Shown piece after piece: positions 1 through 64,000 of a stretch of 64,000 nt of DNA. Within the stretch, counting starts at the first letter, position 1. Each line of letters starts with the position of its first letter. The notes under the pieces were generated by a model. That model ran no database searches, was not told the DNA's origin, and saw only the letters and a list, made by a program, of their open reading frames with translations. A program made the translations under genes and the position numbers. Source of the DNA: Psychrobium sp. MM17-31 (GTDB lineage: Bacteria; Pseudomonadota; Gammaproteobacteria; Enterobacterales; Psychrobiaceae); the NCBI RefSeq assembly GCF_022347785.1, contig NZ_JAKRGA010000006.1, positions 1-64,000 on the forward strand, given 5' to 3'.

Positions 1-2
1 TA

Positions 3-119
3 GTTTGGTAACCATAGCAAGTTGGTCCCACCTGATCCCATTCCGAACTCAGTAGTGAAACGACTTAGCGCCGATGGTAGTGTGGGGCTTCCCCATGTGA
101 GAGTAGGACATTGCCAAAC
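3..119 (+). rRNA. rrf: 5S ribosomal RNA, first copy
   Basis: This is the 5S RNA of the large ribosomal subunit. The sequence carries the usual bacterial 5S core (CCTGATCCCATTCCGAACTC and the AGTAGTGAAACG segment, then GAGAGTAGGACATTGCC). Terminal helix I is formed by GTTTGG at 3-8 and CCAAAC at 114-119, which sets the approximate ends. The rest of the operon (16S and 23S) must lie upstream, outside the window. A second copy follows after about 50 bases. Exact mature ends are inferred from helix I. Confidence 0.93.
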
Positions 120-169
120 ACCTATTTCATATTATGAGTTGAGAATACTCCTCGTGATATACAAAATTA

Positions 170-286
170 GACTGGTAACCATAGCAAGTTGGTCCCACCT
201 GATCCCATTCCGAACTCAGTAGTGAAACGACTTAGCGCCGATGGTAGTGTGGGGCTTCCCCATGTGAGAGTAGGACATTGCCAGTC
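170..286 (+). rRNA. rrf: 5S ribosomal RNA, second tandem copy
   Basis: A second 5S gene whose body is identical to the first as read here. It differs in terminal helix I, where GACTGG at 170-175 pairs with CCAGTC at 281-286. Both arms changed together, so pairing is kept and the copy is probably functional. It is followed at once by a strong intrinsic terminator, which makes it the last working gene of the rRNA operon. Confidence 0.93.
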
Positions 287-300
287 ACATATTTAGAAAA

Positions 301-330
301 AGCCGCTGCAGAAATGTAGCGGCTTTTTTG
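301..330 (+). terminator. Intrinsic terminator of the rRNA operon
   Basis: Stem AGCCGCTGCA / TGTAGCGGCT (one G-T pair) with loop GAAA, followed by a run of six T. It lies 14 bases after the second 5S gene. Confidence 0.88.
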
Positions 331-344
331 CTTTCTGTCTGAGA

Positions 345-530
345 AGTGACTTAGCGCCGAGGTAGCGATCGTCGCTCGCGGAGCGAGTGCAATATAGTTA
401 AGGTTCTTTTGCAAATATTACAACACAGCGTGGGGCTTCCCCAACTTGGCAAACCGAGCTGCGTCAGTTCGCTGGACTAACGGTCTCGGCTTGCCTGAGT
501 AGGACATTGCCAGTCACCTATTTAGAGAAA
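345..530 (+). pseudogene. Broken third 5S rRNA copy interrupted by hairpin-forming insertions
   Basis: Three blocks match the 5S genes in order: 348-365 (GACTTAGCGCCGAGGTAG), 429-443 (GTGGGGCTTCCCCA) and 496-517 (TGAGTAGGACATTGCCAGTC), followed by the same downstream flank as copy two. The 5' third of the gene is missing. About 63 foreign bases separate blocks one and two, and about 52 separate blocks two and three. The second insert is an inverted repeat (448-458 with 485-495) with a smaller hairpin in its loop (462-482). The first contains the hairpin CTCGC-GGA-GCGAG at 375-387. The copy cannot fold as a 5S RNA. Confidence 0.8.
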
Positions 531-558
531 AGCCTCCGCATTGATTGCGGGAGCTTTT
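530..558 (+). terminator. Terminator-like hairpin after the 5S remnant
   Basis: Imperfect stem AGCCTCCGCA / TGCGGGAGCT around TTGA, followed by a T run. It sits where the rRNA terminator sits after copy two, so it was probably duplicated together with the 5S unit and then drifted. Confidence 0.65.
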
Positions 559-849
559 TTCGTTGCTGTGTATTTGAAATATTTCATCGATTCATTTGAG
601 AGCAACGCACAGGCGGAGGCTTCACTCTAAAGCGCTAGCGCGCAGTTCCTACTCCCGATGCTCACCCGCTGCTTTGCTAGGAATTCATTCGCTACATCCA
701 TGTAGCTCACCCTTCGGGCGGCTTACGCCGTGCAAAATGGCTTTCCTGCCATTTTGTCCCCAACTTAGTTGATATTGCTACTCACCTTATACTGCTTCTT
801 ATATTTTTTATCTGAAATATTGTCGTAGCAGCACTATTGATAGCTGTGT
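559..849. repeat. Non-coding spacer with small hairpins of the TCC-loop type
   Basis: No convincing gene lies here. The stretch holds the self-complementary GCGCTAGCGC near 632, the hairpin GCTACA-TCCA-TGTAGC at 691-706, and the hairpin CAAAATGGC-TTTCCT-GCCATTTTG at 733-756. The same hairpin style appears in the repeat copies near 38.8 kb and 57.8 kb. The promoter of the next gene is expected in the AT-rich last 80 bases, but I cannot fix it. Confidence 0.5.
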
Positions 850-2874
850 ATGATGGCGTTTTTAGTTACCACTTATCTGAACATGCTGTATTTCATAACC
901 ATATTTATTAGTGCACTCTTACTGTTTTTAGTCCAGCCGATGGTGGCGCGGGTGATTCTGCCGAACTTTGGTGGCGGTGCTGCGGTGTGGTCTATGTGTA
1001 TGTTGTTTTTTCAGGTGCTGCTGCTTGGTGGTTATTGTTATGCCCATTGGCTAACTAAGTTATTTAAGCCAAAGGTTCAGCTAACTATCCATGCTGTGTT
1101 ACTTAGTATCGCCTTATTGTTTACACCATTGGATGTAGAAGTCATTATGAGTGGTTCTTCTCCTCAGTTTGCTATTCTCGTGACACTGGCGTTGAGTATC
1201 GGTGTACCGTATTTTGTATTGGCGGCTAACGCTCCTTTGATTCAGCGTTGGTTTTCTTATGATAAACCGACGCTCTCTCCCTATAAATTGTATGCGTTTT
1301 CTAATGTTGGTTCGCTATTGGGGCTACTTCTCTATCCGTTTATTATCGAGCCTTTCGTTACGCTAGAAAATCAGCTGCTTGGCTGGAGTGTTGGCTATTG
1401 GTTGTTTGTTGCGTCCTCTGTGAGTTTACTTTTACTACTTGCTCGTTCTCTCAAAGGAAAGTCGATTTGTACAACGAATGAGGACAGTCGATGGACTCTT
1501 TCTAACTTTTCACTTTGGACTATTTTGTCTGCTTTAGGTGTTGTTACGCTATTAGCGGTTACTAGCGCAATGACACAAAATATCTCATCTATTCCTTTTC
1601 TCTGGCTATTACCGCTTTGTCTTTACTTAGTGAGCTTTATTGTCGCTTTTGGTCACGAATCTTTGGCGGCTAGACGCGTTTGGTTAATAGCGACGCTTTG
1701 TGCGCTGCCGTTAAGTATTTTACTGTTTTTCTTCGCCTCGATGTTTTCAATCGGTGTACAAGTAGTGTTATTTAGCCTTATTCTGGTTTCTACTTGTATG
1801 CTGTGTCATGGTGAATTGGCGCGTGGTAAGCCTGCTTCTGAACAATTAACGAGTTATTATCTAGCTATGTCGTTAGGTGGTGTTATCGGTGGCTTACTGG
1901 TTAACTTTTTAGCGCCTGTATTATTCGAGCAGTTTATTGAATTTCCGTTAGTCAACTTACTCGCTTTAATTGTTGTTGTGACGCTTTTGAATAAGGCAGG
2001 TGCCGCTAAGAAATATGTTTATGGCGCAGCAGCATATCTGGCTATTTGTGCAATAGGTTTTGTCGCTATCAATAATTTGTATCAGCGTTTTGATGTGGCT
2101 GCCGATCGTAATTTTTACGGGCAGCTGGCGGTGAAAGATGTACAAGTCGGCGAGTTTAACGAGCGACGTTTGGTTGATGGCACGACATCGCATGGCACTC
2201 AATCACTGGATAGTAGTTTTAGTAAAGAGCCTTTGAGTTACTATCGTCGAGGAACGGGTATTAGCGCTGCATTCGAAACAGTGCAAACAAAGCCAATAAA
2301 CGCTGTGATGATTGGCTTAGGTGCTGGCACGTTAGCGGCCTATGGACGCTCTGGCGATAAGTTAGAGTTCTTGGAGTTAAATCCGCTTGTTCGCGATTAT
2401 GCGACTGAATATTTTACATACATCGCAGACTCTCGAGCTCAAGTGAGTGTTGTGATTGGCGATGGTCGTCAGTTATTAGCTGATATAGACGATGAAAGTG
2501 CTGACTTGTTAGTGGTTGATGCGTTTTCAAGTGATGCCATTCCCGTTCATTTGCTAACTGCTGAAGCTTTAGCGCTTTACGCATCAAAGCTAACTGACGA
2601 TGGAATACTTGCCTTGCATATTTCAAACTCTCATCTTGATTTAGTGCCGTTAACGTATTCATTAGCGCAACATGCCAACCTCGCTAGTGCCTTTGTGCTA
2701 ACACCTGCCGCAGATGCAACGCAAAATACCACGCAATGGGTGTTAATGAGTAAGGATGCAGACACGTTGCAATCGTCTTTCATCGAGTCTGTGCGCACCC
2801 CTTGGCCTGATTCAGTACAAAAGCCTGTGATTTGGACGGATGATTACAGTAATTTGCTCTCCGTTTTAAAATAA
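850..2874 (+). CDS. Fused MFS-type membrane / spermidine-synthase-like protein
   Basis: A 674-residue protein. About 410 N-terminal residues form roughly ten to twelve hydrophobic segments, with the family opening FLVQPMVARVILPNFGG. The C-terminal 240 residues resemble spermidine synthase: a SAM-type glycine motif GLGAGTLAAYG near residue 489, the acidic ELNP after the next strand, and VVDAFSSDAIPVHLL near residue 557. Known members are annotated as fused MFS/spermidine synthase; their substrate is generally not established, so aminopropyl transfer is only an inference. No good ribosome binding site decides the start. A Met at 883 (MLYF) fits the usual family start better and would shorten it by eleven residues. 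It stands alone, 113 bases ahead of the TonB receptor gene. Confidence 0.85.
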   Translation: MMAFLVTTYLNMLYFITIFISALLLFLVQPMVARVILPNFGGGAAVWSMCMLFFQVLLLGGYCYAHWLTKLFKPKVQLTIHAVLLSIALLFTPLDVEVIMSGSSPQFAILVTLALSIGVPYFVLAANAPLIQRWFSYDKPTLSPYKLYAFSNVGSLLGLLLYPFIIEPFVTLENQLLGWSVGYWLFVASSVSLLLLLARSLKGKSICTTNEDSRWTLSNFSLWTILSALGVVTLLAVTSAMTQNISSIPFLWLLPLCLYLVSFIVAFGHESLAARRVWLIATLCALPLSILLFFFASMFSIGVQVVLFSLILVSTCMLCHGELARGKPASEQLTSYYLAMSLGGVIGGLLVNFLAPVLFEQFIEFPLVNLLALIVVVTLLNKAGAAKKYVYGAAAYLAICAIGFVAINNLYQRFDVAADRNFYGQLAVKDVQVGEFNERRLVDGTTSHGTQSLDSSFSKEPLSYYRRGTGISAAFETVQTKPINAVMIGLGAGTLAAYGRSGDKLEFLELNPLVRDYATEYFTYIADSRAQVSVVIGDGRQLLADIDDESADLLVVDAFSSDAIPVHLLTAEALALYASKLTDDGILALHISNSHLDLVPLTYSLAQHANLASAFVLTPAADATQNTTQWVLMSKDADTLQSSFIESVRTPWPDSVQKPVIWTDDYSNLLSVLK

Positions 2875-2987
2875 GTGTTCTGAAGTAAATGTCTTAAATA
2901 ATTGACGAAGTGTGACAATTTGTCGCACTCGTCTTTTGTTGATTTTCCATAAAATAGCGCCAAGTTTTTACGTTATTAAGGAAAGTC

Positions 2988-4952
2988 ATGATCTTCCTTC
3001 GTTTTAGTCTGCTAACAGCTGCTTTATTCGCTAGTTTTAACGCTAACGCAGATGACATTGAATCTATTACTGTGCTCGGTAAATCCGCTGTGGCAAATGC
3101 TAGTCACGGTGGTATCGACGTTAAGTTATTGCCGATTAATGTTCATGTCGTTAATCGCGATGAGATTGAGCGCATTCGTTTTGTTGACCCTAACGAGCTA
3201 TTGGACCGTATTCCCGGTGAAACACAGGTTCGCAATTTACGTATTCCCAATGGTAGTAAAGGCTACACCATAGTTTTGGTGGACAGCATGCCGATCGAAA
3301 ATCCATATGGCGGCGCCACTAGTCGTTTAACCCGCTTAAATACTGCTGACATCGAGCGTGTAGAAATCTATAAAGGTCCGTCGTCAGCGCTGTTTGGTAA
3401 CAATGCTTTTGGCGGAGTGGTTAATCTTATTACTCGCGGCACGCCAACTGAATATAGTCATAAGGTGCATGTTGAAAGTGGCGATCATGGACGCGTGCGT
3501 TATGGTATCGATAGCGAAGGATTACTAGGCGATGTTGGCTATGTATTTAATGCCAATAGTCGAAAAATAGATGGTCTACGAGCTGAAGGTAAAGACGATA
3601 AAGATCAGTTGAGTAGTAAGTTTTCCTATGATTTTAACGATAATACCTCTCTGATTTCTCGTGTTGAATATTTAGATGAAGACACAGTAACCCGTGGTGA
3701 TTTAACGACAGCGCAAATCGACGATGATAAAACACAAGCTGGATCCTTGTCGTCGTCGGAGCAGGTAAAGCAAGCGTTAGCTGCTTTTAAACTTAGCCAT
3801 GAATTTGACGACGCGACATTGGAAGTGTCATTAGCTAATCGTTTGCATAAGGCGATTGGTGTTTCTCGTTATCGCGGTCCGAAAGATACCCGTGATCGCG
3901 GTATTATGGCCAAGATTAACTATATACAGCAGTTAGATAGCGGTAACTTTGTTATTGGTAGTGAGCATTACAATGGCAATGAAGATGTCAAAGCATTTGG
4001 TCGCAAAGACCTTGCGATGACAGGAGCCTATACCAGCCAATTTAATGAGTTTGAAGACTTAGCATTTTTCTATCAGCAGCACTGGCAAATCAATAATCAA
4101 TGGTCGCTTGATGCGGGCGCACGTTATGAGAAGATTTCGCTTGCGGCGACGCAAGGTGGTGAACGTCAGCGTGTTGAGTTCGATGATATATCGCCAAAGC
4201 TTGGGATAAGTTGCCAGCTAAACAGCGATAACCGATTGTGGTTAGGGCTGTCGCAGGGTTTTTATGCGCCGCACCTCGACGATGTATACAGTACTGATGC
4301 TGATAGTAGTAATCCTAATTTATCCCCTGAAAAATCAAATAACATTGAACTCGGCCTGCGCGGTCATATCGGTAACTTTAGCTATGATAGTTCGTTATAC
4401 GTTAATCGCATTTCCGATTATCTGGTGGAGCAAGAGTTTGTGCGTGGTGATGGTTCTGAATATCAGCGCGTTACCAATGCTGGCCAGGTGTCGATTCGCG
4501 GTTTGGAAACCGTGCTTGAGTATCGCCTGCATCAAGATTGGCGTTTGTCTTTAACTCATACCTATACCGATAATACCTATGATAAATTCGTTCAATCAAC
4601 TGTTGGCGCAAGCGATGATTTGTCTGGCAAGGTTTTGCGTCGTTCTCCTGCTCATCATTACAACGCTCGTGTCGCTTGGAATCCACTAGAAGGATTAAAT
4701 ATTGAATTAGAGGGCGACTTCTATTCAAGTTACTTCGCTGATCACCAGAACTCACCTGAATCTAAATTTAAGCGTGACGAGCGAATAAACTTACGTGTTA
4801 ACTATCAATATAATGAATATTGGAAGTTCTGGATTAACGGCCTGAATCTTACCGATACCTTGGAAGACCGTGCGACCTATAGTCGCGGTAAAATGAAGTT
4901 TAGAACTATCGACGGTCGCACGCTTTACGCTGGCCTGTCGTATGAGTTTTAA
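2988..4952 (+). CDS. TonB-dependent outer-membrane receptor
   Basis: A 654-residue outer-membrane active-transport channel energised by TonB. A signal peptide (residues 1-21, ending ANA) is followed by a short TonB-box-like ESITVLG. The plug domain spans about 45-155, with RIPNGSKGYTIVLVDSMP and the conserved IERVEIYKGPSSALFGNNA. A 22-strand barrel follows and ends in the outer-membrane C-terminus YEF. The start has a good AAGGA site. The next gene is a PepSY membrane protein 12 bases away, an arrangement typical of siderophore or heme uptake, so an iron chelate is the most likely ligand. This is inferred from context; no clear Fur box was seen upstream. Confidence 0.92.
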   Translation: MIFLRFSLLTAALFASFNANADDIESITVLGKSAVANASHGGIDVKLLPINVHVVNRDEIERIRFVDPNELLDRIPGETQVRNLRIPNGSKGYTIVLVDSMPIENPYGGATSRLTRLNTADIERVEIYKGPSSALFGNNAFGGVVNLITRGTPTEYSHKVHVESGDHGRVRYGIDSEGLLGDVGYVFNANSRKIDGLRAEGKDDKDQLSSKFSYDFNDNTSLISRVEYLDEDTVTRGDLTTAQIDDDKTQAGSLSSSEQVKQALAAFKLSHEFDDATLEVSLANRLHKAIGVSRYRGPKDTRDRGIMAKINYIQQLDSGNFVIGSEHYNGNEDVKAFGRKDLAMTGAYTSQFNEFEDLAFFYQQHWQINNQWSLDAGARYEKISLAATQGGERQRVEFDDISPKLGISCQLNSDNRLWLGLSQGFYAPHLDDVYSTDADSSNPNLSPEKSNNIELGLRGHIGNFSYDSSLYVNRISDYLVEQEFVRGDGSEYQRVTNAGQVSIRGLETVLEYRLHQDWRLSLTHTYTDNTYDKFVQSTVGASDDLSGKVLRRSPAHHYNARVAWNPLEGLNIELEGDFYSSYFADHQNSPESKFKRDERINLRVNYQYNEYWKFWINGLNLTDTLEDRATYSRGKMKFRTIDGRTLYAGLSYEF

Positions 4953-4964
4953 GGGGCTTTACTG

Positions 4965-6203
4965 ATGTCGCCAAAGATAACTCAATGGTGTTGGCGTTGG
5001 CATGTGATAGCTGGGTTGCTATCACTACCTTTTGTCATCTTACTCACCGTGACAGGCATTGCTTATATGTTCAAAGCTGAAGTAAATCACTACTTTTATC
5101 AACATATGACAGAAGTAACTCCTCAATTGTCTGAGCCGCTTAGTTATGAGCAACAGCTGGCGTCAGTGCAACGATTCAGTAATCTGCCTGTGGTAAGTGT
5201 GACTTTAGCCGCCAATGCCAATCAAGCTAGCGCCTTTCGACTCAAGGGCAAAGGTCGAACGAAACATCTGGTGTATATAGATCCCTATACGGGAACCATG
5301 ATGGGAGAGTTCAAGCAGGTGGATTCTCTGATGTACAAAATTCGTAAGTTACATGGCGAGTTATTGCTAGATAAGCCGGGCACGTTAGTGGTGGAACTTA
5401 TCGCCAGTTGGTTTATTGTTTTGCTGATCACTGGGCTAATCATTTGGTGGCCGAGTACTAAGCAATTGGCGGGAGTCTTTAGTGTTCGATTTAAGGCGTC
5501 AAAACGAATCTTATGGCGTGATTTACATGCTGTGACCAGCTTTTGGATCGGCCTGATTTTGTTAGTCGTTATAGCAGGTGCCATGCCATGGACAGATGTT
5601 TTCGGTTCCAACCTAAAACGCGTCCAAAAGATGACTGATAGCGGATACCCGATGGCGTGGCGCAGTGATAAAGGAGTTTATTCACAAGTCGTTGGCAGAC
5701 CAATGACGCTCGATGAGATGGTAAATAAAGCGCAGGCTCAAAACTTAGCAGGCACCATTGAAATTAAGTTACCGCAAAAAGATGAAAGTCCGTTTAAGGT
5801 GTCAAATCGCAGCTTTTGGCTGAGCGATCAGCAGGTGATGTATTTTGATCAATACTCAGGTCAAGTTTTAAACCAACTAACTTGGGATGATGTTGGGCTC
5901 TTAATGGATATGAGGCAAGTTTTTATGCGCTTGCATCAAGGAGAGTATGGGCGCGTAAATTGGTGGATTTTACTTGTTGGTTGCATGCTGTTTTTAATGG
6001 CAAATATCGCGTCGATTATCGCTTATATTAAACGTAAACCACGACAACGACTTGGTATTCCAGCTGTGCCTAAGTCTTTTAAAATCGGATATGGACTATT
6101 GTTGCTAATTGCCCTATTGGCTATTGTTTTTCCTTTATTTGGCTTGAGTGTAATACTAATTATCGGCGGGCAATACGTTTTTAATAGACAACAAAGTACC
6201 TAA
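4965..6203 (+). CDS. PepSY-associated transmembrane protein
   Basis: A 412-residue inner-membrane protein of the PepSY_TM family. It opens with the family pattern WCWRWHVIAGLLSLPFVILL (first membrane helix) and has further helices near 140-160, 188-208, 325-348 and 370-405. The conserved histidine in KLHGELLLD sits in a periplasmic PepSY-like segment. Relatives are often encoded with TonB receptors and are thought to act in reductive release of iron at the inner membrane. AAGGGG precedes the start, and the 12-base gap to the receptor gene indicates one operon. The iron role is inferred from family and neighbourhood. Confidence 0.85.
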   Translation: MSPKITQWCWRWHVIAGLLSLPFVILLTVTGIAYMFKAEVNHYFYQHMTEVTPQLSEPLSYEQQLASVQRFSNLPVVSVTLAANANQASAFRLKGKGRTKHLVYIDPYTGTMMGEFKQVDSLMYKIRKLHGELLLDKPGTLVVELIASWFIVLLITGLIIWWPSTKQLAGVFSVRFKASKRILWRDLHAVTSFWIGLILLVVIAGAMPWTDVFGSNLKRVQKMTDSGYPMAWRSDKGVYSQVVGRPMTLDEMVNKAQAQNLAGTIEIKLPQKDESPFKVSNRSFWLSDQQVMYFDQYSGQVLNQLTWDDVGLLMDMRQVFMRLHQGEYGRVNWWILLVGCMLFLMANIASIIAYIKRKPRQRLGIPAVPKSFKIGYGLLLLIALLAIVFPLFGLSVILIIGGQYVFNRQQST

Positions 6204-6204
6204 C

Positions 6205-6238
6205 AAAAAGGCCGACTCATCAATATGAGTCGGCCTTC
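6205..6238 (-). terminator. Intrinsic terminator between convergent genes
   Basis: Perfect stem AAGGCCGACTCAT / ATGAGTCGGCCTT with loop CAAT. The A run on its left reads as a T run on the minus strand, so it best serves the M3 peptidase gene. It may also stop plus-strand transcripts. Confidence 0.85.
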
Positions 6239-6262
6239 AAAATTGCATTTTGGTAATCGAGA

Positions 6263-8419
6263 TTAGTCAATTAAGCCACGGCTGCGCAGTAGTGGTTCGA
6301 TGCTGGCATCTTTACCACGGAATTGACGGTAAAGCGTTAGTGCATCGTCGCTGCCGCCAGACGATAAGATGTGCTTTCTGAACGCATCAGCTGTCTTCTT
6401 ATCGAAAATACCGTTTTCTTGGAAGGCTGCGAATGCATCGGCGCCGAATACATCAGACCATATGTAGCTGTAGTAACCCGCTGAGTAACCGCCAGAGAAG
6501 ATGTGAGCAAAGTAAGTTGAACGATAACGTGGATCGATCTCTTTAATTAGACCCCATTCTTTAAGTGCGTCTGCTTCAAATTTCGCCGTATCACGGATTT
6601 TGTCATCTTCAAGCGAGTGCCAGTTTAAATCTAATAAGGTTGCGGCCATGTACTCGGTAGTAGCGAAACCTTGGTTAAATTTGCTTGCCGCTTGGATCTT
6701 GTTAACAAGCTCTTGTGGAATCACTTCACCAGTTTTGTAGTGCTTAGCAAATTGCGCTAATACTTCCGGTTGTAACATCCAGTTTTCCATTACTTGCGAT
6801 GGGAACTCTACGAAATCACGTGGTGTTGCAGTACCCGTTTGTGAGCGGTATTTACCGTCAGATAATAAACCGTGTAGCGCGTGGCCAAACTCGTGGAATA
6901 AGGTGCTTGCTTGATCGAACGTTAATAGCGCAGGTGCGTCGCCAGTTGGGCGCGGGTAGTTCAATACGTTAACAATAATTGGTGTAGAGTCTTCGCCGTT
7001 CATGTTGTATTGCTTGCGGTATGAGTTCATCCAAGCACCGCCACGTTTGCCAGGGCGTACGTAGTGATCAGCTAGGAATAAACCAACATAAGTGCCGTCT
7101 GCTTCGTAGATTTCGAAGGTGCGAACATCGTCGTGGTACTTAGGTAAATCTGTGCGCTCTTTTACTGTGATGCCAAAGAGTTTTTGCGCAGTGTGGAATA
7201 CGCCTTGTAGCGTTGATTCTAGTGCGAAGTAAGGACGTGTTTGTTCTTCGTCTAAATCGTAACGCGCCTTGCGAATTTTCTCAGCGTAGTATGGGTAGTC
7301 CCAAGCTTCAATCTTGAAGTTACCGCCTTCAGCGTCAACAAGCTTTTGCATATCAGCCACTTCAACTTTCGCTTTCTCAAGTGCCGTTGGCCAGATCTTG
7401 TTAAGTAGTTCGTAAACAGCTGCAGGTGTTTTAGCTACGCGATCTTCTAGCACGAAGTGAGCGTGAGATTTGTAACCCATCAATTGTGCTTTTTGGACAC
7501 GTAATGAAGCAATTTGGGCTAAGATTTCTTTGTTATCGTGCTCGTTATTGTTGTTAGCGCGATTGATGTAACCAAGGTATAGCTCTTTACGCAATTCGCG
7601 GTTGTCTGCAAATTTAGTTACTGGCGTAATTGATGGGCGGTGAGTTGTAAATACCCATTTGCCTTCGTGACCACGCTCTTTTGCTGTAGCTGCCGCGGCG
7701 GCAATAACAGAGTCTGATAAGCCAGATAATTTGCTCTTATCTGAAACTACAACTTCGAAACCATTAGTTTCAGCGAGTAGGTTGTCGCCAAACTGTAGTG
7801 TTAGCTTAGCGATTTCTGCGTTTAGCTCACGGATTTTTTCTTTTTGTTCGCTGTTTAACTTAGCACCACTGCGTACGAAACCGACGTAAGTGTCTTCAAG
7901 CAATTTCTTTTGCGCTGTTGTTAGCTCAAGCGAGTCTTTCTTATCGTAAACCGCTGCAACACGCTTAAATAACGCATCGTTTAACGAAATATCGTCAGAA
8001 TGCGCTGAAAGTAGTGGTGAAACTTCTTTGGCGATGGCCTTTAAATCATCGTTAGTTTCTGCTGACGTTAGGTTGTAGAACACGCCAGATACTTTTGAAA
8101 GTAGGTTGCCGCTGAATTCGATAGCTTCGATAGTGTTTTCAAAAGTCGGTGCTGACTTTTGGTTTAAGATCGCTGCAATTTCTTGTTTTTGCTGCTTAAT
8201 TGCTGCTTTGAATGCTGGCAGATAGTGCTCGCTTTTGATCACTGCAAAGTTAGGCATTTCATGTGGCGTGCCCCACTTTTTTGAGAATGGGTTGCTGTCA
8301 GCGAGTAATTGCTGTTGTTCTACCGCTGGTTTTTCTTGAGAAGTGGTTGGGGTTGTCGCCGAATCACAACCGACAAGTGCGATGGCTAGCGCAAGTGGCG
8401 CCAAAGTAAATTTCTTCAT
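6263..8419 (-). CDS. M3 family oligopeptidase / peptidyl-dipeptidase lipoprotein (Dcp-like)
   Basis: A zinc metallopeptidase of 718 residues that cleaves short peptides, most like peptidyl-dipeptidase Dcp. The N-terminus is a lipoprotein signal with lipobox LVGC (Cys18), so it is anchored in the envelope, facing the periplasm. The active-site motif HEFGHALH lies near residue 505, with the downstream family segment DFVEFPSQVMENW about 30 residues later. Length fits the family (about 680-720). It is a single gene, divergent from yrdD. Choice between Dcp and oligopeptidase A specificity is not decided by sequence alone; the lipoprotein form favours Dcp-like. Confidence 0.92.
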   Translation of the reverse strand: MKKFTLAPLALAIALVGCDSATTPTTSQEKPAVEQQQLLADSNPFSKKWGTPHEMPNFAVIKSEHYLPAFKAAIKQQKQEIAAILNQKSAPTFENTIEAIEFSGNLLSKVSGVFYNLTSAETNDDLKAIAKEVSPLLSAHSDDISLNDALFKRVAAVYDKKDSLELTTAQKKLLEDTYVGFVRSGAKLNSEQKEKIRELNAEIAKLTLQFGDNLLAETNGFEVVVSDKSKLSGLSDSVIAAAAATAKERGHEGKWVFTTHRPSITPVTKFADNRELRKELYLGYINRANNNNEHDNKEILAQIASLRVQKAQLMGYKSHAHFVLEDRVAKTPAAVYELLNKIWPTALEKAKVEVADMQKLVDAEGGNFKIEAWDYPYYAEKIRKARYDLDEEQTRPYFALESTLQGVFHTAQKLFGITVKERTDLPKYHDDVRTFEIYEADGTYVGLFLADHYVRPGKRGGAWMNSYRKQYNMNGEDSTPIIVNVLNYPRPTGDAPALLTFDQASTLFHEFGHALHGLLSDGKYRSQTGTATPRDFVEFPSQVMENWMLQPEVLAQFAKHYKTGEVIPQELVNKIQAASKFNQGFATTEYMAATLLDLNWHSLEDDKIRDTAKFEADALKEWGLIKEIDPRYRSTYFAHIFSGGYSAGYYSYIWSDVFGADAFAAFQENGIFDKKTADAFRKHILSSGGSDDALTLYRQFRGKDASIEPLLRSRGLID

Positions 8420-8495
8420 AAAAAAGGGCCCTAAAAATATGATTATTTTTGTTTTCGCCGCCTATCCTACGGGGATTAGCGGCAGATGTAAAACA

Positions 8496-8524
8496 TTCAC
8501 AACACCGTCGCTAAGGGCTATAAT
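8496..8524 (+). promoter_or_regulatory. Sigma-70-type promoter of yrdD
   Basis: TTCACA (8496-8501) and TATAAT (8519-8524) are separated by exactly 17 bases, and the start codon follows 31 bases after the -10 box. The -35 box matches consensus at five of six positions. Confidence 0.6.
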
Positions 8525-8555
8525 TACGCCACTACATCAATTGTGAGATAAGGCC

Positions 8556-9113
8556 ATGAAAAAGCAACAAGACGAGTTGTTTTCACATCACGAACACGCA
8601 CTGGAAAAAGAGTATGAATCTTGTCCGAAGTGTGGCCTTTCTTTGCAAATAAGAAATTCTAAACACGGCCCTTTTTTGGGATGTACTGGCTATCCTTCTT
8701 GTGATTACAGCAGACCGCTGGTCGAGCATGAAACCATGGAACAGCAAGTTATCGTCGGATCGAGCTGCCCAGAATGTGGCAATGAACTAGCGATAAAAAA
8801 TGGCCGTTACGGCATGTTTATCGGCTGTACTAACTATCCCGAATGTAAGCATATAGAGCATCAAGAAGACGAAGAAGAGACTTTAGATTGTCCTGAATGT
8901 GGTAAAGGGCATATTGCTCAGCGGGTTTCTCGTTACGGCAAAACTTTTTATGCGTGTGATACCTACCCGAAGTGTAAATTCGCAGTAAATTATCATCCCA
9001 TTGCTGGGGAATGTGAGCAATGTGGCTTTGGATTGTTGGTAGAGCGTAAGATGAGTGGTGAAAAGCGCTTAGTTTGTGCTAAAAAATCTTGTAGTCACAA
9101 ACAAGCGCTTTAG
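8556..9113 (+). CDS. yrdD: Topoisomerase-type C4 zinc-finger protein
   Basis: A 185-residue protein made of repeated four-cysteine zinc ribbons like those at the C-terminus of DNA topoisomerase I: CPKCG...CTGYPSC (about 21-48), CPECG...CTNYPEC (66-92), CPECG...CDTYPKC (109-136), and a last CEQCG...CAKKSC pair. It closely resembles E. coli YrdD in length and order of fingers, and as in E. coli it lies near tsaC. It has no topoisomerase catalytic domain, so nucleic-acid binding is the only role the sequence supports. A good AAGG site precedes the start. Confidence 0.88.
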   Translation: MKKQQDELFSHHEHALEKEYESCPKCGLSLQIRNSKHGPFLGCTGYPSCDYSRPLVEHETMEQQVIVGSSCPECGNELAIKNGRYGMFIGCTNYPECKHIEHQEDEEETLDCPECGKGHIAQRVSRYGKTFYACDTYPKCKFAVNYHPIAGECEQCGFGLLVERKMSGEKRLVCAKKSCSHKQAL

Positions 9114-9124
9114 TGCTTCGCTAA

Positions 9125-10264
9125 TTAGCTACATTGTTTGGCGATGTAGCTTTTGATATCTGCAAAGCTTTCATTTGGCAGTAATTGCGCAATTGTCAGC
9201 AAGCGTTGCTCGAGCTGAGCTTGATCTTTACCCGACACATTAATGTGTCCCATCTTGCGACCCGCACGTTTTTCTTTGCCATACCAATGTACGTTTACAC
9301 CATCCATACCCAAGGCCGCTTGCGGAAGAGTATCTTCACCCAAAATATTAATCATGGCTGTAGGACGCGCCAACTCAGTAGAACCAAGTGGTAAGCCGCA
9401 TACTGCGCGGATGTGATTGGCAAATTGGCTACAATCACAGCCTTGTTGGGTCCAGTGACCTGAATTATGAACGCGTGGCGCGATTTCATTGACCAGCAGT
9501 TGATCGCCAACTTGGAAGAATTCAATCGCCAATACGCCAACGTATTCCATTTCTTGAGTAAGACGGGTAAATACTTCTGTTGCTTGTTGTTGCAGTTGCG
9601 GCTCATCTGCGAGCGCTGTCGACACTGACAGTACACCGTCGGTGTGATGGTTTTCGGTAAGTGGGTAAGTTTTTACCTCACCGCTTACACTGCGTGCACC
9701 AACTAGCGATACTTCGCGTGAAAATGGCACCATTTGTTCGGCGACAATTCCTTGCTTTGGATTGCTGCTAATGAAGCGCTCGATGTCTTGCCAAATTGTA
9801 GCTGCATCTTCTTTTGATTTTAGACGCCACTGTCCCTTGCCGTCATAGCCTTCAAGGGCACTTTTTAAAATTATAGGTAATGAAAGCGCTTCAATAGCAG
9901 TCTGAAAATCTTGCTCTGAGCTAATGATGTGATGTTTAGCATTCGCGGCATCACAAGTGGTGAGTAGTGCTTTCTCTAAACGGCGATCGCCACCAATTTT
10001 AATTGCTTGCGCACTTGGTTTGAGCTTGCCAGAAGCTTCACATAACGCCAGTACATCGTGAGCGACGTGTTCAAATTCGGCGGTAATAACATCGGCGCGC
10101 TCGATTCCTGCGGCTAAGTCACATACAGGGTGTTGCGGAGCAAGCGGATTTACCACTTGTTTAGAGCCAACGTCATAGGCCAAAACTTCAATGTTTAGTG
10201 GCTTAATACTCAATGCCATCATACGCGCTAGTTGGCCGGCACCTAATACTAAAACGTTCATCAA
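9125..10264 (-). CDS. purK: N5-carboxyaminoimidazole ribonucleotide synthase
   Basis: PurK uses ATP and bicarbonate to carboxylate AIR to N5-CAIR in purine synthesis. The 379-residue protein begins with the expected nucleotide-fold motif VLGAGQLARMM. It has an ATP-grasp core with ILKSALEGYDGKGQW, the acidic EFFQVGDQLLVNEIAPRVHNSGHW, and the family ending. It lies 6 bases after purE on the same strand, so the two successive enzymes are made together. Length is normal for the family. Confidence 0.96.
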   Translation of the reverse strand: MMNVLVLGAGQLARMMALSIKPLNIEVLAYDVGSKQVVNPLAPQHPVCDLAAGIERADVITAEFEHVAHDVLALCEASGKLKPSAQAIKIGGDRRLEKALLTTCDAANAKHHIISSEQDFQTAIEALSLPIILKSALEGYDGKGQWRLKSKEDAATIWQDIERFISSNPKQGIVAEQMVPFSREVSLVGARSVSGEVKTYPLTENHHTDGVLSVSTALADEPQLQQQATEVFTRLTQEMEYVGVLAIEFFQVGDQLLVNEIAPRVHNSGHWTQQGCDCSQFANHIRAVCGLPLGSTELARPTAMINILGEDTLPQAALGMDGVNVHWYGKEKRAGRKMGHINVSGKDQAQLEQRLLTIAQLLPNESFADIKSYIAKQCS

Positions 10265-10270
10265 ATTATC

Positions 10271-10756
10271 CTACTCGGCCGCTGGATCTGGGTTGTTTAA
10301 GATACTTTCGGTTTGCGCTTTGCGGAAGGCCTCAACGTTCGCCATGATAGCTTCATCGTGAGTACCGATAATTTGCGCAGCCATTAAACCAGCATTGGCG
10401 GCACCCGCTTCGCCAATCGCTAATGTGCCTACAGCAATGCCTTTAGGCATTTGAACAATAGATAGTAGTGAATCTTTACCGCTTAATACGCGAGACTGCA
10501 CTGGCACGCCGAGTACTGGGAGGCTGGTGTAAGCCGCTGCCATACCTGGTAAATGCGCTGCGCCACCTGCGCCAGCAATAATTACTTTTAATCCACGCTC
10601 TTTGGCTGTTTCAGAGTACTCGGCAAGCAAATGCGGCGTGCGATGCGCAGATACCACTTTGGTTTCGTATGGAACACCAAGAGAATCAAGCATTTGTGCT
10701 GCATGTTGCATAGTTGGCCAATCTGATTTTGAACCCATGATAATACCGACAGTCAT
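10271..10756 (-). CDS. purE: N5-CAIR mutase, class I PurE
   Basis: PurE moves the carboxyl group of N5-CAIR to make CAIR, the step after PurK. The 161-residue protein shows the class I signature segments [22 protein letters not shown] with the catalytic histidine, and [14 protein letters not shown]. It is the first gene of a purE-purK operon, divergent from tsaC across 169 bases that should hold both promoters. No clear PurR operator was recognised there. Confidence 0.97.
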
Positions 10757-10925
10757 TATTTTTACGCCTTTATGAGGTGGATGATAGTGTGTGCTAGGTC
10801 ACATTTTTCGGGGATTATACACAGGTTTTAATGAGATCGGAATCAAACTTGGCGCTAGTTGTAGACCAATTATCTTGATAAAATTGCGGCACTATTTTTT
10901 AGAGAGTTTTTAGCGAGATTTAACA

Positions 10926-11474
10926 GTGAATTATTGTGATGCGCCAAGTGCATTTTTAGCTGGTGGACTCATTGCTTATCCGACGGAAGCGGTGTTTGGT
11001 GTGGGATGTGATCCCGACAATAACCAAGCGCTTGAGCGATTGTTGGCGATGAAACAGCGGGACCCGAGCAAAGGACTGATTCTATTGGCTAGCAGTTTCG
11101 AGCAATTGACACCTTATATCGATAAAGATCGCCTAACTCCTGATATGATATCGGCGATGCTTAGTCGCTGGCCAAATGGCGTAACTCAAGTTGTGCCTAA
11201 ATCGAAGAATTTGGCGCCGTTATTATCGGGTAAATTCGATAGTATTGCGGTGCGAGTGACGGATCAGTCAGATGTTGTAGCCTTGTGTGAAGCGGTTAGT
11301 AGGCCCATCGTTTCTACAAGCGCTAATTTATCGGGGCTAGAGCCTGCGACGACGTGGCAGACGCTTGACCCTCAACTCGTCGAACAATTGGATTTCGTTG
11401 TCAAAGGTGAGACTCTTGGTTTTGACAAACCATCGACCATTGTCGATGCAATTAGCGGTCAGTGTTACCGTTAA
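10926..11474 (+). CDS. tsaC: Threonylcarbamoyl-AMP synthase TsaC
   Basis: TsaC makes the threonylcarbamoyl-AMP used for the t6A modification of ANN-decoding tRNAs. The 182-residue protein has the YrdC-fold motifs [15 protein letters not shown] (16-32), [15 protein letters not shown] and [12 protein letters not shown]. It lacks the extra C-terminal Sua5 domain, as expected for TsaC. GTG at 10926 is the start. hemF follows after 24 bases, probably in the same transcript. Confidence 0.94.
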
Positions 11475-12410
<936 letters not shown>

Positions 12411-12419
12411 GGATATATT

Positions 12420-12668
12420 ATGAAAAATAAACTATTAATTGCTGGCGCAGTCTTTTTGTTAGCGGCTTGTGGCAAGATCAACAAAGAAAATTACGACGCA
12501 TTAGCAGTAGGTATGGATTACACGGAAGTTGAATCGCTATTAGGCAACCCTGCTGAATGTGATGAAACCCTTGGCATGAAACAATGTAAATGGGGCGACG
12601 ATAGCAAAAACATCAATGTGAAATTTGTAGCGGACAAAGTTACTATTTATTCACAGAAAGGCCTTTAG
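12420..12668 (+). CDS. Small BamE/SmpA-like lipoprotein
   Basis: An 82-residue protein with a lipoprotein signal (lipobox LLAAC, Cys17). A short fold follows, containing NYDALAVGMDYTEVESLLGNPAECDE. The 'GM-x-x-x-x-V-x-x-x-L-G-x-P' pattern is typical of BamE/SmpA and DUF3862 domains. It begins 9 bases after hemF behind a good AAGGA site, so it is probably cotranscribed. Its cellular role is unknown, and it is too short and divergent to be called BamE itself. Confidence 0.7.
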   Translation: MKNKLLIAGAVFLLAACGKINKENYDALAVGMDYTEVESLLGNPAECDETLGMKQCKWGDDSKNINVKFVADKVTIYSQKGL

Positions 12669-12680
12669 GCTACTAACAGA

Positions 12681-12708
12681 TTAATTAGCCTTACCTCAGG
12701 CTAATTAA
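12681..12708. terminator. Hairpin between convergent genes
   Basis: Perfect inverted repeat TTAATTAGCC / GGCTAATTAA with an 8-base loop. No T run follows on either side, so termination is uncertain. It overlaps the last codons of the minus-strand lipoprotein gene. Confidence 0.5.
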
Positions 12709-13384
12709 CAAAGACCACTTCGTAAGGACAGTTAAGCTGTTTTATGGGGTGGTCTTTTTTTATTGGTGTGTAAACCAAAGCTTCTCGCGGTCCCATGGGG
12801 GTATCGCGCATTGCCTCGCTTTGTATAAAACGCACAGGTGCTAAATCCTTAAAGTTGGCGGTGACTATGCTGCCGTCAAATGCCCAAAAGCCTCGTTTAA
12901 AGACTAAGCGGTAATCGCCGTTGCGGTGGACGTCGTATTCCAGTTCCAGTTTGTGGTCGGGGCTAAAGAATAAGGTTGCTTGTTGTTTGCCACAATTAAA
13001 TGAGCGCACATAAAGCGGCAGTGTTTCATTAAGGTTGATATCGGGATGACGTAAATAGAGGCCGATGTTGCCTTGATTGTAAAAATGACGCTTTTGGCCA
13101 AATTGCATTTCTAATGCCTGTGGTAATTCATTGGCCGCGACAAATTTCTTTAATTTCTCTATATCGGTCGGTTTGGGATGCGCAGGATGAAAGGAGATAA
13201 CTGTGCTAGGAAAGTGATTTGGCATCACAATATCGGCTTCGCGAACATTAAACCCTTGTTGTGACAGGGTAACAACGAATTGCTGACGCTCTTGTTCTGA
13301 ATAGCCTTGGGTGATCAAGTGTACTTTAGTGGCGCAGCCAGATAAGCAAAAGCAACATAAAAGTGTATAAACGATAGCTTTCAT
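12701..13384 (-). CDS. Uncharacterised lipoprotein
   Basis: A 227-residue protein that I do not recognise. The N-terminus is a clear lipoprotein signal with lipobox LSGC (Cys17), followed by ATKVHLITQG. The rest is soluble, with a possible two-part layout: an alpha/beta-looking segment (about 25-90) and a beta-rich C-terminal half (100-227). There is no known catalytic motif. It is probably anchored in the outer membrane. Its coding region lies between two near-perfect DNA palindromes (12681-12708 and 13427-13458). Confidence 0.65.
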   Translation of the reverse strand: MKAIVYTLLCCFCLSGCATKVHLITQGYSEQERQQFVVTLSQQGFNVREADIVMPNHFPSTVISFHPAHPKPTDIEKLKKFVAANELPQALEMQFGQKRHFYNQGNIGLYLRHPDINLNETLPLYVRSFNCGKQQATLFFSPDHKLELEYDVHRNGDYRLVFKRGFWAFDGSIVTANFKDLAPVRFIQSEAMRDTPMGPREALVYTPIKKDHPIKQLNCPYEVVFVN

Positions 13385-13426
13385 TTTAATAACCGATAAA
13401 GATAACCCGAACTCAGGTTAAGTAAA

Positions 13427-13458
13427 AAACAATAGATTACACGTGTAATCTATTGTTT
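13427..13458. promoter_or_regulatory. Perfect 32-bp palindrome between divergent genes
   Basis: AAACAATAGATTACAC is followed without any loop by its exact reverse complement, centred on CACGTG. It lies 43 bases upstream of the lipoprotein start codon and just ahead of the small membrane ORF. A dimeric repressor site is one reading. A cruciform, or a terminator for minus-strand readthrough from rlmJ (an A run borders its left side), is another. Confidence 0.5.
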
Positions 13459-13529
13459 GCAAATTATCGTAGTTACTAAAATTGGCTGTAAAAATACCTC
13501 AAGTCTTTCTCTTTATTTATCAGTGGCTA

Positions 13530-13706
13530 ATGTGTAATATCTTCTCGTCACTCATTATAAGGATAGTTGTTTTGTGGTTTTTTATTGCGTTGCTGGCTGT
13601 TGTTAATTTGGTTTATTACGCTGAATTTGATCAGCTAAATCTTGCATTCTCGGTGATGTTTATCGGACTAATCATTGAGAAGCTTCGACGCTTAAAACAG
13701 CAATAA
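13530..13706 (+). CDS. Possible small membrane protein
   Basis: A short ORF of 58 residues from the ATG at 13530, or 74 from a TTG at 13482. It has two hydrophobic helices (IIRIVVLWFFIALLAVVNLVYY, reaching to about residue 28, then FSVMFIGLIIE) and a basic tail, LRRLKQQ. No family was recognised and no good ribosome binding site is present. The two-helix pattern with positive C-terminus looks like a genuine small membrane protein, but chance cannot be excluded. Confidence 0.4.
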   Translation: MCNIFSSLIIRIVVLWFFIALLAVVNLVYYAEFDQLNLAFSVMFIGLIIEKLRRLKQQ

Positions 13707-13713
13707 GACGGCG

Positions 13714-14556
13714 TTATTCTTCCACCAACCATTCAACTTTAAAGCTAGCTTTGTCGTCTTGAGCTAGTTGCTCCATTAGCCACGGTAATGTTTCACGCAT
13801 TTGCTGTTCTAACTTCCATGGTGGATTGACTACAATCATGCCTGTGCCTGTCATGCCGTATTCTTCGGTGTCGGCTTTTACATTGAGTTCAATGCGCAGA
13901 ATTTTACGAATGCCTTGTGCTTTAAAATCGTCACAAAACTTTTCCACTTGGCGTCGCGAGACGACAGGATACCATAGCGCATAGATACCGGTTGCAAAGC
14001 GCTTATGGGCTTCGACGATACCTTTGATAGCATCTTGATGCTCGGTTTTTAATTCATAAGGTGGATCTATTAATACCAAGGCGCGGCGCTGTGCTGGTGG
14101 CATATTGGCTTTTAATCCTTTGTAACCATCAGTCTTTTGAATGCGCACTTTTCTATCGCCAGCGAATTCTTGTTCAAGCAGTGCTAAATCAGCGGGGTGA
14201 AGTTCGGTGAGCTCCATTCGTTGGCTGTGCCCAATCAGCGATTTAGCTACCAGTGGTGAGCCGGGGTATTGGGTTAGCTCACCTGTTTGATTAAAGGACT
14301 TAATCATTTCGATATAGCTGCTCATAACCACTGGGATATCGTCACGTTGCCAAATTCTGCCGATACCGTCTTTGTATTCGCCTGTTTTTTCACTCGTTTT
14401 ATCACGCAGGTTATAACGACCAGCCGCCGAATGGGTGTCGCAATACATAAAAGGTTTTGGCTTTTGTTGGAGTGCTTCAATGATGAGAACTTGTACTAGG
14501 TGCTTGAGTACATCGGCGAAATTGCCGGCGTGAAAGCTGTGGCGATAACTTAGCAT
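13714..14556 (-). CDS. rlmJ: 23S rRNA (adenine2030-N6)-methyltransferase
   Basis: RlmJ methylates A2030 of 23S rRNA using S-adenosylmethionine. The protein opens with the hallmark MLSYRHSFHAGNFADVLKH, which decides the ATG at 14556 over a TTG four codons upstream. The resulting 280 residues match the E. coli protein length. The catalytic motif LIDPPYELKTEH is present, as is the family ending with MTGTGMIVVNPPW. It stands alone, divergent from the moxR operon. Confidence 0.95.
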   Translation of the reverse strand: MLSYRHSFHAGNFADVLKHLVQVLIIEALQQKPKPFMYCDTHSAAGRYNLRDKTSEKTGEYKDGIGRIWQRDDIPVVMSSYIEMIKSFNQTGELTQYPGSPLVAKSLIGHSQRMELTELHPADLALLEQEFAGDRKVRIQKTDGYKGLKANMPPAQRRALVLIDPPYELKTEHQDAIKGIVEAHKRFATGIYALWYPVVSRRQVEKFCDDFKAQGIRKILRIELNVKADTEEYGMTGTGMIVVNPPWKLEQQMRETLPWLMEQLAQDDKASFKVEWLVEE

Positions 14557-14650
14557 GAAATGGTCCAAAAATTATTTTGGCTAAGTATACCGCTTAGTTT
14601 TCATTTGTTTTAGGATGGGAAGTAATTAATTCAAGAAATAAGAAGATTAA

Positions 14651-15550
14651 ATGAATTCAGCTATTTTGCCTCTGGTTGAGCAGATCGACCGCGTCCTTTT
14701 GGGGAAGCAGCAACAGATAAAGTTATCATTATGCTGCTTAATGGCCGGTGGTCACTTGTTGATTGAAGACGTTCCCGGTGTTGGCAAAACCACCTTGGCA
14801 AATAGTTTGGCTCATTCATTGGGTCTATCATATCAACGGGTGCAATTTACCAGTGATATGTTGCCTGCCGATTTACTTGGTGTGTCGATCTTCAACCAAG
14901 ACAGTCATGAATTTACTTTTCACAAAGGCCCAGTTTTTAGCCAAGTGGTATTAGGGGATGAGATTAATCGCGCCAGTCCCAAGACACAAAGCGCATTGCT
15001 CGAAGCTATGGCGGAAGGACAAGTGAGTATTGATGGCGAAACCTATACCTTGCCGCAGCCATTTTTTGTTATTGCCACTCAAAACCCACTGGAGCATTCC
15101 GGTACCTTTGAATTGCCAGATTCGCAACTCGATCGCTTTCTAATGCGAGTGACTTTGGGTTATCCAAGTGCCGATGCCGAAAAGGCAATGCTTAATCAAG
15201 TTGAGCAACCAACAATAGCTAAGGTAATTAACAGCGAGCAACTCAGTGAGCTTAAGCAACAGGTCAATCAAGTGACTGCGGCCGATGCGGTGTTGGATTA
15301 TATTCTGCGATTAGTCAATGAGACGCGTAGCAACAGCCACTATGCACACCCATTGTCACCTCGTGCTTCGCGGGCGCTATTGGCGGCGAGCAAGGCTTGG
15401 GCTTTCATCGAAGGGCGTGATTACGTATTGCCTGAAGATGTGCAGGCGGTTATTCCTGCGGTGTGTGAACATCGCTTGCGCGGGGCTTCTAGTCCTCAAG
15501 CGCAGAGTTTGAGTGAACAATTGCTTCACAGCGTTAACCCCTTGGGATAA
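14651..15550 (+). CDS. MoxR-family AAA+ ATPase
   Basis: A 299-residue chaperone-like ATPase. Walker A is DVPGVGKTTLANSL (about 39-52) and Walker B is VVLGDEINRASPKTQSALLEAM (about 100-121), followed by the sensor region ATQNPLEHSGTFELPDSQLDRF. MoxR proteins help mature partner complexes. It is the first gene of a three-gene unit with a DUF58 protein and a TgpA-like transglutaminase, a widespread set in proteobacteria. Its client is unknown here. Confidence 0.92.
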   Translation: MNSAILPLVEQIDRVLLGKQQQIKLSLCCLMAGGHLLIEDVPGVGKTTLANSLAHSLGLSYQRVQFTSDMLPADLLGVSIFNQDSHEFTFHKGPVFSQVVLGDEINRASPKTQSALLEAMAEGQVSIDGETYTLPQPFFVIATQNPLEHSGTFELPDSQLDRFLMRVTLGYPSADAEKAMLNQVEQPTIAKVINSEQLSELKQQVNQVTAADAVLDYILRLVNETRSNSHYAHPLSPRASRALLAASKAWAFIEGRDYVLPEDVQAVIPAVCEHRLRGASSPQAQSLSEQLLHSVNPLG

Positions 15551-15556
15551 TACCTC

Positions 15557-16516
15557 GTGAAAAAGTTATTTCAGCAGCGGTGGCTCAAATGGTTGAAAAG
15601 GCGGATACCCGTGCAATCACAGGTAACCTTGCATCGTCGTAATATCTTTATTTTGCCGAGCAAGTTTGGTGTCGTATTCCTCGTGCTCAATATCTTATTG
15701 TTTATCTTGGGCGTTAACTATCAGAATAACTTGGTCATTATTTTAAGCAGTTTCTGTTTTTCGCTATTTGTTACCACCATGCTGTTTTGCTATCAAAATA
15801 TGGCAGGACTGCAAATAAAGCCTGTATTACGACAAGAATACACAGCGGGGCAGCTGGTTAGTGTCGAATGTCATCTAAGCAGTGAGCAAGATAAACACGC
15901 GATAGATTTTTGTTATCAGCGCCAACCATTGCAATCGGTGCCATTAGTTGGCCATCAAACCAATGTTGCCTTGACGTTGCACGAAAAAAAGCGCGGTGTT
16001 CATCAATTGCCACGCTTAATAGTCGCCAGTCATTATCCGCTAGGAATTTTTCGAGCTTGGTCTAATTTAGAGTTTGAGCAACGTCTTATTGTGTTTCCTG
16101 AGTCGCTACCTTATGCCGAGCAATTATCGGCGATTGAACAAAGCGATGGTGCTTATGATTCTAAACGCACGACCAGTGGCGACAGCTTTTCAGGACTTGA
16201 ACCATATCGTGAAGGTGAATCTTTGAAACGTGTGGCGTGGAAACAGCTGGCACAGGGTAAGGGTATGTTAACTAAGCAGTTTGAACAGACCTTAGGTGAG
16301 CCACAATGGTTAGATATTGCGGATATCGATGGCCAAAATATAGAACTGAAATTGAGTTATTTGGCGTATTTAGTTAATTACTTTTCCAGCTTAAGCCAAC
16401 CGTTTGGCTTATTACTAGGCGCGCAAAAACTGGCTATTGGCCACGGCAATCAACACCGATTGGATGCGCTTACCATGCTTGCGACCTATGGCGTTAACGG
16501 AGCTGATTATGAATAG
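15557..16516 (+). CDS. DUF58 domain protein
   Basis: A 319-residue membrane-attached protein. Two hydrophobic helices (about 36-75: FGVVFLVLNILLFILG and IILSSFCFSLFVTTML) are followed by a beta-rich domain. The DUF58 signature then appears near residue 215 (SGLEPYREGESLKRVAWKQLA). DUF58 proteins are regular partners of MoxR ATPases. The gene starts 6 bases after moxR and overlaps the next gene by 8 bases, which indicates translational coupling. Confidence 0.88.
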   Translation: MKKLFQQRWLKWLKRRIPVQSQVTLHRRNIFILPSKFGVVFLVLNILLFILGVNYQNNLVIILSSFCFSLFVTTMLFCYQNMAGLQIKPVLRQEYTAGQLVSVECHLSSEQDKHAIDFCYQRQPLQSVPLVGHQTNVALTLHEKKRGVHQLPRLIVASHYPLGIFRAWSNLEFEQRLIVFPESLPYAEQLSAIEQSDGAYDSKRTTSGDSFSGLEPYREGESLKRVAWKQLAQGKGMLTKQFEQTLGEPQWLDIADIDGQNIELKLSYLAYLVNYFSSLSQPFGLLLGAQKLAIGHGNQHRLDALTMLATYGVNGADYE

Positions 16517-18497
16517 TTCGTGGTTGGTCAATCGTCATATTATCGTGTGGATGATGGCCGCCTATTTTATTAGCCTGCTGATGTTGTTTGAACATACGCC
16601 GTGGTGGATTCTGCTGTTTAGTGGTGTCGCCATTGGCTGGCGCTGGCTTTATGTTATCGGCAAGGTCAGCGTGTTTAATCGCCTTGCTCATCATGGCTTA
16701 ACCATCTCTGCGGTGGCGATGTTAATTGTCTCTAGCCTTGGCAGCGGCATGATGGAAAATATGGTCAATCTATTGCTGCTTGCTTATGGTTTGAAATTTA
16801 TTGAGTTACGGCAAAAGCGCGATGTATTTGTATTGGTCTTAGTTGGCCTTATTACTATTGCTGTAACCTTTATTTACAGCGAATCGCTGGCGACTACCCT
16901 AGTTGCTGCCGTGCTGGTGGTGTTGCAGTTGAGTATTTTGGTGGCACTGCACGCGCCGCAAATGAAATGGCATCAGCAAATGAAGATGGCGGGTAAAATT
17001 GCTGCGTTGTCGTTGCCAATGACTATCAGTTTGTTTTTGATAATGCCGCAGCTCGGGCCGCTGTGGTCGGTTACCATGGCTGGCGGTGCAACAACGGGAT
17101 TATCTGACAATATGTCGCCGGGGGATATTGCTAGTTTACGTGGTAGCTCTAAATTGGCGTTTAGCGTAACTTTCGACGGCGAGCCTGTGCCTGAGCGAGA
17201 TCGCTATTGGCGTGCTCTGGTGTTAGATCGCTTTGATGGCCGAGCGTGGCAGCAACGAGAGCGACGTTCGCGCTGGCAGCCTTATGAAGATGAGGTAACT
17301 TGGCCTGATCTGAGCAGTGAGCCAAGTATTAGCTATCGAATTATTGCTAAGTCGAGCAATCAACATTGGTTGTTTGGTTTGAATGTCGCGACAAGTCGCG
17401 ATAACGATGTTAAACAAATGGCGGACTTAACGTTAAAGTCTGCGACGCCTTTGGCTTCTACAACGGCTTATAACGTGGTGAGTTATCCGCAACTCGCCAG
17501 CAAGCTGGCACTGCCCAAAGCAGAGCGAGCACGTAATCTCCAGTTACCAGAGCAAAGTAATTTACAAACTAAAGCTTGGGTTGCACAGCAAAGGCCGCTA
17601 TTTGCCTCTGATCTTAAGTTTGCTGAATCGGTATTGCGACACTTCAACCAGCAGCCATTTTATTACACTTTAGAGCCGCCGTTGCTCGGAGAAAATAGTG
17701 TCGATGAATTCTTGTTTTCAACGCAGCGTGGCTTTTGTTCTCACTACAGCAGTGCCTTTACCTTGATGATGCGCTATGCGGGCATTCCAGCGCGTGTAGT
17801 GACGGGCTATAAAGGAGGAGAGTGGAATGAAGAAGTTAAATATCTCAATGTATATCAATATGATGCTCATGCTTGGAGCGAAATTTGGATTGAAGGCGCT
17901 GGTTGGACTCGCGTCGATCCAACGGCGAGCATAGCGCCTGAGCGAGTAATTTCGAGTCTCGACAATGAAACCGCCCAACCCTTTTTAGGTGGTAATGCCT
18001 TTAGTTTGGTGCGCTACAAGGAAAACCCATGGCTCAATAGTTTGCGTTTAACCTTAGCGGATATTGAGTTTTATTGGAGCCGTTGGGTTGTTGAATATAA
18101 CAATGAAAAACAAATGCAGCTGCTGCAAATGATTCTAGGAAAACTAACAGGTTTGCGAATTGTCGCTTTCACGCTATTTCTGATGGCAGCAATAGGTTTA
18201 TTACTGTGGTGGCAAAGTGGTTTTCGCTGGCAGCGGCCTACGATGCAGGACAAATTTGAAGCCGTGTATCAATCGCTGATCAAACAGATGGCTCGACGGG
18301 GTGTGGTGCGAGAAAATCATCACACTGCCAGCGAGTTTGAAGCGGTTATCTGTGCGCAACATCCTGAGTTATCAAAAGAAATTAAGGAATTTACGGCGTT
18401 TTACAATCGGGTAAATTACCGCACTCAATCAGCTGCTAGGGCGGATGATGTAAAGTGCGCCAAGCAGCTATTGAATCGACTACTCAAGAAAATCTAA
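16509..18497 (+). CDS. tgpA: TgpA-type membrane transglutaminase-like protein
   Basis: A 662-residue inner-membrane protein. The N-terminal DUF3488 part has about six helices (up to about residue 180). A periplasmic transglutaminase-like domain follows, with QRGFCSHYSSAFTLMMRYAG carrying the catalytic Cys, AHAWSEIW the His, and WTRVDPTAS the Asp. One more helix (about 555-575) precedes a DUF4129-like cytoplasmic tail. ATG at 16509 is preceded by GGAG and overlaps the DUF58 gene end; reading from further upstream would run through that gene. In Pseudomonas aeruginosa TgpA is essential, but its substrate is not settled. Confidence 0.9.
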   Translation: MNSSWLVNRHIIVWMMAAYFISLLMLFEHTPWWILLFSGVAIGWRWLYVIGKVSVFNRLAHHGLTISAVAMLIVSSLGSGMMENMVNLLLLAYGLKFIELRQKRDVFVLVLVGLITIAVTFIYSESLATTLVAAVLVVLQLSILVALHAPQMKWHQQMKMAGKIAALSLPMTISLFLIMPQLGPLWSVTMAGGATTGLSDNMSPGDIASLRGSSKLAFSVTFDGEPVPERDRYWRALVLDRFDGRAWQQRERRSRWQPYEDEVTWPDLSSEPSISYRIIAKSSNQHWLFGLNVATSRDNDVKQMADLTLKSATPLASTTAYNVVSYPQLASKLALPKAERARNLQLPEQSNLQTKAWVAQQRPLFASDLKFAESVLRHFNQQPFYYTLEPPLLGENSVDEFLFSTQRGFCSHYSSAFTLMMRYAGIPARVVTGYKGGEWNEEVKYLNVYQYDAHAWSEIWIEGAGWTRVDPTASIAPERVISSLDNETAQPFLGGNAFSLVRYKENPWLNSLRLTLADIEFYWSRWVVEYNNEKQMQLLQMILGKLTGLRIVAFTLFLMAAIGLLLWWQSGFRWQRPTMQDKFEAVYQSLIKQMARRGVVRENHHTASEFEAVICAQHPELSKEIKEFTAFYNRVNYRTQSAARADDVKCAKQLLNRLLKKI

Positions 18498-19343
18498 GAT
18501 GGCATGGGCCACGTCGCGCGGTGCTTCCATCGGTAATAAGTGATGTTGGCCCTGAAATTCAATATAGGTGTCATGGGGTTTTATTTTTTGCCATTTTTGC
18601 CATGACTTAGGCGTTAAGAATTCAGACTTCTCGGCACGCAGTCCTAAAAATGGTTTGTCGAGCTTGCGTAGCATTGGCCACGCATAAGGAGGGTGTTGAT
18701 AGAACCACGCCTCCCAATGCTTACTGTATTTCAATTGCCATTGTTCACCCACGGCTTTGGTGCCGCCAACAATATATTGCCATAACGCTGGATCGGGCAA
18801 TGCGCGATAGGCTCGCTTACTGCGATGAAAATCAAAGGCTTGTTGTAGGCTGTCCCAAGTATCTGGCCTGCCAAGAGTTTTGGTTATCATCTTAGTTTTG
18901 CGGGTAAATTTATTGGGTAGCCAATTTGCGAGTTTTACAAGTGGAGTGGGTAAGAATATTGGATCGATAAATACTATTTTTCCAAATAATTCAGGTGCTT
19001 GCTCAATTGCCATTAATAACACAATAGCGCCCATTGAATGACAGACGCAATGGAAAGGTTGATTTTGCTGGTGGGCGCGCGCGAACTTTACAAGATCGGC
19101 GGCGAGTACCGGCCATTGATTGTTTTGCCATGGGTCGCTGTCATCCCAACACGGACGACTAAGTGGCGCTAATACATCATAACCTTGTAGTTGTTCTAAC
19201 AAGGGCTTATAACAGGCGCTAGGGTAGCCGTTGGCATGAATAAATAGGCAGGGCATGTCGCCTTGTGAAAACTGGATGAAGGGAATGTTGGTGGTTGCAC
19301 AAATTTGCTCTTCTACGGCGTTGTACTTGTCGCTAGTATCCAT
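18480..19343 (-). CDS. Alpha/beta hydrolase
   Basis: A 287-residue cytoplasmic alpha/beta-hydrolase. It shows the oxyanion-side segment LFIHANGYPS (about 30-39), the nucleophile elbow VCHSMGAIV (about 103-111), and a late histidine in FQGQHHLLPMEAP that completes the triad. The substrate is unknown. Its 3' end overlaps that of tgpA by 18 bases on the opposite strand. It is divergent from another alpha/beta hydrolase gene 41 bases away, so the two promoters must be interleaved. Confidence 0.85.
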   Translation of the reverse strand: MDTSDKYNAVEEQICATTNIPFIQFSQGDMPCLFIHANGYPSACYKPLLEQLQGYDVLAPLSRPCWDDSDPWQNNQWPVLAADLVKFARAHQQNQPFHCVCHSMGAIVLLMAIEQAPELFGKIVFIDPIFLPTPLVKLANWLPNKFTRKTKMITKTLGRPDTWDSLQQAFDFHRSKRAYRALPDPALWQYIVGGTKAVGEQWQLKYSKHWEAWFYQHPPYAWPMLRKLDKPFLGLRAEKSEFLTPKSWQKWQKIKPHDTYIEFQGQHHLLPMEAPRDVAHAILDFLE

Positions 19344-19384
19344 GTTCTGGCATCATACCTATTCAAAAATTAGTTGGAAAAACA

Positions 19385-20311
19385 ATGAGTCACTGGTTAG
19401 GGAATTTACAACAAAGTACGCTCCAAGGCACTAACAATATCGAAATTCACTATTGTGCCATGGTGCAAGAAGGCGCGTCACCTGCGATGATTATGGTGAA
19501 CGGGCGTACTGAAAGTTATTTAAAATATCAGTCACTTATTAATGAATTCTATCAACTTGGTTACAGTGTTTATATGCTAGATCACCGTGGACAAGGCTTG
19601 TCGCAGCGGTTGTTGGATAATCATCACAAAGGTCATGTTGAAGAATTTTCTTATTACGTCGAAGATTTAGCAAAGTACATCGATGACGTGGTGTTGCCAA
19701 ACAAGCATACTCATCACATTTTGCTCGGACATTCGATGGGGGCAACAATCGCTACTCGTTACGTGCAGACAAAAGTACATCAAATTGAGCGCCTGATCTT
19801 AGCCAGCCCAATGCACGGTATTTTATTGCCTGCGCCACAATTTGTGGTGGAACAGATCGCCAATGCGGCATTAATGGCGGATAAGTTATTGCAGCGGGAA
19901 TCGAGCTATGTGCTTGGTGGCAAGCCGTATGACAACGCAGCGTTTGAAGAGAACGAATTAACGCAAGACGAAGCACGTTATTCTAATTTTCGTCAGATCT
20001 ATGATGATAATCCGCAACTGCAATTAGGCTCGCCCACTTACCATTGGCTCCAGACGTCACTTATTGCCTGTAAAGCTTGTATTGCTGATGCGCCAAAGAT
20101 CACTATTCCGACCTTATTATTGCAAGCTGGTGCAGAAACCATCGTCGACAATGAGGCGCAAAATGAATTTGTTGCCAATATGAATCCTGAACTGATCGAA
20201 AAAATGGCAGTAGACGGCGCGCGTCATGAATTGTTTTTTGAGTTAGAAGACTATCGCACCCCAGTTATTGCCAAGGTGCGACAATTTCTCTCTTTTAATG
20301 ATGATGCTTAG
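19385..20311 (+). CDS. Alpha/beta hydrolase, lysophospholipase-like
   Basis: A 308-residue hydrolase resembling lysophospholipase L2 (PldB) and monoglyceride lipases. Present are MVNGRTESYLKY, the family's YMLDHRGQGLSQR, the nucleophile elbow LLGHSMGATIA (near 121), a late Asp in AGAETIVDN and the His in GARHELFFE. No signal peptide is seen, so it is cytoplasmic or peripheral to the inner membrane. The exact substrate is inferred only from the family. The end overlaps the convergent MBL gene by 17 bases. Confidence 0.85.
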   Translation: MSHWLGNLQQSTLQGTNNIEIHYCAMVQEGASPAMIMVNGRTESYLKYQSLINEFYQLGYSVYMLDHRGQGLSQRLLDNHHKGHVEEFSYYVEDLAKYIDDVVLPNKHTHHILLGHSMGATIATRYVQTKVHQIERLILASPMHGILLPAPQFVVEQIANAALMADKLLQRESSYVLGGKPYDNAAFEENELTQDEARYSNFRQIYDDNPQLQLGSPTYHWLQTSLIACKACIADAPKITIPTLLLQAGAETIVDNEAQNEFVANMNPELIEKMAVDGARHELFFELEDYRTPVIAKVRQFLSFNDDA

Positions 20312-21179
20312 TCGCAGTGTGTTTGTTACTTAAGCTACGATAAAATAACTTAGTGGTGCGCTCCTCTGGCAGCCAGCTGCTGTATTTGAGCTTCAGTGGT
20401 GCTAGCGGACGCATTGTGACGACTTGCTCCATGGTTTTACCATCGCTCATCGCCTCAACCATTAAACTACGAGCTCGTTTTAGTAGTTTGAGATACTTTT
20501 TTAAGTCTTGTTTATTAGTAACTTGGCCGTGCCCGGGGATAATGATGGTTTGGTTGTCTACCTGTTTCAATATATCGGCGACTGCATCGATTACGCCACT
20601 TAAACTACCGCCACTATCGACATCGACAAAAGGCAATCCACCGAGGTTAAAGTAAATATCGCCAAGATGTACCGCATTCGCCTTAGTGAAAAAGATAACT
20701 GAATCGCCATCGGTATGGGCGTGAGGATAGTGCTTTAGGTTGGCTTTCTCATCGTTAAAGTGCAGTGTCATGTCGTGACCAAAGCTAAGTACAGGTAAGA
20801 ACTTAGAGTTTTTACCGTGCTTGTGTTCAAGCCTTTTATACACGTTGTGATGAGCGATAATATGACTGCCATCATTGGCAAAGTTTTCGTTACCGCCGGT
20901 GTGGTCGCCGTGATGATGAGTGCTTACTACAAACTCGGCGCGATTGGTTTGAATGTTGCCCAAGGCTTTTTTGATCTCGTCTGACAAACGAGCAAATTGA
21001 TCATCAATGATATATAAACCGTCCTTGCCATGGCTTACAGCGATATTACCGCCTTGACCATAAATAACGTGCAGTTGCTTAGCAACAGGAGTGACCGTTA
21101 ATGGGCTTTTGTGTTCATCGGCAATCGCCAATGAGCTTCCCCATAACAAACTTGCACTTAATAATGTTGTTAATTTCAT
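20295..21179 (-). CDS. Secreted MBL-fold metallohydrolase
   Basis: A 294-residue metallo-beta-lactamase-fold enzyme. ATG at 21179 gives a clean signal peptide (MKLTTLLSASLLWGSSLAIA), so the longer upstream reading is unlikely. The metal motif THHHGDHTGGN is complete, with further ligands in HAHTDGDSV and IIPGHGQV. The product is periplasmic. The layout resembles subclass B family members acting as general hydrolases; beta-lactam cleavage cannot be claimed. It is divergent from the secreted protein gene at 21261. Confidence 0.85.
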   Translation of the reverse strand: MKLTTLLSASLLWGSSLAIADEHKSPLTVTPVAKQLHVIYGQGGNIAVSHGKDGLYIIDDQFARLSDEIKKALGNIQTNRAEFVVSTHHHGDHTGGNENFANDGSHIIAHHNVYKRLEHKHGKNSKFLPVLSFGHDMTLHFNDEKANLKHYPHAHTDGDSVIFFTKANAVHLGDIYFNLGGLPFVDVDSGGSLSGVIDAVADILKQVDNQTIIIPGHGQVTNKQDLKKYLKLLKRARSLMVEAMSDGKTMEQVVTMRPLAPLKLKYSSWLPEERTTKLFYRSLSNKHTATKHHH

Positions 21180-21260
21180 TATCGATACGCTTATTGGTTG
21201 GTTCTTTTTAGTCACTTTGACATACTAGCTGCAGAACGTAAATCAAATAAATGTAACCGT

Positions 21261-22376
21261 ATGAATCTCAAGTTGTTAACCGCTAGCCTGTTTTTAATTG
21301 TCAGTCATCCATTGGTGGCTAAAGCAAGCAATTTCACTATTGAAAACAAAGCGCTTTCAGGAGCAATGACGCCGTTAAGTAGTGACGACCTATGTGATGT
21401 CGCCTCTGGCACTATTAATTATCTCGATAAGGGCAAGGCTTATGACGGCCATGCTAATCACGCAGGAATTAGCCAGCAGTTCGGTGGTGATTTAGCGCGC
21501 GTAAAGGCAACACTAGCTTTTATTTGTAAAGTAAATCAGCAAGATAAGAAAGCGGGGCGACAATCTCGTTTACATAATATCAACTTCATCAACCGTCATT
21601 TTGAGATGGTTCGTTGGCTACCAGATCAGCAGCAGGTGGCTAAGTTTTCCCATCAAAAACCTTTGTTGCAGAATATTCCAGACGGTCATTTACTATTAAC
21701 TAAGTATTACATTAAGAAAGCCAAGGGCAGTGCTACTCAGTCTGAGTCGACACCGCATGCGCTGTATCAAATTCCCCATGATGAGGCGTCATTAACGCTA
21801 GAACAGGCGGACGCTAAAAAAGACCACATTACCCGTTATCAATACACCAAGCAGCAAGTCTTGTCTGGTGTATTAGATAAAAAAGAATTAGCAGAGCCTA
21901 TGGTGTGGTTATCTCGAAGTGATTTAGAAGATACCTTGATGCAGGGCACTGTGATGATCGAAGATGCGGCGGGTAATCCAAAGCACTTTTTTAATGTGCA
22001 CCGTAATAATGGTATTGCTTATGATCGCAACCTCAAGAAAGAGCAGCAAGGTCGCTATTGGTATTTCAAGAAAACCCAAAGTGTATTGGGATATGGTAAA
22101 GACGCCAGTTACAAGATTCCTATTAAGCCGTTAGTGACAGTGGCAGGGGATTTAGCGCACTTGGGATTGGGCAAGCTTATTATGCTAAGCCACAATAATC
22201 AGCATCGTTTGGTGGTGCTGGCTGATACGGGGGGAGCGTTTGAAAACAACCAGTATCAGCTGGATTATTTGGGAGGTTATTTCTATAACTGGGGTGATTA
22301 CATTAATACTTATCGCCATTTTCCTGATTATTTTGAAGCGCGTATTTTGCTGTTAAAAGAAGAGGCTAGCCAGTGA
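21261..22376 (+). CDS. Secreted protein with possible 3D (MltA-like) domain
   Basis: A 371-residue exported protein (signal peptide to about residue 22, ending VAKA). No firm family is recognised. The C-terminal third contains KPLVTVAGDLAHLGLGKLIM followed by LVVLADTGGAFENNQYQLDYLGG. This resembles the double-psi barrel '3D' domain of the lytic transglycosylase MltA (the DTGGAI-G-x-x-D element). Peptidoglycan binding or cleavage is therefore a hypothesis. ATG at 21261 was chosen because it starts the signal peptide. Its stop overlaps the GTG start of the next regulator gene by four bases. Confidence 0.6.
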   Translation: MNLKLLTASLFLIVSHPLVAKASNFTIENKALSGAMTPLSSDDLCDVASGTINYLDKGKAYDGHANHAGISQQFGGDLARVKATLAFICKVNQQDKKAGRQSRLHNINFINRHFEMVRWLPDQQQVAKFSHQKPLLQNIPDGHLLLTKYYIKKAKGSATQSESTPHALYQIPHDEASLTLEQADAKKDHITRYQYTKQQVLSGVLDKKELAEPMVWLSRSDLEDTLMQGTVMIEDAAGNPKHFFNVHRNNGIAYDRNLKKEQQGRYWYFKKTQSVLGYGKDASYKIPIKPLVTVAGDLAHLGLGKLIMLSHNNQHRLVVLADTGGAFENNQYQLDYLGGYFYNWGDYINTYRHFPDYFEARILLLKEEASQ

Positions 22377-24367
22377 AAACCGTTCAGTGGATAGCAGGGC
22401 ATCGCGTCGATTGGCAACGTGGCGAAGTCGTTTTCGGTAAAGATATCAAATCGGTTGAGCCAAAGGCGATGGCGGTACTTAAGGTACTAGTCGAAGCCAA
22501 TGGGGATGTGGTTACGCAGCAGAAAATACTCGATGCTGTGTGGGGAGAAGTTGTCGTTGCACCGAATGCTTTGCAGCGGTGTATCGCTCAGTTGCGCAAG
22601 GTTTTTGCCGACGATGCTAAGTCGCAATCGGTCATCAAAACTCATCCTAAACTCGGTTATAGCTTGGTGGCTAAGGTTAATAAGAATCCGGTGGCGAGTG
22701 TTGCCACGAATAGCCGTTTTAAAAGTTACTCATTGATTGTTATCGCGATTTTGGCGCTGGCCTTTGGTTTATTGAAACCGCCGACTCAGCAATCACCTGA
22801 CAGTACGCCGAAAATAAAACAACTGAAGATGCTTACCAGTGCCGATGAGGCGCAATATGGCGGCGTAATTGTTGATGGTAAATTGATTTATATTCAAGGG
22901 GATAACCCTCGCCAATTAAGCATTGTCCGTCAAAATCTTAGTGATGGCAGCTCAGAAGTATTAGCACGAGAGTTATGGATTGAAGGCGGCTTGTCATTTG
23001 ATCATTACAATAATGCGTTATTGTTTAGTCGCTTGCGTTTGAATGGAGCAATCAAGTGCAGTGAAGTTGCCAAGCTCACCCTTGACTCGCTAAGTGTAGA
23101 AACGTTGATCCCTTGTAAGCGCGGCTTTATGACAACGCCAAATGCGCTGAATGCGGCGCAAGTATTGACGATTTATCGTGATTATCAAGGCAAAATCTCA
23201 TTACAACGTCATGATTTATCGCAAGGTACTATGCGTGATATTGCGCTTGAGCTAGGTAAATTGAATAGTTTGGCGATTGAACCACAAAGCGGCAAGCTAG
23301 CCATTATTAGCGCCGATGAAACTCAGCCTTATCTCACGGTTGGACAACTTGAAGATAACGAGTTTAAGGTGTTACAACAATGGCCGCTTAGCAAGGAGCT
23401 TTCATCGTCAAATGTTAGGTGGCACACACCATCAAAAGTGATTATTGCCGCTGAGCAGCGCTTGAAGATCTTTGAAGTTGGAAACGAAGAATCCACTATC
23501 GCTATTCCGAGTAGAGATAAGTTATTTGCTGTTATAAATTATGATGACCGACTCATTGTCGAGTTAGGGCGTGAAGATTGGGATGTTCATTCGGCCCAGC
23601 TCTTAAACTCGCAGAAAAGCGTTCAATCAATAGCGCGCTCGATTTATCGAGATTTTGATGCTCGCTTTCGGCCACAACACCAAGATATGAGTTTACTCTC
23701 AGATCGCAATGGCGGCGTCCAATTATGGCTGCAATCGACGCAACAAACTCAGCAGTTGACTAATAGTCAGTCCGATGTGTCGTCTTATGCATGGAGTCCA
23801 CAGGGTAATTCATTGGTATTTGTTGCTGGTGACGAGCTTTGGAGCAAAGTCGTAGGAAAGCAAGCTCAGCGCGTTAATTTAACGGCAAAACCACTAAGAG
23901 TTTATCAATGGTTTGAGGGTTCTGCGCCGACGGCGTTGTTAAGTGGATTAGTAGATAATGAACAGTGGTTAATGGAAATTAACTTAACCACGGGAAGCAC
24001 TCGAAAAGTCATGAAAACTGATACGCAGTGGGCACAGCGTATCGGCGATCAGCATTATCTGACCAATAGCACCGATGGTTATTTACGGCACATAGATTTA
24101 AAAGGCACTTTATACGTCGCAGAACCAATCGCATTAACCAAAGATATGAAGCTGCAATGGCGTTTTATCATTGGCACTGACAGCGGTATTTATTTTCAAG
24201 ATAAGCAGCAAAATGTGTGGCGCTTATCGTCTGATTTGTTAACCATTAAACGTGTTGGTCACTATGATGAAAACACCCTGTTAATGACGGACGTCGATCC
24301 AAAAACTGGGCGTTTTTTAAGTGATGCCTTTAAGCGCAATATTCGAGATTTTGCGCTCTTAGACTAG
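22373..24367 (+). CDS. CadC-like membrane transcription regulator
   Basis: A 664-residue one-component regulator. An OmpR-type winged helix DNA-binding domain covers about 1-100 (MAVLKVLVEANGDVVTQQKI, then VVVAPNALQRCIAQLRKVF). One membrane helix follows at about 117-134 (SLIVIAILALAFGLL). A periplasmic beta-rich domain of about 520 residues looks like a TolB/WD40-like propeller. It would sense the periplasm and act directly on DNA. The GTG start overlaps the stop of the secreted protein gene, so the two are coupled; that protein may be its signal source or target. No operator was identified. Confidence 0.82.
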   Translation: MKTVQWIAGHRVDWQRGEVVFGKDIKSVEPKAMAVLKVLVEANGDVVTQQKILDAVWGEVVVAPNALQRCIAQLRKVFADDAKSQSVIKTHPKLGYSLVAKVNKNPVASVATNSRFKSYSLIVIAILALAFGLLKPPTQQSPDSTPKIKQLKMLTSADEAQYGGVIVDGKLIYIQGDNPRQLSIVRQNLSDGSSEVLARELWIEGGLSFDHYNNALLFSRLRLNGAIKCSEVAKLTLDSLSVETLIPCKRGFMTTPNALNAAQVLTIYRDYQGKISLQRHDLSQGTMRDIALELGKLNSLAIEPQSGKLAIISADETQPYLTVGQLEDNEFKVLQQWPLSKELSSSNVRWHTPSKVIIAAEQRLKIFEVGNEESTIAIPSRDKLFAVINYDDRLIVELGREDWDVHSAQLLNSQKSVQSIARSIYRDFDARFRPQHQDMSLLSDRNGGVQLWLQSTQQTQQLTNSQSDVSSYAWSPQGNSLVFVAGDELWSKVVGKQAQRVNLTAKPLRVYQWFEGSAPTALLSGLVDNEQWLMEINLTTGSTRKVMKTDTQWAQRIGDQHYLTNSTDGYLRHIDLKGTLYVAEPIALTKDMKLQWRFIIGTDSGIYFQDKQQNVWRLSSDLLTIKRVGHYDENTLLMTDVDPKTGRFLSDAFKRNIRDFALLD

Positions 24368-24387
24368 CTATAGCTACATAATTAGTA

Positions 24388-25524
24388 TTAGCTTTTTTCG
24401 CTGATAATGTGCTGAATATACTCTATCGCCTCTTCATTGTTAGCGGCTTTCGCCAGCGCTAATGCCTCGTCGATGTAGTGCTGATATTGCGCTTGTTGTT
24501 TGTTATCGAAAAACACGTTTGCCAACATAATCCGATAAAACACATTGTCTGGCTTTAGTTTGAGGATGTGTTTTAAGGTTTGGACTTGTTTTTTAGGCTG
24601 GTTGTGTTGAGCGTAATAATCGCTGAGATCGTGCAGAGTGTTAATTGGCGATAGTGAGTAGCCGTATTTTTTAGCAAGTTGCTGATAGTAGCTATCCACT
24701 GCTGCAATTCCGCCTTTGGCCAGCGCTGACAAGTCTTTTGGATTGCGATCACTAAAGACTAATTCTAAGGCCTTGGGAAAGAGCACCATTGGCGCGGTGT
24801 AATAATTAATATCACTTTGCTTGTCTAAGGTTAGTGACAACTTGGTATCTACCTGCTCACTTAGGTGCTTAAATTCGGAAAAAGCCGCGTTATTTTGATG
24901 GAAGCTACCTAAGGACACATAAGCGGAACGATATTTTAACTGGTCGCTGGTCAGTTGTTTTTTAAGTCTCGTCATAACATTGTTCTTATCTAAGACCCAT
25001 GCTGGATTGATGCTGATATAGGCATTAAACAGCTGCGGTGCATCTGCCATGATATTTAGCGGCAAGTTAGCATTAGTGGAATAGCCTTCAAGAATGCTAA
25101 ATGGCAAAATTGAATAGTGTTTCTTTACCAGCGGCAGAATCTCTTGTTCGAGAACATCGATGGTGATCGCTGTATTGTTGCCAGATGCTTGCACGTCTTT
25201 CATGGGCACTTCGTTCGGTGCGGGAATATAGGGCAATTGAATAACGATCATCTTCGGAATTGGACCAAAACTGACGTGGCTCATCCAATCGATTTGTTCC
25301 AACATACTCTTTAATCGTCTGTCACCTGCTGTGGTATACAGCGGAATGTATTGCTGTTTTTCGTCGTAATCTTGCGGCAGGTGAACGCGCAATTCGATAG
25401 CTTGTTTGCTGAATTTGCTCGCTATTTTATGCTGTTTGAGTTGATGTTCAGCGGTTGCATGGCTCGCGAGTAATAAGCTAAGTGCAAATATGCTGGCTAG
25501 TCTGTTAATCATGGATAAAAACAT
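24388..25524 (-). CDS. Esterase-like alpha/beta hydrolase with C-terminal TPR
   Basis: A 378-residue exported protein. ATG at 25524 has AAGGA seven bases upstream and yields a signal peptide ending ATA, so the ATG eleven codons further up is rejected. Residues 30-260 resemble the Esterase_D / IroE-like fold (VHLPQDYDEKQQYIPLYTT). The expected nucleophile elbow reads EGYSTNA, which keeps the Ser but has Asn in place of the last Gly. The C-terminal 80 residues contain helix pairs of TPR type (QTLKHILKLKPDNVFYRIML). Periplasmic hydrolase activity is plausible but unproven. Confidence 0.7.
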   Translation of the reverse strand: MFLSMINRLASIFALSLLLASHATAEHQLKQHKIASKFSKQAIELRVHLPQDYDEKQQYIPLYTTAGDRRLKSMLEQIDWMSHVSFGPIPKMIVIQLPYIPAPNEVPMKDVQASGNNTAITIDVLEQEILPLVKKHYSILPFSILEGYSTNANLPLNIMADAPQLFNAYISINPAWVLDKNNVMTRLKKQLTSDQLKYRSAYVSLGSFHQNNAAFSEFKHLSEQVDTKLSLTLDKQSDINYYTAPMVLFPKALELVFSDRNPKDLSALAKGGIAAVDSYYQQLAKKYGYSLSPINTLHDLSDYYAQHNQPKKQVQTLKHILKLKPDNVFYRIMLANVFFDNKQQAQYQHYIDEALALAKAANNEEAIEYIQHIISEKS

Positions 25525-25724
25525 GAGAGTTCCTTGTGGTTTTTGTTGTCGCGACATTACAACCAGAGAATTGGATAATTGATTGATTTTTCTATGAGTA
25601 AAAGCTGATGTTTTTATGATGAAAAGTCAAAATAGTTGAGCTGAAACAAAGCGATATTCTTCATTTCTAAGCTATGATACATTAGCGCTAATAACCATTG
25701 ACTAAACAACACAGCCTCGAACTT

Positions 25725-27182
25725 ATGCAAACACGCTCCCTGATTCGAATTCTTGGTCTATTAATCACCATTTTCAGTACCACTTTGTTGGTTCCTGCGT
25801 TAATTGCAGCTTATTACGACGATGGTGGTGGTGTTGCTTTTGTCGAATCTTTTGTGGTTTGTGTCATCATCGGCTTGTTTTGTTGGTATCCGAACCGCGA
25901 GCATAAGCGCGAACTCAAGGTACGTGACGGATTCGTTGTCGTTGTGATGTTTTGGCTTGCGCTAGGCAGCGTGGGTGCGGTTCCTTTCTTATTGTCAGAT
26001 AAGCCCGACATGAGCTTAACCGACAGTGTCTTTGAGTCTTTTTCTGCCCTGACCACGACGGGCGCAACTGTTATCACTGGGTTAGATAATTTACCAAAAG
26101 CGATTTTGTTTTATCGTCATCTGCTGCAGTGGCTTGGTGGTATGGGGATAATCGTATTGGCGGTAGCTGTACTGCCAATGCTTGGCGTTGGTGGCATGCA
26201 GCTGTACCGCGCGGAAACACCGGGACCCGTAAAAGATTCCAAGATGACACCGCGGATTGCCGAAACCGCTAAGGCGCTGTGGTATATCTATGTTGCCTTG
26301 ACCACGCTTTGTAGCTTGGCGTATTGGGCGGCGGGCATGACGCCATTTGATGCTATTTGTCATAGCTTCTCCACCATTGCCATCGGTGGTTTCTCAACCC
26401 ATGACGCTAGTATTGGTTATTTCGATTCATCACTTATCAATCTGATTTGTGTAATATTTTTATTAATATCAGCCGTTAACTTTAGCCTTCACTACGCCGC
26501 GATTATTCGTCCCAAACAAATGCTGCGCTCGTATTTTAAAGATCCTGAGATGCGCCTATTTTTCCTATTTCAGTTGGCGCTGGTGGTTATCGTATTTACC
26601 GTGTTGTACCGCGAAAATATCTATAACTCAGTCGACGAAGCATTCGATCATGCTTTATTCCAAGCGGTATCTGTGTCAACCACCGCAGGATTTGGTACCC
26701 AAAGCTTTAGCGGCTGGCCGTTATTCTTACCGCTATTACTAATCTTCGCATCATTTATGGGGGGGTGTGCTGGTTCTACTGGTGGTGGCATGAAGGTTAT
26801 TCGCGTGGTATTACTGTTTTTACAAGGCGCACGTGAATTAAAGCGCTTGGTGCATCCGCGGGCAGTTTATGCAATTCGCTTGGGTAGCAAGGCATTGCCA
26901 GATCGGGTGGTTGATGCAGTGTGGGGCTTCTTTGCCGCTTATGCGCTGGTGTTTGTAATCTGTATGCTAGCGCTGCTATTCACCGGCCTCGATGATATTA
27001 CGGCGTTTAGTGCGACCGCTGCATCATTAAACAACTTAGGCCCAGGCTTGGGTGAGGTCGCGGCGCATTATGGCGATATCAATGATGCTGCGAAATGGAT
27101 TTTGGTGATTGCTATGCTGTTTGGCCGTCTTGAAATCTTTACCTTACTTGTCTTATTTACGCCGGTATTCTGGAAAAACTAA
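25725..27182 (+). CDS. trkH: Trk potassium uptake channel TrkH
   Basis: The potassium-translocating membrane subunit of the Trk system. The 485 residues match E. coli TrkH (483). ATG at 25725 gives the family start (MQTRSLIRILGLL), so the TTG nine codons earlier is rejected. Four pore loops with selectivity glycines are visible: ALTTTGATVITG, STIAIGGFSTH, SVSTTAGFGTQSF and ASLNNLGPG. TrkA, its cytoplasmic NAD-binding partner, is encoded nearby at 28353-29780 on the other strand. hemG overlaps the stop codon by one base. Confidence 0.95.
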   Translation: MQTRSLIRILGLLITIFSTTLLVPALIAAYYDDGGGVAFVESFVVCVIIGLFCWYPNREHKRELKVRDGFVVVVMFWLALGSVGAVPFLLSDKPDMSLTDSVFESFSALTTTGATVITGLDNLPKAILFYRHLLQWLGGMGIIVLAVAVLPMLGVGGMQLYRAETPGPVKDSKMTPRIAETAKALWYIYVALTTLCSLAYWAAGMTPFDAICHSFSTIAIGGFSTHDASIGYFDSSLINLICVIFLLISAVNFSLHYAAIIRPKQMLRSYFKDPEMRLFFLFQLALVVIVFTVLYRENIYNSVDEAFDHALFQAVSVSTTAGFGTQSFSGWPLFLPLLLIFASFMGGCAGSTGGGMKVIRVVLLFLQGARELKRLVHPRAVYAIRLGSKALPDRVVDAVWGFFAAYALVFVICMLALLFTGLDDITAFSATAASLNNLGPGLGEVAAHYGDINDAAKWILVIAMLFGRLEIFTLLVLFTPVFWKN

Positions 27183-27715
27183 TGTCGATTATTGCTCTAA
27201 TTTACTCAACTCACGATGGCCAAACACTAAAGATATGTCAGCGCATGGCGCAGCGTATGGCGCAAGGTGGTCAGGAAACTAAATTGATGTCGTTGGCGGA
27301 GGCAGATGCGATAAATTGCAGTGATTACAGTCAGGTAATTATCGGGGCTTCAATCCGTTACGGCCATCTAAACAAGGCGCTCTATCAGTTTATAAACAAG
27401 CATCAAGCGCAGCTTGAGCAAGTAAAAAACGGTTTTTTCTGCGTTAATTTAACCGCTAGAAAACCGGAGAAAAACACGCCGCAAACCAATGCCTATATGA
27501 AGAAGTTTATGAGTTTGTCGCCGTGGCAGCCGCATAGTCTTGCAGTGTTTGCGGGGGCTTTACTCTATAGTCGTTACGGTTTTTTCGACAAGTTTATGAT
27601 CCGTTTAATCATGAAAATAACGGGTGGCGAAACCGATACCAGCAAGGATATCGAATACACCGATTGGCAAAAAGTGGACGAGTTCGCTGATTCGTTGTTG
27701 GAAAATCACGACTAG
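27182..27715 (+). CDS. hemG: Protoporphyrinogen oxidase, flavodoxin type
   Basis: HemG oxidises protoporphyrinogen IX to protoporphyrin IX, passing electrons to quinones at the inner membrane. The 177-residue flavodoxin-like protein shows IYSTHDGQTLKIC (FMN phosphate loop), VIIGASIRYGHLNK, and the long-chain insert with FFCVNLTARKPEKNTPQTN found in HemG. It starts on TAATG at the end of trkH, so the two are coupled. It supplies the step after HemF (11499). Confidence 0.94.
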   Translation: MSIIALIYSTHDGQTLKICQRMAQRMAQGGQETKLMSLAEADAINCSDYSQVIIGASIRYGHLNKALYQFINKHQAQLEQVKNGFFCVNLTARKPEKNTPQTNAYMKKFMSLSPWQPHSLAVFAGALLYSRYGFFDKFMIRLIMKITGGETDTSKDIEYTDWQKVDEFADSLLENHD

Positions 27716-27718
27716 TTT

Positions 27719-28372
27719 ATGAAGCTGCCACTGCGGATAAAGTCACCGGCACCTAACTATAAGCAGTTTTTTATGGTGGCGGGTGTCGCTTTACTGGTTT
27801 TGGCTATCTTGGGGCAGTTGTGGTGGCCATCATTGTCACTGCAATTTGGTTTGGTGTGTTTGGCGGCTGTTTCACTGTTTTTTATTGGCATTGCTAAACA
27901 TTTTGAGCCGTCTGTTAGCTTAGAGCTAACTCAGCAACACCTGCGCTACTTTCATCGTTATGGCCAGTGGAATCTTGATTGGGAAAATATCAGTCGCATC
28001 CACATTCCTCGTTTCTATTATCAACTGCAACAAAAAGAAATTCACTATATTGGTGTAAAAATCATTGATTTAGAAAAGCTAATCGATAATGTCTCGCCAC
28101 GCTTAGCTAGCCGTATTATTCATGAGCATCGCGATATTCTGGCATTGGCTATTTCACAAGGAGATTTAACAGCTGAGGAGGCGCAAATTGATTTGGCACC
28201 GTTTAAGATGCCATCCGGCTTTCAGGTCGTTGGGCCATTAGCACCATTTTTTCATCAAATGGTTTTATTGGAAAAACACTACGGTGCCCACTTATTTATT
28301 CCATTTAGCGGCTTTAATGAAGCCGTCGATGAAGTGGTTAACCAAATGAATACTATAAGAAAAATGCGCTAG
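27719..28372 (+). CDS. DUF2982 membrane protein
   Basis: A 217-residue protein with two adjacent hydrophobic helices near the N-terminus (about 18-60) and a cytoplasmic domain with [22 protein letters not shown]. It matches what I know of DUF2982, a family of unknown function seen in Shewanella, Vibrio and relatives. It starts 3 bases after hemG, so it is in the trkH-hemG operon. Its end overlaps the end of trkA by 20 bases on the opposite strand. Confidence 0.75.
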
Positions 28373-29780
28373 GTGAGAACAGGCGCTCAATATCGCCGAT
28401 GTGTTTTTTATCGATTAAAAACAGAATAACGTGATCGCCTGTTTTGATTTCGGTTTTGTCATGAGCAATGAGCACATCATTATCACGCACTATTGCACCT
28501 ATAGTAGCCCCCGGCGGCAATTTAATATCCATGATGCGACGACCAACAACCTTCGATGTCATGGAATCACCGTTAGCGATGGCTTCGATGGCTTCTGCCG
28601 CGCCACGGCGTAGTGAATATACGTTACTAATATCACCGCGTCTTACGTGAGAAAGCAGCGCTGAAATCGTGATTTGTTGCGGTGAAATGGTGATATCAAT
28701 GTTGGTATCTTCCATTAAATCAGCGTAAACACTACGCTGAATAAGCACCATGACTTTTTTCGCCCCCATGCGTTTTGCGAGCATCGACGACATGATATTT
28801 GCTTCATCGTCATTGGTTACGGCGATGAATAAGTCGGTTTGCTCGATGTGTTCTTCGCTCAGTAGTTCGTGATCGGCGCCATCACCAACAAACACCGTCG
28901 CGTCGGTCAGCTCTTGTGATAGGGCTTCGGCGCGTTTCTGATTGCGCTCGATAAGCTTAACCTGATGGCTTTCTTCAAGCTGCTTAGCAAGCCCTGCACC
29001 GATATTACCACCACCGACAATCATTATTCGTTTATAGTGATTTTCGAGCTTTTGTAGCTCACCCATTACCGCGCGAATGTGGCCTGTAGCCGCAACAAAG
29101 AATACCTCGTCATCTGCTTCGATAATGGTGGTACCTTGCGGCCTTACTGGACGACCTTGACGGAAGATGGCAGCTACACGGGCGTCGATATTAGGCATAT
29201 GCTCCCGCAGTGCAGAAAGCGCGTGACCAACCAAGGGGCCGCCGTAGTAGGCACGTACCGCAACTAGGCTGACTTTTTTGTTGGCGAACTGTAGTACCTG
29301 TAATGCACCGGGGTAATCTACAAGGCGGCGAATGTAGCCAGTTACCAAGGTTTCTGGCGAGATAAGCTCGTCGATAACAAAACCTGCCGCAGGATCTTTT
29401 TTCTCCAGCTTCTTATCGTCTTTAAAACAGGCTTTCTTGGAGTGAAAGAGATGTTTAGCAACACGTAGATAATCGTCGTTGCGAATACGGGCGATTTTAG
29501 TAGGTACTTTATACAAAGAGTAAGCAACATGGCACGCGGCCATGTTGATTTCGTCAGAGTTGGTTACTGCAATGACGAGATCGGCGTCGTCGGCACCCGC
29601 ATCTAACAACACCTGTGGGTGTGATGCATGGCCGTGAACGGCGCGTAAGTCTAATTTATCTTTGAGCTCGGCAAGTGCCGCGCGGTCGCTGTCGACAATG
29701 GTGATATCGCTGTCTTCACCGACTAGGTTTTCTGCGAGGCTACCGCCTACTTGTCCTGCGCCTAAGATAATTATTTTCAC
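28353..29780 (-). CDS. trkA: Trk system regulatory subunit TrkA
   Basis: The cytoplasmic NAD(H)-binding subunit that gates TrkH. The 475 residues (E. coli 458) contain two nucleotide-binding halves, beginning [19 protein letters not shown] and, near 233, [17 protein letters not shown]. Each is followed by a TrkA_C domain. It is the last gene of the minus-strand def-fmt-rsmB-trkA run, 12 bases after rsmB, which is the classical order in E. coli and relatives. Confidence 0.96.
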
Positions 29781-29792
29781 GCGACTGACCTT

Positions 29793-31085
29793 TTATTGTT
29801 TTTGTAGTTTAGCGTAGTAAAAACCATCACTATTATTGTCGCCGGGCAGCAGTTGCCATCCTGGCGTTTGTGGCGTATCGCCTTGATGTAATGGAATTAA
29901 TTTAGCATCTTGATGACGCTCTAGAAACCTAGCAACTTGCTGGCTATTTTCATTAGGGAGAATAGAGCAAGTAGCATAAACAAGCGTACCGCCTGATTTT
30001 AGTAGTTTCCAGCTCGCATCGAAGATTTGTTGTTGAAGTTCGACTAATTGCTCAATATCGCTGTCGCGACGCAGCCATTTAATATCGGGGTTGCGGCGAA
30101 TTACACCTGTTGCTGAACAAGGGGCATCGAGTAATATGCGGTCGAATTCTTTGCCGTCCCACCAAGTTTCTGGCGCCGTGCCGTCACCACAAATTAGCGT
30201 AGCTTCAAGGCCGATGCGCTCTAGATTTTGGGCAACGCGATCTAAACGTTTTTGATCGCAATCTAAGGCTGTAACTTCAATATCTTTTGCCAATTCAAGT
30301 ATATGGCAAGTTTTTCCACCTGGTGCTGCACAGGCATCTAAAATGCGTTCGCCTGCTTGGGCATCAAGTAATTCAGCCGCTTGTTGGGCGGCAATATCTT
30401 GTACCGAGCTAGCGCCTTTATCAAAATCTGGTAAGGCGGTTACTGGCACAGGATTGGCTAACAAAATGCTGTTATCACCAATTGCGCCTGCGGTAGCCTC
30501 AATTTCTAACTCAGCTAGTTGAGCAAGATACTGGTCACGACTTTGCATTGCACTGTTGTTACGCAGCCACATCGGTGAACGTTCATTGTTAGCCTTGAGA
30601 ATTTGTTGCCATTGTTTTGGATAAGCAGCCGTAGCACGTTTGATTAACCATTTCGGGTGGTTAAAGGTAATAGGGCCTTTGGTTGGCATGTTCTCGCGCA
30701 GTTCTTCACTCTGGCGTTGCAGATTACGCAGCACACCATTGACCAAACTCTTGAATTTCGGACGCTGAATATCATCTACCGCAGCAACGGTTTCCCCAAG
30801 CGCCGCATGTGCTGGAATGCGAGTGTGTAAAAGCTGATAAGCACCGACGATAAGCAGGTGATGAACAATGCGTTGCTTACCTTTTAATGGTTTATCCATC
30901 AAGGTGTTAACAAAATACTCTAGCTGAGTTAACTCACGCATTACTCCATAACAAAGCTCTTGCAGTAGTGCTTTATTTTTGGGGTTGTCAATTTGCGATT
31001 GAGCTGCTGGTAATGCTGTGGCGAGAGACTCGCCACGTTCGAGTACGGCGGCAACCGTTTGTGCTGCTAGGGCACGTAAGTTCAT
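29793..31085 (-). CDS. rsmB: 16S rRNA (cytosine967-C5)-methyltransferase
   Basis: RsmB methylates C967 of 16S rRNA. The 430-residue protein has an N-terminal NusB-like RNA-binding domain (about 1-140) and a Rossmann methyltransferase domain with [12 protein letters not shown] (SAM binding), [20 protein letters not shown] and [11 protein letters not shown], whose cysteine is the catalytic one. It overlaps fmt by four bases (ATGA-type), so translation is coupled. Length is normal. Confidence 0.96.
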
Positions 31086-32023
31086 AGTTGGCTGCCTACT
31101 TCAAATAATGCTTTGCGGCTATTGAGAATATCGTTAATCGCCATCGCTTTTTTACCTGGGAATTGCAGGTTCAATAAGGTGATAGTGCCTTCACCAGTCG
31201 CCACTACAATGCCTTTCTTATCGGCGTTAATGATAGTACCAGCAGCTTGACTAACAGGCGTTAAGTCCGCTGTAGCTTGCCAAACTTTAACATTGAGATC
31301 AGCTACTTGGAAAAAAGATACTGGCCACGGATTAAAGGCGCGAACACAGCGCTCGATATGTGCTGCACTGTCATTCCAATCTATCTTAGCTTCATCTTTC
31401 GACAACTTATGGGCATAGGTAGCTTGTTCGTCATCTTGAGCTTCTGCTGTTAGTTTGCCTTCACTAAGCAAATCTATTGCTTCAACTAAGGCGCTAGGTC
31501 CTAACTCGGCTAAACGCTCATAAAGCGTAGCACTGGTTTCTTGGGCATCAATATCTAAACTTGCTTTATATAGCATGGCGCCAGTATCTAGACCTTTGTC
31601 CATTTGCATAATAGTAACGCCACTTTGTTTGTCACCCGCCCAAACAGCACGTTGAATGGGCGCTGCGCCACGCCATTTCGGCAATAGCGAACCGTGAACA
31701 TTGATACAACCAAGTCGCGGTGTGTCTAACACTTCTTGTGGCAGGATAAGACCGTAAGCGACAACTACCATCAGATCTGCATTAAAGGTAGCCAATTCTG
31801 TCTGTGCATTTTCATTGCGCAGTGATTTAGGTTGGACAACAGGTAGCTCGTGCTCTAGTGCAAGTTGTTTTACAGCACTAGCTTGTAGTTTCTTACCACG
31901 ACCCGATGGTGTGTCTTCTTTCGTGTAAACCGCCACAATTTCATGTGGCGATTCAATTAAAGCGGCTAGGTGTTTTGCGGCGAAATCTGGAGTGCCAGCA
32001 AATATAATTCGCAATGGTTGCAA
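31082..32023 (-). CDS. fmt: Methionyl-tRNA formyltransferase
   Basis: Fmt formylates the initiator Met-tRNA using 10-formyl-tetrahydrofolate. The 313-residue protein shows [14 protein letters not shown] at the start, the catalytic segment [20 protein letters not shown] and the [17 protein letters not shown] loop, then the C-terminal tRNA-binding domain. It lies 10 bases after def, the deformylase that later removes the same formyl group. Confidence 0.97.
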
Positions 32024-32033
32024 ACTTGTATCC

Positions 32034-32540
32034 TTATTTAGCGAGTAGTTTAGCTTCTTTTTCTAATTTCTTAGTGATGCGGTTGCGCTTAAGTGGCGAC
32101 AGGTAATCAACGAATACCTTGCCTAGCAGATGATCTAGCTCGTGTTGCACACAAATCGCCAGTAGTTCTTCTGCGTCGAATTCAAACTCTTTGCCATCGC
32201 GATCTAGGGCGCGAACCGTTACTTTTTCGGCGCGCTCTACGCTAGCGTAAACGCCTGGTACAGATAAACAGCCTTCTTCATTCATCATTGAGCCTTCGCG
32301 GGCGATGATTTCTGGGTTCACCATAATGATTGGCGTGTCTTGATCTTCTGAACAATCCATTACTACGATGCGTTGGTGAATGTCGACTTGCGTTGCGGCT
32401 AAGCCTACGCCTTTCTCGTCGTACATGGTTTCTAGCATGTCATCGATGATTTTTTGCGTTTCGCTAGTAACTTCTGCAACAGGCTCAGCAACTGTGCGTA
32501 ATCTTTTGTCTGGGAATCTTAAAACTGTAAGGACTGCCAT
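32034..32540 (-). CDS. def: Peptide deformylase
   Basis: Def removes the formyl group from new proteins. The 168-residue metalloenzyme has all three family motifs: [20 protein letters not shown] with the metal-binding Cys, and [12 protein letters not shown] with the two His and the catalytic Glu. It is the first gene of the def-fmt-rsmB-trkA operon, divergent from the LysM gene; about 200 bases between them hold the promoters. Confidence 0.97.
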
Positions 32541-32736
32541 AATTTTTCTCGTTTATCCTAGCGATCTAGGGTTAGGTCCGCTATTAATCTGTGTTATGTT
32601 GGTATTTTAAACATTTCAACAGCGCTTTGACAGTTTTATTGTTGTGGAGCAAAGGTTAATTTGAGATCGTTGTTGCAATTTGATTAAATCAAAATGTTTT
32701 TATTTTTATCCCAAGAGTTTACGCAAGGATCAAGCT

Positions 32737-33813
32737 ATGTGGCGAGTGATAATTTTGTGTCTGCTTGTTGTAACAACAAGCTGGGCAAATGCAGACGAAT
32801 TGAAGGTTAAAGCAGATTCTCCCAAGCGCTATGTGGTAGTGAAAGGCGATACGCTGTGGGATATTTCATCAAAGTTCTTATCTACTCCTTGGCGTTGGCC
32901 AGAATTATGGGGCATGAATAAGCAGATTGCTGATCCTCATTGGATTTATCCCGGAGATGTACTCAATTTAGTTATGGTGGATGGCAAACCACGTCTTGTT
33001 GTAGAGCGGGGCAAACCTAAGTTGAAAATGACTCGCCACGGCCGTAAATCGCGAAAAGTTAATCCTATTCCGACTATTCCACTAAAAGATATTCAGCAGC
33101 ATTTGACTGAACACCAAGTTGTTACCTTGGGAGAGTATGACGATTTACCTGTGTTAGTAGGTGCGGAGCGCAATAGTGTTTTCTATAAAAATACTGATAT
33201 TGTGTTCGTTAATCAGAAGCTTGTGAAAGACGCTAAATATGGACTTTATTCTCGAGGCCGCGTTTTTTCATCGCCTAAAACTAATCAAACTCTTGGCTTA
33301 GAGCTAAACCTTATCGCCACTGGTGTCGCCGTTGAATCGGCAGATATCAGCCAACTGCAACTAACTAGCGTTAAATCTCAAGTGAGTAATGGTGCGGTGA
33401 TCATGCCGTTGCCAGAAGATGATTTCCCAGCTTACTTTATGCCGGAAGCGGCACCAGCTGATCTAGCGTCTGAGGTAATTGGCTCTGCAAAGCTGTATCG
33501 CGAGTCGGGTTTACACAACGTGGTTATTATTGACGGCGGCAGTGAGCAAGGTATTAAACAAGGTAATGTATTTAGTGCTTATCAACCTGGAAAAATTCAG
33601 TTTGTAGATTCAGATGGTGTAGTACGCGATCCGGCAAACTACCGCTCTTATGACCGCATTAAGGCGTACTTCGTTGATGACGAAACTCAAAAATTGCCTA
33701 ATGTTTATCGTGGCAAAGTGATGGTTTTCAGAAGCTTTTCAAATTTGAGCTATGCTTTAATTATCGATATCAAACGTCCTGTTAGATTAGGTGATGAATT
33801 AATTAATCCATAG
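32737..33813 (+). CDS. Secreted LysM-domain protein
   Basis: A 358-residue exported protein. ATG at 32737 follows AAGGAT and starts a signal peptide ending ANA, so the longer upstream reading is rejected. A LysM peptidoglycan-binding domain lies near residues 31-82 (YVVVKGDTLWDISSKFL, then IYPGDVLNLV). The remaining 280 residues are a beta-rich region without a recognised catalytic motif. Such LysM proteins sit between def and dprA in many gammaproteobacteria. A role in the cell wall is likely but not specified. Confidence 0.88.
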   Translation: MWRVIILCLLVVTTSWANADELKVKADSPKRYVVVKGDTLWDISSKFLSTPWRWPELWGMNKQIADPHWIYPGDVLNLVMVDGKPRLVVERGKPKLKMTRHGRKSRKVNPIPTIPLKDIQQHLTEHQVVTLGEYDDLPVLVGAERNSVFYKNTDIVFVNQKLVKDAKYGLYSRGRVFSSPKTNQTLGLELNLIATGVAVESADISQLQLTSVKSQVSNGAVIMPLPEDDFPAYFMPEAAPADLASEVIGSAKLYRESGLHNVVIIDGGSEQGIKQGNVFSAYQPGKIQFVDSDGVVRDPANYRSYDRIKAYFVDDETQKLPNVYRGKVMVFRSFSNLSYALIIDIKRPVRLGDELINP

Positions 33814-33829
33814 TTGTATCTTAAATTAA

Positions 33830-33862
33830 TCATTCTCCTTTTAGGCGTCATAAGGAGAATGA
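33830..33862 (+). promoter_or_regulatory. Hairpin enclosing the dprA ribosome binding site
   Basis: TCATTCTCCTT (33830-33840) is perfectly complementary to AAGGAGAATGA (33852-33862), leaving an 11-base loop. The right arm contains the strong Shine-Dalgarno sequence AAGGAG and ends directly before the dprA ATG. In RNA, this 11-bp stem would hide the ribosome binding site. No T run follows, so it is not a terminator. Confidence 0.65.
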
Positions 33863-34975
33863 ATGCAACGTCTACATCAGGTCCTCACATTAGATCTCTT
33901 GCCGCAGCTGGGTGTTTATCGCCTTGAACAGCGCTTGCGGGGGCGTGATCCTTTTTCACTATTTGCTTTGTCGGAGCCTGAATTAGTTGATTTGGGCTTT
34001 AACCCTCAGCAAATAACTTTGCTGCAAAATCCTCCCATCGATAAACTGCAAACGATAGAAGATTGGCTGTCTCAAGCAGTCAATCGCAGCGTCATTAGTT
34101 ACTATGACGATGATTATCCTACCTTATTAAAAGAAATATCCTCACCTCCGATGCTGCTGTTTTGTGAAGGCAATCAGGGCTTACTTCACGCACCGCAAGT
34201 TGCCATTGTTGGTAGCAGAACTGCGACTATTTCAGGTAAAGAAACCGCCAAGCGTCTAGCAAGTGATTTAGCTAAACAAGGCATTTGCGTAACCAGCGGT
34301 TTGGCGGCTGGTATCGATGGTTTTGCCCATAAAGGCGCGCTGCTTGGTGGCGGAGCAACTATCGCTGTCATGGGCTGTGGTTTAAATACTATTTATCCAA
34401 AGTCTCATACGACCTTAGCAAAGGAAGTTGCTAACTCGGGATTGCTTCTTTCCGAGTTTTGGCCAGAGATTACGCCAAAAGCAGTGCAATTTCCAAGGCG
34501 CAATCGCATTGTTAGCGGCTTGTCGCTTGGTGTTGTGGTGGTCGAGGCAGCAGATAAAAGTGGCTCACTTATTACGGCGCGACTCGCCACCGAGCAAAAC
34601 AGAGAGGTGTTTGCAGTACCTGGTTCTATCAATAACCCAAAAGTGGCGGGATGCCACAAATTAATTTCACAAGGCGCTAAACTTATCACTGGCGTGGCCG
34701 ATATCTTAGAAGAGCTTTCTCACTACACCCTTATTCGGGACAACAATGTAAGTGCTGAAATTTCAGATGACAACAATCAAACAACTTTAAACTCTCCAAC
34801 CGCAGACGATATTGTATTGGCGAATGTCGGCTATGAAGTAACCGCGGTTGACGTTATTGCGCAGCGTTGCGAAATGACGGTAGAGCAAGTACTTGAGCGT
34901 CTTCTAATGCTTGAATTATCCGGCTGGGTCAGTGCTGAATCTGGCGGCTATATTCGTATTCAGGGGGAAGCTTAA
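33863..34975 (+). CDS. dprA: DNA-processing protein DprA
   Basis: DprA binds incoming single-stranded DNA during transformation and loads RecA. The 370-residue protein has an N-terminal helical region, the Rossmann-like core (VAIVGSRTATISGKETAKRLA, CVTSGLAAGIDGFAHKGAL, GCGLNTIYPKSH, SGSLITARLATEQNREVFAVPGSI in shorter stretches), and a C-terminal winged-helix-like domain. It also occurs in species not known to be competent. It overlaps smg by one base (TAATG). Its ribosome binding site lies within a stem. Confidence 0.95.
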   Translation: MQRLHQVLTLDLLPQLGVYRLEQRLRGRDPFSLFALSEPELVDLGFNPQQITLLQNPPIDKLQTIEDWLSQAVNRSVISYYDDDYPTLLKEISSPPMLLFCEGNQGLLHAPQVAIVGSRTATISGKETAKRLASDLAKQGICVTSGLAAGIDGFAHKGALLGGGATIAVMGCGLNTIYPKSHTTLAKEVANSGLLLSEFWPEITPKAVQFPRRNRIVSGLSLGVVVVEAADKSGSLITARLATEQNREVFAVPGSINNPKVAGCHKLISQGAKLITGVADILEELSHYTLIRDNNVSAEISDDNNQTTLNSPTADDIVLANVGYEVTAVDVIAQRCEMTVEQVLERLLMLELSGWVSAESGGYIRIQGEA

Positions 34976-35448
34976 TGTTTGAATGTCTAATGTATTTATT
35001 TGAGAACTATGTTCATAGCGAGATGGATGTGATGATGGAAAATAAGATCCTCACTGATGAATTATCGGATGCGGGCTTTCAGAAAGACGCCGTATTTAAG
35101 GCGCTAGCGTGGATTGAAGGGCTAGCCGATATGCAAGAAAGGCTAGATTATTCGGCACTATCACAGCAACCTGTTCATTCAGTTCGCATTTTTACTGACA
35201 GCGAGTGCGTCAAGCTAGATCAAGACTGCCGTGGCTTTATTTATTTTCTCGAAAAGATTGGTGTGCTCAGTGCTGAAACCCGTGAGATGGTTATTGAACG
35301 TGCGACACAAATTGAAAGTAAATCGTTTTCGGTAGATGATTTAAAATGGGTTGTCTTAATGGTGCTGTTTAATTTACCCGATCAACAAGCCGCTTTTACT
35401 CAGTTAGAAGGACTGATGTTTGATGAAGCTGGTGGCACCATGCATTAA
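34975..35448 (+). CDS. smg: Smg family protein (DUF494)
   Basis: A 157-residue acidic protein of the Smg/DUF494 family. It opens with MFECLMYLFENYVHSEMDV and has helical segments similar to E. coli Smg, which is encoded next to dprA in the same way. The function is not established. The start overlaps the dprA stop codon. A strong terminator follows. Confidence 0.92.
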   Translation: MFECLMYLFENYVHSEMDVMMENKILTDELSDAGFQKDAVFKALAWIEGLADMQERLDYSALSQQPVHSVRIFTDSECVKLDQDCRGFIYFLEKIGVLSAETREMVIERATQIESKSFSVDDLKWVVLMVLFNLPDQQAAFTQLEGLMFDEAGGTMH

Positions 35449-35466
35449 TTGTCTGCTAATTTGTTT

Positions 35467-35508
35467 AAAAAAACCGCTGTTATACCATTGGTATACAGCG
35501 GTTTTTTT
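35467..35508 (+). terminator. Intrinsic terminator after dprA-smg
   Basis: Stem AAACCGCTGT-t-ATACC / GGTAT-ACAGCGGTTT around ATT, with a run of seven T after it and seven A before it. It can work in both directions. Confidence 0.9.
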
Positions 35509-35610
35509 GTGCTATGGCGAGTTTGTTATAACTAATAAGTTTAAATTCGTTGTTCGTTATTCCTTGGGGGTATAAACTTTTTGCTATTACGATGATCGAG
35601 TTATAAGCAA

Positions 35611-36462
35611 ATGAGCACACTAATAGACAAAATTGATAGTAAAAGTGTATTCGCAAAAGGCGAGGTGGCACTTGTTGGCGCTGGACCTGGTGATCCAGAG
35701 CTATTGACTATTAAAGCACTGCGTTTTATCGAGCGTGCTGAAGTAGCTGTTTATGATCGCTTAGTGAGCGCCGAAATTATGGCATTGCTCAGTGACGACT
35801 GTGAGCTGATTTACGTTGGTAAAAAGCAAGCCGATCATCGATTAACACAAGACAAAATCAATGAGCTATTGGCAGAGCAAGCCAAGTTAGGTAAACGCGT
35901 ATTGCGCTTAAAAGGCGGCGACCCTTTCATTTTTGGTCGCGGTGGCGAAGAAGCGCTTCATTTGCTCGCTGAGGGAGTGAGCTGTCACGTTGTACCTGGT
36001 ATGACGGCGGCTTCATCGTGTGCCGCTTATGCTGGCATTCCTTTAACGCATCGCGGTGTTGCGCAAGGTTGTAGCTTTATCACTGGGCACCTACAGACCG
36101 AAGGACGTTTAGATTTACCGTGGCCGGCGCTAAGTGTTGATACGCAGACTATTGTTTTCTATATGGGAATTAATACCTTACCTATCATTAGGCAGCAACT
36201 GATTGAACATGGCCGCAATCCTCATACACCAGCGGCTATTATTGAAAAGGGCACACGCCCTGAGCAGCGAACCATTCGCGGTACGCTGACAACATTGCCT
36301 GAGTTAGTAAAACAACATGACATTAAGCCGCCGTCTTTAATCGTTATTGGCGATGTTGTTGCCCAGTTTGATGAAGAAAACATTAACAACAACGGCTACC
36401 TGCAAGCTACAGAGAATACCGATGCAATATTTTCCGATTTTCGTCGATACACAGCAGCTTAA
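35611..36462 (+). CDS. cobA: Uroporphyrinogen-III C-methyltransferase (SUMT)
   Basis: CobA methylates uroporphyrinogen III twice to give precorrin-2, the first step towards siroheme. The 283-residue protein has LVGAGPGDPELLTIKAL, VAVYDRLVS, the core LKGGDPFIFGRGGEE, and PGMTAASSCAAYAGIPLTHR. This is the complete SUMT domain without a CysG N-terminal fusion. The following gene encodes the oxidase/chelatase half and overlaps it by 41 bases, so the two act in sequence and are translated together. Confidence 0.94.
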   Translation: MSTLIDKIDSKSVFAKGEVALVGAGPGDPELLTIKALRFIERAEVAVYDRLVSAEIMALLSDDCELIYVGKKQADHRLTQDKINELLAEQAKLGKRVLRLKGGDPFIFGRGGEEALHLLAEGVSCHVVPGMTAASSCAAYAGIPLTHRGVAQGCSFITGHLQTEGRLDLPWPALSVDTQTIVFYMGINTLPIIRQQLIEHGRNPHTPAAIIEKGTRPEQRTIRGTLTTLPELVKQHDIKPPSLIVIGDVVAQFDEENINNNGYLQATENTDAIFSDFRRYTAA

Positions 36463-37375
36463 TGTTTTAGTGGTTGGTGGCGGCGAAGTAGCTACTCGAA
36501 AAATTGAGCTGTTATTGAAAAGTGAGGCTTGTGTTAGCGTCGTTTCTCCGGATTTATCCTCGGAAATTCAAGAGTTTGTTAAAAGTGGCCGCGTAACTCA
36601 TATCGATGGCTTTTTTGATGAGTCCATGCTCGAAGGGCGCCAATTGGTATTTGTGGCAACGGCTAACGAAGCACTCAATGCGCAAATCAGTCGGTGTGCA
36701 AAAGCGCTTAATGTAATGGCCAATGTGGTTGATTCACAAGAACTTTGTCACTTTATTACCCCATCTATTATCGATCGCAGTCCCATGGTGTATGCCATTA
36801 GCAGTGAAGGTAAAGCGCCCGTATTAGTGCGCTATTGGCGTGAGCGTTTAGAAAGTTTAATTCCGCTAAACTTAGGAAAAATAGCTGATTTTTCGGGAAG
36901 TAAACGTCAGATAATTAAAGATGCCTTTACTGATGGCAACAAACGCCGCCGCTTTTGGGAACGTTTCTTTTCAGCTGGCGATAGCGATAGTGTCGGAAAA
37001 CTTGAAGGGCTGTTTAATCGCTTGTTTCGCGAAGAGCAGGCAACGCAAACTGTCGATGGCGAGCTTTATGTGGTGCAAGTAACAAATGATGCTCAAATGT
37101 TGTCACTAGGTGCTTTGCGTCATATGCAGCAATCGGATATTGCATTACTCGACAACGATATCGATGGGCAAGTGGTAGAGCTAGTGCGCCGAGACGCCAA
37201 TGTGGCGAATTTGGATGCCAATGAACCGTTAAATCAAGTTGGTGATCTATTGGCGGACAATCAGCGAGTTTGCATTCTAACGACCAAGCCCGTCGATGAG
37301 TTTGTTGAGCTTTGCCTACATTTTGAAAGCGATTATCTGATTAGGCGTTTTAATTCCGCGCTATCAATTGGTTAA
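36422..37375 (+). CDS. CysG-like siroheme synthase with decayed methyltransferase half
   Basis: The N-terminal 220 residues are the precorrin-2 dehydrogenase / sirohydrochlorin ferrochelatase unit of CysG: MQYFPIFVDTQQLNVLVVGG, GGEVATRKIELLL and SPMVYAISSEGKAPVLVRYW. ATG at 36422 gives the family start. After residue 215, GELYVVQVTNDAQMLSLGAL and DIDGQVVELVRRDANVANLD align by eye with the start of a SUMT domain. The GAGPGD glycine motif is lost and the sequence ends where the core KGGDP motif should come. At 317 residues it is longer than a Met8-type protein and shorter than CysG (about 457). It should work with the upstream CobA. Confidence 0.85.
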   Translation: MQYFPIFVDTQQLNVLVVGGGEVATRKIELLLKSEACVSVVSPDLSSEIQEFVKSGRVTHIDGFFDESMLEGRQLVFVATANEALNAQISRCAKALNVMANVVDSQELCHFITPSIIDRSPMVYAISSEGKAPVLVRYWRERLESLIPLNLGKIADFSGSKRQIIKDAFTDGNKRRRFWERFFSAGDSDSVGKLEGLFNRLFREEQATQTVDGELYVVQVTNDAQMLSLGALRHMQQSDIALLDNDIDGQVVELVRRDANVANLDANEPLNQVGDLLADNQRVCILTTKPVDEFVELCLHFESDYLIRRFNSALSIG

Positions 37376-37423
37376 ATATGGCGCTAAAGTAGGCGCAGTT
37401 TTAATTTTGAGTCTATTTGCGCT

Positions 37424-37909
37424 ATGAATATTTGGGTGGACGCCGACGCCTGTCCTGTCGTTATTAAAGAAATCCTCTATCGCGCCGCACATCGCGCGCA
37501 AATTCCTATGACCTTGGTGGCCAATCATGCCTTATCGACGCCGCCATCTCCTTATATAAAAACGCAAACCGTCGTTAGTGGCTTTGATGTTGCCGATGAT
37601 GAGATTGTGAAAAAGGTTGAGGCTAACGATTTGGTGATCACTAGTGATATTCCGCTCGCCGATGAAGTCATCACCAAGGGCGCTAAGGCGTTAAGCCCTC
37701 GTGGCGAGCTGTTTACCAAGAGTAATATTAAAGCGCGACTCAACATTCGAGATTTTATGGACACTATGCGTGCCAGTGGCGTACAAACCGGCGGCCAAGC
37801 GCCGTTGAGTCAGGCTGATCGCCAAAACTTCGCCAATCATCTAGATACTATTATCTGCAAAGCACAAGCGAGTATTCGCAAGGCACAATCCAGCAAAGGG
37901 AATTCATAA
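37424..37909 (+). CDS. yaiI: YaiI/YqxD family protein (DUF188)
   Basis: A 161-residue cytoplasmic protein of UPF0178. It begins with the family hallmark [18 protein letters not shown] and contains [14 protein letters not shown] and the late [20 protein letters not shown]. The PIN-like acidic residues suggest nuclease ancestry, but the function is unknown. It ends one base before the SDR gene, so the two are probably cotranscribed. Confidence 0.9.
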
Positions 37910-37910
37910 G

Positions 37911-38666
37911 ATGCAGTCACAGCCTAAAATAGCGCTAATCACTGGTGGCAGTCGTGGTATTGGCGCAGCGACAGCGCGCGCGTTAGCTGCTCAAGGATAT
38001 TATCTTTGTATTAACTATCGCGGTAATCATGACGCTGCAACAGAGTTACAACAAGAGTTGTTACAAGTAACCGAAAAAGTCGTGATTAAACAAGCTGATA
38101 TTGCTGTTGAGTCGCAGGTAGTCGAGCTATTTGAATTTATAGATCGCGAATTAGGAACCATAACAGCGTTGGTAAACAATGCAGGTATTTTACGGCAACA
38201 ATGTCGCTTGCAAGATTTGACTGCTGAGCGCATAGATCAAATTTTAAAAACCAATGTGACTGGTAGTTTTATTTGTGCTCGTGAAGCCGTTAAGCGCATG
38301 TCGACGGCCTTAGGTGGCCAAGGTGGCGCTATTGTTAATGTTAGCTCGGCAGCCTCTTATACTGGGGCGCCAAACGAGTATGTCGATTATGCTGCCTCTA
38401 AAGGTGCAATGGACAGCATGACCAAAGGTCTGTCGTTGGAAGTTGCAGCAGAAGGCATTCGAGTGAACAGTGTGCGACCGGGTTGTATTTATACCCAAAT
38501 GCATGCCGATGGCGGCGAAGCTGGACGAGTCGATAGGTTAGCGCCGTTAATTCCAATGCAACGCGGCGGCAAGCCACTAGAAGTAGCCAATGCTATCGCT
38601 TGGTTGTTGTCTGATGAAGCTTCTTACGCCACAGGCACCTTTATCGACTTAGCTGGTGGGCGATAA
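37911..38666 (+). CDS. Short-chain dehydrogenase/reductase
   Basis: A 251-residue SDR of classical type. TGGSRGIGAATARALA binds the NAD(P) cofactor, LVNNAGI follows near residue 88, the catalytic Ser lies in IVNVSSAASYTG, and YVDYAASKGAMDS supplies the Tyr and Lys. Residues after the first strand (NYRGNHD, with Arg) favour NADP. The substrate is unknown; the best family resemblance is to FabG-like and glucose-1-dehydrogenase-like enzymes. It begins one base after yaiI. Confidence 0.9.
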   Translation: MQSQPKIALITGGSRGIGAATARALAAQGYYLCINYRGNHDAATELQQELLQVTEKVVIKQADIAVESQVVELFEFIDRELGTITALVNNAGILRQQCRLQDLTAERIDQILKTNVTGSFICAREAVKRMSTALGGQGGAIVNVSSAASYTGAPNEYVDYAASKGAMDSMTKGLSLEVAAEGIRVNSVRPGCIYTQMHADGGEAGRVDRLAPLIPMQRGGKPLEVANAIAWLLSDEASYATGTFIDLAGGR

Positions 38667-38722
38667 ATAGATGGTCAATAAGAGTATTTACAGGTTGTGC
38701 ACTATTTAGCTCTTCGGGCCGA

Positions 38723-39122
38723 TTTGGTGTGCTAATTGAGTTTAGCTGTTTATTCAAATTAAGCGATAGCACACCAGTTACTTTTCTTAAATGAAATACT
38801 TCCATGTATTTCACCCGATGGGTAGCCTGCGGCTATTCAAATTTGTTCCAAACAAATTTGTGCGTCGCCACTAGAATATCTGGAATATTCTAAGACTGCG
38901 CTAGCAGGTCGCAAAGCGATAAGTCTCAGGACGAGACTTACAAAGAAAAGTAACCAAAAGAAAGGCGACCCGCGATTTATCGCTTAATCTTAAATGATAA
39001 ATTGTCTATTCAATACCGTATTTGATCCGCATCCCTGCGGCAAATACTCAAAAATCGTCCCTGATTTTTGCATTGGCCAATTTCTAATTTAAGGCGACAA
39101 ATAACGGGAGAGATCCGCGCTG
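38723..39122. repeat. Modular intergenic repeat, copy A
   Basis: Fills the space between two convergent genes; no gene is seen from 38667 to 39226. Scaffold parts shared with copy B (57663-58040), in order: TGGTGTGCT...AGCACACCA; GTTACTTTTCTT...CAAAGAAAAGTAAC; AACCAAAAGAAAGGCGACCC; ATTTATC...GATAAAT; CTATTCAATACCGTATTTG; CAAATACTCAAAA; CCTGATTTTTGCATTGG; CAATTTCTAATTTAAG; and a GC-rich end. Inserted hairpins occur at 38792-38813, 38838-38860, 38872-38892 and 38920-38940, with further ones at 39027-39040 and 39049-39070. The hairpin arms are unrelated. The loops all carry TCC, CCA or GGA. Confidence 0.82.
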
Positions 39123-39226
39123 CAGTATTTCTACTAAATTTAAGGTAATAATATTAAGACGCGAATATGCCCTCTATATTCATCAAAATTATAATTATCA
39201 CCAAATCTCAGTTGTGTATGAGATTA

Positions 39227-39865
39227 TTATTTAGATAGCGTCTCAATAAACTTATTAGACTCAGCAATAGACTGATTTACTTCCTTTATCAAAACGGCAA
39301 TCTCTTGTTTTAGTTGCTTAAATTCAACTTCTATTGCGTTAACAGCGTTGGCGTTTAGATTGTGTTTTAAGTAGAGCACATTGTCGTTCAACGCTGCTAA
39401 AACAGGATCCATTTTCTTTTCTGACTGATGCATACTGCGCAGCATTCGGGCGTAAAGACGCTTAGTGTCATTGAGTTGTTTGGTGCTGTTACGCTTAAAC
39501 GTGGCACTGGTGTATTGGTCAATCTCATCTTCCCATTCATCAAATAGCGCCTGTGCAACAGATTCGACACTGTCGATACGCTTTGATACCAAGGCCTTGG
39601 CTTCTGTGCTTGATTGGTATTGATCATTGAGGTTGTTGTAAATGGTTTCTAATTCGCCGCCATCGAAGTTGATCAGTGCGGACAACTCTTCGAGTGCCGA
39701 GTTAAATTGTTGCTGCGCTTCATTTTGCGCATCGCGAGTTTCCTCAACGCGGTCGACTAGTATGTCGCGTTTGTGGATTCCTACTTTTTCCATCGCGCCG
39801 TAATAGGCGCTTTGACAGCCCACTAAACCGACGAGAGCCAGTGCAAATAAAAAGCTTCTTTTCAT
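39227..39865 (-). CDS. DUF2959 lipoprotein
   Basis: A 212-residue protein. ATG at 39865 follows AAGGAT and starts a lipoprotein signal (MKRSFLFALALVGLVGC), so a longer upstream reading is rejected. The rest is almost entirely helical and likely coiled-coil (VEETRDAQNEAQQQFNSALE and later heptad-like stretches), which fits DUF2959. The function is unknown; an envelope-anchored structural or scaffold role is a guess. It is convergent with the SDR gene across repeat copy A. Confidence 0.8.
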   Translation of the reverse strand: MKRSFLFALALVGLVGCQSAYYGAMEKVGIHKRDILVDRVEETRDAQNEAQQQFNSALEELSALINFDGGELETIYNNLNDQYQSSTEAKALVSKRIDSVESVAQALFDEWEDEIDQYTSATFKRNSTKQLNDTKRLYARMLRSMHQSEKKMDPVLAALNDNVLYLKHNLNANAVNAIEVEFKQLKQEIAVLIKEVNQSIAESNKFIETLSK

Positions 39866-39954
39866 GGTTTTATCCTTATCAATTGACTTGAATTCGTGCA
39901 ATTTCAAGTAGTTTGGTTATTATATCTAATACTCTTAATGCAAAGGCCTGCCAA

Positions 39955-40875
39955 GTGAACAATAGATTTTCAGTGGACAATATTAAATCCATTATTGCGA
40001 CAATTCCGCCGTTAGTGATGCACGTATTTCATCGTGCGAAACAAAATCGATTGCGGATCGTAGCTGGCTACCTTGCTTATGTATCACTGCTATCGATTGT
40101 ACCACTGGTAACGGTGATCTTTTCGGTTTTATCGGCATTTCCTGTGTTTAAATCGATGCGTACGCAAATCGAAAACTATGTCTATGGCAACTTTATTCCC
40201 GCTGCTGGCGATGTCGTTCAAACCACCATCGGTGAGTTTGTTGATAATGCCTCAAAAGGTGGTGCCATTGGTATTGGTGCGTTAGTCGTCTTTGCGTTAA
40301 TGCTGATTTCCAATATTGATAAAGTCCTTAATCAGATTTGGAAAAGCCCCAAGAAGCGTCCATTAATTATTTCTTTTTCAATTTATTGGATGGTCATTAC
40401 TTTAGGGCCGCTATTTGTGGGGGCCAGCATTGCTATTACCTCTTATGCAATTTCATTAGGCGGATTGCAAGATGGCGTATTTAGCGGGGCAATGGAATTT
40501 TTCTTACGTTGGTTACCGCTGTTTTTCTCAGTCTTGGCTTTCTTGATGATGTATTTATTGGTACCAAATGTGCGCGTAAAAGTGCGAGATGCATTAGTGG
40601 GTGCGATTATCGCTGCCTTGTTATTCGAACTCACCAAGAAAGGTTTCGCTTTATACATTAGTAACTTCCCATCTTATCAAGCAATTTATGGCGCGTTAGC
40701 GGCGATTCCGATTCTATTTGTTTGGGTCTATTTGTCGTGGATAGTGGTGTTAATTGGCGCCGAAATTACCGCTGGTTTACCTGAATTTTATGCCCCAAAA
40801 GAGGCTAATGAAAGCCAGTCTACAACCGAGGAGTTAACAGATGAATCCGTTGTTTCCGGAGATAAAACCCTTTAA
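39955..40875 (+). CDS. YihY/BrkB family inner-membrane protein
   Basis: A 306-residue protein with six hydrophobic segments. It carries the family signature AGYLAYVSLLSIVPLVTVIF (first helix) and later LFELTKKGFALYISNFPSYQ and YGALAAIPILFVWVYLSW. GTG at 39955 has AAAGG upstream and fits the family start; the TTG at 39913 does not. Despite the old name 'virulence factor BrkB', it is not RNase BN and its role is unknown. As in E. coli (yihY-dtd-yiiD), it heads a cluster with dtd. It overlaps the next gene by 35 bases. Confidence 0.88.
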   Translation: MNNRFSVDNIKSIIATIPPLVMHVFHRAKQNRLRIVAGYLAYVSLLSIVPLVTVIFSVLSAFPVFKSMRTQIENYVYGNFIPAAGDVVQTTIGEFVDNASKGGAIGIGALVVFALMLISNIDKVLNQIWKSPKKRPLIISFSIYWMVITLGPLFVGASIAITSYAISLGGLQDGVFSGAMEFFLRWLPLFFSVLAFLMMYLLVPNVRVKVRDALVGAIIAALLFELTKKGFALYISNFPSYQAIYGALAAIPILFVWVYLSWIVVLIGAEITAGLPEFYAPKEANESQSTTEELTDESVVSGDKTL

Positions 40876-41806
40876 AGAGCAATTTTTATCGGTCAGTTCT
40901 ATTCACACCTTGAGTATTGGGCAATATGGCAATCCCAATGGTATTCCTGTGGTTATTCTTCACGGTGGCCCTGGCGGCGCTCGCAGTCCTCGTTTAACGC
41001 AGTTTTTCGATCCTAAACACTATCACATGGTGACCTTTGATCAGCGCGGTTGTGGTCATTCGACGCCGTATGGCGAGCTTCGTGACAATAATGCCCAAGC
41101 ACTGATTGAAGATATCGAGGCGATTAGGCAGTTGCTCGATATCGACCAATGGCTGGTGAGTGGTGGCTCATGGGGGGCGCAGTTGGGGTTGCGTTACGGT
41201 TTTAGGTATCCAGAGCGAGTGCTGGGCTTTATTTTACGCAGCCCATTTCTGGGGCGGCGACAAGATTTAGCGTGGCGTTTTGCGCCCAACGGCGGGGCGG
41301 CGCAGATTTTTCCAGACCATTACGCCGATTTTTGCCAGCGATTAACCGAGCAGCAAACTGCCGATCCCGTAATGGCCTATTGTGATGTCTTTGCCAATGG
41401 CAGTGAGTTTGAGCAATTGGCGGCGGCGCAACAGTGGTCGGTATGGAAGGGCAGTTTGTCACACCTTTTACCGCCTAAGGTGGCTCACGAGCGCTTTGGT
41501 TTGGGTAAAAAATCATTAGCACTGGCGCGGATCGAGAGTTACTTTTATCGCGAGCATTGTTTTATGCCCGATAATCATATTATTGATAATCTTGATAAAA
41601 TTAAACATATCAACGGTATTTTGGTGCATGGTCGCTACGACATGGTGTGTAAATTAGAAGGATCTCAATTAATCGCTCAGCATTGGCCTAATTGTCAGTT
41701 GCAAATCGTGCCGGGCGCAGGACATTCGAGTAGTGAAATTGGTATTATTGATGCGCTAGTGCAGGGTACCAATACCATGGCGAATTGGTTAAATAGTAAG
41801 AATTAG
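40841..41806 (+). CDS. pip: Proline iminopeptidase, S33 family
   Basis: A 321-residue cytoplasmic alpha/beta-hydrolase that removes N-terminal proline from peptides. The diagnostic motifs are [28 protein letters not shown] and the nucleophile elbow [14 protein letters not shown] late [13 protein letters not shown] holds the Asp, and GAGHSSSE the His. Length matches the family (310-325). It overlaps the brkB gene and precedes dtd by 16 bases. Confidence 0.92.
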
Positions 41807-41822
41807 AGTTAGGAAAAAAGAA

Positions 41823-42260
41823 GTGATTGCGTTAATTCAACGAGTAAAAAATGCAAAGGTTGAAGTAGATAACCAGACGGTTGGTCAAATCAATCAAGGG
41901 TTATTGGTGCTGTTAGGCGTAGAGAAAGATGATACTCCTGCGTTGGCCGATAAATTATTAAAAAAGGTCGTTAGTTATCGCGTGTTTAACGATGACGATG
42001 ACAAGATGAATCTCAGTTTAAAAGACATTAACGGTGAGTTGCTGGTGGTGTCTCAATTTACGTTAGCCGCGGATACTAGTAAAGGGCTGCGTCCGGGGTT
42101 TTCAGTCGCTGCGACACCAAGTGATGCACAAAAGCTGTATGAGTATTTTGTTGCGCAAAGTAAAACAATGGATTTTGATACTCAAACTGGTGAATTTGGC
42201 GCAGACATGCAGGTGTCTTTGGTTAACGATGGCCCAGTTACATTTTCATTAAGAGTTTGA
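41823..42260 (+). CDS. dtd: D-aminoacyl-tRNA deacylase
   Basis: Dtd frees tRNAs wrongly charged with D-amino acids or glycine. The 145-residue protein has both active-site motifs, [17 protein letters not shown] and NDGPVTFSL. It uses GTG as start. Length equals that of E. coli Dtd. The yiiD-like gene follows after 4 bases. Confidence 0.96.
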
Positions 42261-42264
42261 TGTT

Positions 42265-43047
42265 ATGAATATTACTTGGGAACTACTGCCATGTGATAAC
42301 TTGCGTTTGTGTCAGTTCATGGCTAACTATGAATTACGTCAACAAGATTATTTAGTCGCTTTTGATGGTGATGTAATTCTCGGTGCTGGACTGTTAAAAG
42401 ACGATGGCGCAGATGCGCACGTCGATGTGGTGGTGGCTCCCGAATACCGTAAGCAAGGCATAGGCAAAACTATCGTCAGCCGCTTAATTGAATCGGCAAA
42501 ATCACAACGCGTTGAGCGCTTAACCAGCCATGGTGATTTTGCTTTTTGGCAAACACTTGGTTTTGAAAATATTGCCGATAATCAATATTGTAAACTGCTG
42601 CCTGCAGCAGCGCAGGGGTTAGTTGAAACTTGGCATCAGGGCATTCCCGTCACTGAGTTTTTGGGATTAACTATTACTCACAGCAGTTCGACGCGGGTAG
42701 AAACCTCGGCCGATATGGAAAAGAGCATTAATGTCCATCAAAGTATGTTTGCTGGTGCTATTTACTCGCAAGCGGTACTAACCGGCTGGGGGCTGATTCA
42801 TCTTCGAGCGCAACAGGCGGGCATTAATGGCTCGATTGTGTTGGCGTCTGGTGATATTAAATATCGTAAGCCAATCACAGAATCGCCGCGTGGGGTTGTT
42901 AATGCGTCACTGCCGTTGTCAGATTTTATGGTTATAAATGATGGTGATAAATATCGGGTCGAGCTGACGGTGATTATGCATCAAGGGGAAAGTGATGACG
43001 TTAGCGCCCAATTTATTGGACGCTATGTGATTTTGCCGAAGAGCTAG
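42265..43047 (+). CDS. GNAT acetyltransferase / hotdog thioesterase fusion (YiiD-like)
   Basis: A 260-residue two-domain protein. Residues 1-110 form a compact GNAT fold (VDVVVAPEYRKQGIGKTIVS is the acetyl-CoA loop). Residues 115-260 are a YiiD-type hotdog domain, with MFAGAIYSQAVLTGWGLIHL and ASGDIKYRKPI matching the E. coli protein. The GNAT half is shorter than in E. coli YiiD (329 residues). The domain has been linked with fatty-acid initiation in some species, which is not shown here. Its place after dtd is conserved. Confidence 0.85.
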   Translation: MNITWELLPCDNLRLCQFMANYELRQQDYLVAFDGDVILGAGLLKDDGADAHVDVVVAPEYRKQGIGKTIVSRLIESAKSQRVERLTSHGDFAFWQTLGFENIADNQYCKLLPAAAQGLVETWHQGIPVTEFLGLTITHSSSTRVETSADMEKSINVHQSMFAGAIYSQAVLTGWGLIHLRAQQAGINGSIVLASGDIKYRKPITESPRGVVNASLPLSDFMVINDGDKYRVELTVIMHQGESDDVSAQFIGRYVILPKS

Positions 43048-43048
43048 A

Positions 43049-43948
43049 TTATTGCTGTTCTAGCTGCGCTAAAGCGCCTTGGATTTGCTGTAACTTAGGG
43101 CGCAGTTTGGTGATGTTGTCTGGGCCCATGCGCAGCATTAATTTTTGAATATCTGATAGTCCTTCTAATTGCGGGTCGGCGTATTTATACATTGCCGATG
43201 GCGCAACAACCTTAATTGGATTTCTAATCACTGGTGCTTGTAGCATTTCCTCAAGTGCTTGATTTAATGTGCCAATAAAGGCTCCCTTATCGTAACCCAA
43301 TTCCATATAAGCCTCGTCAACTAGTGGCATCAACGTAGTTAGTGCTGAGATAGCTAAATCGACATTGAGGGAGTTTATAACATCGACGTACGGGTTGTAG
43401 CGCTCGTAACTTTCGGGGGTGATGTACATCTCACGCTCTATTTCATTAACGGTAAACTTATCGCTTGGAGAGATAATTGGGCTAAATTTTGCGGCTAAAT
43501 CACCACGCGAGGCATTATCAACAAAGGTAACAAAGTTTCTGACTAGATCTTTGTTGTTGAGATAGCTTGTCGCCGTCGGTAGCCATGACAGTGATTTGGC
43601 TTTGTCCATTACTAGCGTATCGGAATCGTCGAGTGATGGGAGTGGCTCTGGTTTAGGCTCTGGCGCTGCTATTGGTGCTGGTTGCTCGGTTTCAGCGACA
43701 ACGATTGGCTTCTCTTCGACAACTGTGTCGACTACAGGCTCAACAACAGGCGTTTCGACCACTGGCTCTGGCTCAACGACGGGAGCAGGTGTTTGTTCTG
43801 TGACGACCTCAACAGGGGTTGGTGTTGGTTGTGGCGCTTTGTCGTTAAGAAGAATTACGCCTACCACCGCAGATACTAAAACGGCTGCGCCAATGGCGTA
43901 AATTTTTAGGGGCGCTTTTGCTGGCGTCGCTGTTTGATTTTCTTGCAT
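43049..43948 (-). CDS. DUF3014 membrane-anchored protein
   Basis: A 299-residue protein. ATG at 43948 follows AAGGA and begins MQENQTATPAKAPLKIYAIG. One membrane helix (about 16-34) is followed by a long Pro/Val/Glu-rich linker (about 35-105), which would span the periplasm. A soluble domain of about 190 residues (LVRNFVTFVDNASRGDLAAK and later) matches DUF3014. The function is unknown. It lies 13 bases after recG on the same strand. Confidence 0.8.
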   Translation of the reverse strand: MQENQTATPAKAPLKIYAIGAAVLVSAVVGVILLNDKAPQPTPTPVEVVTEQTPAPVVEPEPVVETPVVEPVVDTVVEEKPIVVAETEQPAPIAAPEPKPEPLPSLDDSDTLVMDKAKSLSWLPTATSYLNNKDLVRNFVTFVDNASRGDLAAKFSPIISPSDKFTVNEIEREMYITPESYERYNPYVDVINSLNVDLAISALTTLMPLVDEAYMELGYDKGAFIGTLNQALEEMLQAPVIRNPIKVVAPSAMYKYADPQLEGLSDIQKLMLRMGPDNITKLRPKLQQIQGALAQLEQQ

Positions 43949-43961
43949 GCTAAATTCCTTA

Positions 43962-46043
43962 CTAGGCTTGGCTAAAGTGACTCTTGTTGCCAAGCCAGCG
44001 TTTAACAATGGGCGCAACCCATTGTGGGTAATGTATTAATAGTTGGTTGGCTAGATAGTCAACTTGCGGTACCAGTTGTTGGTCGCGCACGAGATCTGCG
44101 ATTTTTAAGTCTGCCAATCCTGTTTGTTTGGTGCCCAGTACTTCACCGGGACCTCGAATTTCTAAATCTTTTTGGGCGATAACAAAGCCATCGTTTGTTT
44201 CTCGCAACACTCCCAAGCGTTTATTAGCGGTAAACGACAATGGTGTCTTGTATAGCAACACACAGTGACTTTCTACGCTGCCACGACCGACGCGACCACG
44301 TAATTGGTGCAGTTGCGCCAAGCCAAGTCGCTCAGGGTTTTCAATAATCATTAAACTGGCGTTAGGAACATCGACGCCAACTTCAATAACAGTTGTAGCA
44401 ACCAGAAGATGAATGTCACCTTGCTTGAACTCATCCATGACACTTTGTTTTTCTTTCGCGCTCATTCGGCCGTGTACTAAGCCTACTTTTAAGTCCTTTA
44501 ATAACTGAGTTAGTTCCGTTGCAGTTTGCTCAGCTGCCTGACATTGCAGCACTTCTGATTCATCGATTAGCGTACACACCCAGTAACTTTGGCGACCATT
44601 GAGACAAGCGTTTTTAACACGCTCAATCACCTCATCGCGTCGGATGTCACCGATGGCAACGGTTTTTATTGGCGTACGTCCTGGTGGCAGCTCATCGATT
44701 ATTGAGGTGTCGAGATCAGCATAAGCCGTCATTGCTAAGGTGCGCGGAATTGGCGTTGCCGTCATGACAAGTTGGTGTGGATAACGATTATTGTGTAATC
44801 CTTTTTCACGCAGTGCTAATCGCTGTTGTACACCAAAGCGATGTTGTTCATCAATAATGACCAAAGCTAAGTTGTGATAGTGAACATCTGGCTGAAAGAC
44901 TGCGTGAGTACCCACAATCATATTGATGGTGCCGTCGGCAATCTCAGTCATGGTTTGTTCGCGCTTCTTGCCCTTGAGTTTGCCCGCTAGCCAACCGACT
45001 TTGAGCCCCAGTGGTGCTAGCCAATTTTCGAAATTTATTGCGTGTTGCTCCGCCAGCAACTCAGTTGGCGCCATCAGTACGACTTGATGGCCTTGAGATA
45101 GTGGTCCCAAAGACGCAAGTGCGGCAACGAGTGTTTTACCTGAACTAACATCACCTTGCACTAGTCGCATCATGGGTTTTTCTAATATCATATCCTGTTT
45201 GATTTCACCAATGACTCGCTGTTGCGCATTGGTTGGCGAGAAGGGTAATGCCGCTAACAGCTTTTCTTCTAATGGATTAGTTGGATTTATGATGACCGAT
45301 TTCAGTTGCTGTGTTTGTTGTTTGGCTTGCAGCATCGACAGATTGTGGGCGATGAGCTCTTCAAGTGCCAATCGCTGCTGCATTGGGTGTTGACCCATGG
45401 TCAATAGCTCTACATCGGCTTCCGGTGGTGGTTGGTGAATATAAAGCAATGCTTCTTTAAGCGTCGATTGCTCAGCGTATAAATTTGGTGGCAACAAGTC
45501 AGTTATTTCATAACGCTGCAAATAACTCATTGCCTGCTGCGCAATATTGCGCATGGTAATTTGTTTTACCCCGTCAGTAGTTGGATAAATCGCAGTCAGT
45601 GATTCTTGGGTTTCAATCTGACTGTATTCATCGACGAACTTATATTCGGGGTGAATGATTTCTATGCCGCGGCTGCCACGTTTTATTTCACCAAAACAGC
45701 GGATCTGCCGTCCGGGTTGTAATGCATTACGCTGACTAGCGGCAAAGTTAAAAAATATTAGTGTCGCGCGACCAAAATCATCGCTAACGGTGCAAATTAG
45801 CATTCGCCTGCGGCCCGCAGTAATTTCGCTGTGTTCTACTGTGGCAATGAAGCTGACATGATCGCCTGGCACTAACTGATTGAGGAAATAAAGGCGAGTG
45901 CGGTCTTCGTAGCGGCTGGGTAAGTGAAACAGCATATCTTCAATGGTTCGTAGGCCGATTTTTTCTAAACGCTGGGCCATTTTGTCACCGACGCCTTTAA
46001 GATCCGTCAGTGGTGAAGTTAGCATGCTGGTGCGGTGTAACAT
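43962..46043 (-). CDS. recG: ATP-dependent DNA helicase RecG
   Basis: RecG remodels stalled replication forks and recombination intermediates. The 693 residues match E. coli RecG (693). There is an N-terminal wedge/OB domain (ATVEHSEITAGRRRMLICTV), Walker A in VQGDVSSGKTLVAALA, DEQHRFGVQQR as the DEAH-like box, ATPIPRTLAMT, and the late HQLRGRVGRGSVESHC. In relatives it belongs to the gmk-rpoZ-spoT cluster; here 5.4 kb with two nuclease genes separates it from ridA. Confidence 0.97.
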   Translation of the reverse strand: MLHRTSMLTSPLTDLKGVGDKMAQRLEKIGLRTIEDMLFHLPSRYEDRTRLYFLNQLVPGDHVSFIATVEHSEITAGRRRMLICTVSDDFGRATLIFFNFAASQRNALQPGRQIRCFGEIKRGSRGIEIIHPEYKFVDEYSQIETQESLTAIYPTTDGVKQITMRNIAQQAMSYLQRYEITDLLPPNLYAEQSTLKEALLYIHQPPPEADVELLTMGQHPMQQRLALEELIAHNLSMLQAKQQTQQLKSVIINPTNPLEEKLLAALPFSPTNAQQRVIGEIKQDMILEKPMMRLVQGDVSSGKTLVAALASLGPLSQGHQVVLMAPTELLAEQHAINFENWLAPLGLKVGWLAGKLKGKKREQTMTEIADGTINMIVGTHAVFQPDVHYHNLALVIIDEQHRFGVQQRLALREKGLHNNRYPHQLVMTATPIPRTLAMTAYADLDTSIIDELPPGRTPIKTVAIGDIRRDEVIERVKNACLNGRQSYWVCTLIDESEVLQCQAAEQTATELTQLLKDLKVGLVHGRMSAKEKQSVMDEFKQGDIHLLVATTVIEVGVDVPNASLMIIENPERLGLAQLHQLRGRVGRGSVESHCVLLYKTPLSFTANKRLGVLRETNDGFVIAQKDLEIRGPGEVLGTKQTGLADLKIADLVRDQQLVPQVDYLANQLLIHYPQWVAPIVKRWLGNKSHFSQA

Positions 46044-46551
46044 TGCAATCTGTGATTAATGTGATGTCGTTTGACAATATACTCCACTGGATCTATTGGC
46101 AAGTACTAACTGTGACAAAGTATTTCTTCAGAAAAAATCTCCCATCATAATAATTAACATTTTGTTTACATGATTAGGTGGGCGTTAGTTGTCACATGTG
46201 ACAACTTTTTGTTTTGTGAACTAGCCCTTGAAAAATCGACTATTTTTTAACTTCTTAATTTTCGTGTGTGATGCAAGTCACGCATTGGGAATGTTGCTAA
46301 ATTGTAATATTTAACCTTTCTTTACATTTAAATTATTTAATTCAATGCTTTAGCTTTTTAATCCTCATTTTAGTTGTTTTTTCTTATATTTTGCTCTGTA
46401 GACAATGCTTTTTTCGTTGGGTTTAATGCCGAAAATTTGAAGAATCGCCAGCTTATGTTTTTAAGTATTGCGATTTATTGCTTTTTCTCTCAAGCAATTG
46501 CTTCAAATTTTGCACACGCGTATATGCGAAAACTAAAAATCATGGAAAACA
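46044..46551 (+). promoter_or_regulatory. Long AT-rich regulatory region upstream of the nuclease genes
   Basis: About 500 bases without a convincing gene. It holds a perfect 20-bp palindrome at 46187-46206 (AGTTGTCACA followed by its complement) and a CRP-like site at 46267-46282 (TGTGA-TGCAAG-TCACG). A short ORF starting at 46374 has a hydrophobic stretch but no ribosome binding site and runs into the nuclease start, so I do not call it. No clear -35/-10 pair was fixed. Confidence 0.5.
46267..46282 (+). promoter_or_regulatory. Putative CRP-cAMP binding site
   Basis: TGTGA-N6-TCACG matches nine of the ten core positions of the CRP consensus TGTGA-N6-TCACA. It lies about 270 bases upstream of the first nuclease start, consistent with control of a secreted scavenging enzyme by carbon state. 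Based on sequence match only. Confidence 0.5.
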
Positions 46552-48936
46552 ATGATGAAACTAACTAGCAAGTTACAACTAAGTGCTTTGACTTTGGCAC
46601 TAGGTGTTTCAACTGCGGCACAAGCAGAACTGATTATCACCGAATATATCGAAGGTAGTAGTAACAATAAAGCGGTTGAATTAACAAATCGTGGCACAAC
46701 AACATTAGATTTAACTGGTTATGTGTTAAATCTTCACTCAAACGGCGGTACTGACGCTCGTAATCCTCAAGAACTTACTGGTGAATTAGCCGCTGGCGCA
46801 AGCATTGTAATTTACAATAGCAGAGCAACGGATTCATTTAAAAAACCAGCACCACAAGGTATTGAATCTTCAGTTACATTTTTCAACGGTGATGATGCAT
46901 TAACGCTGACGCTAAACGGTGTTGTTGTAGATAGCTTTGGTCAAGTTGGAACGGATCCTGGTTCTTCTTGGAGCGGTGCAAATGGGTTCGAAACTAAAGA
47001 CAAAACATTGCGCCGTCTTGAAAGCGTCACTACAGGCGACGTTATTACCTATGATGCCTTCCCTGGTGATGCACCTCAATGGCAAGTATTTGATAAAGAT
47101 ACTGCAGATGGTTTAGGTTGTGACGGCATTGAAGCTTGTGATGGTAGCGTTACACCACCAGTTGACCCTGTTGATCCGGTAGAGCCAACACCGCCAGTTG
47201 AGTTGCCAACGGCTGAGTCACCATTAGTTTTCTCTGAATACATCGAAGGCGGCAGTTTTAATAAAGCAATCGAAATTGGTAACACTAGCGATAGCGCATT
47301 AGATCTGACTGGCTATTCTGTAGCTATGTACTCTAATGGTGCGACAGATGCTAAGTACACATTAGATCTATCAGGTTCATTAACAGCCAAAGGTACTTTA
47401 GTTATTTATAACAAAGGTGCAGAAAACGCATTTAAGATTGCTGATGGTATCGAGTCAAACGTTACTGCATTTAACGGTGATGATGCGTTATTACTATTAT
47501 TAAATGGCGCTGTAGTTGATAGCTTTGGTCAACTAGGTACAGACCCTGGTACATCATGGTCAAGCGGTGACTTTAACTCTAAAGACAAGACACTACGTCG
47601 TAAAAACAGCGTAACTGCTGGTGACAAAGTGGTTGGCGATGCATACCCAGGTGCTGGCGCTAGCGAGTGGATCGTTTTAGCTAAAGACACTAGCGACGGC
47701 TTAGGCTGTATTGGTGATTTGGTATGTCCTGACGTTGAGCGTGTACCAGAAGAATTACCAAATGACGACGAGTGTACTAACTGTCCTACAGTAGCCAAAG
47801 TTGCTGATCGCAATACTTATGATGAGAACGTTTACTACGCTAACGCGCTTGTTGCTTCTGATGAAGAGCTACGTGGTGCAATTAACAAAGACATCAGTAA
47901 AGATCAGAAGAAACTAACTTACAGCGAAGTGTGGACTGTTGTTACTCATTCTGACGAAGATCCAACTGATGCTGGTAAAGTTATTGAAATTTACACTGGT
48001 CGTTCAATTGGTAAAGGTCTAAACGCAGGTAAGATCGGTAACAGCGGCGACGCTTGGAACCGTGAGCACGTTTGGGCGAAGAGCCATGGCTTCCCAGATC
48101 AAGGTCAATACGCTTACACAGATGCACATCATCTACGTCCAGCTGACGCTTCTGTAAACTCTGAGCGCAGTAATCTTGATTTCGATAACGGCGGTACGCC
48201 AATTACTGAAGCACCTGAAAATGCTAAAGATAGCGATTCATTTGAGCCACGCGATCAAATGAAAGGTGATGTAGCACGTATGCTGTTCTACATGGACGTG
48301 CGCTATGAAGGTGCCGCAGAAGATAAGACACCAGATCTTGTTCTTGTTGATCGCACTGGCACTGAAAACGGTACGCCAGAACTAGGTAAACTGTGTACGC
48401 TTTACGCTTGGCATCAAGCTGATCCAGTAAGTGACTGGGAGCGTAACCGAAACGACGTGGTATACGAGTTCCAAGGTAACCGTAATCCGTTCATCGATCG
48501 CCCTGAGTGGGTACAACAAATCTTCGGCGCTGCTTGTGGTGATGCACCTATCATAAACACTGCTCCTACGGTTGAAATTCCTACGGTTGACGCTGTAACT
48601 GAAGGTGATTCAGTATCTGTTACTGCAACAGCTGTTGACGCTGAAGGTGACGAGCTAACTTACCTATGGACACAAACAGCGGGTCCTGCTGTTGAGTTTG
48701 ACGCTACAAGTGCAACATTAAGCTTCACAGCGCCAGAAATTGATGAAGATACAATAGTAGCCTTCACGCTAGTCGTATCTGACGGTGAGTTCTCAGTTGA
48801 GAGTGGCGTATCTGTTGCTGTTGAAGCAAAACCAGCACCTATTCATCCAGCAGTTGCAGCGGCAATCGCTTACATCAAGCGTATTCTAGCTTACTTCGCT
48901 TGGTTGCAATCTCTGTTCTCTAAATTCTGGTTTTAA
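46552..48936 (+). CDS. Secreted endonuclease I-type nuclease with two lamin-tail domains
   Basis: A 794-residue extracellular nuclease. The signal peptide ends AQA. Two lamin-tail domains follow (about 25-135 and 225-340; LIITEYIEGSSNNKAVELTN and LVFSEYIEGGSFNKAIEIGN). An endonuclease I domain (about 420-645) has the active-site segment WNREHVWAKSHGFPDQGQYA and HHLRPADASVNSERSNLDF. An Ig/PKD-like domain lies at about 665-755. The C-terminus (AAAIAYIKRILAYFAWLQSL and an aromatic end) is not the GlyGly-CTERM found in its paralogue. It is expected to degrade extracellular DNA. GGAAAAC precedes the ATG pair. Confidence 0.9.
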   Translation: MMKLTSKLQLSALTLALGVSTAAQAELIITEYIEGSSNNKAVELTNRGTTTLDLTGYVLNLHSNGGTDARNPQELTGELAAGASIVIYNSRATDSFKKPAPQGIESSVTFFNGDDALTLTLNGVVVDSFGQVGTDPGSSWSGANGFETKDKTLRRLESVTTGDVITYDAFPGDAPQWQVFDKDTADGLGCDGIEACDGSVTPPVDPVDPVEPTPPVELPTAESPLVFSEYIEGGSFNKAIEIGNTSDSALDLTGYSVAMYSNGATDAKYTLDLSGSLTAKGTLVIYNKGAENAFKIADGIESNVTAFNGDDALLLLLNGAVVDSFGQLGTDPGTSWSSGDFNSKDKTLRRKNSVTAGDKVVGDAYPGAGASEWIVLAKDTSDGLGCIGDLVCPDVERVPEELPNDDECTNCPTVAKVADRNTYDENVYYANALVASDEELRGAINKDISKDQKKLTYSEVWTVVTHSDEDPTDAGKVIEIYTGRSIGKGLNAGKIGNSGDAWNREHVWAKSHGFPDQGQYAYTDAHHLRPADASVNSERSNLDFDNGGTPITEAPENAKDSDSFEPRDQMKGDVARMLFYMDVRYEGAAEDKTPDLVLVDRTGTENGTPELGKLCTLYAWHQADPVSDWERNRNDVVYEFQGNRNPFIDRPEWVQQIFGAACGDAPIINTAPTVEIPTVDAVTEGDSVSVTATAVDAEGDELTYLWTQTAGPAVEFDATSATLSFTAPEIDEDTIVAFTLVVSDGEFSVESGVSVAVEAKPAPIHPAVAAAIAYIKRILAYFAWLQSLFSKFWF

Positions 48937-48951
48937 TCACTAAATTTACTC

Positions 48952-48981
48952 AAGCCCAATTATTTAGGTAATTGGGCTTTA
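48952..48981 (+). terminator. Intrinsic terminator between the two nuclease genes
   Basis: Stem AAGCCCAATTA / TAATTGGGCTT with loop TTTAGG, followed by a weak T stretch. The second gene therefore probably has its own promoter in the following 110 bases, which also hold an inverted repeat (AAAACTCGA at 49009 and TCGAGTTTT at 49038). Confidence 0.75.
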
Positions 48982-49090
48982 TTGCTTTATAGCACGATTC
49001 TTGGAGTCAAAACTCGAGTTGAGATTGTATTCAATATTCGAGTTTTAACTTCGTTATAAGCGCTAGATGCGCATTAAATCATGGAAAACA

Positions 49091-51436
49091 ATGATGAAAA
49101 TGAAAAATAAGCTACAACTTAGCTCATTAGCTTTCGCATTAGGAATGACTGGAGTAGCAAATGCTAATCTGATTATTACCGAATATGTCGAAGGTGGAAG
49201 CAGCAATAAAGCCGTAGAATTAACTAACCGTGGTTCTGCAACTATAGATTTAACGGGATACGTTTTAAATCTTCATTCTAATGGAAAAACAGAAGCTTCG
49301 AACCCTCAAGCATTAACAGGTACTTTGGAAGCAGGAAAGAGCATTGTTATATACAATGCGAATGCAACAGATGCATTCAAAAAGCCTGCTCCTCAAGGAA
49401 TTGAATCAACCGTTACTTTTTTTAATGGTGATGATGCATTAACGCTAACCTTAAATGGTGCAGTTGTTGATAGTTTTGGTCAGGTAGGGACAGATCCTGG
49501 TTCATCGTGGGATGGCCCAAATGGTTTTGCTACTTCGAATAAGACACTGCGACGCCTAGAAAGTGTTACTTCTGGTGATACTGTAGTTGATGATGCATTT
49601 CCAGGAGATACACCAGAGTGGCAAGTGTTTGATCAAGATACTTCAGACGGCATCGGTTGTGATGGCGTTGCAGCTTGTGCTGGAAGTACACCGACACCAA
49701 CACCGGAGCCAACACCTACACCAACGCTAGAGAGTGTTGAATCACCTTTAATTTTCTCTGAGTATGTAGAAGGTGGAAGTAACAATAAAGCGATTGAGAT
49801 TGCTAACACTTCTGACGCAGCGGTTGATTTAACAGGATACAAGGTATCACTTCACTCGAATGGTAAAGAGTTTAACGATCCAACCTCTACTTATGAAATG
49901 TCAGGCTCATTAGGGCCAAAGGAAGTCTTTGTTCTTTATAATTCTGGCGCAGCAGATGAATTCAAAATCCTTAAAGGCGCAGAGTCTAATGTGACGTGGT
50001 TTAATGGTGATGATGCCCTGCTACTGACGCTAAACGATAAAATAGTCGATAGTTTCGGTCAATTAGGTACAGATCCAGGTTCTTCTTGGGAAAGCGGTGA
50101 CTTTAATACAAAAGATAAGACTCTGCGTCGTAAAGACAGTGTAGTGGCTGGTGATAAAGCTCCTGCTGACGAATACCCTGGGACAGGTGTGAATGAATGG
50201 GTTGTGTTAGCCAAAGACACCAGTAATGGCTTAGGTTGCATTGGTGAAGGAGAATGTACAGATGTGGAGCTTGTTGATAGCGAGGCTGCAAGCGGTGTTT
50301 GTAGTAACTGCCCTGAATTGACGACTGTAGCCAAGCAAGAAGAGTATGATGAGAATAAGTACTACGCTAATGCTTTGGTAGCTGAAGGTGCTGCTTTACG
50401 TGCTGCTATTAATAAAGATATTAGTAAAGATCATAAGCAATTAACTTACAGTGAAGTTTGGACTGTTGTTACACATTCAGATGAAGATCCAACAGACGAT
50501 ACAAAGGTTGTTTTAATATACAAAGGCACCTCTATTGGTAAAGGGCTGAATGCTGGTTTAGCGGGTAATGGCGGTGATAACTGGAATCGCGAACATGTAT
50601 GGTCTAAGAGCCATGGCTTCCCTGATCAAGACCAATGGGCTTATACCGATGCCCATCACCTTCGTCCAGCAGATGCATCAATTAATTCTGAACGTAGCAA
50701 TCTTGATTTTAATGAAGGTGGTGAAGCTTTAACTGAAGCGCCTGAAAATAAGAAAGATAATGATTCATTCGAACCACGTGATGAGGTGAAAGGTGACGTT
50801 GCTCGTATGATGTTCTACATGGATGTGCGCTATGAAGGCGCTGCTTCTGACAATACGCCAAATCTAGTATTGGTTAAGGACGAAGTAACTGAGAGCGGTG
50901 AGCCAGAGTTTGGTAACCTTTGTACACTTTACAAGTGGCATCAAGAAGATCCTGTGAGTGATTTTGAGAAAAATCGTAATAATGTAGTATACGAGTTTCA
51001 AGGTAACCGTAATCCATTTATTGACCGTCCTGAGTGGGTTCAAGAAATTTTCGGCCCAGCCTGTGGTGATGCGCCGAATCTTCCTCCAGTAATTGGTACT
51101 ATTGAAACAGTGCTAGTTGATGAAGGCGAGTCAGTTACTATAACTTTGCCAGTTACAGACGCAGAAGGTGATGAAGTTACTTATCTATGGGCTCAAACAG
51201 GTGGTTATGATGTGGAGTTTAATGCAACAACTAATGAACTAACTTTTACTGCACCAAATGTTAAAGGTGACGCAAAGTTAAGCTTTAGCCTAACAGCAAG
51301 TGATGGTACTACTAGCGCGACTGGTAATGTAGATGTCATCGTATCTGCGAACCGCAACACCAGCAGTGGTGGTATTGGTGCGTTTGTATTAGCACTAGCT
51401 GCAATGGTATTTGTTAGAAAACGTAAACTTGCATAA
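49091..51436 (+). CDS. Secreted endonuclease I-type nuclease with GlyGly-CTERM tail
   Basis: A 781-residue paralogue of the upstream gene with the same domain order: signal peptide, two lamin-tail domains, a TP-rich linker, the endonuclease I domain (WNREHVWSKSHGFPDQDQWA, HHLRPADASINSERSNLDF) and an Ig-like domain. It ends in SSGGIGAFVLALAAMVFVRK-type sequence: a Gly-Gly motif, one membrane helix and a basic end. That is the GlyGly-CTERM signal processed by rhombosortase after type II secretion. ATG at 49091 is chosen over 49067 because the same GGAAAACAATG leader precedes it as in the first gene. Confidence 0.9.
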   Translation: MMKMKNKLQLSSLAFALGMTGVANANLIITEYVEGGSSNKAVELTNRGSATIDLTGYVLNLHSNGKTEASNPQALTGTLEAGKSIVIYNANATDAFKKPAPQGIESTVTFFNGDDALTLTLNGAVVDSFGQVGTDPGSSWDGPNGFATSNKTLRRLESVTSGDTVVDDAFPGDTPEWQVFDQDTSDGIGCDGVAACAGSTPTPTPEPTPTPTLESVESPLIFSEYVEGGSNNKAIEIANTSDAAVDLTGYKVSLHSNGKEFNDPTSTYEMSGSLGPKEVFVLYNSGAADEFKILKGAESNVTWFNGDDALLLTLNDKIVDSFGQLGTDPGSSWESGDFNTKDKTLRRKDSVVAGDKAPADEYPGTGVNEWVVLAKDTSNGLGCIGEGECTDVELVDSEAASGVCSNCPELTTVAKQEEYDENKYYANALVAEGAALRAAINKDISKDHKQLTYSEVWTVVTHSDEDPTDDTKVVLIYKGTSIGKGLNAGLAGNGGDNWNREHVWSKSHGFPDQDQWAYTDAHHLRPADASINSERSNLDFNEGGEALTEAPENKKDNDSFEPRDEVKGDVARMMFYMDVRYEGAASDNTPNLVLVKDEVTESGEPEFGNLCTLYKWHQEDPVSDFEKNRNNVVYEFQGNRNPFIDRPEWVQEIFGPACGDAPNLPPVIGTIETVLVDEGESVTITLPVTDAEGDEVTYLWAQTGGYDVEFNATTNELTFTAPNVKGDAKLSFSLTASDGTTSATGNVDVIVSANRNTSSGGIGAFVLALAAMVFVRKRKLA

Positions 51437-51458
51437 TTATCAAAATACCTAGATAAAC

Positions 51459-51494
51459 AAAAAGCCCAAATAACATTGTTATTTGGGCTTTTTT
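51459..51494. terminator. Bidirectional terminator between nuclease and ridA
   Basis: Stem AAGCCCAAATAAC / GTTATTTGGGCTT with loop ATT, a T run on the right and an A run on the left. It serves the plus-strand nuclease and the minus-strand ridA operon. Confidence 0.9.
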
Positions 51495-51513
51495 AATGGG
51501 GTTGGAAAATGGT

Positions 51514-51897
51514 TTATAGAACCATTACACCGTCCATTTCTACTTGGCTGCCTTTTGGCAGTGCGCTCACTTCAATGGCCGCACGTGCTGGATAAGGTTG
51601 CTCGAAGTAGCGAGACATTACATCATTAACAGTCGCGAAGTTGCTTAGGTCTGTCATAAAGATGTTTAACTTTACGATGTCATTCATGCTGCCGCCGGCT
51701 GCTTTGGTTACAGCAGTTAGGTTGTCAAATACCTGAACAACTTGGGCTTCAAAATCTTCGCTAACCATTTCCATTGTCGATGGTACTAATGGGATCTGGC
51801 CAGATAGGTATACTGTATTGTCAACTTTTACCGCTTGGCTGTAGGTACCGATTGCCGCTGGCGCGTTGTCTGTTGCAATGATTTCTTTATTTGCCAT
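51514..51897 (-). CDS. ridA: Rid family enamine/imine deaminase
   Basis: RidA hydrolyses reactive enamines such as 2-aminoacrylate. The 127-residue trimer-forming protein shows the family pattern [20 protein letters not shown], then [20 protein letters not shown] and the Arg-containing [19 protein letters not shown]. It follows spoT by 18 bases and closes the gmk-rpoZ-spoT-ridA run. Confidence 0.95.
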
Positions 51898-51915
51898 TTT
51901 TGTTCTCTCTAAAAG

Positions 51916-54006
51916 TTAGTGTTTGATACGTTGTACTTTGATTACGTCGGTTAATACGCGCACTCGGCGGAATACGTTGGCGAGATGGATGCGATCGTTA
52001 ACGCTGATAGTCGCGTCAATCATGTAAATCTTGCCTTCTTTCTCTTCGGTGTTCATCGAGTGGATGTTAGCACCAGCTTTGGAGATAGCGGTAGTTACTG
52101 CTGCTAGAATACCTTGGTGGTTAATCATCTCGATGCGTACGCGTGTTACGTATTCTTCTTCGCTATCGTTATCCCATTCAACGTGGACGTATTTGTCTTT
52201 TTCTTTCTCAAAACCAGAAATATTGGCACAAGATTCGATGTGAATCACTAAGCCTTTACCTGGGCTTAAGTGAGCAATTACAGGATCACCAGGAATCGGT
52301 CGACAACACTTGGCGTATGACACAAGCATGCCGTCCGCACCTTTAATTGAAACGCGTTGTTGATCGGCATCCATTAGCCCATCGGCGAGCTGGTGGGCAA
52401 TGGCAAAGCTCATTGCGTTGCCTAAGCCGATATTTGATAGCAGTTCATCGAAGGATTCGTTGTTGGTGTCTTTAACAACCTGCGCCACGCGCTCTTGATC
52501 TAGGGTGTCTAAATCGATATCGCCCATCGCGTGTTTGAGTAGACGACGACCTAAGCGAATAGATTCTTGCGTGTGACGGTTCTTCAGCACGTTTCTGATT
52601 TTAGAACGCGCACGAGCTGTTACCACGAAATTTAGCCATGCTGCATTGGGCTGTGAACCTGGTGCAGTAATGATTTCAACGGTTTGACCACTGGTCAGTG
52701 GTTGACTCAGTGGGTAGGCTTGGCGATTGACGCGAGAACCAACACAAGCATTACCGACATCGGTGTGTACGGCATAAGCAAAGTCGACTGGCGTTGAACC
52801 TGCAGGCAGTTCTAACAAGTTGCCATCTGGCGTGAATACGTAGATTTCGTCAGGGAATAAATCGGTTTTAACGTTTTCGATAAATTCGAAAGAGTTACCG
52901 GCGCTTTGTTGTAATTCAAGTAGGCTTTGAACCCAGCGACGAGCGCGAACTTGCGCGGTGGTACCTTGTGAATCATCGTTTTTGTAGACCCAATGCGCTG
53001 CAACACCTTTATCCGCCATTTGATCCATGTGATCGGTACGGATTTGAATCTCTACTGGAATACCGTGTGGACCAAGTAAAGAAGTGTGGAGCGATTGATA
53101 GCCATTGGCTTTGGGTAGAGCGATGTAATCTTTGAAGCGACCAGGACGTGGCTTAAACAAGGTGTGCATAGCGCCTAGACTGCGGTAACAGGTATCGATA
53201 TCGTCAACGATAATACGGAAGGCGTAAATATCCATCACGTCTTCAAACTGAATTTCCTTACTGCGCATCTTGTTGTAGATGGAGTAGAGATTCTTTTGAC
53301 GGCCGACAATCTTCGCATCGATATTGGCTTCTTCTAAACGGCCGAGAATTTCCTGTTTAACGTTTTCAAGAACTTCTTTGCGGTTGCCTTTGGCGTGTTT
53401 CACAACTTCGTTCAGTACGCGGAAGCGATTTGGATAAAGGCCTTTAAAGCCTAATTCTTCGAGTTCGTACTTAATGTTGTGAATACCAAGGCGATTGGCA
53501 ATTGGCGCGTAAATATCTAGTGTTTCACGCGCGATGCGGCGACGTTTGTCAGGGCGTAAAGAACCCAAGGTGCGCATGTTGTGCGTGCGATCAGCAAGTT
53601 TGATTAAGATAACGCGTAGGTCTTGAACCATCGCCATCATCATCTTGCGGAAGTTCTCTGCTTGCGCTTCTTTTTTATCGCGGAATTTGAGCTTGTCGAG
53701 CTTTGAAACGCCTTCAACCAATTCGCCTACGGTTTCACCAAATTGCGCCGCCAGCTCTTCTTGAGTGACTTCGGTATCTTCGATGACATCGTGCAGCAGA
53801 GCTGCCATTAAGGTTTCATGATCGAGACGCATGTCTGCCAAAATTTGGCAAACAGCGACGGGGTGAGTTACATAAGGTTCGCCCGATGAGCGAAATTGAC
53901 CTTCGTGTGCCGCGTGCGCGACTTTGTAAGCTTCAATGATTTGCTCGACTTGAGCAGGTTCGAGGTAGCTGGATGCCACCTCAACAAGGTTTTCTATTAG
54001 ATACAA
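51916..54006 (-). CDS. spoT: Bifunctional (p)ppGpp synthetase/hydrolase SpoT
   Basis: SpoT sets the level of the alarmone (p)ppGpp. The 696-residue protein has an HD hydrolase domain with ALLHDVIEDTEVTQEELA near residue 67, and a synthetase domain with YQSLHTSLLGPHGIPVEIQI. A TGS domain (PDGNLLELPAGSTPVDFAYA), a zinc-finger/helical region and a C-terminal ACT domain complete it. The intact HD residues mark it as SpoT rather than RelA. It lies 34 bases after rpoZ, as in E. coli. Confidence 0.97.
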   Translation of the reverse strand: MYLIENLVEVASSYLEPAQVEQIIEAYKVAHAAHEGQFRSSGEPYVTHPVAVCQILADMRLDHETLMAALLHDVIEDTEVTQEELAAQFGETVGELVEGVSKLDKLKFRDKKEAQAENFRKMMMAMVQDLRVILIKLADRTHNMRTLGSLRPDKRRRIARETLDIYAPIANRLGIHNIKYELEELGFKGLYPNRFRVLNEVVKHAKGNRKEVLENVKQEILGRLEEANIDAKIVGRQKNLYSIYNKMRSKEIQFEDVMDIYAFRIIVDDIDTCYRSLGAMHTLFKPRPGRFKDYIALPKANGYQSLHTSLLGPHGIPVEIQIRTDHMDQMADKGVAAHWVYKNDDSQGTTAQVRARRWVQSLLELQQSAGNSFEFIENVKTDLFPDEIYVFTPDGNLLELPAGSTPVDFAYAVHTDVGNACVGSRVNRQAYPLSQPLTSGQTVEIITAPGSQPNAAWLNFVVTARARSKIRNVLKNRHTQESIRLGRRLLKHAMGDIDLDTLDQERVAQVVKDTNNESFDELLSNIGLGNAMSFAIAHQLADGLMDADQQRVSIKGADGMLVSYAKCCRPIPGDPVIAHLSPGKGLVIHIESCANISGFEKEKDKYVHVEWDNDSEEEYVTRVRIEMINHQGILAAVTTAISKAGANIHSMNTEEKEGKIYMIDATISVNDRIHLANVFRRVRVLTDVIKVQRIKH

Positions 54007-54040
54007 TGTTCACCCCGACGTTGAAAAGGATGAAGCGGTA

Positions 54041-54322
54041 TTACTCGCTGATACGGCCTTCTGCAATGGCAGCTACCGCAGCTAGTTCTGCTGCTTCTTG
54101 TTCGCGTTGAACCACACGCTCACACTCATCCATTGTTTCGTTGGTCACTAGACCTTTTTCAATTTCACGAAGTGCAATTACTGTTGGTTTATCGTTTTCT
54201 TCGTCTACTAGAGCGTCTTGGCCGCCGTTTGCTAACTGACGAGCACGACGTGCTGCTGTTAGGATTAAATCAAAACGGTTGCCAACTTGATCTAAAGCAT
54301 CTTCAACTGTTACGCGAGCCAT
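54041..54322 (-). CDS. rpoZ: RNA polymerase omega subunit
   Basis: The 93-residue omega subunit, which helps assemble RNA polymerase and forms part of a ppGpp site. It shows [20 protein letters not shown] and the conserved [15 protein letters not shown]. The short C-terminal tail is acidic and Ala-rich. It precedes spoT, linking the ppGpp target and its synthetase in one operon. Confidence 0.97.
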
Positions 54323-54361
54323 GGAAACTCCTAAATTTATCTGTATAAAAAATGACGCAAA

Positions 54362-54390
54362 AGTATACTCGATTTGAGTTACTGCGCCAA
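54362..54390 (-). promoter_or_regulatory. Putative rpoZ-spoT promoter
   Basis: On the minus strand TTGGCG (54390-54385) and TATACT (54367-54362) are separated by 17 bases and lie 40 bases upstream of the rpoZ ATG. The -35 box overlaps the last codons of gmk. Position and spacing are ideal; function is inferred. Confidence 0.5.
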
Positions 54391-55005
54391 TAGATCTTTT
54401 AACATATCACTGTGTTTTAGTGATTGTTGTGCTCTAGCTAGACGATTGCCATTGATAATAGCACTAAAATCGACTAATGCTTGTTCGAAATCATCATTAA
54501 TAATCAAATAATCGTATTCGTCGTAATGCGACATTTCGCTTACCGCTTGTTGCATACGCGAAGCGATCACTTCATCACTGTCGGTACCACGACCTACAAG
54601 ACGGCGCTCTAGCTCGGTGCGCGATGGCGGCATAATGAAAATGCCTTTCGCTTGTGGCATTAGTTCTTTCACTTGGCGAGCACCTTGCCAGTCGATATCT
54701 AAGAATACATCGATGCCGTTGGCCAATTGCTCTTCAATAACAGTGCGTGAAGTACCGTAGTAATTATCGAATACTTGCGCCCACTCAAAAAACACGCCTT
54801 CATCGATTAGTGATTTAAATTGCTCAACGTCTACAAAGTGATAGTGAACACCGTTTTCTTCTCCCGGACGTGGTTGACGGGTGGTGTGAGACACGGACAC
54901 TTGGAGATCGTTGTTGGTATTCTTTTGAATCAATGCCGAAATTAAGCTCGATTTACCTGCACCACTTGGGGCAGAAACAATGTAAAGGGTGCCTAGTGCG
55001 GCCAT
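54379..55005 (-). CDS. gmk: Guanylate kinase
   Basis: Gmk phosphorylates GMP to GDP. ATG at 55005 has GGAGA upstream and gives [20 protein letters not shown], the usual start; the reading can be extended upstream by 25 codons but nothing supports that. The 208 residues match E. coli (207). The P-loop is [12 protein letters not shown], and GMP-binding residues lie in [17 protein letters not shown]. It is first in the gmk-rpoZ-spoT-ridA cluster. Confidence 0.96.
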
Positions 55006-55185
55006 GAACGTCTCCAAAGAAATAACCATAAAAATAATGTTACAAATATACCGTATTTCATCGCTGATGCCCATTGGCAATGTGTCTTATCGATAATTTT
55101 TGTGCGCCAGTGCTATTGCTACTTGCTATTGCTAATTTTTTGCGAGATAACAAGGCATTATTTTGAGGTGTTACAAGGTTTTTAC

Positions 55186-57066
55186 GTGCTAGACAATATT
55201 CTCGCTGGGCCGATTTTGCGGCGTTTATCAACGACACAACTGGTTTTGTGGTGGGTAAGTCCACAGCCGTGTCGCGGCCAGTTCCAGTGTTATATTGATG
55301 ACCGAGTGGTACTTGATATCGTGCTTGACCAAAAGAGCGTGAGCGAATATCGCGTCGGTGCTAAAGCAGTTATTCATTTACTCGACATCGAGATTGATTT
55401 ACCTATCGATACCTATATTGAATATGATCTGCAGCTTGAAACAGAGCGCGGCACAGAAGGCCTTGCGCAGTCTATTCCACATTTGATGTATGAAGGAAGG
55501 TCACGTCCGTCGTTTATTATCCAGCCGCAAACCACCAATATTTTGCACGGCTCTTGTCGCAACCCGCATGCGGCATGTGATGATAGCTTGTTGGCAGGTG
55601 ATGAGTTAATCAGCAAAGCCTTAGATGACAGTGAAGCTAGGCCGTCGTTTTTAATGATGAGTGGTGATCAAATTTATGCCGATCACGTCGCAGCGCCAAC
55701 ACTTTACGCCATCCATCAAGTTATCGATTTACTGGGACTCAATGACGAATCCTTTGAAGGCTGCGAGCTAGCCACTGCCGATGAGCTGCATCAGCTTGAA
55801 GATCAATATTATTATCGCCACGATTATCTGCCGACTACCCAACTTGGCGCGCCTTGGTATAACAAAAATGCCAAACAGGATATTTTCACCTCAGTTTATG
55901 CCCACAACCATTTGATTTCATTTGCTGAAGTGATGGCGATGTATTTAATGGTGTGGTCGCCATCGCTGTGGGAGAAAGTATCATTAAGCGGTTACGAAGT
56001 GCCGAGTGCATTTGAAAAAATGCATAAAACAGAGCGCTATGCCATCGCTGGTTTTATCGAAGGTTTGCCGCGTGTTCAACGACTGCTGGCGCACATTCCC
56101 ACCTATATGATTTTTGATGATCACGATGTAACCGATGATTGGAATTTGACGGCTTTATGGGAGCAAGCTGCTTACGAAAATCCGTTTTCTAAGCAGATTA
56201 TCGGCAATATGATGATGGGCTATTGGTTGTGTCAGGGCTGGGGTAATGATCCTAAACAGTTCAATAGTGAATTTTTAGAAATTGCTAATAATTACAATGA
56301 ACTACCTAATAAAGAGAATCATGATTCATTTGTTGATTTGGTGCTCCATTATTCCCATTGGCATTTCACCTTAGACACTTTTCCCAAGGTTGTGGTACTC
56401 GACAGCCGCACTCGCCGCTGGCGCAGCGAACAAGACTTGGCGCACCCGTCTGGTTTAATGGACTGGGAAGCAATGTGCGAACTGCAGCAAGAACTGATTG
56501 GTGAAGACTCAATCGTGTTAGTGTCGCCGGCGCCGATTTTCGGGGTCAAAGTTATTGAAGCCATTCAACGTGTTGCCACTATGTGTGGTAAACCGTTAGC
56601 GGTTGATGCAGAGAATTGGATGGCGCATCCAGGCTCGGCGAGTACCATTCTTAACATTTTTAAACACCCTAAAACGCCACAGCATTTTGTGATCCTCTCT
56701 GGCGATGTTCATTACTCTTTTGTTTATGACATCGAACTGCGCTTTAGAGAGCATTCGCCTAAGATCTGGCAAGTAACCTCAAGTGGCATTAAAAATATGT
56801 TCCCTGAGCCGTTAATTGGTTGCCTCGACCACCTCAATCGTTGGTTGTATGGCTCATATTCTCCATTGAATTTTTTCACTAAGCGTCGCTCAATGCGCGT
56901 TAAAGGTCGCGATGTGGTTGGTGGCGGTCAGCGTCGTTTAATTGCTAAAAGCGGGCTTGGTTATCTAGAGCTCAATAGCGATGGCTCACCACGATTAATA
57001 TGTGATTTACATAACGATGGCTCTAAGACGGAATTTGTCGAAGGACACGAAGAACAAGTACCCTAA
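55186..57066 (+). CDS. PhoD-like metallophosphatase
   Basis: A protein of about 626 residues in the PhoD / alkaline phosphatase D superfamily. Metal-binding motifs are visible in order: LHGSCRNPH, MMSGDQIYADH, IFDDHDVTDDWN and VILSGDVHYSFVYD. There is no clear signal peptide, so cytoplasmic or membrane-peripheral location is likely, unlike secreted PhoD. The start is uncertain: GTG at 55186 has AAGG seven bases upstream, while GTG at 55168 or 55102 would lengthen it. The natural substrate is unknown. The next gene begins 12 bases later. Confidence 0.85.
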   Translation: MLDNILAGPILRRLSTTQLVLWWVSPQPCRGQFQCYIDDRVVLDIVLDQKSVSEYRVGAKAVIHLLDIEIDLPIDTYIEYDLQLETERGTEGLAQSIPHLMYEGRSRPSFIIQPQTTNILHGSCRNPHAACDDSLLAGDELISKALDDSEARPSFLMMSGDQIYADHVAAPTLYAIHQVIDLLGLNDESFEGCELATADELHQLEDQYYYRHDYLPTTQLGAPWYNKNAKQDIFTSVYAHNHLISFAEVMAMYLMVWSPSLWEKVSLSGYEVPSAFEKMHKTERYAIAGFIEGLPRVQRLLAHIPTYMIFDDHDVTDDWNLTALWEQAAYENPFSKQIIGNMMMGYWLCQGWGNDPKQFNSEFLEIANNYNELPNKENHDSFVDLVLHYSHWHFTLDTFPKVVVLDSRTRRWRSEQDLAHPSGLMDWEAMCELQQELIGEDSIVLVSPAPIFGVKVIEAIQRVATMCGKPLAVDAENWMAHPGSASTILNIFKHPKTPQHFVILSGDVHYSFVYDIELRFREHSPKIWQVTSSGIKNMFPEPLIGCLDHLNRWLYGSYSPLNFFTKRRSMRVKGRDVVGGGQRRLIAKSGLGYLELNSDGSPRLICDLHNDGSKTEFVEGHEEQVP

Positions 57067-57078
57067 TAAGGAAACACC

Positions 57079-57600
57079 ATGAAGAAACTATATTTATCGG
57101 CAGTTGCTGGCGTATTAATGCTTGGTGCATTAACTGGCTGTCAGTCAACAACACCTAATCCTGACGTGGCGACGACGCAAATTAATCAGTTTATGGACCA
57201 ATGGCACCGTGCTGCGGCGAAAGCTGACGCTGATGGTTACTTTGGGGTAATGAACGAAAACTCGATTTTTATTGGCACCGATGCCTTGGAAAACTGGCGC
57301 AAAGATGCCTTTTTCGATTGGAGTAAGAAATACTTTGAGCGCGGCAAGGCGTGGGATTTTACTGCCATCGATCGCAATATCTACTTTTCACAAGATGGAA
57401 AAATCGCTTGGTTTGACGAGCTGTTAGATACGCCTAATTTGGGTATTTGTCGCGGATCGGGCGTGATTCGAATGACAGATAACGGCTGGAAAATAGAGCA
57501 TTATGTGTTGTCAGTTACCTCACCTAATGAAACTGTCGATAAGGTAACTGAGCTTAACAAGCCTTTTGAGGCGGGGATTAAGGCGAAGTTTAAAAACTAA
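57079..57600 (+). CDS. SnoaL/NTF2-like lipoprotein
   Basis: A 173-residue protein with lipobox LTGC (Cys21). A domain of about 130 residues follows, with QINQFMDQWHRAAAKADADG and the DUF4440/SnoaL-like pattern of an NTF2 cone fold (KIAWFDELLDT, GVIRMTDNGWKIEHYVLSV). These domains bind small ligands; no catalytic set is evident. It probably shares a transcript with the PhoD-like gene. Confidence 0.8.
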   Translation: MKKLYLSAVAGVLMLGALTGCQSTTPNPDVATTQINQFMDQWHRAAAKADADGYFGVMNENSIFIGTDALENWRKDAFFDWSKKYFERGKAWDFTAIDRNIYFSQDGKIAWFDELLDTPNLGICRGSGVIRMTDNGWKIEHYVLSVTSPNETVDKVTELNKPFEAGIKAKFKN

Positions 57601-57662
57601 CTTAACTATTCTGCTAATAGTTTTGTTGTCAGCTAAGCGAGAATTTTGATAAATGGGAATAA

Positions 57663-58040
57663 TTTGGTGTGCTGATAAAGCCTATCTGCTTATTTAAAAT
57701 TCGTGAAAGCACACCAGTTACTTTTCTTTGCGTCGCCAAAGAAAAGTAACCAAAAGAAAGGCGACCCGAAATTTATCGTTTGATCTTAAATGATAAATTG
57801 CCTATTCAATACCGTATTTGATCCGCATCTCGGCAACTGCTCCTGCGTTGCTCTACCTCCTGCATCCATGCAGTCGCCTACGGCAAATACTCAAAAGTTT
57901 GTCTGGAACAAACTTTAACAGCTGTAGCTGGCCTCGAAGAGGTGAGTACATGGAATGTACGAATCAAAATCATCCCTGATTTTTGCATTGGTCAATTTCT
58001 AATTTAAGACGCTAAATGGCGGGAGCTGGCCGCGCTGTCA
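57663..58040. repeat. Modular intergenic repeat, copy B
   Basis: Fills the space between two convergent genes; no gene is seen from 57601 to 58096. It shares the scaffold of copy A in the same order. Here the GTTACTTTTCTTTG / CAAAGAAAAGTAAC stem (57717-57750) is closed by only CGTCGC. Extra hairpins lie elsewhere: CTGCA-TCCA-TGCAG at 57860-57873, AAAGTTTGT-CTGGA-ACAAACTTT at 57894-57916, GTACA-TGGAA-TGTAC at 57946-57960, and CAAAATCA-TCCC-TGATTTTTG at 57965-57985. Some sit inside a scaffold hairpin that is uninterrupted in copy A. Confidence 0.82.
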
Positions 58041-58096
58041 ACCTATAATAATCTTTAACTGTTCGGTATTACGAACCAAAGCTAAGAAATAAAGAT

Positions 58097-58855
58097 TTAG
58101 CTTTTAATACCAAGTGCTGCAGCGAGATCTTTAGCAGGTAAGTAACCTGGTAATAGCTCGCCTGATTCCATAATAATCGCTGGAGTGCCTGTTACGCCTA
58201 AGCGATTACCTAGGATAAAGTGTTGGGCTACTGGATTATCTTTACAGGCTGACGTGTAAACTGGTTGGCCATTTTTAAGTTTGGTTAGTGCATCTTGTTT
58301 GTTGTCTGAACACCAAGCGCTAACCACTTTGTTGTATGACGGCGAGTTAATGCCAGCACGAGGGTAGGCTAGGTAACGTACTTCGATACCCAAATCATTA
58401 ATTTGCGCCATTTCTTTGTGAAGCTTACGACAGTAGCCGCAATCAACATCGGTAAATACGGTAATGCTAGCCTTTTTCTTACCCGTGGCTGGGTAGATAA
58501 TCATTTCATTTTTATCGATTGCTGCAATCGCTGCCTTACGCGGCTTTTCCATGCGTTTTTCTTTGACGTTTACAAAGCGGCTGCCGTTGATTTGCAATAA
58601 ATCGCCTGTGAAAAAGTAATCGCCTTTAGGAACGTAATATACGGTGCCTTTGCCTGAGAAATTGAGCAGGTACATGCCGTCAATATCTGTTTCTTCAACA
58701 TCTGATACCACAAGCTCTGGACGAACGCTGGCAAATTTTTTGGCGATACTGTCTTTTTCCGCTTGAGATATTTGTGCATAGGCGTTGATACTAGAAAGCA
58801 TCAAACTAGCGGGAAGTGCGACAACGGCGCACTTTTTCAATAACTTACTAAACAT
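58097..58855 (-). CDS. dsbC: Thiol:disulfide isomerase DsbC
   Basis: DsbC reshuffles wrong disulfide bonds in periplasmic proteins. The 252-residue protein has a signal peptide ending AYA, an N-terminal dimerisation domain (about 27-90) and a thioredoxin fold with the active site FTDVDCGYCRKLHKEM. The cis-proline loop GTPAI comes near the end. In many relatives recJ follows dsbC; here the gene stands alone, convergent with the SnoaL gene across repeat copy B. Confidence 0.94.
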   Translation of the reverse strand: MFSKLLKKCAVVALPASLMLSSINAYAQISQAEKDSIAKKFASVRPELVVSDVEETDIDGMYLLNFSGKGTVYYVPKGDYFFTGDLLQINGSRFVNVKEKRMEKPRKAAIAAIDKNEMIIYPATGKKKASITVFTDVDCGYCRKLHKEMAQINDLGIEVRYLAYPRAGINSPSYNKVVSAWCSDNKQDALTKLKNGQPVYTSACKDNPVAQHFILGNRLGVTGTPAIIMESGELLPGYLPAKDLAAALGIKS

Positions 58856-58930
58856 TTTTGTTCCTAAACTTTTTTTCCTAATACGGGGATCATTTATCCC
58901 TGATTTTTATATTGCCCGAAGGTTAACACA

Positions 58931-59659
58931 TCATAGTGACGATTGATGTGTTTTCTCTATATTGGCCAATAGCAATCTAACATTGGGTTTATAAACCCGA
59001 CCGACGGGAATTGTGACATCACCGAGGGTTAATTCGTTCGCTGTAAACAGAGTTACAGCATTGAGAGCTACTAAATAAGAACGGTGAACACGGCAAAAAA
59101 TCTCAGCAGGTAGCAATTTTTCAAAATCGGAGATTTTCATTTGGCTGATGATGTGGCCGTCCCTTAGCTCAATGGAGGTAAAGTTACCGTTGGCTTTTAT
59201 ATAGCGGATATCAGTTAGTGGCACCTTATGGTGCTTTTTTTCATCCTTAATAAATATGTGATTTGAGGTTGATTTAGTCGGATTTGGTGCGTTGTCATTG
59301 GCAGTGAGCTCGGCGCTTACTTTTCTGACGGCTTTTTCAAAACGCTCAAAATCAAAGGGTTTTAGCAGGTAGTCGCTAATGGCGTATTCGTAGCTTTCTA
59401 GGGCGTATTCTTTGTGCGCGGAAATAATAATGACTTTGGGCGGGTTACTCAGCGATTGCAGAAATTCGAATCCCGAAACTTGGGGCATTCGAATGTCGAG
59501 AAAAATGAAATCGACTCGCTGCTGCGCTAAAAAATCTTTGGCTTGCTGCGCGTTATGGCAGTTTCCTAGATGGGTTAAGTAATCGATTTTGCTGGCGAAA
59601 CTTTCGATTAGTGTATGAGCAAGCGGCTCGTCGTCGATTATGGCAAAGGTAAGTGGCAT
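58931..59659 (-). CDS. LytTR-family response regulator
   Basis: A 242-residue two-component regulator. The receiver domain (1-120) contains IDDEPLA, the phospho-acceptor Asp in FIFLDIRMPQVSGFEF, and the late KPFDFERF lysine. The C-terminal LytTR DNA-binding domain (about 140-238) has IFIKDEKKHHKVPLTDIRYI and FCRVHRSYLVALNAV. It starts 8 bases after the sensor kinase gene with AGGAAAC in between, so the pair is cotranscribed. LytTR proteins bind direct repeats two helical turns apart; such a repeat lies at 60488-60519. Confidence 0.94.
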   Translation of the reverse strand: MPLTFAIIDDEPLAHTLIESFASKIDYLTHLGNCHNAQQAKDFLAQQRVDFIFLDIRMPQVSGFEFLQSLSNPPKVIIISAHKEYALESYEYAISDYLLKPFDFERFEKAVRKVSAELTANDNAPNPTKSTSNHIFIKDEKKHHKVPLTDIRYIKANGNFTSIELRDGHIISQMKISDFEKLLPAEIFCRVHRSYLVALNAVTLFTANELTLGDVTIPVGRVYKPNVRLLLANIEKTHQSSL

Positions 59660-59667
59660 GGTGTTTC

Positions 59668-60465
59668 CTAGGTCAAATCTATGATTACTTTGGTGTAAAA
59701 CTCGGTGCCCTCAATACGCTCAATGTATTGATGTTTGCTTGGATAGAGCAGTTTCAAGCGTCGCTTGAGATTCGCTATGCCAAGGCCACCGGATCGTTGT
59801 TGATGTTTTTTAGATTCCAGTACTTGCGGATCAAAGTTATTGCGCAATTCAAACGCTATTGTTTGTTGATTAGTCGTTAGAGTGAACTCGATATATTGGC
59901 CACTCGTTTGAGTATCTATGCCGTGTTTAAAGGCATTTTCAAGCAAGTTAATGAATAGGAGCGGTGGGATCCGCTGATCCATGTTTTCGCATTGCTGAAT
60001 AAAGGTGATATCGAGGGTGTTTTTATGGCGTATTTGGTTGAGTTCTATGAAGTTATTAAGGTAGTTTACTTCGTCTTCTACTGAAACACTGTTTTTTCGA
60101 CCGTCGTAAATCGTAAAGCGCATCATTTGTGACAGTTTATAGATAACCTCTTGTGTTAAATCAGATTTCTCAATGGCCAGTCCGTACAGGTTGTTTAACG
60201 TGTTAAAGAAAAAGTGTGGGTTAATCTGGCTCTTTAGTAAGTTGAGTTCGGCAGTGAGGGTTTCTTGATGAAGGTTGTCGATAATTTGTTGCTGTTTAAA
60301 CCGATCACGAATAAGCCACACGATTGGCGCCATCAATGAGATGGTAAGAAAAACGATGAGTAAATCGGGCTGGTTGCTTTGATAAAGCCAAAATAAAAAG
60401 CCTGCGTATAACGCTAGTGCGCCAAGGATTTTTACGCTGGTTATAACATGAGATTTTTGAATCAA
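59668..60465 (-). CDS. LytS-type sensor histidine kinase
   Basis: A 265-residue membrane kinase. Two hydrophobic helices (about 11-29 and 34-50) are followed directly by the His_kinase domain with the phospho-acceptor in LKSQINPHFFFNTLNNLYGL. An ATP-binding domain (LLFINLLENAFKHGIDTQ, GGLGIANLKRRL) completes it. There is no large sensor domain, so the signal is probably sensed in or at the membrane. The start is TTG with AGGA seven bases upstream. It faces an ABC transporter operon across 125 bases. Confidence 0.92.
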   Translation of the reverse strand: MIQKSHVITSVKILGALALYAGFLFWLYQSNQPDLLIVFLTISLMAPIVWLIRDRFKQQQIIDNLHQETLTAELNLLKSQINPHFFFNTLNNLYGLAIEKSDLTQEVIYKLSQMMRFTIYDGRKNSVSVEDEVNYLNNFIELNQIRHKNTLDITFIQQCENMDQRIPPLLFINLLENAFKHGIDTQTSGQYIEFTLTTNQQTIAFELRNNFDPQVLESKKHQQRSGGLGIANLKRRLKLLYPSKHQYIERIEGTEFYTKVIIDLT

Positions 60466-60487
60466 AATGGAATCCTAAGGTGAAAAT

Positions 60488-60519
60488 ATGTCGTTCGTGT
60501 GGTTTTAAATGTCGTTCGT
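60488..60519 (+). promoter_or_regulatory. Direct repeat, likely LytTR regulator site
   Basis: ATGTCGTTCGT occurs at 60488-60498 and again at 60509-60519, with starts exactly 21 bases apart, in the intergenic space between the kinase gene and the ABC gene. The CGTTCGTC-like core resembles the AlgR site CCGTTCGTC. A TTGCAC at 60534 could be a -35 element just downstream. Confidence 0.65.
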
Positions 60520-60590
60520 CATTTGTTTCACCATTGCACAAAAAGCGATCGTAGACTAGTCCCATCATAAAACCAATATCAGGAATTGGC

Positions 60591-61481
60591 ATGTTAAATA
60601 TTAGAAATCTTTCAAAGACCTACGACAATGGGGTCAAAGCACTAAACGGTGTTTCACTGGATATTGAACCGGGATTATTCGGCTTATTAGGACCTAACGG
60701 CGCGGGTAAATCGAGCTTAATGCGTACCATTGCTACATTACAATTGCCATCGCACGGCCAAATCAGTTTTGACAACAAAGACATTATTGAAAACCCTAAT
60801 ATTTTGCGATCATGCCTAGGGTATTTACCGCAAGAATTTGGCGTTTATCCTAAGGTTTCTTGTTATCAATTGCTCGAGCATATGGCGTTACTAAAAGGCG
60901 TAACTGATCATAAACAACGCAAGGCGCAAATCGAGCAATTGCTGCATCAAACAAATCTACATGATGTGCGTAAAAAAGACGTTAGCTCATTCTCGGGCGG
61001 CATGCGACAACGTTTTGGTATTGCACAAGCATTATTGGGGTCGCCTAAGTTAGTCATTGTCGATGAGCCAACGGCGGGCCTAGATCCATACGAGCGTAAC
61101 CGTTTTCACAACCTATTGTGTGAGATCGGCGAAAACGTCGTGGTTATCTTATCAACCCACATCGTTGAGGATGTCAGTCAGTTGTGTCCAAACATGGCGA
61201 TTTTAGCCCAAGGTCAGGTGCAATTAACGGGCAAGCCTCATCAGTTAGTTAAAAGCATTGAAGGCACCTTGTGGGGCAAAGTTGTCGAAAAATCACAAGT
61301 GGCAGATTATCAGTCGAAGTTTGATGTAATTTCAGAACAGCTGATTACCGGAAAAACTCAGCTTATTGTCCAAAGTGAATTCCAGCCAGAAATTGGCTTT
61401 GAACCTGTAACGCCTAATTTAGAAGATGTGTATTTTTCGACGCTGCACCAACTTAAAAAAGGTGAAACACATGATCTTTAA
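60591..61481 (+). CDS. ABC transporter ATP-binding protein
   Basis: A 296-residue ATPase of an ABC-2-type exporter. Walker A is LLGPNGAGKSSLMRTIA (about 34-49), the signature motif SSFSGGMRQRFGIAQAL, Walker B VIVDEPTAGLDPYERNRF, and the switch His lies in VVILSTHIVEDV. An additional C-terminal domain of about 80 residues is typical of this class. It overlaps the permease gene by 11 bases. The divergent LytTR two-component system probably controls it. Confidence 0.95.
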   Translation: MLNIRNLSKTYDNGVKALNGVSLDIEPGLFGLLGPNGAGKSSLMRTIATLQLPSHGQISFDNKDIIENPNILRSCLGYLPQEFGVYPKVSCYQLLEHMALLKGVTDHKQRKAQIEQLLHQTNLHDVRKKDVSSFSGGMRQRFGIAQALLGSPKLVIVDEPTAGLDPYERNRFHNLLCEIGENVVVILSTHIVEDVSQLCPNMAILAQGQVQLTGKPHQLVKSIEGTLWGKVVEKSQVADYQSKFDVISEQLITGKTQLIVQSEFQPEIGFEPVTPNLEDVYFSTLHQLKKGETHDL

Positions 61482-64000
61482 GTTAACGCAATTCGAATTA
61501 CGCGCCCACTTTAAACAAATTGGTTTCTGGGTTGCTGCACTATTATTGGCGTGGATGGCGTTTTTAGTAACGGGTCAGCGCGGCTCTAATTTATTGTTTG
61601 CTAATTCAGCCTTTGCTATCACGCAAACCACCTTATTTATCGTGCCAAATATTATCTTTGTCGTCTGTGTTTTGGCTTCTTCAACACTATTGCGAGACAG
61701 TCAATACAAGATGGAGCCACTCATCTTTGCGACGCCGATTGATAAGTTTGAATATTTAACGAGTCGCTTCTTGGGGCTGTTGTTCGCAACCTTGACGCTA
61801 ATGTTATTTACCATTGTGGTGATGATGCTGACATTGATTAAATTAGACTCAGCATTAGTTGGCCCGTTCCGCTTACAGTATTATTTCGCTGCTTTTTGTA
61901 TCTTCATGGTGCCAACGGCAATTTTCGCCTGTTGCGTGGTATTTGCTACCGCGATGTTTAGCAAAAGTATGATTGCGGTTTATGTCTCGGGTATTGTTGT
62001 TTATGTGCTTTACATCATTGGCTCGGTATTTGGTAACTCTCCTTTATTGGCAAATTCATCGCCAATTTTAGAATCTGGCTCAGGTTTTTCCTCATTGTTA
62101 GAACCTTACGGGTTTATTGCCTTTATGGCGCAATCTGCCACCTGGAGTGTTGAGCAGAAAAACGTGTTGATGCCAATGCTGTCAGGTGATCTACTCCTCA
62201 ATCGCATTTTGTGGTTGGCGATAAGCGCAGGTCTATTTGCCTTTACCTATCAGTGTTTTAGTTTTAGAAAAGCCAAAACTGTTAAAGCCCAAAAAGCTGA
62301 ACCTGCAAAAACTCTTGGTGGCCGTTTGTTTACTCAGTGGCAAGCGGTGGCGGTGAATCACGATTTTAACCGCTTTAACTTGGCCATTTGGTGGTCGAAG
62401 ATAAAGCTAGAGTACCGCACTGTCACTAGAGGATTTACCTTTATTGTCTTACTGGTGGTGACCGTGGTGTTTTCAGTCGCATTATTAATTGGCAATATTT
62501 TCTCGGGGCCGATCTCTGGTGGGCAACCTTACTTCCCGTCAACAGAATTAATTTTAGAAATGTTAGAACAGCCGCTATCTGATATCGGTATGTTAGTGGC
62601 AATTTTCTACACGGTAGAGCTGTTTTGGAATGAGCGTAACGTTAATATCAACGGTTTAGTTGATGCGACGCCAACGCGAAATTTTACTTTGTATTTCGCT
62701 AAATTGGCCACGGTATTAGCCGTTGGCTTTAGCTTAATTACCGTTAGCATTTTGTGTGCGATTGCCTTTCAGTTGAGCCAGCAATATTACGCCATCGATT
62801 TGTTTATTTACCTGTCGTTGTATTACTACGCTGGCGTACCTATTTTATTGATTACCTTGCTGACATTGTTTTTGCAGCGCTTTGCTTCCACCAAGTCATT
62901 GGGGCTGTTATTTGGCTTTGGTGTGTTCTTTGCCAATATTTTTGCTAAGGCAATATTATTTGAGCATCCGTTGATTTCATTCGCTTATCGCCCACAGTTT
63001 ATTTTTTCGGATATGACGGAAGCTCACTATCACCTCGATGCGCTCCATTGGTATAACGCTTATTGGTTGAGTTTCGCCCTAATCTTAGCGGTACTGACAG
63101 TTAAGATGTGGCAGCGTGGAATATCTACAGTCAATCAAAGTATTGGCAAAGTTGGTGTCGCGACACTGTCAGTAGCTGTTATTGGAATGCTGGCAAGTGG
63201 CAGTTACATCTATTCGCAAGTGAACGTTAAGCATGAATTTTTAACAGCTGAGCAGCGTTTTGATCAGCAAGAGCAATATGAAAAGCGCTATCAGTCGTTT
63301 AAAAATATGGCTGTGCCGACGGTGACTGATATTACTGCCGATGTGGATATTTTCCCGCGTGATCGCAGTTATCAAGTAAAAGGGCGTTATCAATTTCAGA
63401 ATAAAACGGCGCAACCGATTGATAAGCTATTAATTTCAGTGGTTAGTAGCGGTGCTATCGATGCAGAGTTAACCCTCGATGGTGCTTCATTAATTGAGTT
63501 TGATGAAGTGAATAACCAATATATCTATCAATTTAACAAGCCGTTGTTGCCAAATGCAGTTGGCGGGCTGAGTTTCACCTATGACATTACTCATAGTCCT
63601 TTTGTTGAATTAGATGGCGAGCATTATGTGACTGAAAGAGGCTCTTACATCGAGCTGGAAGATGTGATGCCTCAGTTTGGTTATGATTCTCGTTTGGCCA
63701 TTAACAGTGAACGCGAGCGCGAAAAGCGCAATCTAGCGTCAATGTTATACCCTGCGCCAACTCGTAGCGATCAAAAAGTTGCAGACGATTGGGTTAATTT
63801 TGAAACCACCGTCTCGACCAGTGCCGATCAATCTGTGGTTGCGGTAGGTAAGTTAGTAAATAGCTGGCAAGAGGGCGATAGAAACTATTTCCACTATAAG
63901 TCTAACGGCAAGATCAACACGCAGTTTGCTTACGTATCGGCCGAGTTTACTGAGCACAAAAAACACCACAAGGGTGTGGATATCACGATATATCATCATC
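61471..64000 (+). CDS. ABC permease fused to M1-aminopeptidase-like domain (partial)
   Basis: Open from ATG at 61471 to the end of the window (843 codons, no stop), so the C-terminus is missing. The N-terminal part begins MIFKLTQFELRAHFKQIGFW and has about six membrane helices up to about residue 260. A second set of about six follows at about 325-580. Together they form two ABC-2-type permease halves. A further helix near 565-582 leads to a periplasmic beta-rich segment (KNMAVPTVTDITADVDIFPR), the expected N-terminal part of an M1 peptidase fold. Full-length relatives run to nearly 1200 residues. The peptidase zinc motif would lie beyond the window, so activity cannot be judged. Confidence 0.85.
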   Translation, partial: MIFKLTQFELRAHFKQIGFWVAALLLAWMAFLVTGQRGSNLLFANSAFAITQTTLFIVPNIIFVVCVLASSTLLRDSQYKMEPLIFATPIDKFEYLTSRFLGLLFATLTLMLFTIVVMMLTLIKLDSALVGPFRLQYYFAAFCIFMVPTAIFACCVVFATAMFSKSMIAVYVSGIVVYVLYIIGSVFGNSPLLANSSPILESGSGFSSLLEPYGFIAFMAQSATWSVEQKNVLMPMLSGDLLLNRILWLAISAGLFAFTYQCFSFRKAKTVKAQKAEPAKTLGGRLFTQWQAVAVNHDFNRFNLAIWWSKIKLEYRTVTRGFTFIVLLVVTVVFSVALLIGNIFSGPISGGQPYFPSTELILEMLEQPLSDIGMLVAIFYTVELFWNERNVNINGLVDATPTRNFTLYFAKLATVLAVGFSLITVSILCAIAFQLSQQYYAIDLFIYLSLYYYAGVPILLITLLTLFLQRFASTKSLGLLFGFGVFFANIFAKAILFEHPLISFAYRPQFIFSDMTEAHYHLDALHWYNAYWLSFALILAVLTVKMWQRGISTVNQSIGKVGVATLSVAVIGMLASGSYIYSQVNVKHEFLTAEQRFDQQEQYEKRYQSFKNMAVPTVTDITADVDIFPRDRSYQVKGRYQFQNKTAQPIDKLLISVVSSGAIDAELTLDGASLIEFDEVNNQYIYQFNKPLLPNAVGGLSFTYDITHSPFVELDGEHYVTERGSYIELEDVMPQFGYDSRLAINSEREREKRNLASMLYPAPTRSDQKVADDWVNFETTVSTSADQSVVAVGKLVNSWQEGDRNYFHYKSNGKINTQFAYVSAEFTEHKKHHKGVDITIYHH

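Follow-up and report, generated by a model that had tools for sequence, protein, structure and literature searches.

The window, a stretch of 64,000 nucleotides of Psychrobium sp. MM17-31 DNA, contains two long intergenic repeats that share a scaffold and differ in the small hairpins they carry, which raises the question of what kind of element is built in this way and in which molecule it acts. The initial annotation had placed two copies, A and B, at 38723–39122 and 57663–58040, and had reported shared blocks in a fixed order, a location between convergent genes, and at least ten small hairpins. The positions, the block order, and the gene context were confirmed, and 11 hairpins with TCC/GGA loops were counted by eye in the two copies together. 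Copies A and B represent two versions of a single scaffold of about 260 nt with site-specific inserts. The proposed combination of a constant scaffold with optional hairpin modules was borne out in a repeat larger than claimed; what had been overlooked is a scaffold core whose sequence fits a predicted triple-helix pseudoknot on the opposite strand. The features of the two copies are as follows.

38723–39122, minus strand: copy A; folding strand taken as minus; convergent genes on both sides
38725–38776, minus strand: S1 of copy A; arms 38725–38734 and 38767–38776; hypervariable loop; covariation (helix 1)
38777–38954, minus strand: S2 stem of copy A; GTTACTTTTCTT / AAGAAAAGTAAC, 12 bp, interrupted by the site-1 insert
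38789–38942, minus strand: site-1 module of copy A; four hairpins around the kept pseudoknot loop GCGTCGCC (38862–38869)
38956–38963, minus strand: proposed triple-helix third strand of copy A; AAAAGAAA (minus: UUUCUUUU); triple covariation
38964–38969, minus strand: pseudoknot partner of copy A; GGCGAC, pairing with loop 38864–38869
38970–39108, minus strand: S3 closing stem of copy A; arms 38970–39004 and 39078–39108, enclosing S4 and S5
39018–39047, minus strand: S4 hairpin of copy A; minus-strand loop AGGGAT; covariation
39050–39069, minus strand: S5 hairpin of copy A; minus-strand loop AGGGAC; covariation
57663–58040, minus strand: copy B; between convergent genes
57717–57750, minus strand: S2 of copy B, loop uninterrupted; arm 1 57722–57729, arm 2 57738–57745, pseudoknot loop GTCGCC 57732–57737
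57752–57765, minus strand: third strand (57752–57759) and pseudoknot partner (57760–57765) of copy B
57828–57878, minus strand: site-2 module of copy B; two GGA-loop hairpins on minus (by eye)
57891–57969, minus strand: site-3 module of copy B; hairpins with loop CTGGA on plus and palindromic ACATGGAATGT

Copies and distribution of the repeat

The basic element, about 260 nt long, consists of S1, S2, a CCAAAAGAAA strand, GGCGACCCG, and S3 around S4 and S5; S3 ends near CGGG..CCGCGC. The arms of S1 are TGGTGTGCT and AGCACACCA, around a hypervariable loop of about 35 nt, and those of S2 are GTTACTTTTCTTTG and CAAAGAAAAGTAAC. In the 4.17-Mb window genome, 28 copies could be measured, including A and B. 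A 28-base scaffold string had 17 exact and 5 near matches there, compared with 0 for the reversed control, and chance is excluded as their source. Copies with widely diverged S1 loops still have almost the same S2 core, a pattern suggestive of selection or conversion acting on individual copies. The flanks of the element are not conserved among the genome's own copies and, judged from them, a shared promoter does not appear evident. One subfamily (L011, L019, L022, and copy B) extends about 45 nt further upstream and about 55 nt further downstream, with CAGTTAAG- and CTTAACTG-like ends that might be remnants of terminal repeats.

The expectation that copies exist elsewhere held. Pattern searches detected the core in 41 of the 369 class genomes and 21 of the 398 phylum genomes sampled, and a seven-base form of it in 11 of the 369, with 0 for the reversed-pattern controls among the matches listed; in these patterns, the outer positions of each block were fixed and the inner four (or three) could vary, so that A/T-rich forms alone were findable. 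The element ranges over beta- and gammaproteobacteria, where one fold, written in varying letters, recurs in many families. Copy number varies between genomes, and the core versions are genome-specific. Alteromonadales bacterium alter-6D02 is probably a member of the same genus as the window genome, since the sequences of L131 and L135, two of its loci, are the same as those of L072 and L078 in the genus-mate G002.

Some individual arrangements were also observed. In G731, G164, G780, G788, and G182 (e.g. L177), copies often form inverted tail-to-tail pairs with cores about 420–560 bases apart, a BIME-like layout that presents one folding strand to transcription from either side. The L095 copy has lost the interior of S3 and kept its CCCG..CGGG ends, as expected for a deletion across a hairpin that joins the stem base. 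In Silvimonas amylolytica, a copy (L097) adjoins an SAH riboswitch and two glycine riboswitch aptamers.

Predicted fold of the scaffold

Nine helices were proposed and evaluated in 39 insert-free copies of the 51 genus copies found, with 12 left out. In these, 94.0% of the cells were paired and 172 were double-changed, compared with shuffle means of 87.0% and 44.7, respectively, and 0 of 500 shuffles reached either observed value. Controls with slid partners were paired in 39–46% of the cells, a comparison biased in favor of the structure, which was drawn from the same sequences. The fold as a whole, predicted from covariation, appears well supported.

In other genera, three purine/pyrimidine blocks of the core change together (TTTCTCTT/AAGAGAAA/AAAGAGAA and TTTCTTTT/AAAAGAAA/AAAGAAAA; also TTTCTATT/AATAGAAA/AAAGACAA, TTTCATTT/AAATGAAA/AAAGCAAA, and others). 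The 250 cores of the fetched loci comprise 22 distinct sets of arm 1, arm 2, and third strand, of which 15 obey one code at every position (13 without the rare C-to-G rule) and seven break it; among these seven, AAAGCAAA or AAATCAAA in arm 2 breaks both the pairing and the code. On the minus strand, the code reads U.A-U, C.G-C, and G.U-A, with C.C-G in two sets. When third strands were permuted among sets, the 27 hand-typed 8-base sets, with 96 of 108 inner cells fitting, exceeded the permutation mean of 57.4 and maximum of 76 (5000 permutations), and the 14 8-base sets from fetched loci alone, with 50 of 56, exceeded a mean of 29.7 and a maximum of 45; the code had been derived from the data on which it was tested. 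The plain A-A and G-G rules alone accounted for 88 of 108 cells (maximum 73) and 46 of 56 (maximum 40). Simple duplication or inversion does not produce a mirror repeat, so the concerted change of all three blocks speaks for a triplex under selection.

Opposite a T of the purine arm, the third strand carries C on plus, i.e. G on minus, and not the mirror base. In triplexes of the pyrimidine motif, placing G across from a T-A inversion is an established solution, and the G.T-A triplet was reportedly described in such triplexes by Griffin and Dervan in 1989. In RNA, according to the available text of PMC4666352, purine-motif triplexes cannot form and pyrimidine ones can.

The pairing partner of the S2 loop is the segment that follows the third strand: positions 1–5 are paired in 47, 40, 46, 38, and 37 of 47 distinct sets, respectively, with compensatory types at all five, and position 6 is paired in just 9. 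The prediction of an H-type pseudoknot, with a pyrimidine loop that would lie in parallel orientation to the purine arm, is well supported by these patterns, and the 5-bp lower stem would leave space for the groove crossing.

It is unlikely that the repeat acts at the DNA level on replication or recombination, as an intrastrand triplex or H-DNA of the BoxC/PIT/TM_ECO kind. The core does consist of a purine mirror repeat with its complement next to it, the intrastrand triplex layout given in the available text of PMC4666352, and one rearrangement-like junction, possibly a misassembly, lies exactly at S2; but the T-to-C code at inverted pairs is not mirror symmetry and fits the pyrimidine motif of one strand, and such a repeat would need neither the pseudoknot nor the additional covarying helices.

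Optional hairpin modules

Copy A has an insert of about 144 nt inside the S2 loop (160 long compared with 16), and copy B has one of about 48 nt in the S4 hairpin and one of about 72 nt ahead of S5. The S2 loop measures 12–16 in most of the genome's own copies and 155–161 in five, copy A among them; the S4 loop measures 2–3, or 50 in five copies including copy B; and the gap before S5 is 7, or 79 in four copies including copy B. Sites 1, 2, and 3 are filled in 5, 5, and 4 of the 28 copies, respectively, and no site-1 insert occurs together with a site-2 or site-3 insert among these 28, three of which have one site unmeasured.

Modules at the same site align across copies and species and are homologous, which makes them site-specific; in the site-1 alignment, rows L018, L024, L074, L080, and L140 were disregarded as false parses, the true insert of L024 being visible otherwise. 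The hairpins had been described as interchangeable, and this was not confirmed, as every site has its own homologous module. The initial annotation had also held that finding the same hairpins at each site would speak for simple divergence of one ancestral repeat; this was found in part, in the homology of same-site modules across copies and species. Its idea of mobile hairpins receives limited support from six other places in the genome that resemble the site-2 module (G000 C3:300466, C2:69559, C5:295204, C2:948561, C4:391, and C7:478; L063–L068). By eye, these look-alikes seem to lie in another repeat and an rRNA spacer, so that different repeat families may have GGA-loop hairpin modules in common.

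The inserts at sites 1 and 3 contain loops in both orientations. By eye, the site-1 module (L026, copy A) resembles a duplication in inverted orientation that surrounds the retained pseudoknot loop, and on the plus strand of these S2 loops, TCC loops lie 5′ and GGA loops 3′ of the pseudoknot loop.

Which strand folds

Wobble pairs were counted in the covarying helices. In the lower S2 stem, non-Watson–Crick cells on the plus strand were A.C in 18 and G.T in 0 cases among the loci from the lower-stem-free pattern, and 7 and 1 among the first class-search loci; the exact-28-mer loci, which are biased for this count, were left out. The total is 25 compared with 1, with 24 of the 25 at one base pair, and by distinct combination it is 9 compared with 1 (p = 0.02). 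Since A.C on plus is G.U on minus, the lower-stem wobbles point to the minus strand. S1 agrees with minus, with 21 A.C and 2 G.T on plus, 17 of them in one column. The loop-closing pairs of S4 and S5 (14 G.T and 0 A.C on plus) and the pseudoknot (8 G.T and 4 A.C) lean against minus.

The suggestion of a conserved loop behind variable arms was substantiated, and this loop is strongly oriented. On the plus strand, TCC and GGA loops numbered 36 and 2 of 46 hairpins in the window genome and genus, 29 and 1 of 70 in genome contigs (partly of the same genus), and 67 and 1 of 130 in the class and phylum set (a few genus loci included). The corresponding numbers in flanks 400–620 bases away were 1 and 1 of 30, 5 and 3 of 60, and 6 and 16 of 133, and in shuffles 0 and 1 of 9, 1 and 2 of 33, and 3 and 4 of 29. 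The loop asymmetry is a stronger sign of the minus strand than the wobbles. Energy folding does not choose the strand: the z-scores were −6.0 for minus and −7.3 for plus, so that plus-strand RNA folds as stably, and the minus-strand values of copies A and B were −6.0 and −4.9, respectively. The strand evidence is mixed; most likely, the functional molecule is the minus strand, as RNA. Single-stranded DNA would give the same triples.

The differences between A and B consist largely of drift and the presence or absence of three modules, as would be expected if a common palindromic repeat lacking any particular fold had simply diverged. We consider that explanation hardly credible, because the triple covariation, the pseudoknot covariation, and the loop asymmetry all exceed their controls.

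Genomic context and mobility

Gene context was scored with a crude ORF caller in 109 of 152 instances, 43 being unscorable. Convergent gaps held 32 of the 109, and the preference for convergent gene ends that the initial annotation had proposed to test is not significant (p = 0.32). The remaining instances lay in ++ (36), −− (33), and divergent (8) gaps; divergent, i.e. promoter, gaps are avoided (8/109, p = 4 × 10−6), and the orientation relative to neighboring genes is random (36 and 33). For 23 of the genome's own copies, the nearest ORF ends about 20–230 bases upstream and 4–175 bases downstream of the element. A stop codon precedes most copies, and the median distances from the left gene end to the core are 133–156 bases.

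This location after stop codons and the avoidance of divergent gaps are what a transcription terminator or a 3′-end stabilizer of the upstream gene would show. Such a function is nonetheless quite improbable, as no T-run was seen by eye after the hairpins and the random gene orientation counts against a simple 3′-UTR role.

Empty sites in sister strains, which the initial annotation had proposed to look for, were found: copies A and B are both missing at the orthologous convergent gene pairs of two sister species (G006 and G007). The flank-to-flank distance at the A site was 13 and 12 bp in the sisters compared with about 560 bp in the window genome, and at the B site 1 and 84 bp compared with about 500 bp; the extra DNA at these sites is longer than the element itself. 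Gain in the window lineage appears to be a simpler reading than loss in the sister lineage, and the difference in copies between sister species suggests that the element is or was mobile. By eye, no terminal inverted repeats or target-site duplication common to the copies were found, the CAGTTAAG / CTTAACTG ends belonging to one subfamily. A search with 131 bases of copy B gave no match in phages, and a copy of another family gave 13 partial matches in plasmid records, none covering 80% and all in plasmids predicted to be non-mobilizable.

Two junctions at S2 were also noted. Similarity between L107 and L110 (G006/G007) begins exactly at S2, through either repeat-mediated rearrangement or a MAG misjoin. 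An S1 difference between L071 and L090 was discarded, because similarity there likewise begins exactly at S2 and a short-read MAG misjoin is possible.

A selfish non-autonomous mobile element, whose minus-strand fold (as single-stranded DNA or RNA) would be recognized by a mobilizing enzyme and whose GGA loops would be incidental or part of the recognition, is a serious possibility. It would account for the empty sister sites, the random orientation with avoidance of promoters, and the variable copy number with genome-specific core versions. The absence, by eye, of common terminal repeats or target duplications is harder to reconcile with it, as is an S2 core kept near-identical while S1 loops diverged, which suggests selection or conversion per copy.

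Relationship to known elements

ERIC, REP-BIME, BOX, and MITE repeats are intergenic, multi-copy, and palindromic, have optional internal inserts, and contain no internal gene. The element shares these traits and is distinguished by the same fold recurring in different letters; we know of no triple covariation in those repeats. In the telomerase RNA pseudoknot, the MALAT1/PAN ENE, and SAM-II, a U-rich strand lies in the major groove and forms U.A-U and C.G-C triples. The triples of these pseudoknots and stem-loops are similar to those predicted here, and no homology is claimed; to our knowledge, none of them is a bacterial interspersed repeat.

CsrB/C and RsmX/Y/Z, sRNAs that sequester CsrA/RsmA, resemble the element in having several ANGGAN-type hairpins with variable arms. 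They are single-copy sRNA genes, whereas the element has tens of dispersed copies, and we know of no triplex pseudoknot in them. An Rfam search of copy A with E up to 1 yielded no family at gathering score; the only match near it, PrrB_RsmZ on the plus strand with 16 bits (cutoff 44) and an E of 0.26, is probably due to chance. In ten loci from other genera, Rfam detected riboswitches outside the element and nothing else. The TwoAYGGAY RNA motif (RF01731; Weinberg 2010, PMC2864571) likewise has hairpins, with AYGGAY loops, and the available text of PMC4333381 proposes a link to CsrA; the element differs in giving no Rfam match and in its predicted triplex pseudoknot, a structure unmentioned for TwoAYGGAY in the available portions of these two papers.

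Closest at the level of the core are the intrastrand triplex motifs BoxC, PIT, and TM_ECO. As presented in the available text of Holder et al. (2015, PMC4666352), they are likewise short and multi-copy, have three triplex-capable strands, and vary greatly in copy number between relatives. The motif detailed in that text is G/C-rich and of the purine motif, with 9-nt stems, 3–6 nt loops, and no larger fold described; the element is A/T-rich, would follow the pyrimidine motif on minus with inverted pairs read by G, and has a predicted pseudoknot within a covarying structure of about 260 nt. The TM_ECO/PIT pattern CCCTCNCCC..GGGNGAGGG..GGGNGAGGG was not found in the element, whose core is TTTTCTTT..AAAGAAAA..AAAAGAAA and variants. 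The same text cites a survey with 21 potential intrastrand triplexes in Haemophilus influenzae, and an earlier report of the bare triplex motif is possible. Literature searches by core sequence strings and by topic, with subscription journals mostly outside coverage, retrieved no description of the element, and the available text of Brewer 2021 (PMC8632094) and of an Alcanivorax sRNA paper (PMC9788540) contained nothing matching it. Seven conceptual translations of high-G+C copies had one sub-cutoff HAUS4 match in Pfam and otherwise none.

Hairpin loops and CsrA

The hairpin loops on the minus strand include AGGGAU, AUGGAU, AAGGAU, and AGGAC, and ANGGAN is the hexaloop of RsmE/CsrA sites in the available text of PMC7652899 and PMC3791407. 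CsrA was found in 313 of the 369 genomes of the class; of the 41 carriers of the element, 38 have it, and the presence of the element is not tied to CsrA. The hypothesis of a CsrA link was noted before its tests, and the strict ANGGAN motif was fixed post hoc, after the loops of the CsrA-lacking family f134 had been seen. With this motif, 71 of 114 elements in CsrA-positive genomes and 5 of 42 in CsrA-negative genomes scored, and on the opposite strand 0 of the 114. By genome, the numbers were 26 of 43 and 2 of 13, respectively (p = 0.0095), family f134 making up 6 of the 13, and by family 20 of 30 and 2 of 7 (p = 0.095). A looser definition that accepts TCC at any position of the loop was satisfied by 7 of the 13 CsrA-negative genomes. 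Both CsrA-negative motif carriers are incomplete assemblies (73% and 86%), and among CsrA-negative genomes at least 90% complete, the motif occurred in 0 of 11 (p = 3 × 10−4). In the sister genome G006 (80% complete), the motif is present and CsrA was not found; its genus-mates G000, G002, and G007 have CsrA, which makes G006 a third caution about incomplete assemblies.

A later set comprised 26 genomes reached via named loci, 16 of them with CsrA. Among those with scored elements, ANGGAN occurred in 0 of 9 CsrA-negative genomes (from Polaromonas, Silvimonas, Variovorax, Comamonadaceae, and Burkholderiaceae) and in 1 of 15 CsrA-positive ones (alone, p = 1). The sole carrier, a gammaproteobacterial MAG, has the motif in 3 of 3 elements, and the CsrA-positive genomes lacking it are 13 Pasteurellaceae and Thiogranum. 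The later set agrees with the occurrence of ANGGAN only with CsrA and adds no power; pooled, p was 0.0017, or 6 × 10−5 when the two incomplete genomes were omitted, values not corrected for phylogeny.

These results suggest that the ANGGAN hairpins, unlike the element itself, may need CsrA. CsrA binding cannot be the only role of the element, because 17 of the 43 CsrA-positive genomes, the 13 Pasteurellaceae, and Thiogranum have no motif. The occurrence of a hairpin-poor form where CsrA is lacking and in Pasteurellaceae suggests that the triplex core has a function by itself. The occurrence of the element in CsrA-lacking genomes too would suit a selfish mobile element, against which the apparent CsrA dependence of the loops speaks.

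Proposed function and implications

The reading that we prefer, with a probability of about 0.48, is a dispersed, CsrA-binding structured RNA that acts from the minus strand; we infer both its transcription and its binding of CsrA. The minus strand would fold into a long S3 closing stem holding small hairpins, an H-type pseudoknot formed by S2 and its loop pairing, and a further S1 hairpin. The pyrimidine strand, which corresponds position by position to the purine arm of S2, would lie in the major groove as a parallel triple helix and supply a stable fold, and the small hairpins, with free arms and constant ANGGAN loops, would be CsrA/RsmA binding sites, to which the optional modules would add further hairpins. 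On any read-through transcript, the element could then serve as a compact CsrA-binding module that sequesters CsrA or recruits it there. We regard as doubtful the further-reaching proposal that mobile triple-helix pseudoknot RNAs titrate CsrA, with tens of intergenic copies forming a distributed sink that is tuned by ANGGAN modules and whose hairpins are lost together with CsrA.

If the preferred reading is correct, the repeat would represent a widespread structured RNA element of beta- and gammaproteobacteria, for which we found no name. It would also be a naturally occurring triple-helix pseudoknot whose base triples covary from genus to genus, and repeat load would be connected with a global regulator that binds RNA.
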